Virus record (IMG/VR): IMGVR_UViG_3300042485_000867 | Location: 1 to 30,607 of that record | DNA: 30,607 nucleotides | Source of the DNA: a virus | Strand: one strand, 5' to 3' | In this document: one piece after another, positions 1 to 30,607 of the stretch | Layout: every line of letters starts with the position of its first letter | Numbering within the stretch: the first letter of the stretch is position 1 | Position numbers and translations under genes: made by a program | Notes under the pieces: model-generated | The model's database searches: none | The model's input: only the letters and a program-made list of their open reading frames with translations | Told to the model about the DNA's origin: nothing

Positions 1-127
1 CACAAAAACAATTTAATGAATTACTTGATAATGAATTAACAAAAGCATATTGGTATTCAAAATCTTTGTCAAAATCTGAATATTATGAATTTATTGAATT
101 ACAAAAACAATTTCTTTTTCAAGAGTA
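1..127. repeat. Left copy of 127-bp terminal direct repeat (circular join)
   Basis: The first 127 bases are identical to the last 127 bases of the window (30481-30607). Removing one copy gives a circle of 30,480 bases with an intact 51-codon gene across the join. The length 127 equals a common maximum assembler k-mer, so this is most simply an assembly overlap of a circular or circularly permuted genome rather than a physical phage end. Confidence 0.95.
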
Positions 128-143
128 CAAAATAAAAAAATAA
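1..143 (+). CDS. C-terminal part of small early protein spanning the circular join
   Basis: This is the 3' part of a 51-residue protein whose ATG is at 30468; the reading frame here begins with the codon at position 3 and ends with TAA at 141-143. The product is small, charged and rich in Lys, Gln, Glu and Tyr. I see no domain, signal peptide or membrane segment. It sits between two paralogous small genes (30292-30462 and 204-401) in what looks like an early operon. The function is unknown. Only this C-terminal part is present at the left end because the circular genome was cut within the gene. Confidence 0.75.
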   Translation, partial: QKQFNELLDNELTKAYWYSKSLSKSEYYEFIELQKQFLFQEYKIKK

Positions 144-156
144 TAATAAACAAGGG

Positions 157-184
157 GTGCGACTTGGTAACGCACATTTTTTTT
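157..184 (+). terminator. Weak intrinsic terminator or attenuator
   Basis: GTGCG (157-161) pairs with CGCAC (171-175) across a 9-base loop, followed after one A by eight T (177-184). It lies between the join-spanning gene and the next small gene. The stem is only 5 bp, so it may attenuate rather than end transcription of the early operon. Confidence 0.45.
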
Positions 185-203
185 AAACTCAAAAACAAAC
201 GCT

Positions 204-401
204 ATGAAAAACTTAACAAACAAAGATTATCAATTAACTGAAAAATGCTTAGAGCATTTAGGAGATTTTAGTAAAGAACAATTACTTGAGGAAATGGAAC
301 AATTATTATTATGTCTTGCCGAAAGAGATTGCGATTTGCAATTATTACATAGTCATTATTTAAATAACGGATTAAGAAAAAAATTAAACTCAACGCTATG
401 A
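204..401 (+). CDS. Small early protein, paralogue of the 30292 gene
   Basis: A 65-residue, charged, mostly helical protein with no recognised domain. Its first 45 residues match the 56-residue product at 30292-30462 closely: both share the stretches LTNKDY, KCLEHL and LLEEMEQLLL. The two genes therefore arose by duplication. The start is preceded by AAACGCT, as in three neighbouring genes. The stop overlaps the next start as ATGA (398-401), which suggests translational coupling. The function is unknown; the position suggests a host-takeover or early accessory role, which is inference only. Confidence 0.75.
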   Translation: MKNLTNKDYQLTEKCLEHLGDFSKEQLLEEMEQLLLCLAERDCDLQLLHSHYLNNGLRKKLNSTL

Positions 402-556
402 AAAACTTTAAAATTAAATATCAAGATAAAAATCAAAAAGAATTGTTTACAAGTATTATCAAAGCGCATAATTTAAAAGACGCTACAAATTGCGCTGAAT
501 ATCACCTTAAAATTTATAACAAAGATTTAATCACTTATACAATAACTGAATTATGA
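398..556 (+). CDS. Small early protein, unknown function
   Basis: This 52-residue ORF starts in the ATGA overlap with the preceding gene and ends in an ATGA overlap with the next (553-556). The start context CAACGCTATGAAA matches that of three other early genes. The product is basic, with the central motif AHNLKDATNCAEYHLKIY, and shows no signal peptide or membrane segment. I do not recognise the family. The double coupling and shared start motif support it as a real gene. Confidence 0.65.
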   Translation: MKNFKIKYQDKNQKELFTSIIKAHNLKDATNCAEYHLKIYNKDLITYTITEL

Positions 557-669
557 AAAAACTAATCGATTATTTTACACCAACCAACGAGGACGATGTT
601 TATCTTGGAAAGGGAATGCTTATAATGATAGGCGCATTATTAATTATTATTTATTTAGCAAACATATGA
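553..669 (+). CDS. Small single-pass membrane protein
   Basis: A 38-residue ORF coupled by ATGA overlaps to both neighbours. The N-terminal half is polar (KKLIDYFTPTNEDD). The C-terminal half is one hydrophobic segment, about residues 20-37, rich in Ile, Leu and Met, long enough to span the inner membrane. The function is unknown. Tiny early membrane proteins are common in phages and may act on the host envelope or in superinfection control, but nothing here shows that. Confidence 0.6.
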   Translation: MKKLIDYFTPTNEDDVYLGKGMLIMIGALLIIIYLANI

Positions 670-878
670 AAGATTTAAAAGAACGACACCAGGCTTGTAT
701 TAAAACTATTGATTTAATTATTGAAGGCGAAAGAACTTTAAATGAAATGATTTGGAGCAATGGTAGAAACAACGAACAAGGATTGATTCCTTATCATTCC
801 GAGGATGAGATAAGAGCCGAAATGAGAGCAATTAAAAGATTGCAAGAACGATACAATTTACTAACTGCAAAACTTTAA
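666..878 (+). CDS. Small helical early protein, unknown function
   Basis: A 70-residue charged protein starting in the ATGA overlap with the small membrane protein gene. Both ends look helical or coiled-coil (KDLKERHQACIKTIDLII near the N-terminus; EIRAEMRAIKRLQERYNLL near the C-terminus), with a Gly/Asn-rich middle. No catalytic motif is visible. Proteins of this shape, with a C-terminal helix of alternating Arg, Glu and Leu, are often small oligomerising phage accessory proteins. The function is unknown. Confidence 0.7.
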   Translation: MKDLKERHQACIKTIDLIIEGERTLNEMIWSNGRNNEQGLIPYHSEDEIRAEMRAIKRLQERYNLLTAKL

Positions 879-881
879 AAG

Positions 882-1205
882 ATGAACGAGAAAGAATACG
901 AATTTACAAATAACACTTGCGAGGTATGGTATACCGACGAGGATGGAGGAGTTCAATTTATAGCCAATTTTGATTGGCGCTTTGGTCGATGGGATTTTGA
1001 AGGAAATATTGAGATTGAAGTTGAGCTCGTTGATTCATATCAAATCATTAATGGAATCAAGCATTATTTTTATCCAAGCGTTGCCGAGGTGAGAGAAATG
1101 GTTGAATATATTCAAGACCATATCTTGGAAGATCCAAACGACTTTGGCTTTGAATCATTTATTGATGACGAAAGAGATTTTCAAAACGACCAATTATTTT
1201 ATTAA
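882..1205 (+). CDS. Acidic early protein, unknown function
   Basis: A 107-residue, strongly acidic and aromatic protein. The N-terminal half looks like a beta-sheet domain with many Trp and Phe (VWYTDEDGGVQF, DWRFGRWDFEG). The C-terminal half has a helix (PSVAEVREMVEYIQDHILED) and an Asp/Glu-rich tail. No signal, membrane segment or known active site is visible. It starts 3 bases after the previous stop. The high negative charge would suit a DNA mimic or inhibitor of a DNA-binding host protein, but that is speculation; I do not recognise the family. Confidence 0.75.
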   Translation: MNEKEYEFTNNTCEVWYTDEDGGVQFIANFDWRFGRWDFEGNIEIEVELVDSYQIINGIKHYFYPSVAEVREMVEYIQDHILEDPNDFGFESFIDDERDFQNDQLFY

Positions 1206-1206
1206 G

Positions 1207-1386
1207 ATGGAAAATATATTTATACCAACAACATTCAGCATCAAAAGAAAAATGATGTGGTGGCGAAATCAATCCTCTCAAGAAGACAAGGGAGGAAGTT
1301 TTGACTTAGACCTTTACATTGCCTATTTAGAGGCTCAAGATGACTATTTAAATCCTAAAAAACAAGACGATGACAAACAAAATTGA
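1207..1386 (+). CDS. Small hydrophilic early protein
   Basis: This 59-residue ORF is read from ATG 1207, one base after the previous stop. An upstream ATG at 1102 is in frame but lies wholly inside the preceding gene, so 1207 is preferred. The sequence has a basic, Trp-rich part (KRKMMWWRNQSSQED), an aromatic stretch (DLDLYIAYLEAQDDYL) and a charged tail. It overlaps the next gene by 17 bases. No family is recognised. Confidence 0.6.
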   Translation: MENIFIPTTFSIKRKMMWWRNQSSQEDKGGSFDLDLYIAYLEAQDDYLNPKKQDDDKQN

Positions 1387-1618
1387 ACAACGGAGAGAAT
1401 TCAATAATGAGGCAATAACGCAACAATGGTTGTTTGCTGATATGAATGGAAATTTAACATTAAAACAATACCTAAATTTTAGAGAATGGTATATTAACCG
1501 ATGTAAAGAATTATTCGCTTATAATAAGAATACAATAATGAGACACTTTGACTCTTTTTTCTTAGTATATGGATTTGATATTTTACAGCAAAAAACAAAC
1601 GGAGATGAAATCATTTAA
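1370..1618 (+). CDS. Small early protein, unknown function
   Basis: An 82-residue protein, Asn/Gln-rich at the N-terminus, then aromatic and helical (LTLKQYLNFREWYINRCKELF, residues 30-50). No domain is recognised. It overlaps the genes on either side, by 17 bases upstream and 14 bases downstream, consistent with the tightly packed early operon. Its function is unknown. Confidence 0.65.
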   Translation: MTNKIEQRREFNNEAITQQWLFADMNGNLTLKQYLNFREWYINRCKELFAYNKNTIMRHFDSFFLVYGFDILQQKTNGDEII

Positions 1619-1754
1619 ATTAACTTATTCAATTGAGGGTAATGTAATTGAGACGCATTACTTTCCATCTCGCAACCTGGCTCTTTGGAAACAACGCCAA
1701 TTGCACGGAGACGGCAATCATTACCGAGGGACTTTTAAAATAACTATCCAATGA
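1605..1754 (+). CDS. Small early protein, unknown function
   Basis: A 49-residue protein from ATG 1605 (AACGGAG ATG AAATC). An in-frame ATG at 1569 would lengthen it but overlaps the previous gene more deeply, so 1605 is preferred. The sequence looks like a small beta-rich fold (SFKLTYSIEGNVIETHYFPS) followed by a basic part with RNLALWKQRQLHGDG. It ends in an ATGA overlap with the methyltransferase start at 1751 and is probably co-translated with it. Confidence 0.6.
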   Translation: MKSFKLTYSIEGNVIETHYFPSRNLALWKQRQLHGDGNHYRGTFKITIQ

Positions 1755-3097
1755 AAGTAGGGAGCGATTTTAGTGGAGTCGGAGCATTCGACCAAGCACT
1801 TAAAAGATTAGGTATTGAATACCAAACGATTTTTGCTTGCGATATGGATAAATATGCGAGAGATACTTTTGTTCATAATTACGGGGAGCCAGGTTACTTT
1901 CCTATGAATGTATATGACCGAGAGATTCCAAGTGAATCACTTGATATATATATGACATCTCCTCCTTGTCAATCATTTTCATTGGCTGGAAAGAGATTAG
2001 GCAAAGAAGATAAAAGAGGAATCTTGTTTTTCAATTCTCACGAATTTATTCAAGTAAACAAACCGAGATATTTTATCTTTGAGAATGTCAAAGGATTGCT
2101 TTCCGATGACAATGGAAAAACTTTTAATGAATGGATAAATTTATTAGGAGGAAAGTCGGTTAATGGATTACCAATTTTATTCCCTTATGACGGTTCTCTT
2201 AATTATCATTTATATTGGAAAGTTTTAAATTCAAAAGATTTCGGAGTTCCTCAAAATAGAGAGCGAGTTTTCTTGATTGGAATACGAGACGACGAGGATA
2301 ATAATTTTCAATTTCCTAAAGGTGAATATTTGACTAAAAAATTGAAGGATGTTCTTGAGGACAATGTTCAAGATAAATATTTTTTAAGTGAGAAGATGTT
2401 CTCCCATTTAATAAATCACGAAAGGAGCAAAGAATTCATTAATGAAGACACTCAAAATGTCAATACAATTACATCAAATTATTCAAAACAAAGTTCGGAT
2501 TTGCAATATTTAAAAGTAAATTCAGCAACTTTGAAAGGATATGAAAGCGCAACTTTTGGAGATTCAATATCTCTTTCTCATCCTGGATCTCAAACAAGAA
2601 GAGGACGAGTTGGGAATCAAATTGCACAAACAATTGACTCGAGCTCAATACAAGGAGTCGTTCAAATAAATCCAAGTAAAGAAAGCGGAGGAAAACAACC
2701 ATATCAACAAAATAGGATTTATGATTCAAATGGATTGATTCCAGCGCTTATGTCAAATTTAGGAGGAGACCGCAGTCATAATATTTTGTATGATAATAAA
2801 AGATTAAATGAAACAATACAAAAAAATGATTTACCAAACGGAGAGGTCAAGGCAATTGATACATATAATCGAAAAGTACACGACAACGCTCCGACATTAA
2901 GCGAGCCTCATCATAATACGACGAGATTATGGGATGGATTTAAAATCCGTCGATTAACTCCTCGAGAATGCTTTCGATTGATGGACTTTCCAGATTCATT
3001 CACTTGGCGAGTAAGTGATTCGCAAGCATATAAACAAGCCGGTAATTCAATCGTGGTAAATGTACTTTATAATATTTTAAAACAACTAATCAAATGA
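1751..3097 (+). CDS. C5-cytosine-specific DNA methyltransferase
   Basis: This enzyme transfers a methyl group from S-adenosylmethionine to carbon 5 of cytosine in a specific DNA site. The 448-residue sequence shows the ordered family motifs: motif I DFSGVGAFDQAL (residues 6-17, cofactor binding), motif IV PPCQSFS (71-77, catalytic Cys73), motif VI ENV (111-113), motif VIII QNRERVF (168-174), and motif X QAGNSIVVNVL near the C-terminus (from residue 429). The long region of about residues 190-395 is the expected target-recognition region. No restriction endonuclease lies beside it, so it is an orphan enzyme that probably protects phage DNA from host nucleases. The target is not readable from sequence. 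It is coupled by overlap to both neighbours. Confidence 0.93.
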   Translation: MKVGSDFSGVGAFDQALKRLGIEYQTIFACDMDKYARDTFVHNYGEPGYFPMNVYDREIPSESLDIYMTSPPCQSFSLAGKRLGKEDKRGILFFNSHEFIQVNKPRYFIFENVKGLLSDDNGKTFNEWINLLGGKSVNGLPILFPYDGSLNYHLYWKVLNSKDFGVPQNRERVFLIGIRDDEDNNFQFPKGEYLTKKLKDVLEDNVQDKYFLSEKMFSHLINHERSKEFINEDTQNVNTITSNYSKQSSDLQYLKVNSATLKGYESATFGDSISLSHPGSQTRRGRVGNQIAQTIDSSSIQGVVQINPSKESGGKQPYQQNRIYDSNGLIPALMSNLGGDRSHNILYDNKRLNETIQKNDLPNGEVKAIDTYNRKVHDNAPTLSEPHHNTTRLWDGFKIRRLTPRECFRLMDFPDSFTWRVSDSQAYKQAGNSIVVNVLYNILKQLIK

Positions 3098-3447
3098 CAA
3101 GAATAGACGAAATAAAAGAGATAATATTGAAAGAGGGATTGCATATTCCAAACCGACAACGAGAGAAAGTTTATCGAAGGTTTTACATTGCTAATTTATT
3201 GAGACGAGAGGGATTAATGCTCAAAGAAATCGGAGAGATTTTAAATCGTCATCACTCATCAATCATTCATTACATTTCAAGCCATAAATATTGGACAAAA
3301 ATCAAGGACGAACAATATATTGATTATACAATCGACTTGATGGAAATGCCTCCCATTAAAAATACATTAAAACAAGAAATCTTGAAAGTAAAAACGATTA
3401 AACAATTGAATGAACTAAAAAATAAAATTGATGAGTTTGTTTATTGA
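3094..3447 (+). CDS. DnaA domain IV-like DNA-binding protein
   Basis: This 117-residue protein carries a helix-turn-helix resembling the C-terminal DNA-binding domain of the replication initiator DnaA. Residues 29-62 contain ANLLRREGLMLKEIGEILNR followed by HHSSIIHY, which parallels the signature in which DnaA has (G)RDHTTVLHA. The AAA+ ATPase domain of DnaA is absent, so it cannot be a full initiator. It lies directly upstream of the iteron region at 3525-3782, so the natural guess is that it binds those repeats to help open the origin or to repress local promoters. It overlaps the methyltransferase stop (ATGA). The fold is fairly certain; the role is inference. Confidence 0.75.
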   Translation: MTRIDEIKEIILKEGLHIPNRQREKVYRRFYIANLLRREGLMLKEIGEILNRHHSSIIHYISSHKYWTKIKDEQYIDYTIDLMEMPPIKNTLKQEILKVKTIKQLNELKNKIDEFVY

Positions 3448-3466
3448 TTAAATTTACTTATATTTG
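3436..3466 (+). promoter_or_regulatory. Promoter, Bacteroidota type (TTTG-N19-TATATTTG)
   Basis: TTTG at 3436-3439 is followed by exactly 19 bases and then TATATTTG at 3459-3466. This matches the Bacteroidota housekeeping consensus TTTG-N19-TAnnTTTG. Transcription should start near 3473, within 20 bases of a terminator hairpin, so it would make an RNA of about 50 bases unless readthrough occurs. Confidence 0.6.
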
Positions 3467-3490
3467 GCCTTTCATAGTGTTTAAAGGTTG

Positions 3491-3521
3491 AGAGCCTCTC
3501 GTAATTGGGAGGCTTTTTTTA
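3491..3521 (+). terminator. Intrinsic terminator after the DnaA-like gene
   Basis: AGCCTC (3493-3498) pairs with GAGGCT (3509-3514), extended inward by a G-T wobble and a C-G pair around the loop GTAATT. Seven T follow (3514-3520). It would end transcripts from the early operon and from the promoter at 3436-3466, insulating the origin region. Confidence 0.85.
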
Positions 3522-3524
3522 TTC

Positions 3525-3782
3525 CGTGACGATCCAGGGCAAAGCGTGACGATAAAAAAAACATCGTCACGGCCTTAAAGTCAATAGGAGTAAAGGTATA
3601 AGGTAAAAGCGTGACGATGACGATAATTTTTTACTCGCATTCTATGGAAAAATATATAAATGTGTTTTTTTTTGAATTTTTTTTTATTTTTATCGTCACA
3701 TCGTCACGCTATCGCTGAAAGTCAATCCAGTATTGATTTATAGCCGTGACGATAAAATTTCACATCGTCACGCATCGACACG
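3525..3782. other. Putative replication origin with nine CGTGACGAT iterons
   Basis: The nonamer CGTGACGAT occurs at 3525, 3545, 3610 and 3745 on the + strand. It occurs as ATCGTCACG at 3563, 3700 and 3764, with near copies at 3692 (ATCGTCACA) and 3774 (ATCGACACG). Two head-to-head pairs (3545/3563 and 3745/3764) are separated by 9-10 AT-rich bases and could form cruciforms. The sites at 3610 and 3692/3700 flank an almost pure AT stretch (3625-3691), like a DNA unwinding element. The region is non-coding, lies between the DnaA-like gene and the primase-helicase, and is the only such cluster seen. Together these suggest an iteron-type origin, possibly doubling as an operator for the replication gene. 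Confidence 0.7.
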
Positions 3783-3829
3783 CTTTTAAATTATTTTTAT
3801 TTAAATGTTTTATGAATGAAATTTAATAC

Positions 3830-3837
3830 TATATTTG
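3830..3837 (+). promoter_or_regulatory. Promoter -7 element for the replication leader
   Basis: TATATTTG at 3830-3837 matches the Bacteroidota -7 consensus TAnnTTTG. No clear TTTG is found 19 bases upstream, only a T-rich TGTTTTA at about 3806-3812. The predicted start of transcription is about 3844-3847, which coincides with the first bases of the pseudoknot element below. The proximity of the iterons (last at 3774-3782) suggests that iteron binding could repress it. Confidence 0.5.
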
Positions 3838-3846
3838 TCAATATAT

Positions 3847-3919
3847 GATGCAGTATAAAAAAAAATTTAAGCCATTGGCCGAGTACCGACTGCATCCGGG
3901 AAAGGCCGTGGCTTTTTTT
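3847..3919 (+). ncRNA. Structured leader RNA: predicted pseudoknot plus terminator before the replication gene
   Basis: Two helices cross each other. GATGCAGT (3847-3854) is perfectly complementary to ACTGCATC (3889-3896). AAGCCA..GGCC (3869-3880) pairs with GGCC.TGGCTT (3904-3914). Their order is a-b-a'-b', an H-type pseudoknot. ACTGCATC also forms the exact 8-base loop of a CCG/CGG mini-hairpin (3886-3888 with 3897-3899). Seven T follow the second helix (3913-3919), so it can act as an intrinsic terminator. It starts at the predicted transcription start and ends 12 bases before the primase-helicase start. It is probably a cis-acting attenuator or a small RNA controlling replication. No known riboswitch or ribozyme consensus was recognised. 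Confidence 0.6.
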
Positions 3920-3931
3920 AACCTATGAAAA

Positions 3932-6337
3932 ATGTCAATACCTAAATTATCCGTATTTAAAAGCCTCTTTAATTCAAAAGATACTCCATACACGATGACG
4001 ATTATCGATGTATATGAAAGAATCAAAAACGGCTATTCCGAACTTAACACAAAGATTCTTTCCCTCCGTCAAATGGATGAGTCAAGCGAGGAACATCGAC
4101 AATTAAAAAATTCACTCCTTGCAATAATGTTTAATGGAATATTCTCCGAAAGGAATGACAATGGACTCGTTGAGCATTCCGGACTTTGCGTTCTTGATTT
4201 CGACGATTATCCCGATGCCGTTACAATGGCCAATGAACGGCAAAAATTAATAGAATGTCCATTTGTTATGCTTGTATTTACCTCTCCGGGAGGAAAGGGA
4301 TTAAAGGTTGTCATTAGAATACCAAAGAGTACAAAGTCGGAACATAAAAGAAGATTCCAAGCATTCGAAAAGTACCTCCAAAGTGATTACTTTGACAAGT
4401 CATCTTGCAATGTGTCGAGAGTTTGTTTTGAATCTTTTGATCCAGATGCTTACTTGAATGAATTTTGTGACGAGTTCCAAGGAATTGACCAAGAAAAGGG
4501 ATTTGAATTTCACGAAAAAACTCCGACTTGTATATTGAACGACGAGGATAAGATAATTGATAGGATAATGAAATTTGATTTTGGATGTTCATTTATCGAA
4601 GGGAGTCGGAATCAATATATTTTTAAAGTATCGGCTTGCTTTTGTGAGTATTCAATTTCAAAAGATACGGCCGAATATTATTTGAGCCGATTTGTGTCCA
4701 AAGATTTCACTCAATCGGAATTAGTTACCACGATTAAAAGCGCTTATAAGAAGGCGACTGCTGGAATAAAATACTTTGAAGATAACGAGCTCGTTTCAAA
4801 GGTCAAATTAAAACTAAAACAAGGAGTCAATCCGAGAGATATTAAAAAGCAATTGAATGTTGAGGACGATATAATTGACGACATAAAAATTGAAGTTGAT
4901 TCAAGCGAGGATATATTTTGGACGATTGAACAAAAGAAAAACGGAGGAGAAAACATCTCAATTGAGCCGTTAAAATATGCCGAGTTTTTAGTAAAGCACG
5001 GTTTTAATAAGTATTATCCGGAGCAAGCCGAACGGCCTACATTCGTCCGAGTTCGGGAGAACAAAGTTCGCTTGTCATCCTCCGAGCAAATCAAGGATTT
5101 TGTTTTGCAGTATCTTATAAGTCGAGGAGAGATATCCGTTTGGAATTATTGCTCGAAATCTCCTTATCTATTTAATGAGAATCATTTAAATATGATTGAT
5201 TCAATTAATTTAAAGATGTTACAAGATACCAAGGATTCCGCTTATCTCCCATTTAAGGAGGTTGTCGTTAAGGTTTCAAAGAATGACATTGATTTACTAA
5301 AGTATATCGATGTTGATGGATATATATGGGAGAATCAAATAATAAACCGAGACTTTGTTAGGCTTGATTCATTCGAGAATGATTTTCAAGACCTGGTGTC
5401 AAAAGTTTCGGCCGAGAATCCGGAACGAATTACAGCGCTTGAATCAACTCTCGGATATCTTATTCATACCTTTAAAGATAAGACCGACCAAAAGGCAATT
5501 ATATTCAATGACCAAGAAATTAACGACAATGCGAATGGAGGCTCGGGAAAGTCTTTGATGCTTACCGCTATCGGTAACCTTAGAAGAGTCGTTAAAATTG
5601 ACGGGAAAGGCTTTAAATTGGGAGGTGATTTTGTTTACCAAAGAGTTAATTTAGATTCTCAAGTTCTCGCTTTTGACGATGTTAAAAAGAACTTTGATTT
5701 TGAGCAATTGTTTTCTATTGTATCCGAAGGAATTGCAGTCAATCGAAAGAATAAGGATGAGATATTTATTCCATTCGAACGCTCTCCAAAGATTATAATA
5801 ACGACAAATTATGTCATCTCCGGCTCTGGATCAAGCCACGACCGACGACGACACGAGCTCGAGTTCTTTCAATATTTTAATGCAAAGCGTTCTCCTTTGG
5901 ATATTTATGGCCGATTATTATTTGACCAATGGGATTCAAACGATTGGAATAAATTTGACAATTATATGATTTCGAACTTGCAAATGTTCCTCCAATTTGG
6001 ATTGACGAAAGCCGTTTCAATTAATGCCGATGCAAAGAGATTTATTCAAGCAACAAGCAAAGATTTTTTCGACTTTATTCAAGATGGAAATATTCCAGTA
6101 AATGCCCGTCATTATAATAATGCAATGATGCAATTGTTTCAAAGTGAAACAAACGGTTGGAAAGATTTGGAATCTCGACGCTTTATTAAATGGCTCGGAG
6201 AGTTTGCAAAATTCAAAGGATATGAATTAATAAAAGACCGAAATCACGGAGGCCGATTCTTTGAATTGGTTGATAATAATAAACCTAAAATCGAGGGAGA
6301 TATTTGGGATGAACTAAACGAAAAATCAATACAATGA
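3932..6337 (+). CDS. Replication protein: primase (VirE-N/BT4734-like) fused to superfamily 3 helicase
   Basis: This 801-residue protein combines primer synthesis with DNA unwinding. The N-terminal part, about residues 1-185, resembles the VirE-N/BT4734-like primase domain: LDFDDY with Asp89, Asp91 and Asp92, then SPGGKGLK at 118-125, then a conserved CFESFDPDAYLN. A helical region follows (about 200-280), then a linker. The C-terminal part is an SF3/D5-like helicase: Walker A GGSGKS (536-541), Walker B LAFDDV with Asp582 and Asp583, a TTN sensor (624-626) and the arginine-rich DRRRHE (637-642). It sits directly downstream of the iteron region and is the obvious replication initiator. An ATG at 3925 gives only a 6-codon ORF, so 3932 is the start. 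It overlaps the next gene (ATGA). Confidence 0.9.
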   Translation: MSIPKLSVFKSLFNSKDTPYTMTIIDVYERIKNGYSELNTKILSLRQMDESSEEHRQLKNSLLAIMFNGIFSERNDNGLVEHSGLCVLDFDDYPDAVTMANERQKLIECPFVMLVFTSPGGKGLKVVIRIPKSTKSEHKRRFQAFEKYLQSDYFDKSSCNVSRVCFESFDPDAYLNEFCDEFQGIDQEKGFEFHEKTPTCILNDEDKIIDRIMKFDFGCSFIEGSRNQYIFKVSACFCEYSISKDTAEYYLSRFVSKDFTQSELVTTIKSAYKKATAGIKYFEDNELVSKVKLKLKQGVNPRDIKKQLNVEDDIIDDIKIEVDSSEDIFWTIEQKKNGGENISIEPLKYAEFLVKHGFNKYYPEQAERPTFVRVRENKVRLSSSEQIKDFVLQYLISRGEISVWNYCSKSPYLFNENHLNMIDSINLKMLQDTKDSAYLPFKEVVVKVSKNDIDLLKYIDVDGYIWENQIINRDFVRLDSFENDFQDLVSKVSAENPERITALESTLGYLIHTFKDKTDQKAIIFNDQEINDNANGGSGKSLMLTAIGNLRRVVKIDGKGFKLGGDFVYQRVNLDSQVLAFDDVKKNFDFEQLFSIVSEGIAVNRKNKDEIFIPFERSPKIIITTNYVISGSGSSHDRRRHELEFFQYFNAKRSPLDIYGRLLFDQWDSNDWNKFDNYMISNLQMFLQFGLTKAVSINADAKRFIQATSKDFFDFIQDGNIPVNARHYNNAMMQLFQSETNGWKDLESRRFIKWLGEFAKFKGYELIKDRNHGGRFFELVDNNKPKIEGDIWDELNEKSIQ

Positions 6338-6591
6338 AAGGAACTAATATTCTTGATTCAATGATGAGTCAAATGACGGATGAAATGAAAGATTATCAAT
6401 TTTTAGTATCGATTGATATTCATAAAAAACTATGCGATGAATTGAAACGCTATGTAATTACTTACAAAAAGATTCGAGTAATCAATCACAAATCACTCGC
6501 AAACGATACGGCCAAACTATTGAGCAAAAGAGATATGAAAGCAAGCCTTGAGTATCTTAAAATGCTGGGAGAAATTCCTCAATTCAATTGA
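6334..6591 (+). CDS. Small helical protein, unknown function
   Basis: An 85-residue charged, helical protein that starts in the ATGA overlap with the primase-helicase. It begins with a Met-rich segment (NILDSMMSQMTDEMKDYQF). No nuclease, zinc or membrane motif is visible. The location between the primase-helicase and the VRR-NUC nuclease suggests a replication accessory role such as a helicase partner, but that is from context only. Confidence 0.65.
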   Translation: MKGTNILDSMMSQMTDEMKDYQFLVSIDIHKKLCDELKRYVITYKKIRVINHKSLANDTAKLLSKRDMKASLEYLKMLGEIPQFN

Positions 6592-6592
6592 T

Positions 6593-7048
6593 ATGAACAC
6601 TCAAAACAAAAAGCGACTCAAAGAACTTGAATTGAATCATTTTAAGGAACGCTCAACGATGCCGATTCACACGATTCCATTGACGGCATTTAGTGATAAG
6701 ACGGCTAATGGATTGACCAAAGCAATTTGTTCGTTCTTAAATTATTCCGGATGTCAAGCCGAACGAATCAATACGATGGGAGTGTATCGAGAGAAACGGA
6801 ATACTATTGGAAAGGTCATCGGAGGACAATGGACGAAAGGAACGGGAACACCTGGCTCGGCTGACATCTCAGCTACTATTCAAGGCCGTTCAGTTAAGAT
6901 TGAAGTTAAGATTGGTAAGGACAGGCAATCCGAGGCACAAAAGAATTATCAATCAATGATTGAGAAATCGGGAGGGACTTATTATATCGCAAAAGATTTT
7001 GATACTTTTTTACAATTTTATGACGATTTTGTTTTACATATAAAATAA
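6593..7048 (+). CDS. VRR-NUC domain nuclease
   Basis: This 151-residue protein has the core of a stand-alone VRR-NUC nuclease, a PD-(D/E)XK family also found in Holliday junction resolvase-like proteins. The visible signature is GTPGSADI (about residues 85-92, Asp91), then KIEVKIGKDRQSEAQKNYQ with the catalytic pair Glu104 and Lys106 and the conserved Gln residues, then GGTYYIAKDFD. Phage members are thought to process branched or structured DNA during replication and packaging. The start at 6593 lies one base after the previous stop; an in-frame ATG at 6548 lies inside that gene and adds residues outside the domain. A promoter follows the gene. Confidence 0.85.
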   Translation: MNTQNKKRLKELELNHFKERSTMPIHTIPLTAFSDKTANGLTKAICSFLNYSGCQAERINTMGVYREKRNTIGKVIGGQWTKGTGTPGSADISATIQGRSVKIEVKIGKDRQSEAQKNYQSMIEKSGGTYYIAKDFDTFLQFYDDFVLHIK

Positions 7049-7061
7049 TTGATTATCTTTG
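7028..7061 (+). promoter_or_regulatory. Promoter of the recombination gene cluster
   Basis: TTTG at 7028-7031 (within TTTTG), then 22 bases, then TATCTTTG at 7054-7061 matches TTTG-N17-23-TAnnTTTG. The predicted start is near 7068, giving a very short leader before the Erf start at 7084. It overlaps the 3' end of the VRR-NUC gene. Confidence 0.6.
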
Positions 7062-7083
7062 ATAAAATTAACTTTTAAAACCT

Positions 7084-7626
7084 ATGGAAATGGATGCAAA
7101 AACAACGACGACGAAAGTCGTTAAGAAACAAGTCGGGATTTACGCAAAATTGCATCTCGCAAAACAATCAATTGGAAAGGTCACAAAGAACGCGACTAAT
7201 CCTCATTTTAAAAAACCTTATGCCGATATCAATGCTCTTCTTGAGGCCGTTGAGCCAATCTTATGGGAGAACGGATTAGTTCTTTTACAGCCGATTAAGG
7301 ATGGAATGGTAATCACTCAAATCATTGACATTGAATCCGGTGATATGGTCGAGTCTTGGTTGCAATTGCCGAACATTATTGACCCTCAAAAAATGCTTTC
7401 TGCCGTCACTTATTATCGAAGAGGAACATTATTATCACTTTGCGCCTTGCAAAGCGTTGACGACGATGGAATCGTTGCCTCGGCATCTCCAAAAGCGAAT
7501 CCAATTTTATCAAATGAACGATTTGAAAAGGCTCTCGAGAAGATAGCAGAGGGAAAATTTAGCGTTGAGCAATTAGTTTCGACTTATGCTTTGAGTGATT
7601 TACAATTAAAAGCCTTGCAGTTATGA
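7084..7626 (+). CDS. erf: ERF-family single-strand annealing protein
   Basis: Members of the ERF superfamily anneal complementary single strands in phage recombination and genome circularisation. The 180-residue product shows the family pattern: NPHFKKPYADINALLEAVEPIL.ENGL (about residues 38-63), then a beta region (DIESGDMVESWLQLP), then PQKMLSAVTYYRRGTLLSLCAL followed by DDDGI. An ATG at 7090 is an alternative start, shorter by two residues. The neighbouring exonuclease and ssDNA-binding genes complete a typical exonuclease-annealase-SSB set. It overlaps the next gene (ATGA). Confidence 0.88.
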   Translation: MEMDAKTTTTKVVKKQVGIYAKLHLAKQSIGKVTKNATNPHFKKPYADINALLEAVEPILWENGLVLLQPIKDGMVITQIIDIESGDMVESWLQLPNIIDPQKMLSAVTYYRRGTLLSLCALQSVDDDGIVASASPKANPILSNERFEKALEKIAEGKFSVEQLVSTYALSDLQLKALQL

Positions 7627-8246
7627 AATTCCATCCATCGTCAATCGGAAAAATAATGACAACTCCAAAATTAAAGGGAGAGACATTATCTCAAGGAGCA
7701 AAAACTTACATTCGTAAAATTGCAAAGGAGGATTTCTTTGGTTATAATACCGAGCTCGATAATAAGTTTATCAATAAAGGCAAGGAGCAAGAACAAGACT
7801 CAATCGACTTGATTAATCTTGTTCGATTTACTAACTATCAAAAGAATACTATTCGAATGGATAATGAATGGTTAACGGGTGAATGCGACATCCTTATCGA
7901 GGATAAGATTATCGATGTCAAAACATCTTGGTCTCTCGAAACTTGGCCGGCTACATCCAGCGAGGCGCACGATTCCGAATATGAATGGCAAGGACGCTGT
8001 TATATGATGTTATATGATAGGCCTTTATTTGAACTATCTTTTTGTATGGTAACAACAAAGGACGAGTTATTGAATCAATGGGAAAACTTATCAATTCATC
8101 GAGTTGACCATATCGATCCAGTTAAGAGAATTACCTCGGTAATTTACGAGAGAGACTTAGAAAAGGAGGAAATGATTCGAGATAAATGTATCTTTGCATC
8201 GGAATATTATTCTCAATATATTAATGAATTAAACGAAAAACAATGA
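7623..8246 (+). CDS. PD-(D/E)XK recombination exonuclease (YqaJ/lambda-exonuclease-like)
   Basis: A 207-residue nuclease expected to resect double-stranded DNA so that the Erf-like annealase can load. The motifs are an N-terminal SSIGKIMT region, the acidic helix NKGKEQEQDSIDL (residues 51-63), then GECDILIEDKIIDVKTSW (86-103), where Asp89, Asp98 and Lys100 form the metal-binding core. A Trp-rich, helical part follows (EYEWQGRCYMML), as in YqaJ-like viral recombinases. It is shorter at the C-terminus than many YqaJ proteins. It is coupled by overlap to the annealase upstream and to a tiny membrane ORF downstream. Confidence 0.85.
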   Translation: MKFHPSSIGKIMTTPKLKGETLSQGAKTYIRKIAKEDFFGYNTELDNKFINKGKEQEQDSIDLINLVRFTNYQKNTIRMDNEWLTGECDILIEDKIIDVKTSWSLETWPATSSEAHDSEYEWQGRCYMMLYDRPLFELSFCMVTTKDELLNQWENLSIHRVDHIDPVKRITSVIYERDLEKEEMIRDKCIFASEYYSQYINELNEKQ

Positions 8247-8344
8247 TTATAATCCTTTCAATAATATTCGCACCGTCCCTTTTGTGGGGATGGGTGTGGA
8301 CAATCGCTTACTTTTATGAAATCTATAAATCCAAACAAATATGA
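8243..8344 (+). CDS. Tiny single-pass membrane protein
   Basis: A 33-residue ORF bridging the gap between the exonuclease and the DUF3127 gene, with ATGA overlaps at both ends. Residues 2-25 form one long hydrophobic, Trp-rich segment (IIILSIIFAPSLLWGWVWTI), followed by a basic end (YKSKQI). The perfect ATGA fit on both sides supports translation. The function is unknown. Confidence 0.5.
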   Translation: MIIILSIIFAPSLLWGWVWTIAYFYEIYKSKQI

Positions 8345-8667
8345 ATGACAAGTTCGAAGGCACAATCAAAATGATTGGCGACAAACAAACAATTAGCGAG
8401 AAATTCTCAAAGAGAGAGTTCGTAGTGTCATCACTTGACGACAAATATCCTCAATTGATTTCTTTTCAGTTGGTCAATGATAAGTGTGACTTAGTAAACA
8501 ATTTAAAGATTGGCGATGGAGTTGCAGTATCTTATAATTTGAGAGGCCGTGAATGGACATCGCCATCCGGAGAGTTGAAATATTTTAATACTCTGGAGGC
8601 TTGGTCAATTTCATTAACTAATTTAAAACCGATATCCGATGAAGTCAATGACGATTTACCTTTCTGA
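8341..8667 (+). CDS. DUF3127 ssDNA-binding protein (SSB-like)
   Basis: A 108-residue OB-fold-type protein of the DUF3127 group, which is characteristic of Bacteroidota and their phages. Family features are FEGTIKMIGDKQTISEKFSKREFVV near the N-terminus, then YPQLISFQLVNDKCDLV, then the hallmark NLRGREWTSPSGELKYFNTLEAW. The C-terminus ends in NDDLPF, closely matching the acidic tip by which bacterial SSB (DDDIPF) recruits partners. That supports a single-strand binding role with protein recruitment. It follows the annealase and exonuclease. Its last 29 bases overlap the next ORF if that gene starts at 8639. Confidence 0.85.
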   Translation: MNDKFEGTIKMIGDKQTISEKFSKREFVVSSLDDKYPQLISFQLVNDKCDLVNNLKIGDGVAVSYNLRGREWTSPSGELKYFNTLEAWSISLTNLKPISDEVNDDLPF

Positions 8668-8848
8668 TGGCGAAAATTTAACCGATTTTATGCTCAAGAT
8701 GACAACGGATAAATTAAACAAGCGTTATAAGATGAAACACTTGGCCGAGGATATTGGCGTATCATATGCAATGATGCATCGATTTGTTAATAAAAAAAAT
8801 GTCGGTCAAGAATTTTTTGTCAAATGGTTTAATTTTTTCTTAACTTAG
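8639..8848 (+). CDS. Small helix-turn-helix protein
   Basis: A 69-residue protein with a Cro/repressor-like helix-turn-helix, RYKMKHLAEDIGVSYAMMHRFVN, about residues 29-51. It may bind DNA to regulate local promoters. The start is uncertain. ATG 8639 puts the first residues inside the SSB-like gene, where the other frame encodes the functional NDDLPF tail. ATG 8690 would give 52 residues starting just before the domain and leave a 22-base gap. It is too small to be a complete CI-type repressor with an oligomerisation domain. Confidence 0.65.
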   Translation: MKSMTIYLSDGENLTDFMLKMTTDKLNKRYKMKHLAEDIGVSYAMMHRFVNKKNVGQEFFVKWFNFFLT

Positions 8849-8852
8849 GCGA

Positions 8853-9356
8853 ATGAAATTTTGGGAACGAGAGGCTTACGATATTGCGAAGAGGGTCACC
8901 GGTGGTAATCCTCTTTATCGTGACCTCGTCTCTCATATTTATTTGTTACTATACAAGTACGAGCTCGATGACGAATCTCTCCCGAGAATGTTCGCGAGAT
9001 TTTGTTGGAATCAATACAATTGGAGAGACTCCGAATTCAATAAACAATTTCGCTTTCCTGGTGTGGAACTATTCGACCAAGCGAAACCAAACGACGATGA
9101 CTTACCGGAATCCGAATTCAAGATTTTACTTGAGAACTATCTTGAGAAGTTGCCGTCAAATGACCAAGAATTATTTATCAAAGAAGTTACAAAGATGCAT
9201 TTATACGGGATGACTTATCGAGAGATAAAGGACAATACCGGTTTATCATTGGACACTATTCACAAAACAATTAAACAATTCAAATATGATTTATTCATTT
9301 ATAGCGATAGGCCTTGCGAGAGCGAGTCAATCACTCGGGATATTCCCGAACATTAA
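8853..9356 (+). CDS. Sigma-70-like transcription factor
   Basis: A 167-residue protein with the layout of a small alternative sigma factor. The N-terminal part has a region 2-like helix (LYRDLVSHIYLLLYKYELDD, residues 21-40) followed by an aromatic segment (ARFCWNQYNWRD). Region 4-like HTH residues 117-147 read LYGMTYREIKDNTGLSLDTIHKTIKQFK. It lies between the replication genes and the terminase, where a middle or late gene activator would be expected. Sequence conservation is weak, so an HTH protein of another kind is possible. The last 71 bases overlap the next gene. Confidence 0.65.
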   Translation: MKFWEREAYDIAKRVTGGNPLYRDLVSHIYLLLYKYELDDESLPRMFARFCWNQYNWRDSEFNKQFRFPGVELFDQAKPNDDDLPESEFKILLENYLEKLPSNDQELFIKEVTKMHLYGMTYREIKDNTGLSLDTIHKTIKQFKYDLFIYSDRPCESESITRDIPEH

Positions 9357-9492
9357 GCCATTCAATTGTCAATCTTGCCTTTCATTTTGGACGGCTGTTT
9401 TGATTTATTCATTCGTTGACTTTCGAATGATTCCGATGGCTTTCATTTCTTATTTATTATCCGACTTAGTTTTGATGTATGAATTTAAGTAA
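9286..9492 (+). CDS. Small membrane protein with CxxC motif
   Basis: A 68-residue protein with hydrophobic segments at about residues 2-20 and 33-65, separated by a short loop containing CQSCLSFW (about residues 28-35). The CxxC and nearby Trp resemble small DUF1360-type phage membrane proteins, though the match is only by motif. It overlaps the sigma-like gene by 71 bases and the next gene by 14 bases. Its function is unknown; it might alter the host envelope. Confidence 0.6.
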   Translation: MIYSFIAIGLARASQSLGIFPNIKPFNCQSCLSFWTAVLIYSFVDFRMIPMAFISYLLSDLVLMYEFK

Positions 9493-9808
9493 AATCCTCG
9501 AGATTCAATTAGACCAATTTTCACGGATGAGGTCAATGCATCTCAATAAAGAACTAAAGGAGGAAATGGCTCGTTTGCACGAATCGTTCGGATGGGGAAA
9601 ACTCAATCAAGATTGTTCGACTTGCGTTCGTATATGCGCTGATAAATTAAATGTGAAACGAATGGAGCAAAAAGATAAATTTCACTTTGTCGGAATCAAG
9701 CAATCTCCGGAGATGACATTCAACGAGATGAAAGCCGAGGCAAAACAAAGAGGGATTGCAGTAACTCGGAATACAACTAAAAACGATTTAATAAATTTAC
9801 TCAAATGA
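9479..9808 (+). CDS. Protein with C-terminal HeH/SAP-like motif
   Basis: A 109-residue protein. The N-terminal part is helical and charged. The middle has QDCSTCVRICADKLN with three cysteines (46, 49 and 53) that might bind metal. The C-terminal 32 residues, MTFNEMKAEAKQRGI..TRNTTKNDLINLLK, match the helix-extended-helix pattern of SAP, HeH or Rho-N domains, which bind nucleic acid. It sits just upstream of the HAD phosphatase and terminase genes, so a packaging-related DNA-binding role is possible. The call rests on motif recognition only. Confidence 0.65.
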   Translation: MNLSKILEIQLDQFSRMRSMHLNKELKEEMARLHESFGWGKLNQDCSTCVRICADKLNVKRMEQKDKFHFVGIKQSPEMTFNEMKAEAKQRGIAVTRNTTKNDLINLLK

Positions 9809-10221
9809 TACCAACTCCAAACGAAAACGAATCCGAGAATGATTTCATCTCTCGATGTATGGATAGCGAAATAATGAAAGCCGAGTATTCCGACGAAGTT
9901 CAAAGGTATGCCGTTTGCATTACTCAATTTGCGCCTCAAAAAGTTTCGTTCGATTGGGATGGAACGGCAAGCACAAAGAAAGGAAAGGAACTTGTTCAAT
10001 CTTATATTGATAAGGGAGCAGATGTTTATATTATTACTGCGAGATCCAGAAAGGCTGGAATCTCAATCGATGGAATTGATGCAAGTCATATCATTGCAAC
10101 GGGGAGCAATAAGGCAAAAATTGAAAAGATTAAAGAACTTGGAATTACTTTGCATTATGATAATAATAAGGATGTCATTAATGAACTTGGTAATATAGGG
10201 AAACTATTTTCGAACAAATAA
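9805..10221 (+). CDS. HAD-superfamily phosphatase with an N-terminal phage motif
   Basis: A 138-residue protein with two parts. Residues 1-45 (PTPNENESENDFISRCMDSEIMKAEY..EVQRYAVCITQF) match a short motif often seen at the N-terminus of phage head proteins. Residues 47-138 are a compact HAD fold: motif I DWDGT (Asp50, Asp52), motif II Thr78 in IITAR, motif III a Lys in GSNKAK (about 103-105), and the acidic DNNKD at 119-123. HAD enzymes hydrolyse phosphomonoesters; the substrate here may be a nucleotide, a sugar phosphate or a DNA end. All catalytic positions look intact. It overlaps the previous gene (ATGA). Confidence 0.75.
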   Translation: MIPTPNENESENDFISRCMDSEIMKAEYSDEVQRYAVCITQFAPQKVSFDWDGTASTKKGKELVQSYIDKGADVYIITARSRKAGISIDGIDASHIIATGSNKAKIEKIKELGITLHYDNNKDVINELGNIGKLFSNK

Positions 10222-10239
10222 ATATAATAAAAGAAAACT

Positions 10240-10638
10240 ATGGCCTATTCCGACGAGTTCGTTCTTAACCTTGAGCGATTAGCATTAATTTATATAAAAG
10301 AATGTTGTTCCCATCAAAAGGAGCAAGTAACTAATAAAGGAGAGATTGTTCTTGTCCAAGATAGGCACATCCCTACTATTGACTATTTTTTAAGGATATG
10401 GATTCCAATCATTAGAGAGGAGAAAGGATTCGTTCCATCAACTTGGTATGCTTGGCTGAATGGAGAAGACAAACTCAAATCGGAGACTATAAAAAAGATA
10501 GACGAACTTTTCAAAGGACTCGCATCCGATATAGTAGCCAATGAAGGTAAGGGAATATTCTACGCCAAGAATAGATTAGGGATGCACGATAGACAACAAG
10601 TCGAGACTCGCTCGGTTGATAAGTTTGATTTTGAATGA
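10240..10638 (+). CDS. terS: Terminase small subunit
   Basis: A 132-residue protein directly upstream of the large terminase, overlapping it by ATGA. The fold is helical, with an HTH-like centre (IPTIDYFLRIWIPIIREEKGFVPSTWYAWLNG, about residues 44-75) for recognising the packaging site, and the C-terminal pattern GIFYAKNRLGMHDRQQVE that is typical of small terminases in this kind of phage. It is expected to assemble as a ring, bind concatemeric DNA and load the large subunit. The 18-base gap upstream contains the A-rich leader CGAACAAATAAATATAATAA, related to leaders before other late genes. Confidence 0.8.
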   Translation: MAYSDEFVLNLERLALIYIKECCSHQKEQVTNKGEIVLVQDRHIPTIDYFLRIWIPIIREEKGFVPSTWYAWLNGEDKLKSETIKKIDELFKGLASDIVANEGKGIFYAKNRLGMHDRQQVETRSVDKFDFE

Positions 10639-11837
10639 GTATCGTCAAAGGATACAAGCCACACGATAATCAACGGCTCATTCACGATGCAATCAATTTT
10701 GGAAGTGAGAAGTATTTTGTTTTAAACATTGGTCGCCAATTTGGGAAAACGATGCTCGGCATCAATCAACTATTATGGTGGGCAATCAACTCTCCCAATT
10801 GTAAAATCGCCTGGATCACTCCCGTTTATAAACAAGGAAAGAAAGTTTTTGCCGAGCTCGAGAAAGCCGTGGCGAAATCGGGACTCTTTGAATTCAACAA
10901 ATCGGATTTGATTATCTCGGGATTTGGCTCAACGATTGAATTCTTTTCGGGAGAGCGTCCGGATAATATCCGAGGGAATACATTTGACTATATGGTCATC
11001 GATGAGATGGCCTTTACTCGTCCCGAGTTATGGGATGAAGTTCTTTCGGCTACGACAATGGTCAAAGGAAAGAAGGTTATATTCATCTCAACTCCCAAAG
11101 GAAAGAATCACTTTCATCGGCTTTGTATGATGCCGAACTATGACGAGCGATATTGTTACTTTCATTTCACATCATACGACAATCCAATGATTGACTCAAG
11201 GGAATTGGACGAACGAAAGCGTTCACTCCCGGAGCATATCTTTAGACAAGAATATCTTGCCGAGTTTGTGGACAATGCGTCCGGATTATTCAAGGCCGTT
11301 CGTGAATGTATTGGTCAAGGCGAGAGAACATCCAAAGCATATGCCGGCCTCGATATCGGTCGCGCTGATGACTATTCAGTTTTGACTATCCTCAACGATA
11401 AGGGTCAAATGATTCATATCGAGAGATGGAGGCACGATGAATGGAGTCGCATCATTGATAAGGTTGCCGAGCAAATAAAGAAGTTCAATGCAGTTACTTT
11501 GGTCGAGGTGAACAATCAAGGGGATGTCTTCTTTGAGATGTTGAGAGAACGATGCCGTTCGTTGATTCATCCATTCACTACGACAAGCAAGTCGAAGCCG
11601 GTAATCATTGAAGACTTGGCCATTGCATTTGAACAAAAAGCAATCAAGATAATAAATGAAACCTGGCTCGTTGACGAACTCGAATCTTTTACTTATATTT
11701 ACAATCCGAATACGAGGAGCGTTCAATACAGCGCACCAAGTGGATTGCACGATGACGGAGTGATATCTTTGGCCTTGGCTTATCATAGCCTAAAGAATTA
11801 CAAGAAGAGAGGAGTTTATAATGTGATACGATTATGA
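10635..11837 (+). CDS. terL: Terminase large subunit (packaging ATPase-nuclease)
   Basis: The DNA-packaging motor: an ATPase drives DNA into the prohead and an RNase H-like nuclease cuts the concatemer. The 400-residue sequence has Walker A GRQFGKT (33-39), Walker B YMVIDE with Glu124, and coupling motif FISTPKG (150-156). The nuclease domain shows AGLDIGRADD (Asp240, Asp245/246), a second acidic site EVNNQGD (Glu291) and HDDG (Asp373, Asp374). All catalytic residues are present and the length is normal. It overlaps terS (ATGA) and the next small gene. Confidence 0.95.
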   Translation: MSIVKGYKPHDNQRLIHDAINFGSEKYFVLNIGRQFGKTMLGINQLLWWAINSPNCKIAWITPVYKQGKKVFAELEKAVAKSGLFEFNKSDLIISGFGSTIEFFSGERPDNIRGNTFDYMVIDEMAFTRPELWDEVLSATTMVKGKKVIFISTPKGKNHFHRLCMMPNYDERYCYFHFTSYDNPMIDSRELDERKRSLPEHIFRQEYLAEFVDNASGLFKAVRECIGQGERTSKAYAGLDIGRADDYSVLTILNDKGQMIHIERWRHDEWSRIIDKVAEQIKKFNAVTLVEVNNQGDVFFEMLRERCRSLIHPFTTTSKSKPVIIEDLAIAFEQKAIKIINETWLVDELESFTYIYNPNTRSVQYSAPSGLHDDGVISLALAYHSLKNYKKRGVYNVIRL

Positions 11838-12013
11838 TGGATTTAAAGATGAGAATCGTCGAGGCATATATTAAAGAAAAGACGGGGACGGTTGTCCGAA
11901 TTGTTTTCAATGATAGGATGAATTTCCATCGTCATCTCGCAATGCTGGAACACGCTTATTCAATAGCAAATAAATATAACAATGATAAACATAACACTAC
12001 CGACAAGGCTTGA
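11834..12013 (+). CDS. Small protein after terminase, unknown function
   Basis: A 59-residue ORF that begins in the terL stop (ATGATGG; ATG 11834 or 11837) and overlaps the tail chaperone gene by 32 bases. The product has a predicted amphipathic N-terminal helix (MDLKMRIVEAYIKEKTG), a short strand (TVVRIVFNDR) and a helical, His-rich middle (NFHRHLAMLEHAYSIAN). No family is recognised. It could be a connector accessory or assembly factor, but only from position. Confidence 0.6.
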   Translation: MMDLKMRIVEAYIKEKTGTVVRIVFNDRMNFHRHLAMLEHAYSIANKYNNDKHNTTDKA

Positions 12014-12689
12014 CGATTGTAAGCCGGAACAATTGGCGAAATGGTTACTCATCTCCGAGGCGATTAAGAATCGCAAGGATGACGGCATCGTTCGATTGCT
12101 TGAATTCCAATGTCAATTGCTTTCCATCTTTTCGGGCGTTCCGATTAGCAAGATTAAGAAGGGGAATGTTGATGACATCCAAGATGCCTCTCGTTCATTG
12201 ATTGAGATGTTCTCAAGTTACGAATATAAAGAGCCATCCGGAAAGGTTAAGATTGACGGAGTGACTTATGTATTCGAGAAGGATTTCCGATTTATCTCAA
12301 CGGGTCAAATTATTGACTTGAAACTTATCGAGGACATATCGGAGAATCCATCGCAAGCCGTAGCAATTTGCTACATTGAGGAGGGGAAAGATTATTGTCA
12401 CGAAGACGAGAGAGGTCGCATTGTAAATCCAACGAGTGACCGAATGAAAATATTTAAAGAGAGTTTTCCGGGAGAGGAGTTCTTGAATTTCTTTGGTTTT
12501 TTTTTGCGCGATTACGAGACGCGGAGTCTCGCTATATTGGGGATTCAAACAGCGAGGTTGACGATGAAGAGGATGGAGCTCGAGGAATTGTCAAAGACTC
12601 CGAGTGGTTTATTTGGACGACTATTATCCATCAACTATCCAAAGAGATGGGAAAGAGTTTGGAAGAGATTACAAGACAACCATATGTAA
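11982..12689 (+). CDS. Probable tail assembly chaperone, zero-frame product
   Basis: A 235-residue zero-frame protein with no enzymatic motif. The N-terminal two-thirds look like a soluble helical protein with a beta domain (GKVKIDGVTYVFEKDFRFISTGQIIDLK) and ends in FLNFFGFF at a run of nine T. From there the -1 frame is open to 12757 and looks more protein-like than the zero-frame end. Lambda-like tail assembly chaperones are made in two forms by a -1 frameshift (G and GT), and the position, two genes after terL and before other tail genes, fits. The zero-frame tail of about 60 residues may be a true minor product. The chaperone role is inferred from architecture, not from clear homology. 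Confidence 0.7.
   Translation: MINITLPTRLDDCKPEQLAKWLLISEAIKNRKDDGIVRLLEFQCQLLSIFSGVPISKIKKGNVDDIQDASRSLIEMFSSYEYKEPSGKVKIDGVTYVFEKDFRFISTGQIIDLKLIEDISENPSQAVAICYIEEGKDYCHEDERGRIVNPTSDRMKIFKESFPGEEFLNFFGFFLRDYETRSLAILGIQTARLTMKRMELEELSKTPSGLFGRLLSINYPKRWERVWKRLQDNHM
12497..12531 (+). promoter_or_regulatory. Predicted -1 programmed frameshift site
   Basis: Nine T (12497-12505) give the slippery heptamers T TTT TTT and T TTT TTG in the correct phase. After a 9-base spacer a hairpin follows: CGAGAC (12515-12520), loop GCGGA, GTCTCG (12526-12531). Slippery run, spacer and stem-loop are the classical parts of a -1 frameshift signal. Confidence 0.75.
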
Positions 12690-12757
12690 AGAGTCTTTTT
12701 TGGATGAACTATCTTAAACTAATGAACGAACAAAAACGCATCTTATTAAATGGCTAA
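12503..12757 (+). CDS. -1 frame extension of the tail chaperone (frameshift product)
   Basis: After the slip the -1 frame is open for 84 codons, making a fusion of about 258 residues. The extension first has an acidic linker (SNSEVDDEEDGARG), then a clear folded-looking helical end: EWFIWTTIIHQLSKEMG, KSLEEITRQPYVKSLFW, MNYLKLMNEQKRI. It ends in TAA at 12755-12757, overlapping the next gene's start (ATGGCTAA). It also explains the otherwise empty bases 12690-12749. A one-base assembly error in the T run could mimic this, but would then make this frame the only true C-terminus. Confidence 0.7.
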   Translation, partial: FARLRDAESRYIGDSNSEVDDEEDGARGIVKDSEWFIWTTIIHQLSKEMGKSLEEITRQPYVKSLFWMNYLKLMNEQKRILLNG

Positions 12758-13277
12758 TGACTTTGATTTTCTTGACACTTTTGGAATCTCAACAAGCGAG
12801 GCTCAACAGCCTCAAAATGTTTATGAGAAGTTTCTCCTTGATGTTGGAAATAAAGTCACTACCGATTTAAGAGAGTACATTAAAGCGAATGCAAACAATA
12901 CCGGAGGACTTGCATCAAGCGTGGTATATGTTCCTAATGGAGCATTGACATTTGAGATCCAGGCGGATGACTATTTTAAGTTTCAAGATGAGGGAGTCAA
13001 TGCCGTTGGAACGAATAACAAAGGGAGCGCATATAGTTTTAAATATCCGGGCGTCTCTCCAAGAATGGCGAAGGCGATTCAGCAATGGAAAGGATTTGAT
13101 ATGTCGCACGCTTACGCTGTTGCCTCATCGATTAAGCAACACGGAATTGCTCCAAAGAATATAATTGAGAATGTTCTTTCCGAAAAGACCCTCGACGCAA
13201 TTGCTCGAGATTTAGCCGAAGTGACCGGTTTAATGTTCACGATTAATTTTGAAAAAGAAACAAAGCAATGGCAATAA
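12750..13277 (+). CDS. HK97 gp10-like tail completion/neck protein
   Basis: A 175-residue protein resembling the gp10/neck type that joins the tail to the head. Visible features are an N-terminal helix, an antiparallel beta region (SSVVYVPNGALTFEIQADD), the segment DYFKFQDEGV that recalls the YAxxxExG part of gp10-like proteins, and a mobile Gly/Asn loop followed by YPGVSPRMAKAIQQWKG. A DNA-binding or catalytic motif is absent. It lies just after the tail chaperone and before tail-tip genes. It overlaps the next gene by 10 bases. The family call is moderately supported by pattern only. Confidence 0.6.
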   Translation: MANDFDFLDTFGISTSEAQQPQNVYEKFLLDVGNKVTTDLREYIKANANNTGGLASSVVYVPNGALTFEIQADDYFKFQDEGVNAVGTNNKGSAYSFKYPGVSPRMAKAIQQWKGFDMSHAYAVASSIKQHGIAPKNIIENVLSEKTLDAIARDLAEVTGLMFTINFEKETKQWQ

Positions 13278-14464
13278 CAATTCATCAAAATCCTCAAAAA
13301 TTTACACCCGCAACGAATCCCGTTGTTTGGACATTTGACTCCGACCAAACCGGACAAGTTAATTTCTCGTTTATTGTTGAGTTATACTTGGCCGGAAATC
13401 TCCATTCGACTCATCAAGTATTCCCTCAATTCAATATATTGGCGAAGTTCAATGCAAGCGAATCGATTAGGTCATATCTAATGAGTTCGCTATTGGTTGA
13501 TGGAACATTGACGACGAATTATTCCGAGGCCGTTGTCGATGCCTCGATTATCGTATATGAGAAATATGGCGACCCAGCCGTTCCGGTTAATAATGCATCA
13601 AGTGATAAATCATTTGTTTTCAACGGAGCGTTGAGACATCCCGAATTTATTGCTTGGGATTATAACAAGTATAATGTTTCAACGGATAATTCTTTGACTC
13701 CGGGAGTTGAGTTCTTGACATCGTGGCCAAGGAGTCGCAAGTTCTTTTGTGGACTTTACGAAAATACATTCCTTGGATTTATAACCAATGACACATCGGT
13801 CGATGTTCGAATCCGTTTATATGATGCAACCGGTACGCTTGTCGCAAGTGATACGATTCCTTTGACATTGGGAAAGGTTATTGTTGTTGATGCATCACCG
13901 CAAACGATTATTGCGAATTCAATCATTACATTGATTGACTTTCAAAATTCATTCTATTATGAGATATCTTCTCGAGCAACGGGAGGAGGGATTTATAACG
14001 GAGCGAGTGAATCGTTCCGAATTTATCTTGATACTGAATGTCATCGATACGAGACACATCGTCTCCATTGGTTGAATAAATTCGGAGTATGGGATGCATT
14101 TACTTTTACACTTGTATCAACCGAATCAACAGCAGTTACCGGTGGCGTATATGAAAGAGAGAGAGGAGTTTGGAAAGAAACGAATTATACTTTCCCATTA
14201 TACCAAGGCGAAAAGGTTACCTATTCAAAGAGAGCCGAGGACATTATGACACTCAACTCCGATTGGATCACGGAGGAAATTCAACATTGGCTCGTTCGGG
14301 AATTATACGAATCTCCAAAGGTTTATCTTGAGCAAGGTAGCAACTTTGAGCCGGTTAATGTAGTGAACGGAAACTATGATTTAAAGCAACGGAGAAAGGA
14401 CGGTTTAATTCAAGAAGTCGTTCAATTACAAAAAACATATACTTACAATTCTCAACTTAATTAA
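13268..14464 (+). CDS. Tail tip structural protein
   Basis: A 398-residue, beta-rich protein with many Thr, Asn and aromatic residues and no enzymatic motif. The start AITIHQNPQKFTPATNPVVW is typical of structural proteins encoded next to tail genes in Bacteroidota phages. The C-terminal half contains GGGIYNGASESFRIY and THRLHWLNKFGVWDAF, suggesting barrels. It is followed without a gap by the larger tail protein at 14465. A distal tail (Dit-like) or baseplate role is likely from position; I cannot assign a precise fold. Confidence 0.6.
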   Translation: MAITIHQNPQKFTPATNPVVWTFDSDQTGQVNFSFIVELYLAGNLHSTHQVFPQFNILAKFNASESIRSYLMSSLLVDGTLTTNYSEAVVDASIIVYEKYGDPAVPVNNASSDKSFVFNGALRHPEFIAWDYNKYNVSTDNSLTPGVEFLTSWPRSRKFFCGLYENTFLGFITNDTSVDVRIRLYDATGTLVASDTIPLTLGKVIVVDASPQTIIANSIITLIDFQNSFYYEISSRATGGGIYNGASESFRIYLDTECHRYETHRLHWLNKFGVWDAFTFTLVSTESTAVTGGVYERERGVWKETNYTFPLYQGEKVTYSKRAEDIMTLNSDWITEEIQHWLVRELYESPKVYLEQGSNFEPVNVVNGNYDLKQRRKDGLIQEVVQLQKTYTYNSQLN

Positions 14465-16771
14465 ATGGTCGGAGAACTTTACATAAACGAAAGGCTTGTC
14501 GATTTAAACGAGTCTCTTCCATTTCCTTTGACCTTTAATATCTCGGACATTCGAGATTTGAATTCAAGGAAAGGAAACAAATCTAAAACGATTTCAATTC
14601 CTGGCACACGAAGGAATCACGAATTAATGAACACGGTTTTTTTAGTGACGACAACCGAAAAGATTTCCGATGTCGTTTCGGAGTTTGTGGATTTCGACCC
14701 GAGTATTAAAGCCGTCGCTCGCTACTATCAAAACGGATTGCTTGAATTTAACGGCATCGCTCAATTGATGGAATGTAAATTGATTGGAGGAGTTTGGACT
14801 TTTGAGATTACTCTCGTATCCGATATGATTGATTATATCTCTCGCCTTACTAAATTAAAAGTAAACGAATTAAATTTCGATGAATATAACCATCCATTAA
14901 TCGCAAGCAAACTTGAAGAGAATTGGAATGGACTTGTTGATTTAAACGGAGTTCCGACAATGCTTGGAAATGGTTACGGATATTATTACGGCCTTATTGA
15001 TTATGGATATTCTCGACCGGCTCCCGATACTTTTGGAGTGGATAATATTCCGCCTCAAGTTTATGTTCGGGAGGTGTTGGATAAGATATTTAAATATGCG
15101 GGAATTACTTGGGATTCAAAATTCTTTGATAGCGATTTATTCAAAAGTTTATTGGTTGCATTTTACGGAGGACAATTGCCGTCCATCTCTCCCGAACAAT
15201 CAATCAACGATTCAGTAACCGGAGACGAATTAAGCAATGCCGGAGGATTTATTATTGCTCAAGCCGTGAATACATTTGCATCAAACGGAGTGGCTTTATT
15301 TCCAACGATGACGCTTTACGATAATGTTGATTTGAGTGTGACGAGTGACCCAATTGGGCAAGTGGTAACAAATGCGCCATTAAAGATTAAAGCGAGCTCG
15401 CAAGGATTATTTAACATTCATTACTACGGAGACCATATATTAAATTTTGCTTGGTCTCAAGTAGGGATTTCTTATGTTGATTATAATTTAAAATTGATTG
15501 TCTATAAAAATGGGATTGCAATCGCAACCGATATAATTTACTCGGGGAAAATTGATGCAGTTACGGGAGATTCAAACTTTGCAGTTTCATTCGATTACAA
15601 TCGTACTTTGAATATGCTAATCAATGATGAGTTGACTTTCGAGATAGTATTCGAAGCGTTCCCTCAATTGTTCGGAATTTCTAATACTCAAGTCGCTTTG
15701 AATTTGCAAGTAAGTACGAAAGCGTTTTTGGATGTCATCAAATCTCAACAATCAATCACACCAGGCGGAACTATTTTCTTGAATGTATTCTTGCCCGATA
15801 TGACTTGCGACCAATTTTTAAAGGGAATAATAACCGCGTTTAATTTATACATCAAGCCGAATGTCGAAGACCCGAGCATCTTGGAAATTGAGCCGTTGAT
15901 TGATTTTTATGGCGCAAGTGGTAACGCTTTAGATTGGACTTATTTGGTTGATAAGAAAAAAGAAATCAAAGTCACTCCGACAATTAATTTTTCAGCAAAG
16001 AATTACATATTCAATTTTGAGCAAGAAGATGACTATTGGAATACAAGATACAAAAACGAATATGCTGAACAATACGGCTCTTTCTTAATTGAGTCGCAAT
16101 CTCAATATGCAACGGAGGACACATTATTCAAATTGCCTTTTTGTCAACATCCATTGGCGTTGATTGAGACAACGAACTTAATTGTTCCGAGAGCATATCA
16201 AGTGAATTTTGATGAGTTTGGAAATGGTCAAATCGTATTGAAAAAAGGAAAATCTTTCATCGTTCAAAAAGGACGACGAATGAGAGAAGGTAGATGGAAA
16301 CTTGTTGATGAGGGAGGAGGACTTATTGGATATGGAAAATATCCTTATGTTGGTCATCTTGACGATATCGACGAGCCAAAATTTGATTTCAATTTCGGAG
16401 TGCCTAAAGTAGTTTATTATCCAGCATCGGTCTACACAAATAACAATTTACTCGGATATCATAATCGATTCATTCAAGAACTTGTCTCTCGTTACGGAAA
16501 GATGGTTTCTTTGTATGCAATGATTGACTCTCAATTAATCAATACGCTTGATTTTAGAAACTTAATCAACATCGATGGCGTTGTATATCGTTTACAAAAG
16601 ATAAACGATTACGACTCGGGAAAAGAAGACTCAACTCTCATCGAACTAATCCGCATAATAGAAGGAGAAGGAGAGGCACCGCCTCCATTCGTTGATAGTT
16701 TTTATCGAATTACCGAAGCGGATGAGATTCGAGAGGATGAAAATGGAGTCGATTTAAGAATCATTGAATAA
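14465..16771 (+). CDS. Large tail tip protein (tail-associated, possibly Tal-like)
   Basis: A 768-residue structural protein. The N-terminal domain (GELYINERLVDLNESLPFPL, then SRKGNKSKTISIPGTRRN) is a pattern I associate with large tail proteins of Bacteroidota phages. The central and C-terminal parts are beta-rich with long Gly/Asn/Pro loops and no visible hydrolase motif. The protein follows the tip protein directly and precedes the fibre gene, consistent with a tail-tip hub that carries the receptor-binding fibre. The family is inferred, not certain. Confidence 0.6.
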   Translation: MVGELYINERLVDLNESLPFPLTFNISDIRDLNSRKGNKSKTISIPGTRRNHELMNTVFLVTTTEKISDVVSEFVDFDPSIKAVARYYQNGLLEFNGIAQLMECKLIGGVWTFEITLVSDMIDYISRLTKLKVNELNFDEYNHPLIASKLEENWNGLVDLNGVPTMLGNGYGYYYGLIDYGYSRPAPDTFGVDNIPPQVYVREVLDKIFKYAGITWDSKFFDSDLFKSLLVAFYGGQLPSISPEQSINDSVTGDELSNAGGFIIAQAVNTFASNGVALFPTMTLYDNVDLSVTSDPIGQVVTNAPLKIKASSQGLFNIHYYGDHILNFAWSQVGISYVDYNLKLIVYKNGIAIATDIIYSGKIDAVTGDSNFAVSFDYNRTLNMLINDELTFEIVFEAFPQLFGISNTQVALNLQVSTKAFLDVIKSQQSITPGGTIFLNVFLPDMTCDQFLKGIITAFNLYIKPNVEDPSILEIEPLIDFYGASGNALDWTYLVDKKKEIKVTPTINFSAKNYIFNFEQEDDYWNTRYKNEYAEQYGSFLIESQSQYATEDTLFKLPFCQHPLALIETTNLIVPRAYQVNFDEFGNGQIVLKKGKSFIVQKGRRMREGRWKLVDEGGGLIGYGKYPYVGHLDDIDEPKFDFNFGVPKVVYYPASVYTNNNLLGYHNRFIQELVSRYGKMVSLYAMIDSQLINTLDFRNLINIDGVVYRLQKINDYDSGKEDSTLIELIRIIEGEGEAPPPFVDSFYRITEADEIREDENGVDLRIIE

Positions 16772-16782
16772 ATAAAAAAATT

Positions 16783-17376
16783 ATGGCTAATAAAAAAATA
16801 AGTGATTTAATAGTAAAGACATCGGAGATTCAAGACCGAGATAGGTTTGAAGTTGCTGAATCAATCACGCCAGGAGTATTCGAATCTAAAAGCATCTCGG
16901 GGAAAATACTCCGTGAATCAATAGTTACATCATTACCGGCCGGAGCATTTCACGATGACAACACACAAACTACAACGGCAAACACTCCAACGGCTATGTT
17001 ATTAAGGGCAACGGATATTGTCGAGAATGTTTCGATTGTTTCGAATACTCAAATAACCGTGACTCAAGCCGGAGTTTATAATGTTCAATTCTCGGCTCAA
17101 ATATATAGAACATCCGGAGGAACAAGTCAACACATTGACATTTGGTTACGCAAGAATGGAACGAATGTTCCGTCATCGAACACTAAATTAAATGTAAATG
17201 CAAATGCTGTTTATAATGTCGGAGCGTGGAATTGGTTTATTGAGTTAGGCATTGGAGACCATATAGAAATATATTGGATGATATCGGCCTCAACCATTCA
17301 ATTGCAATATGAAGCACCTACGACCGACCATCCAGCAACTCCAAGCGTAATCGCAACCATTAATAGAGTATCATAA
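16783..17376 (+). CDS. Tail fibre / receptor-binding protein with C1q-like jelly-roll end
   Basis: A 197-residue protein. The first 45 residues (KKISDLIVKTSEIQDRDRFEVAES) look like a conserved attachment segment used by fibres of such phages. The C-terminal 120 residues form a beta-sandwich pattern: AGVYNVQFSAQI, QHIDIWLRKNG, GAWNWFIELGIGDHIEIYW, QLQYEAP, similar to TNF/C1q-like trimeric tips that bind sugars or proteins on the host surface. A receptor-binding role is therefore probable. It lies between the large tail protein and the tape measure gene. Confidence 0.65.
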   Translation: MANKKISDLIVKTSEIQDRDRFEVAESITPGVFESKSISGKILRESIVTSLPAGAFHDDNTQTTTANTPTAMLLRATDIVENVSIVSNTQITVTQAGVYNVQFSAQIYRTSGGTSQHIDIWLRKNGTNVPSSNTKLNVNANAVYNVGAWNWFIELGIGDHIEIYWMISASTIQLQYEAPTTDHPATPSVIATINRVS

Positions 17377-17379
17377 ATT

Positions 17380-20055
17380 ATGGCTACAAAAGAAGCAGTA
17401 TTCTCTCTTCGTGTTGACACGGGAGACTCGGTAAACGATGTCAATTCATTTGATAAGGCCGTCAAAAGCCTTGATAAATCTTTACAAGATACAAGCAAAA
17501 CGGCATCGGCATCGACGGGACTCGATACTTTTGATGCGAAGTTAAAAGAAATTAACGACCGAGTAAACGGAGGAGGCCTCACTATGCGCGAATTAACGCG
17601 CGCGATGAAGGATTATCAAACCGTTGCTATTCAATCCGGAGTTCAATCTCCCGTTGGAATGGATGCCTTGAAAAATGCCTCAAAATTAAAGGATGAGATT
17701 GGAGATTTAAAAGCACAAACGACGGCTTTGTCATCCGATTTCGTTGGACTTGACACGGCATTAGCCGGAGTTGAGACTGGAGCTGCGGTCTTTCAAGGAA
17801 TGCAATCGGGAATGGCTTTGGCCGGAATTGAGAACGAGGCTCTCGTCCAAACGATGGTTAAATTGCAAGCGACTCAAGGACTTGTTAATTCCGTTCAAAT
17901 GATTGCAAAGAATTTAAATTCGGATGCCGTTCTTGGAATCCAATTAAGAATCGCATATGAGAAAGTTTATACAGCCGTAGTTGGAACATCAACGGGAGCG
18001 GTTAAGGGATTAAGGCTTGCGCTTGCATCAACGGGAATTGGAGCAATCATTGTTGGTCTTGGTTTGGTTGTCGCTTATTGGGACGACATCAAAGGGTCAA
18101 TTTCGGGAGTATCGGCTGAATCCGAAAAATTACAAGCCACTACAAAAGCAAAGGGAGAACAATTGCAAAAGGATTTGGATGTTCTTGGAATGCAAGAAAG
18201 TTCATTGAAACTACAAGGTAAAAGCGAGAAAGATATTATCAAATTGAGACAAATCAAAATTAATGATTTGATTGAAAATATTAAACTTGAAATCAAGCAA
18301 GCCGAATGGAAAAAGAAATCCGAAATTGCCGGAGCAAAAAGGAATCAAGATTATGCAAGATTATACGCAAGAATAGAATTGGAGGCATTAGCATTGACTT
18401 TGAGAGCAACGGCAGCTCCTATTGATTTAATGATTTTAGGTATTAATAAAGCGCTTTCATTACTTGGAATGGGAGAGTCAAAACTCAAGCCATTAAATTC
18501 ATATATTACGGATTTAACATCGGCCGGAGCGGATATGTTTGCTAAGTTTATGTTTGATCCAGAGGCCGTTGCTAAAGAAAACGATACGGCAATAAATGAC
18601 TTAAAATCCTCATTGGCTAAAATGAGAAACGAGCGAGATTCTAATATTCTCGCAATGAATGAAATTGATTTGAAAGCCTCCGAGAATAGCCATAAGAATC
18701 AAGTAAAAACAGCCGAGGAATTAGCCAAGCAAAAACTTGACATATTAAAGGCATCAATGGAAAGAGAAAGCCAAGCCATTGAAGAGACGGAAGACTTGAA
18801 AATCAAAAGAATGAAAGAGGGAGCGGATAAGGAAATTGCAATATTGAATGAGCAATATGGAGATTGGAGAGATGAGTTATTAAAGAAAGCCGTTCAAAAA
18901 GAACTTGATGCGCTTGATGAGAAATTCTCAAGCGGTAAAATTAAAGAAGAGGAATACCGAAGTAAAGTCGAGTCAATAATGGTTGATGCGGTTAATAAAT
19001 TAAGTGAGTCGGAAAAGGCATTAATAACCGAGAAAGAATTAGACCTACAAGATTCAATTCTATTCGTTCAAAAGAATGCTCAAGAAATTGAGTTGATTAG
19101 ATTGGCCGAAAAGGAAAAACAAAAACTTGCTTTATTAGATGGATTTAAATCTCAAATGAATTCAAGATATGAGGAGGATTTGCATCAATTCGAAAATGCT
19201 CAAAAAGAAAAGTCTATTAAATTAGGTGAGGCATTGAATGAGAATGTAATTAACGAGAAGGAATATATGGCCGGCCAATTAAAATTGGAGGATGAATATA
19301 ACAAGAAAGTTGTCGCTTTAAATAAAGAAAAGAACGACGCAATTAAGGAGCAAGAAAGGAAAACGAGAGAGGAGCAAATGAAAGGCTTTACCGATTCGCT
19401 TGAAACGGCTCAAAAAGTTCTCGACCAAGTAAAAGTTGCAAATGACTTAATGAACGAAATCGGCAACGCTCGAATTATTGCAACCAATGAACAAAGAGAT
19501 GAAGACCTCGCAAAATTAGAAGAGAATAAAAGAGCCGAGTTAAGTATTGAAGGAATGTCGTCCGAGCAACGCAAAGCAATCGAGGAGGATTATAATAATC
19601 AAAAATATAAGATTCAAGTCAAGGCATACGAGGAGGAGGATAAAATTAAGCGAGCTCAGTTCAATAGAAACAAAGCCATTAAACTCGCTCAAATTGGAAT
19701 AGACACGGCCTCGGCAATTGCGAAGACGCTTGCAGAATTTGGATTTACTCCAGCCGGAATAATTGCAATGGCCGGAGCGTCGGCTGTTGGAATCACTCAA
19801 GCGCTTGCAGTTAAGAATAGCAAGTATCAATCCGCCTCAATACCTCAAGCGCCATCAACATCAACGGGAGGAACATCGGCCGGAGCAAGTGGCTCATCGT
19901 TTATGGTTGGAAGTTCGGGAACATCAACAAGCGGTCTCCCTGGCGCAAACCAAACAAACAACGCTACGAATCCCGTCCAAGTTTATGTTCTTGAGAATGA
20001 CATCTCATCGACTCAAAACAAAGTGGCTTTGCAAGAAAAGAAGTCATCATTTTAA
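17380..20055 (+). CDS. Tail tape measure protein
   Basis: An 891-residue protein that sets tail length and helps DNA entry. It has the family hallmarks: a Lys/Asp-rich N-terminus, a long charged coiled coil (about residues 240-760, rich in Glu, Lys, Gln and Ala) and hydrophobic segments. One is GAIIVGLGLVVAYW (about 220-234) and another, Ala/Gly-rich, is near 765-812. The C-terminal tail is Ser/Gly/Thr-rich. By the usual rule of about 1.5 angstrom per residue it implies a tail near 130 nm, fitting a siphovirus. Transglycosylase or peptidase motifs were not seen. Confidence 0.9.
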   Translation: MATKEAVFSLRVDTGDSVNDVNSFDKAVKSLDKSLQDTSKTASASTGLDTFDAKLKEINDRVNGGGLTMRELTRAMKDYQTVAIQSGVQSPVGMDALKNASKLKDEIGDLKAQTTALSSDFVGLDTALAGVETGAAVFQGMQSGMALAGIENEALVQTMVKLQATQGLVNSVQMIAKNLNSDAVLGIQLRIAYEKVYTAVVGTSTGAVKGLRLALASTGIGAIIVGLGLVVAYWDDIKGSISGVSAESEKLQATTKAKGEQLQKDLDVLGMQESSLKLQGKSEKDIIKLRQIKINDLIENIKLEIKQAEWKKKSEIAGAKRNQDYARLYARIELEALALTLRATAAPIDLMILGINKALSLLGMGESKLKPLNSYITDLTSAGADMFAKFMFDPEAVAKENDTAINDLKSSLAKMRNERDSNILAMNEIDLKASENSHKNQVKTAEELAKQKLDILKASMERESQAIEETEDLKIKRMKEGADKEIAILNEQYGDWRDELLKKAVQKELDALDEKFSSGKIKEEEYRSKVESIMVDAVNKLSESEKALITEKELDLQDSILFVQKNAQEIELIRLAEKEKQKLALLDGFKSQMNSRYEEDLHQFENAQKEKSIKLGEALNENVINEKEYMAGQLKLEDEYNKKVVALNKEKNDAIKEQERKTREEQMKGFTDSLETAQKVLDQVKVANDLMNEIGNARIIATNEQRDEDLAKLEENKRAELSIEGMSSEQRKAIEEDYNNQKYKIQVKAYEEEDKIKRAQFNRNKAIKLAQIGIDTASAIAKTLAEFGFTPAGIIAMAGASAVGITQALAVKNSKYQSASIPQAPSTSTGGTSAGASGSSFMVGSSGTSTSGLPGANQTNNATNPVQVYVLENDISSTQNKVALQEKKSSF

Positions 20056-20079
20056 TCGAACATTAAAACATTATAAATA

Positions 20080-20682
20080 ATGCAAAAAGATTTACCAATA
20101 TACGAGATTCAAATAGATTTAAACGACACGGAAACAAGCGTCTCGTTCAATTCTTTGGTTAAAATGCCGGCTCACGAAAAGGACTTTATGACATTTGCCG
20201 AGAAGATGGCGTATGAATTTAATGCCGAGGAACAAGTAATCACCGGCATAGCCATCTCATCGGACACTCCAATTTATAGAAGAGACGATTCGGGAGAGGA
20301 GTATTATGTTGTCTTTACAAAGCAAGCCATCAAGGATATTATTTTCGATTATGCGCGTCGTTCCAATTTTAATAATGTTAATTTAGACCATAATCCGAAT
20401 AGAGTTGTGGACGGAATTTATATGATTCACTCATATCAAATTGACAACGAAAAAGGATTTACAGCACCCGAAAGATTCAAAGACGCGAACGATGGTTCGT
20501 GGATCGTATCGTACAAAGTTACCGACAAGGCAATTTTCGAGCAAGCAAAAAACGGAACTTTCAACGGCTTTTCAATTGAGGGAGTTTTCAATTTGATTGA
20601 AAAAAATTCGACTCAAGAGGAGGAAATAATGGGGCAAGTTTTTGACCTATTAAGCGACTTATTTGCATCGATAAAAAGATAA
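20080..20682 (+). CDS. Prohead protease (XkdF/S78-like)
   Basis: A 200-residue protein resembling XkdF-type phage serine proteases, which mature the prohead by cutting scaffold and capsid proteins. The pattern fits: YRRDDSGEEYYVVFTKQAI, then NNVNLDHNPNRV with the candidate catalytic His, then an insert, then SWIVSYKVTDKAIFEQAKNGTFNGFSIEG with the candidate nucleophile Ser. The gene precedes the scaffold and capsid genes, as expected. It is separated from the tape measure by 24 bases. Confidence 0.8.
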   Translation: MQKDLPIYEIQIDLNDTETSVSFNSLVKMPAHEKDFMTFAEKMAYEFNAEEQVITGIAISSDTPIYRRDDSGEEYYVVFTKQAIKDIIFDYARRSNFNNVNLDHNPNRVVDGIYMIHSYQIDNEKGFTAPERFKDANDGSWIVSYKVTDKAIFEQAKNGTFNGFSIEGVFNLIEKNSTQEEEIMGQVFDLLSDLFASIKR

Positions 20683-20864
20683 AAATTACAAGTAAAAATT
20701 AAAAAGAGTTAAAATACTGAAATCCATTATAATAGCGTTTTAATGCGATTTAAGAAACTTTAATATCTTGACGATAGATTATACATAAAAAAGGAGATAA
20801 TAAAAAACTCAATAAACATCGGCCTTGTAGAAGGTCAAAATTTAAAAATTTAAAAATAAAAAAA
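20683..20864 (+). promoter_or_regulatory. AT-rich leader upstream of the capsid operon (no gene)
   Basis: This 182-base gap has no ORF of note. It holds a small hairpin, GGCCTT-GTAG-AAGGTC (20821-20836), then an A/T-only stretch with the repeated AAAATTT up to the start at 20865. An AAGGAGA at about 20791 resembles a Shine-Dalgarno but no start follows it. I find no convincing TAnnTTTG promoter. It may be a long 5' leader for strong expression of structural genes. Confidence 0.4.
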
Positions 20865-21191
20865 ATGGGAAGAGAAGTACAAAAAGTTGATTTTATAGCA
20901 CTAATGAACGAGATAAATTTCGTTTATTCGGAGTCAAAAAAAGTTGCAAAAGTTGATAAATCAATGGAGAATTTGCAAGATAATATTAAGGCTCTTCAAA
21001 TTAAAATGGATGCGATTAAAAAAGAACAAGCAGAGTCTCAAGGAAAATTTGAAATGCGTTTTCAAGATTTATTAAAAAGACTTGAGAGAGATGCAAGAAA
21101 TTTAAATCGTACTCAACAAAAAAGAGTAAATGAATTAATGGATAAAATGGGAGGAGGAATTGCGACGACTCCAGACGCACCGAAAAAATAA
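20865..21191 (+). CDS. Coiled-coil protein beside the capsid genes
   Basis: A 108-residue, very charged protein, nearly all helix: FIALMNEINFVYSESKKVAK, MENLQDNIKALQIKMDAIKK, FEMRFQDLLKRLERDARNLN, with heptad-like spacing and a Gly/Pro tail (GGGIATTPDAPKK). It looks like a coiled-coil assembly factor. It lies between the protease and the scaffold-like gene, so it may be a scaffold helper or minor head protein. No homology is claimed. Confidence 0.65.
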   Translation: MGREVQKVDFIALMNEINFVYSESKKVAKVDKSMENLQDNIKALQIKMDAIKKEQAESQGKFEMRFQDLLKRLERDARNLNRTQQKRVNELMDKMGGGIATTPDAPKK

Positions 21192-21229
21192 TTTCGAACA
21201 ATTAAACATAATAATTAAACAAAAATAAA

Positions 21230-21808
21230 ATGACTGAAAATTTTAAGAAAGTAGTTGACTTGATTTCCGAAATGAAAGCGTCGTTCACAAAGAGCTCTCA
21301 CAAATTCGAACAAGCAACTTTAATGGATGGAACGATAATCGAGTTCGATTCATTGGAAATTGGAATGCCGGTTTTCGTTGTTACCGAAACTGAAACAATT
21401 CCAGCACCGGAAGGAACACATAATTTATCCGGAGAAATGGAAGGCGTTTCGATTATCGTTGACGCAAATGGTATTATCACGGACATCATAGATGCGAGAG
21501 AAATCCAAAATTCAATTGAAGAGGAAGAGACTCCAATCGTTGAGGAAAAAATGTCAACCGAAGAGGTTGAGGCAATAGTTAACGCAAAGTTCGAATCATT
21601 CGCATCAAGCCTCGAGAGTGTTGTCGAAATGATGGGAGCAATTGCAAATCAAAACGAATCATTAACCAATCAAATCGTTGAATTAAAAGGAGATTTCGAG
21701 ACCTTTAAAGCGATGCCGGTTAATGCTACAAAAGAAGAGGAGAAATTCTCTAAAGTTGGTAACTTGACAACCCGACAATTATGGTTAAAAAACAATAAAA
21801 ACAAATAA
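21230..21808 (+). CDS. Capsid scaffolding-like protein
   Basis: A 192-residue acidic protein directly before the major capsid gene. It begins with a helix (FKKVVDLISEMKASF), has a beta part (SLEIGMPVFVVTETE, GEMEGVSIIVDANGIITDIIDAREI), then Glu-rich coiled-coil segments (VEAIVNAKFESFASSLESVVEM, NESLTNQIVELKGDFETFK) and a basic C-terminal end (TRQLWLKNNKNK). A helical acidic body with a short basic C-terminal hook is the usual plan for phage scaffolds that bind the capsid protein. It is preceded by a leader shared in sequence with the 26945 region. Confidence 0.65.
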   Translation: MTENFKKVVDLISEMKASFTKSSHKFEQATLMDGTIIEFDSLEIGMPVFVVTETETIPAPEGTHNLSGEMEGVSIIVDANGIITDIIDAREIQNSIEEEETPIVEEKMSTEEVEAIVNAKFESFASSLESVVEMMGAIANQNESLTNQIVELKGDFETFKAMPVNATKEEEKFSKVGNLTTRQLWLKNNKNK

Positions 21809-21810
21809 AA

Positions 21811-22770
21811 ATGAGTTTAAAAAAATATGTAAAGTCAAATTTTGACTATGATGTTGAGGCATTAGCGCCATACATCGACGACACAAGTGGTGATTTAATC
21901 GTTCGTTCGGTTACGGAAGCGAGAACATTACAATACATCGCTATCCAACAAGGAATCAAAGGTACTGAAGACCTTAAATTATTAGACGATTCAATCGTTT
22001 ACCAAGCGGGAGATTGTTCAATGACACCCGATGGAGATACAGTATTCACGGATAGACAAATTTCAGTTTCCACTATCGGTTATATGAAAAGATTTTGTCA
22101 AAAAGACCTTGCGGGATTTTGGACACAACTTGGATTGCGTCCGGGAGCAATGGACGAGGATAAGACTTTACCATTCGAAGCGCAATTGATTGACTATTTA
22201 TTGAAGTTGCACGCTGTAGAATTAGACAACCTAATTTGGAAAGGTAACATCGCAACGGGTACGGGAAATCTTGCATTTATGAATGGATTCGTTCAATTCT
22301 TAACGGTTGCAAATGGTTGTGTTGAATTGAACACATCGTCAACGGGAGCAATTACCTCGGGTAATGCTTATGAGGCTTTTTATGAGGCTTTCGTAAATAC
22401 TCCAAGCGCAGTTGCTGAATCAAGTGATTTCGTTGCATTTACAAGTAGAGAAAACTTTAATTTCTTAATCAAGAATTTAGTTGACTTGAATCTTTATGCT
22501 TTCAATGTAAATGATATCTCAACAATGGACGAGATTCTTTTACCTGGCTCAAATATGAGAGTTATTAAATTGAATGGTTTAAACGGAACGGGTAAAATTT
22601 ACACGGGAAGAGCATCTCATTTCATTTTTGGAACTGACTTATCAAGTGATTTCGAATCTTATGACCTTTGGTATTCTTTCGATGACGATGTTATTTATCT
22701 TCGTTCAAAGTTTAGAGCTGGAGTTCAAGTTCCATTCTTGGATCAAGTTGGAGTTTGGATTGCTGATTAA
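21811..22770 (+). CDS. Major capsid protein
   Basis: A 319-residue protein with the features of an HK97-fold major capsid protein: a helical start (KKYVKSNFDYDVEALAPYID), a domain beginning ISVSTIGYMKRFCQKDLAGFW, the core QLIDYLLKLHAVELDNLIWKG with a metal-independent shell motif, and a strand-rich C-terminus ending SFDDDVIYLRSKFRAGVQVPF. Size and position, after protease and scaffold and before a strong terminator, support the call. The HK97 fold is inferred from overall pattern. Confidence 0.85.
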   Translation: MSLKKYVKSNFDYDVEALAPYIDDTSGDLIVRSVTEARTLQYIAIQQGIKGTEDLKLLDDSIVYQAGDCSMTPDGDTVFTDRQISVSTIGYMKRFCQKDLAGFWTQLGLRPGAMDEDKTLPFEAQLIDYLLKLHAVELDNLIWKGNIATGTGNLAFMNGFVQFLTVANGCVELNTSSTGAITSGNAYEAFYEAFVNTPSAVAESSDFVAFTSRENFNFLIKNLVDLNLYAFNVNDISTMDEILLPGSNMRVIKLNGLNGTGKIYTGRASHFIFGTDLSSDFESYDLWYSFDDDVIYLRSKFRAGVQVPFLDQVGVWIAD

Positions 22771-22791
22771 TAAAATCAATTAATATAAATC

Positions 22792-22813
22792 AAAGGGAGT
22801 TCGCTCCCTTTTT
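22792..22813 (+). terminator. Strong intrinsic terminator after the capsid gene
   Basis: AAAGGGAG (22792-22799) pairs perfectly with CTCCCTTT (22804-22811) around a TTCG loop, ending in T. A UUCG-capped GC stem followed by T is a strong terminator. It sets capsid mRNA apart from the downstream genes and may also stabilise the capsid mRNA 3' end. Confidence 0.85.
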
Positions 22814-22827
22814 AAAACATAAAAAAA

Positions 22828-23352
22828 ATGAGTTGTGATTTAACAATGGGATATAATGACCGAACTTGTACCAACGGAAAAGGTGGTATTAAGAGCGTTC
22901 TTTTATTCCCTTTAGGAAATATTACGGGTACTCCATTATTGACGGCAAATGAGATAACAACCCTTGCTGTTTCGGGAGATACTTACTTATATAAATTGAA
23001 GAGCAATCTTTCAAGTTATACAGCACCAATAAAAGTTGACAAGAACAACGGAACACTTTGGTATGAGGAACAATTGACTATGATTTTAGCATCCGACACG
23101 AAAGAGTTGAGAGCGGAGATTCATCAATTGGCTCAAAACGAAGTTGTTTGTTTAGTTGAGAACGCTGATGGAACAATTGTTTGTTTAGGTTTTGGAGAAG
23201 GTCTTCAAGTTGCCGATGCAAATGAGTACACATCCGGAGTTGTTAAAAGCGACCGAAAAGGACATACCATCGTATTGAAAGGAATGGAAAATGATACCGT
23301 TCCCGATGTTTCTCCAAGCGTTTACGCTACTTTATTGGCGCAAATCCCATAA
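22828..23352 (+). CDS. Structural protein, probably the major tail tube protein
   Basis: A 174-residue beta-rich protein. It starts SCDLTMGYNDRTCTNGKGGI and has SSYTAPIKVDKNNGTLWYEEQ, LVENADGTIVCLGFGEGLQ and an acidic end. Tail tube subunits in this kind of phage have this size and the downstream position, and tubes commonly end with a Thr/Val/Asp-rich strand region. A head decoration protein is the alternative. It is flanked by strong terminators (22792 and 23374), so it may be expressed at a different level from its neighbours. Confidence 0.55.
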   Translation: MSCDLTMGYNDRTCTNGKGGIKSVLLFPLGNITGTPLLTANEITTLAVSGDTYLYKLKSNLSSYTAPIKVDKNNGTLWYEEQLTMILASDTKELRAEIHQLAQNEVVCLVENADGTIVCLGFGEGLQVADANEYTSGVVKSDRKGHTIVLKGMENDTVPDVSPSVYATLLAQIP

Positions 23353-23373
23353 TTAAAATTTAATTTTAGAAAT

Positions 23374-23408
23374 AAGGGAGGAGAATTGAATCTCTTCCCT
23401 TTTTTTTT
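23374..23408 (+). terminator. Strong intrinsic terminator after the tube-like gene
   Basis: AAGGGAGGAGA (23374-23384) pairs with TCTCTTCCCTT (23391-23401), one wobble, around the loop ATTGAA, followed by an unbroken T run through 23408. It is among the strongest hairpin terminators in the window. Confidence 0.9.
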
Positions 23409-23422
23409 GTAAATTTATATCA

Positions 23423-23659
23423 ATGAAAATAAGAAAAGAATTAATCGGCTCAAAAGTATTCTCGACAATAATGTCAAGATGGATACTAATTGAAGAGGGA
23501 CAAGAAAAAATGCTTGTCGCTTTTGGTATTACGGGAATTTTTGAAGAGAAACAACCTAAAATTAAAAAGAATGCTAAGGATAAACAAGAATCAAGCGACG
23601 AACTTAGTGGTAACGACGACGGAATTAACAACGATATTGAATCCGGAGTTCCTATTTGA
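23423..23659 (+). CDS. Small protein before the portal gene
   Basis: A 78-residue protein starting just after the terminator at 23374-23408. The first half is folded-looking (KIRKELIGSKVFSTIMSRWIL, EKMLVAFGITGIFE), while the last 30 residues are charged and Asp/Asn/Ser-rich (KKNAKDKQESSDELSGNDDG). This disordered acidic tail coincides with the start of the next ORF in another frame, so the two may be linked by frameshift. The function is unknown; the position suggests a head or connector accessory. Confidence 0.6.
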   Translation: MKIRKELIGSKVFSTIMSRWILIEEGQEKMLVAFGITGIFEEKQPKIKKNAKDKQESSDELSGNDDGINNDIESGVPI

Positions 23660-23939
23660 GTTTATTCACGAACAAAGTCAACAAAAATATTATTGCATAT
23701 TAGATAATATAAGCGATGGGATTCCAAGATACGACGAATACATTCTCGTTGATGGAGTGGATGTGATTTTTGATTACGATGGAGATTATATTTATAATAT
23801 TTTCCAACAAACATCTCCGACAAATCTCGACCCATTATTATCCGATGGATTAGTTGAAACCGGAAGAGCAAAAGTTTTGGACTTGCCCGTTGAGTCAAAT
23901 GAATTTGAACAAGAAATAATTTTCAATATATATGAATAA
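23637..23939 (+). CDS. Head-region protein, start uncertain
   Basis: In the +1 frame relative to the previous gene, a clear protein begins near the codon TTG 23637: NPEFLFEFIHEQSQQKYYCIL, SDGIPRYDEYILVDG, VIFDYDGDYIYNIF, SNEFEQEIIFNIYE. It is about 100 residues. No ATG is in frame after 23571; the ATG at 23571 or 23490 would overlap the previous gene by 89 bases or more, so a TTG start or a frameshift fusion is more likely. It overlaps the portal gene by 8 bases. Many aromatic acidic residues are seen; no family is recognised. Confidence 0.6.
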   Translation: MNPEFLFEFIHEQSQQKYYCILDNISDGIPRYDEYILVDGVDVIFDYDGDYIYNIFQQTSPTNLDPLLSDGLVETGRAKVLDLPVESNEFEQEIIFNIYE

Positions 23940-25920
23940 TAAAGTAACATCTCTCTCGTTTCGAAAAGATTTCCAAAAGCCGGAAGAGGAAAACGACCGA
24001 ACATTAGGATTCACTAAGTGGGGAAAAAAGAATGATTATCCTTTCTTTTTAATTGACTTATATAATGGGAGCGCCTGGCACCAAGGAATAGTCAAAACGA
24101 AATGCTTTTACATTGCCGGAAGTGGACTCGAAATTGTTTCGGGAGATATGCAAGCGTTCATCGATAATAAGTATTCCGATTTCAATATGAATGAAATTTC
24201 CGAGATGCTTGCATTTGATGGAGAATTATTCGGAAGTTTTGCAGTCAAAGGAACTTGGAATCGAGAAGGTACTCGAGTTGCGATGTGGGAAAATGTGGCG
24301 ATTGATAAGATGAGAACATCCGAGGACGAAAGAATGTATTATCTTTCGGACGATTGGACGGCACAAAATCAATCTCCCGAAAAAACAAATTTACGAATGT
24401 ATCCAGCGCTTGATATGAATAGCCGAGCCGGGTCATTCATTATATATGTTAAAGAGCCATCAAAGAAATCAAGAAAAGAAAAGGGAGTTTATGCTAAGCC
24501 GTCATATTACGGAGGAATAACTGCGATCCAAACGGATGTTGACATCGCTAAATTCCATATGTACGAATTGCAAAACGGATTTAAATCCGGGACGCTTATA
24601 AATATGCCGTCCGGATATCCCGAGACAACGGAGGAATTAAACCGAATCAAAAGCGAAATCAAAGGACGAACGCAATCCGTTGAGGATGCCGGAGAGATTA
24701 TTATTACTTTCTCCGATGGTAAAGATTTAGCACCCGAAGTATCTTCTTTGAATGGTAATGACCTTGACAAACGATATCAAGTGACGGAAGTATCCGTCCA
24801 ACAAAATATTTTAGTTGCTCACTCGGTTACCGCTCCGAATCTTTTTGGAGTTAAATCCGAAGGCTCTTTCAACTCGGCTGAATCGTCCGATTTATTCGAG
24901 ATATTTAAAAAGACTTATGTCAATTCAAAACAAAAAAGAATTGAATGGTTGCTTAATTATATGGCCGAGCTCGGAGGTTATATTGGTTCGGTTAAATTGG
25001 TTGATGTGCAACCATTAACATCGACTCAAGTAATCGAGACGCCAATAATTGAGGTTAATCCAATCGAGACTCCGACCGCAACCATTGACCCGGCACTTGC
25101 TCCGGCAACGGATGTGTCAAAATCGGCATTAAACGGCTCTCAAATTACATCCTTAATTGATGTGACGGCTCAAATAAAGGCTGGAATGATTACTCAAGAT
25201 TCAGCGCTTGCAATTATATTGGCGTCATTCCCTACTATTGACGATGCAACGGCTCGACGAATTGTCGGATTACCGACAACGGCCTTGTCAATGTGTAATC
25301 ACGAAACATTTTCAATCGATGAGATTGGAGTGTTCTCGGAGTTTGGAGAGAATCAAGACAATTATATTGTTTTATCGTCCAAACCGATAGCGTGGAATAC
25401 TTTGGCGAGTGATGTATTCGCTCGACAAGAACAATTATTCGCAACGATTGGAGAGATTAAATTAACAATGAAGGACTTTGATAAGAATGTTCTTAAAATG
25501 GTGCAAGATGGCGAGGATTCAGTTGCAATATCTAAAGCATTAAAAGTTAAAATTCAACAAGTAGCCGAGGCAATGAATAGATTGTCTAAATGGGAACTAA
25601 TTAAAAAAGGAGAGTTAACCGATTTGGGAGATTCTTTGATTAAAGACATTGAGATTCAAATATCGGATTTTGAGGTTCGTTATACTTACCAACCAAGACC
25701 AGGCGTTCCCGAACCATTGACTCAATCGAGAGCATTTTGTGAAAAATTAATGGAATTAAGAAGGTCTTATTCTCGAGAGGATATCAATTCAATTTCGGCT
25801 CGAGTTAATAGAAATGTTTGGAATTACAAAGGAGGCTATTATACTAATCCGGAGACTCATATAACGACTCCTTGGTGTCGTCACGAATGGTTGCAACAAA
25901 TCGTCATTAAACAAAAATAA
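23932..25920 (+). CDS. Portal protein with C-terminal winged-helix and head-morphogenesis-like extension
   Basis: A 662-residue protein. The first 350 residues look like a portal: LGFTKWGKKNDYPFFLIDLYNGS, WHQGIVKTKCFYIAGSGLEIV, MLAFDGELFGSFAVKG, the central helix region and FNSAESSDLFEIFKKTYV. A Pro/Thr-rich linker (about 370-390) leads to LNGSQITSLIDVTAQIKAG and DSALAIILASFPTIDDATARRI, which occur in the C-terminal part of many portals. A winged-helix segment follows (about 530-565). The last 60 residues, RAFCEKLMELRRSYSREDIN..WNYKGGYYTNPET..CRHEWLQQIVIKQK, match the Cys/His-Trp motif of SPP1 gp7/Mu F-like head morphogenesis proteins. It appears to be a natural fusion of two usually separate genes. 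Confidence 0.8.
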   Translation: MNNKVTSLSFRKDFQKPEEENDRTLGFTKWGKKNDYPFFLIDLYNGSAWHQGIVKTKCFYIAGSGLEIVSGDMQAFIDNKYSDFNMNEISEMLAFDGELFGSFAVKGTWNREGTRVAMWENVAIDKMRTSEDERMYYLSDDWTAQNQSPEKTNLRMYPALDMNSRAGSFIIYVKEPSKKSRKEKGVYAKPSYYGGITAIQTDVDIAKFHMYELQNGFKSGTLINMPSGYPETTEELNRIKSEIKGRTQSVEDAGEIIITFSDGKDLAPEVSSLNGNDLDKRYQVTEVSVQQNILVAHSVTAPNLFGVKSEGSFNSAESSDLFEIFKKTYVNSKQKRIEWLLNYMAELGGYIGSVKLVDVQPLTSTQVIETPIIEVNPIETPTATIDPALAPATDVSKSALNGSQITSLIDVTAQIKAGMITQDSALAIILASFPTIDDATARRIVGLPTTALSMCNHETFSIDEIGVFSEFGENQDNYIVLSSKPIAWNTLASDVFARQEQLFATIGEIKLTMKDFDKNVLKMVQDGEDSVAISKALKVKIQQVAEAMNRLSKWELIKKGELTDLGDSLIKDIEIQISDFEVRYTYQPRPGVPEPLTQSRAFCEKLMELRRSYSREDINSISARVNRNVWNYKGGYYTNPETHITTPWCRHEWLQQIVIKQK

Positions 25921-25922
25921 TT

Positions 25923-26438
25923 ATGAATAACTATTTATTAAGTGTTGAGAATTTAAAGAAACTCGGATTGATTCATTCCAATACGGATACAAAAATCCTT
26001 TCCGTTGCGATTCGTCGCTCTCAAGATATGCATATTCAAGCATCAATCGGAACAAACTTATTTAAATCACTTTTACAAAGAGTTGAGGACAATGATTGGA
26101 CTCCCGAAACTTTGCTTTTGATGAATGATTATATAACTCCGTGCCTTGTCGCATTCGTCGATTATCGATGTGCGCTTTTGCTTAATGAGAAGTTGACAAA
26201 TAAATCCGTTGGAAGAGTTCAAGACGAAAATATTCAACCGAATACGGATGGAGAGACAAGCGCATTGAGAGACCAATTGAGAAAGGATGCATATTTTTAC
26301 AAGGAGAGATTAATTGGATTCTTGAGAGATGACAATGGAGTTGAATATCCGGAATATGTTACTACCTTAGAGGGTCAATGTAATGAATCCGTAAGGAGAG
26401 ACCGAAACGGATATACGCCAATCAATTTTGTTATATGA
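25923..26438 (+). CDS. Head-tail connector (DUF6712-type)
   Basis: A 171-residue, mainly helical protein resembling the DUF6712 type common in Bacteroidota phages. It starts NNYLLSVENLKKLGLI and has DTKILSVAIRRSQDMHIQASIGTNLFKSLL, DYITPCLVAFVDYRCALLLN, SALRDQLRKDAYFYKERLIGFL. Such proteins act as adaptors attaching to the portal to form the neck. It follows the portal gene by two bases, in line with a portal-adaptor gene order. Confidence 0.75.
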   Translation: MNNYLLSVENLKKLGLIHSNTDTKILSVAIRRSQDMHIQASIGTNLFKSLLQRVEDNDWTPETLLLMNDYITPCLVAFVDYRCALLLNEKLTNKSVGRVQDENIQPNTDGETSALRDQLRKDAYFYKERLIGFLRDDNGVEYPEYVTTLEGQCNESVRRDRNGYTPINFVI

Positions 26439-26560
26439 ATTTTAAAGCGAGTAAAAAGCAAATCGAACAATTAAAAAAATTTTTAAAGAATGGAAAGGAC
26501 ACTCAACCAATTAAGGCGAGAATTCAAGATAATAGCAACCGAGCATCGTCAAATAAATGA
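26435..26560 (+). CDS. Tiny basic protein in the connector region
   Basis: A 41-residue ORF coupled to the connector gene by ATGA and overlapping the next gene by 71 bases. Strongly basic at the start (NFKASKKQIEQLKKFLKNGK), Asn/Ser/Arg-rich at the end. It could be a real small protein; many neighbours here overlap in this way. No function is recognised. Confidence 0.45.
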   Translation: MNFKASKKQIEQLKKFLKNGKDTQPIKARIQDNSNRASSNK

Positions 26561-26954
26561 TTTCTTTTTTGGAGATTTTTTAGATGCTGTTTCTCGAGAT
26601 GCCGTTTCTTATCCTTTAATGGTTGTCACTTTGCAACCTGGATCGATTGCCGATTTTTCCGTCCAAGTTAATGCCGTGATTACAATTTGCGACAAATATA
26701 ACTTGCAAGAATATGAGCAAGTAAATGAAATCCATTCCGATTGCCTTTCAATTTGTAAAGATATTCACACGATATTTAAGCAATGGAGATTTGAGGACTT
26801 TTTAGATATCGAAGGAAATCTCTCAACGCAACCATTCGTAAACAAGTCGCACGATGTAACAGCCGGATGGACGATGAATATTGCAATGAATATATATGAT
26901 GAGGAGAATTGGTGCAAGATACCGATGGACGATTACGATTTCGAGAACAATTAA
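26490..26954 (+). CDS. Tail terminator / completion-like protein
   Basis: A 154-residue protein with alternating strands and helices: INDFFFGDFLDAVSRDAVSY, PLMVVTLQPGS, FSVQVNAVITICDKY, then a helical middle, then WTMNIAMNIYDEENWCKIP near the end. The plan fits proteins that cap the tail tube at the head end or complete the head. It follows the DUF6712-like connector, consistent with the portal-adaptor-terminator order. No database search is possible here, so the family is only suggested. Confidence 0.55.
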   Translation: MERTLNQLRREFKIIATEHRQINDFFFGDFLDAVSRDAVSYPLMVVTLQPGSIADFSVQVNAVITICDKYNLQEYEQVNEIHSDCLSICKDIHTIFKQWRFEDFLDIEGNLSTQPFVNKSHDVTAGWTMNIAMNIYDEENWCKIPMDDYDFENN

Positions 26955-26965
26955 ACATAATAAGA

Positions 26966-27130
26966 ATGAAGCATTTAAAGATTTGGAGCGTATTGTTTTT
27001 TGTGTTTGGATATTCAACATCATTAGCGATGTTTTGCACGGAAGTAATATATTTAAAAATGGGAGGATTAACTTTGTTCGCTTATTTAAATTATATTCTC
27101 ATCAATCAATATAATTATACGGACGAATGA
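26966..27130 (+). CDS. Small membrane protein before the holin
   Basis: A 54-residue ORF from ATG 26966. An in-frame ATG at 26909 lies inside the previous gene, and 26966 follows a clear A-rich leader (GAACAATTAAACATAATAAG), so 26966 is chosen. Two hydrophobic segments: about residues 5-22 (IWSVLFFVFGYSTSLAMF) and 27-45. It overlaps the holin start (ATGA). It may be a lysis regulator such as an antiholin, inferred only from position. Confidence 0.55.
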   Translation: MKHLKIWSVLFFVFGYSTSLAMFCTEVIYLKMGGLTLFAYLNYILINQYNYTDE

Positions 27131-27591
27131 GAATCCAATTGTTCATTTTATTGTCATCTATTAGAACAAGTTTTTTAAAAATATTGGCCATTCTTTGGAC
27201 TTTCTTTTTACCAATTTCAGGATTGTTTTTATTAGTTGGTTTTTGTATTGCGCTGGATACGATTTCGGGAATATGGAAATCAAGAAAATTAAAGATTAAA
27301 ATAACAAGTCGAAAATTATCAAGTATAATTTCAAAAATGATGCTTTATCAAATCACATTAATTTTATTTTACTTAATCGATAATTTTATATTGAATCAAA
27401 TAATGCTCAAATTTTTCTCAGTTCCGTTAATGCTTACCAAAATAGTAGCATTGATTTTAATATCAATCGAATTGATGTCATTGAACGAGAATATAATTGC
27501 AGTAAAAAATTTCTCCCTATGGGATGGAATGAAAAGCCTATTCGCCCGTGCTAAAGAAATTAAAACAAATCTAAATGAACTCAAAGATTAA
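27127..27591 (+). CDS. Holin (multi-pass, phage_holin_4-like)
   Basis: A 154-residue membrane protein with at least three hydrophobic segments (about residues 17-45, 71-90 and 98-115) and a charged C-terminal tail. The pattern LLVGFCIALDTISGIWKSRK between the first two segments matches the phage_holin_4 type found in Bacteroidota prophages. It would form pores that release the endolysin encoded directly downstream (overlap 17 bases). The order holin-endolysin-spanin is complete. Confidence 0.82.
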   Translation: MRIQLFILLSSIRTSFLKILAILWTFFLPISGLFLLVGFCIALDTISGIWKSRKLKIKITSRKLSSIISKMMLYQITLILFYLIDNFILNQIMLKFFSVPLMLTKIVALILISIELMSLNENIIAVKNFSLWDGMKSLFARAKEIKTNLNELKD

Positions 27592-28144
27592 CGAATTCGT
27601 CCATTGGATACGAAAATGGGAGGGAAAATTAAGTCGACATTCAAGCGACTCGGCCTCTTCTTATCCTTGTCCAACGCCTTACAATGGAAAGACCGGATAT
27701 CACACGAACTCGGGAATCATTTACGCGTCTTGGGTGCATACATTTGGAAAAACAAATGACGCTCGATTCTTTGCGATGAGCTCGGAGGATTGGTTTAAAA
27801 TATTTAAAGAGTCTTATTGGGATGGAGTTAAGGCAGATAAAATAAACGACATTACGCTTGCGATATTTATGACGGAAATTGCTTGGGGGTCGGGGTCTTT
27901 GCAAGCAATTAAAACCGTCCAAAAAAGCGTTAACGCTTGCGGTATTAAAGTGACCATTGACGGCATTATAGGAATGCAAACAATCACGGCAATCAACTCT
28001 TTAAATTCAAGGGAATTATTGGCCGTTATGTTCCAGGAACGAGAGAGATTTTTTAGGGCAATATCTAAGGGAAAAAATTCAGTATTTTTGAAAGGTTGGT
28101 TGAATCGTTTAAATGATTTTAAAAAATGTTTTTATGACATTTAA
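27575..28144 (+). CDS. Endolysin: GH108-like muramidase with peptidoglycan-binding domain
   Basis: A 189-residue cell wall hydrolase that degrades peptidoglycan after the holin opens the membrane. The N-terminus fits GH108 lysozymes: WIRKWEGKLSRHSSD with candidate catalytic Glu16, then YHTNSGIIYASW, SYWDGVKADKI, and AIFMTEIAWGSG. The C-terminal half, KTVQKSVN...IDGIIGMQTITAINS, matches the peptidoglycan-binding domain that follows GH108. No signal peptide, so export needs the holin. Both neighbours overlap. Confidence 0.88.
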   Translation: MNSKINEFVHWIRKWEGKLSRHSSDSASSYPCPTPYNGKTGYHTNSGIIYASWVHTFGKTNDARFFAMSSEDWFKIFKESYWDGVKADKINDITLAIFMTEIAWGSGSLQAIKTVQKSVNACGIKVTIDGIIGMQTITAINSLNSRELLAVMFQERERFFRAISKGKNSVFLKGWLNRLNDFKKCFYDI

Positions 28145-28592
28145 GAGACTATTATCAATAATAAGTATTATCGTATTACTTTGGGGATGCAGTCACTCAA
28201 GGCGTGCAATCTGGCACTATAAAAAAGCCGTGAAAAATGGCCTTGAATTGATACAAAGCACGGATACAATTCGAATCAATACGATTGACTCTATTCCCGT
28301 TGTTATTGATGGCCGAATATATTGGGAGAAAATCATAACGCAACGAGACACTATTATCAAGTATGCGAATATTTATATTCCCAAAACAAAATGGGAAACT
28401 AAAATCGAATATCGATACAAGACAAAAGTATTAAAGCAAGATGTTTTAAAATACAAGTATATATACAAGGATAAGAAACAAGAAAAGGCCAAAACAAATT
28501 GGCGTTTATTCTTTTGGGGTCTTTTAGTTGGATTCGTTTTGAATTTTGCTTTGAGAATATTGGATAAAATATATAATCCTTTCAATAAATAG
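28134..28592 (+). CDS. Unimolecular spanin (u-spanin)-like lipoprotein
   Basis: A 152-residue protein with both ends anchored. From ATG 28134 the first 18 residues form a lipoprotein signal ending in the lipobox LLWGC, with Cys19 as the lipid site. The C-terminus has one membrane segment, RLFFWGLLVGFVLNFALRIL (about residues 124-143). Between them is a long periplasmic stretch of Lys/Tyr/Ile-rich strands. This topology, outer-membrane lipid plus inner-membrane helix in one chain, is that of T1 gp11-like u-spanins, which fuse the membranes at the end of lysis. The next ATG upstream (28113) would add seven residues before the signal. It follows the endolysin. Confidence 0.75.
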   Translation: MTFKRLLSIISIIVLLWGCSHSRRAIWHYKKAVKNGLELIQSTDTIRINTIDSIPVVIDGRIYWEKIITQRDTIIKYANIYIPKTKWETKIEYRYKTKVLKQDVLKYKYIYKDKKQEKAKTNWRLFFWGLLVGFVLNFALRILDKIYNPFNK

Positions 28593-28620
28593 GTTTATAT
28601 TTAGCAAAAAAATATAGGCT

Positions 28621-29652
28621 ATGGATAAAATGCGACCAAGAATTACCGAGGAAGAGTTCGAAATTGTCAATCAATATAGAGCAATCAAAAAAGCATCCGA
28701 CGAAATCGGAATAAATGAAAAGGATGTCAAACACGGCTGGTTAAAAACCAAAGCGACAAGTCTATTCTTTAAAAATCCAAACTTTAAAGACAATTCAATT
28801 GAGCAAATGGATTCGATTAAGAAATCTATTCTTGATGACTTGGCGAATCATTCTCCCATTTATCCAATAATAAAGAGAGAGCGTTCAAAAGATTCTCATT
28901 TATTAGTTATAGATCCAGCCGATATCCACATCGGAAAACTTTGCGAATCTTTTGAAGTCGGAGAGGATTACAATTCACAAATTGCCGTCCAAAGAGTTCG
29001 AGAAGGGGTGCAAGGGATTCTCGATAAGTCGTCCGGATTCAACATTGATAAAATATTATTCATCGGAGGAAATGATATTCTACACATCGACTCGCCCAAG
29101 CGAGCCACTACGAGCGGAACTCCTCAAGATACCGACGGGATGTGGTATTCAAATTTCTTAACAGCAAAAAAATTATATGTTGAGATTCTTGAGATGCTTT
29201 TGCCGATAGCAGATATTCATTTCACTTTCAACCCATCTAATCACGATTATATGTCGGGATTTTTCTTGGCCGATGTCATTCAAACTTGGTTTAAAGATTC
29301 AAAGAATATTACTTTCGATTGTTCGATTGCTCATCGCAAAGGATTTCTATATGGAAAAAACTTAATCGGAACGACACACGGAGACGGAGCAAAAATGCAA
29401 GACCTCCCATTACTAATGGCGCACGAATTTCCAAAGGAATGGAGCGAGTCAAAGCATCGATATATTTACACTCATCACATCCATCACAAATCCTCGAAAG
29501 ATATAATCGGAGTGAATATTGAATCATTGCGTTCACCATCCGGAACGGATTCCTGGCACCATCGAAACGGATATCTTTCAATAAAGGCTGTTGAGGGATT
29601 TATCCATCATAAGGAGTTCGGACAAGTTGCGAGGCTTACACATATATTCTAA
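28621..29652 (+). CDS. Metallophosphoesterase with N-terminal HTH-like region
   Basis: A 343-residue enzyme of the calcineurin-like phosphoesterase fold, using two metals to hydrolyse phosphoester bonds. Motifs in order: DIHIGK (101-106), GGND (149-152), NPSNHD (204-209, family GNHD), THGDG (252-256) and HHIHH (285-289, family GHxH). The first 60 residues, ahead of the enzyme domain, look like a helix-turn-helix (FEIVNQYRAIKKASDEIGI..KDVKHGWL). The substrate is unknown; DNA ends, RNA or nucleotides are all possible. An upstream TATATTTA (28596-28603) is a near-consensus -7 element, so the gene may have its own promoter although it ends the late operon before a strong terminator. Confidence 0.85.
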   Translation: MDKMRPRITEEEFEIVNQYRAIKKASDEIGINEKDVKHGWLKTKATSLFFKNPNFKDNSIEQMDSIKKSILDDLANHSPIYPIIKRERSKDSHLLVIDPADIHIGKLCESFEVGEDYNSQIAVQRVREGVQGILDKSSGFNIDKILFIGGNDILHIDSPKRATTSGTPQDTDGMWYSNFLTAKKLYVEILEMLLPIADIHFTFNPSNHDYMSGFFLADVIQTWFKDSKNITFDCSIAHRKGFLYGKNLIGTTHGDGAKMQDLPLLMAHEFPKEWSESKHRYIYTHHIHHKSSKDIIGVNIESLRSPSGTDSWHHRNGYLSIKAVEGFIHHKEFGQVARLTHIF

Positions 29653-29673
29653 CACTCTCATAGCGTGAGTTAA

Positions 29674-29711
29674 AGCCCTCGTTAGTCTTCGGATTATCGG
29701 GGGTTTTTTTG
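29674..29711 (+). terminator. Strong intrinsic terminator ending the late genes
   Basis: A 14-pair stem (29674-29687 with 29692-29705) with one mismatch and a few wobbles, TTCG loop, then a T run to 29710. It closes the late transcription unit and insulates the non-coding region upstream of the early genes. Confidence 0.9.
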
Positions 29712-30118
29712 TGCAGAAAACTTGACATTCTAGTCACAAATGTTAAACAAACAAGTGACAATAAATTAGGTTTGCTGTAAATTGTTAGAATTTTGCATCA
29801 TAATGCTTAATCAATTAGCAAAAATAAATCAATAATGCTACTTCTAGGTAGCAAAAAGCCTATAATTTGTAAAGTATATAACACATTACCTGTAAAATCT
29901 TTACAATTTGAATAGTTTATTATGCTTTATAGGGAATAGACTCGCCAATAATTATATCTTTTAAGGGAATAGCCTTAAAAACTTGATACAATTCACGCAA
30001 AATATGGACATAACCATAATAAGTAAACAAATGAGCCTTATTCTATAACATAATGAGCCACAAATTACCCTAATTCCTATCCAAAATTAAGTACATTTCA
30101 CCCTAATTAAGTGTTTTT

Positions 30119-30141
30119 CTTATTTAGAATGAATATAAATT
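30119..30141 (+). repeat. 23-bp direct repeat, copy 1 (early control region)
   Basis: Reads CTTATTTAGAATGA, then A, then TATAAATT. The second copy at 30183-30205 differs only in having T at the middle base. The copies are 64 bp apart. Copy 2 ends 12 bases before the TTG of the early promoter, so both may bind a regulator of early transcription. Confidence 0.7.
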
Positions 30142-30182
30142 GCGCCTATTTTTTTAGTAAAGCGCTTGATTTTATTAGATTC

Positions 30183-30205
30183 CTTATTTAGAATGATTAT
30201 AAATT
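30183..30205 (+). repeat. 23-bp direct repeat, copy 2 (early control region)
   Basis: Reads CTTATTTAGAATGA, then T, then TATAAATT, 22 of 23 bases equal to copy 1 at 30119. It lies immediately upstream of the early promoter, as an operator or activator site would. Confidence 0.7.
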
Positions 30206-30217
30206 ACTAAAATGTTA

Positions 30218-30246
30218 TTGACATATGTGGAAAAGTATTACCTTTG
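30218..30246 (+). promoter_or_regulatory. Early promoter (TTG-N18-TACCTTTG)
   Basis: TTG at 30218-30220, then 18 bases, then TACCTTTG at 30239-30246, fits the Bacteroidota TTG-N17-23-TAnnTTTG form. The predicted start is about 30253, giving a leader of about 40 bases before the first early gene at 30292. It should drive the small-gene operon that runs through the join. Confidence 0.7.
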
Positions 30247-30291
30247 AATATCTCAAAACGGGAAAACAATTTATAATTAAAAATAAACGCT

Positions 30292-30462
30292 ATGAAAGAT
30301 TTAACAAACAAAGACTACAAATTGACTAAAAAATGTTTAGAGCATTTAGAAAATTTCAGCAAAGAGAAATTACTTGAGGAAATGGAGCAATTGCTTTTGT
30401 CTTTTGCTGAACAAGGAAATGATTTAACAAATTTAGAATTTTATTACTCAAATCAAAAATAA
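30292..30462 (+). CDS. Small early protein, paralogue of the 204 gene
   Basis: A 56-residue ORF, first of the early operon. The first 45 residues match the 65-residue product at 204-401 with only scattered changes (shared LTNKDY, KCLEHL, LLEEMEQLLL), while the C-terminal ends differ. The start context AAACGCTATGAAA is the same as in the next gene and in the 204 gene. A short helical, acidic protein without a recognised domain. The duplication and shared start context argue that both copies are real. Confidence 0.72.
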   Translation: MKDLTNKDYKLTKKCLEHLENFSKEKLLEEMEQLLLSFAEQGNDLTNLEFYYSNQK

Positions 30463-30467
30463 ACGCT

Positions 30468-30607
30468 ATGAAAAAAGTAACACAAAAACAATTTAATGAA
30501 TTACTTGATAATGAATTAACAAAAGCATATTGGTATTCAAAATCTTTGTCAAAATCTGAATATTATGAATTTATTGAATTACAAAAACAATTTCTTTTTC
30601 AAGAGTA
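30468..30607 (+). CDS. N-terminal part of small early protein spanning the join
   Basis: ATG 30468 opens an ORF that runs off the right end and continues at position 3 of the window's left end (unique sequence joins 30480 to 1), ending at 143. The complete product is 51 residues. It starts KKVTQKQFNELLDNELTKAY, and no domain is recognised. It follows the 30292 gene by 5 bases and shares its start context. Confidence 0.75.
   Translation, partial: MKKVTQKQFNELLDNELTKAYWYSKSLSKSEYYEFIELQKQFLFQE
30481..30607. repeat. Right copy of 127-bp terminal direct repeat
   Basis: Identical base for base to 1-127. See the left copy for its meaning. Confidence 0.95.

Follow-up and report, generated by a model that had tools for sequence, protein, structure and literature searches.

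What an RNA with two crossing pairings and a terminator-like end does between a promoter and a phage replication gene is the question raised by this locus. The window, that is the whole stretch of DNA analysed, is a virus record of 30,607 bases from IMG/VR, in which terminase, portal, tape-measure and endolysin genes are present; no close cultured relative was found for its terminase. The features of the leader region and its surroundings are the following.

3094–3447, + strand: DnaA domain-IV-like ORF; weak (PF08299 E 2e-4, below its cut-off; phrog_27829 E 1e-4)
3540–3782, + strand: CGTCA/TGACG repeats, presumed origin or initiator sites, ending well before the promoter; from sequence
3830–3837, + strand: Bacteroidota-type -7 promoter box TATATTTG; read from sequence
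3847–3854, + strand: 5' strand of P1 (kissing or pseudoknot strand), GATGCAGT; sequence and covariation
3855–3868, + strand: A-rich linker, A/U-rich in the groups read; sequence
3869–3880, + strand: 5' strand of P2, the terminator hairpin; predicted fold and covariation
3882–3885, + strand: AGUA, 5' side of a loop-E-like internal loop, partner GAA at 3900–3902; AGTA and GAAA invariant in alignment A2 (21 rows)
3886–3888, + strand: 5' strand of P3, CCG, partner CGG at 3897–3899; many differing but pairing P3 sequences
3889–3896, + strand: P1', ACTGCATC, the entire hairpin loop; sequence and covariation
3904–3914, + strand: 3' strand of P2; predicted fold and covariation
3913–3919, + strand: U-run of an intrinsic-terminator-like element; sequence
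3932–6337, + strand: replication gene (rep), 801 aa, with BT4734-like N-terminal domain (PF08800) and PriCT_1 (PF08708); Pfam domains

The promoter box was named after TAnnTTTG, which we take to be the Bacteroidota -7 consensus, and the 5' end of the leader RNA is expected at about 3841–3847. A sigma-70 promoter scan of both strands of 3400–4200 found none; its rules are ill-suited to Bacteroidota. The repeat cluster at 3540–3782 is probably the origin, with the DnaA-like ORF upstream as a possible repeat binder; other repeat words stand at the same place in related phages, GTTACA in group B (see below) and TTGTCA in others. DnaA-like genes were also seen near the leader RNA in locus L472 and in the cultured phage Danklef_1. 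Upstream of the replication region the window encodes a C-5 cytosine DNA methyltransferase (1751–3097), and another lies near the RNA in L472.

The first-pass annotation had placed a pseudoknotted leader with a terminator-like end at the promoter before the replication gene, a picture which the sequence supports. The first pairing, P1 with P1', is a perfect 8 bp as it had been described, its downstream half is exactly the loop closed by CCG and CGG, and the T run does end 12 nt before the rep ATG at 3932. The second helix, given as 10 bp, was right in its existence and in crossing the first, but the predicted fold gives it 7+4 pairs with one bulge. The AGUA/GAA internal loop is presumably of the loop-E or sarcin-ricin-like type. 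With its G+C-bearing hairpin and direct U-run between promoter and gene, the element has the make-up of a predicted intrinsic terminator or attenuator; the predicted terminator hairpins have energies of -17.7 to -24.7 kcal/mol and are followed by the U-run. A rule-based terminator scan does not list the leader hairpin because the internal loop breaks its gapless-stem rule. Another terminator-like hairpin (3490–3517) lies between the upstream genes and the leader promoter. Since the 12 nt between U-run and rep are too few for a promoter, and given this upstream hairpin, transcripts of rep should pass through the RNA.

Taken alone, the window element is not remarkable. Its folding energy does little to set it apart (z -1.70, with 11 of 200 shuffles as stable), and a T-run hairpin whose loop has an 8-nt upstream complement occurred in 124 of 200 Markov-shuffled windows, so a single sequence proves little. 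A narrow descriptor derived from the family matched in only one of 200 shuffled windows, and in 6.8 Mb (both strands) it found 41 distinct places against one in the reversed control. The leader RNA is convincing through relatives with compensating changes, not through the lone sequence.

Related leaders and covariation of the pairings

Relatives of rep from IMG/VR were confirmed by tblastn (the best 80 of 255, and at least 80 in each of the further scans). Directly 5' of rep these often carry an RNA of the same plan in largely different letters, in the common order P1, linker, P2, AGUA, P3, P1', P3', GAA, P2' and U-run. Groups were named by P1: A has GATGCAG and includes the window, B has ATGGCGC, and C has AATGCAG, AGGCAG or GTTGCAG. 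Near-invariant in all three is AGUA opposite GAA, the internal loop between P2 and P3, which by sequence was also found in the loci L472 and L569/L570 and in the phage Harreka_1. On the AGUA side L007 has GGAA and phage elemoF AUUA (ATTA in DNA), and the classes E and G described below differ. Besides AGUA/GAA there are few conserved unpaired bases (in class G, AAGGTATTATT). A loose form of the promoter box, T[AT]nnTT[TC][GA], lies just 5' of the RNA in all 51 leaders of groups A, B and C.

The covariance model R1, built of P2 and P3 from group B without the P1 pairs, gave 56 matches among 81 sources, no source having more than one, all sense to rep and in the rep leader at the operon head. 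Of 24 whole records, 17 had a match at E ≤ 1. In 15 of them a single strong match (E < 0.01) lay in the rep leader; weaker matches (E 0.018 and above), among them the sole ones in two records, were examined only by descriptor. The descriptor also found L033, missed by R1. Like L047 (both group C), L033 has an insertion, a NUMOD4-HNH gene (Pfam) between leader RNA and rep (2666–3001 in L047, 2548–2874 in L033), and in both a copy of P1 then sits before the HNH start codon.

A census of 143 distinct rep leaders, window included and each with at least 130 nt of upstream sequence, counted 51 leaders of groups A, B and C (50 by descriptor and L007 by R1), six of class E and ten of class G. No such RNA was recognised in the remaining 76, and the RNA is therefore dispensable for rep. 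Two broad pattern scans of IMG/VR covered at least 120 stretches each, and among the matches listed the recognised members precede rep except in L472 and L496. Searches of 395 Bacteroidia genomes, with stricter filters and no positive control, gave one weak match with model R2 (L426, E 0.0015), which on inspection is an ordinary terminator hairpin lacking AGTA; R3, the class G model, searched under the same limits, gave none in Bacteroidia genomes. When one group A and one class G RNA were compared by blastn with 50,697 phage records, no convincing homologue appeared.

The first-pass annotation had proposed covariation in related genomes as a check, and both helices do covary. In alignment A4 (37 distinct rows), which is fitted to the model and hence leans towards the fitted structure, 92.0% of the P2/P3 cells were paired against 63.6% when shuffled and at most 55.2% with slid partners, and 150 cells were double-changed against 53.6. 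Counted by pairs the signal did not rise above the shuffles, 13 of 15 being changed on both sides against 11.6 in shuffles, of which 93 of 500 reached 13. Within group B alone, aligned with MAFFT, 93.5% of the cells were paired against 87.0%, and P1 hardly varies there. P3 has many differing sequences which still pair.

For P1, which has five main sequences and their variants over 35 RNAs, 98.8% of the cells were paired across groups against 68.0% when shuffled, with 69 double-changed cells against 23.1; here two truncated RNAs were dropped, the register was the best of six, and the descriptor itself requires P1. A less circular test, though the R1 profile contains the P1 letters of group B, was made on the 52 untruncated R1 hits (four truncated ones dropped), which reduce to 33 distinct ones. 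In 31 of these, at least 7 nt of the 5' end are complementary to the RNA's own body and in the other two 6 nt are, as against 116 of 1650 controls with shuffled 5' ends and 36 of 640 with bodies from other groups. Inside groups A and B, P1 is so nearly constant that some demand other than self-pairing may act on it.

Sister designs and members in cultured phages

A more general pattern, requiring the promoter box, a P1 helix no shorter than 7 bp, P3, P2 and the U-run, gave 45 distinct hits in 10.0 Mb against three in the reversed control. Five of the 45 were judged by eye to be non-members, namely the minus-strand reads of L036, L041 and L058, as well as L582 and the minus strand of L589. The pattern revealed class G, whose RNAs have at the 5' end a hairpin, P0, that presents P1 as its loop, and whose terminator hairpin has a different internal loop. 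Among 11 class G sequences 19 of 29 pairs were changed on both sides against 12.9 when shuffled, a value as high in none of 500 shuffles, and 93.7% of the cells were paired against 73.5%. R3 matched in 15 of 68 sources, 11 being its own members. In this class the largely conserved, unpaired AAGGTATTATT lies between the two kissing hairpins (columns 30–41 of alignment A7).

The genes that follow vary, and in some loci they are replication genes unrelated to rep. Leaders of class G stand 5' of an HNH-like ORF and then rep, before a DNA methyltransferase-like ORF and rep (L589), and before a replication-type and a DnaB-like ORF (L496), all these ORFs being named by eye. In L472 a Lin1244_N protein (PF14297) follows a leader of the AGUA/GAA type with P0, and in L569/L570 a leader of this kind is followed by a 171-aa ORF and rep. 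Locus L571, read by eye, has a P1 of 8 bp but lacks the AGUA/GAA loop. Group C, L472 and L569 show a clear P0; in the window its counterpart is the weak 3-bp UAU/AUA that flanks P1. A P0-like pairing in group B was not counted since it uses bases of the promoter box, which are expected to stay untranscribed. The six distinct class E leaders have a different hairpin, and class E may be an RNA class of its own. Its loci (L242–L249, L251) carry upstream of rep a separate terminator RNA with the conserved GTAAAAGG...CCTTTCC.

Also cultured phages have such leaders. The general pattern matched Flavobacterium phage vB_FspP_elemoF_6-3D, 5' of a small ORF, the replication protein and a primase/helicase, and blastn with this stretch found 70 records, 68 of Flavobacterium sp. 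BAL314 phages and two of Olleya phage. Four records were read: elemoF_6-3D, elemoA_7-9A, elemoA_13-1A and Olleya phage Harreka_1, of which the general pattern misses the last three, added via blastn and read by eye. In all four the loop of a 5' hairpin complements the loop of the terminator hairpin; the loop pairs, chosen by eye and imposed on the fold as constraints, are GTGGAGG/CCTCCAC, TGAGAGC/GCTCTCA, GTGAGATG/CATCTCAC and GTGGTGG/CCACCAC. The blastn similarity between elemoF and elemoA lies mostly in the flanks and not in the RNA. In Harreka_1 the RNA precedes two small ORFs and the replication protein. Polaribacter phage Danklef_1 has the loop pair GGTGGAA/TTCCACC a short way 3' of its DnaA-like gene; among the genes that follow, one has a stretch in common with the elemoF replication protein. 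In elemoF, elemoA, Harreka_1 and Danklef_1 the RNA thus opens the replication operon or lies close to its start. The isolate stretches phi46:1, Leef_1, Panino, MW202897, B124-14 and BF3-TP1 gave no general-pattern hit, and no member was recognised in them. With members among phages of Flavobacterium, Olleya and Polaribacter that are in culture, the mechanism is directly testable.

What the first-pass annotation missed is that, judged by its relatives, the RNA belongs to a wider set of kissing-hairpin leaders heading the replication operons of Bacteroidota phages.

Leader RNA and promoter repeats

At a stage when 86 leaders were counted as lacking the RNA (finally 76), 65 of them had the promoter box within 45 nt of rep. 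In leaders without the RNA, repeats of the CGTCA/TGTCA type are close to the box or over it (gap median 9, range 5–46), compared with a median gap of 51 and a minimum of 27 in groups A, B and C (48 loci; three have no such repeats). Because group B uses other repeats, the comparison was redone with any 7-mer present three times, leaving out 21 leaders without a box, nine that were too short and three without repeats. No more than 25 nt separated such repeats from the -7 box in 44 of 56 leaders without the RNA and in eight of 48 leaders of groups A, B and C. Class E is an exception, with repeats this close to the box in five of its six leaders.

In the FastTree tree of Rep (133 rows) the leader types need at least 17 changes, and the Rep proteins of L040 and L046, without the RNA, and of L041 (group C) are 99% identical with that of L047. 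Among independent pairs on supported branches (n = 11, from 108 loci) the repeat distance followed the RNA in 7.4, ran opposite to it in 0.4 and showed no difference in 3.2 (median p 0.016, range 0.004–0.29). Exceptions to the trade-off were 15 of 62 loci with the RNA, the five class E leaders with near repeats included, and seven of 46 without. In the lineages without the RNA, initiator or ori repeats overlapping the promoter appear to do the same job. It is because the repeat distance goes with the RNA in independent pairs, a correlation, that the RNA is read as a restraint replacing an operator.

Proposed mechanism, alternatives and known systems

The leader RNA probably serves as an inbuilt brake on replication of the phage DNA. 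The reading favoured here, held with moderate confidence, is that of a cis-acting attenuator made of two pairing loops, which would restrain transcription of the replication operon in place of a promoter operator. The plan read from the sequences is a promoter, P1 (often the loop of P0), an A-rich linker and a terminator-like hairpin with a loop of 6–9 nt that pairs with P1, the U-run lying about 5–27 nt before the first gene of the replication operon across the members. On transcription from the Bacteroidota promoter P1 would emerge at once and the terminator-like hairpin after it. Fully paired kissing loops of 6–7 nt are sterically feasible, and P1 with the full loop of P3 resembles them. 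The kissing of P1 is compatible with P2 and P3 and would most simply favour the terminator; by stacking on P3 the contact would help the terminator hairpin to fold. By default only some polymerases would then get through to rep, and the fraction that reads through could be shifted by competing base pairing or by a factor from phage or host, which would set the timing and amount of replication-operon expression.

Four other explanations of the structure were weighed, and a further extension of the favoured one. It is unlikely that the RNA acts in trans, as a terminated product of about 75 nt whose loop or 5' strand pairs with other leaders or with phage or host mRNAs. The element is a compact unit from promoter to terminator, P1 hardly varies inside groups A and B, and each molecule has a loop and its complement, so that molecules could kiss one another; however, exact P1 7-mers near gene starts are not conserved among 14 phage genomes with mechanical gene calls, being absent from the window and from G001, G002 and G003 and inconsistent in group B and C genomes, and the place at the replication operon is kept while the downstream genes change.

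A translational switch, in which the hairpin loop would close the first gene by pairing with its initiation region, either in the read-through mRNA or in trans, is a rather improbable general function. It draws on group C, where a second copy of the P1 sequence stands immediately 5' of the next start codon, that of rep in L036, L041 and L058 and that of the HNH gene in L033 and L047, on a CTTCGAC copy at the same place in five class G leaders (L127, L131, L149, L175, L178), and on class E, where the loop complements the stretch between U-run and start (6–8 bp by eye). No copy of P1 before the next start was present, though, in groups A and B including the window, nor in the class G leaders L126, L156, L164 and L173. 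To judge by these sequences, the designs of group C, of some class G members and of class E suggest an added translational layer in those phages, which the window does without.

A slim chance is given to an extension of the attenuator into a gene-dose sensor without an antisense gene. Every leader that is released contains both partners of the kissing contact; those made from other genome copies could thus pair in trans with a leader still being transcribed and shift its terminator, and lineages would swap this circuit for the operator and back.

Coupling of the terminator to translation of a leader peptide or leaderless short ORF from the ATG inside P1 is highly improbable. An ATG lies in or at P1, near the expected 5' end, in most leaders of groups A, B and C; still, the ORFs have 4 to 27 codons and differ in frame even among close relatives, the ATG is missing from L033 and L047, and the conservation is in RNA helices and not in codons. 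The window itself has a frame of 27 codons (3845–3928), from ATGATG to a TGA over the next ATG, of which neither frame nor length is conserved, and on this variation among relatives the leader-peptide reading was rejected. An ordinary terminator that insulates rep from upstream transcription, with the pseudoknot there by chance, has the frequent generic arrangement of shuffled windows in its favour but is next to negligible, as P1 and its loop change together across divergent phages and the element is downstream, not upstream, of the rep promoter.

The first-pass annotation recognised no known riboswitch, ribozyme or plasmid copy-control RNA, and the Rfam 15 covariance models gave no match in the window. 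In 22 related loci nine matches were obtained at permissive E-values and none at the gathering score; one of the nine, TEG147 at L569:906–955 (25.5 bits where 56.1 are needed, E 0.91), overlaps an element. Nor was a description of such an RNA in Bacteroidota phages found in the open-access papers searched. The kissing contact of two hairpins is used also by cobalamin and purine riboswitches; the phage RNA differs from these loop-loop riboswitches in having no Rfam match where scanned and few conserved unpaired bases. Type III toxin-antitoxin ToxI is likewise a small pseudoknotted phage or plasmid RNA followed by a terminator and a gene. Here a primase/helicase is downstream and not a toxN-like gene, there is one strong match per record and no tandem ToxI repeats, and the fold is different. 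The c4 antisense RNA of phages P1 and P7 is a short RNA from its target's own transcript, complementary to the start of the next gene. Groups C and E resemble it in this, though their structure differs and groups A and B are without the target copy; its model, RF01695, had no match in the window or the 22 related loci.

Closer are the leaders of plasmid rep mRNAs. The attenuators of pIP501 (RNAII/RNAIII) and pT181 share with the phage leader a terminator in the leader of a replication-initiator mRNA, and in pIP501 the control falls in part to a repressor site that overlaps the promoter (PMC4981023). Unlike these antisense-controlled plasmid systems, the phage leader has loop and partner in one transcript, no antisense gene being recognised, and operator and RNA, partners in pIP501, are seemingly alternatives in the phages. 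In the IncIalpha plasmid ColIb-P9 a pseudoknot in the leader of the repZ mRNA controls rep; it lies 5' of the ribosome site and translation depends on it, whereas the phage element includes a terminator (PMC8383071). In groups A and B, moreover, the partner of the loop is the 5' end, unlike in ColIb-P9, and a loop complementary to the sequence before the rep start was absent from the window and groups A and B and seen only in C, E and part of G. By analogy, the leader would work most like the plasmid rep attenuators, but in phages and with no antisense RNA recognised.

Bacteroidota phages thereby gain a set of pseudoknotted or kissing-hairpin leader RNAs whose comparative support is relatively good, which had no Rfam counterpart among the loci scanned, and which is tied to the expression of the replication operon. 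If the gene-dose sensor were true, it would mean feedback from phage copy number onto this operon. The apparent trade of RNA attenuator for promoter operator in otherwise near-identical phages would offer a natural experiment in the restraint of replication.
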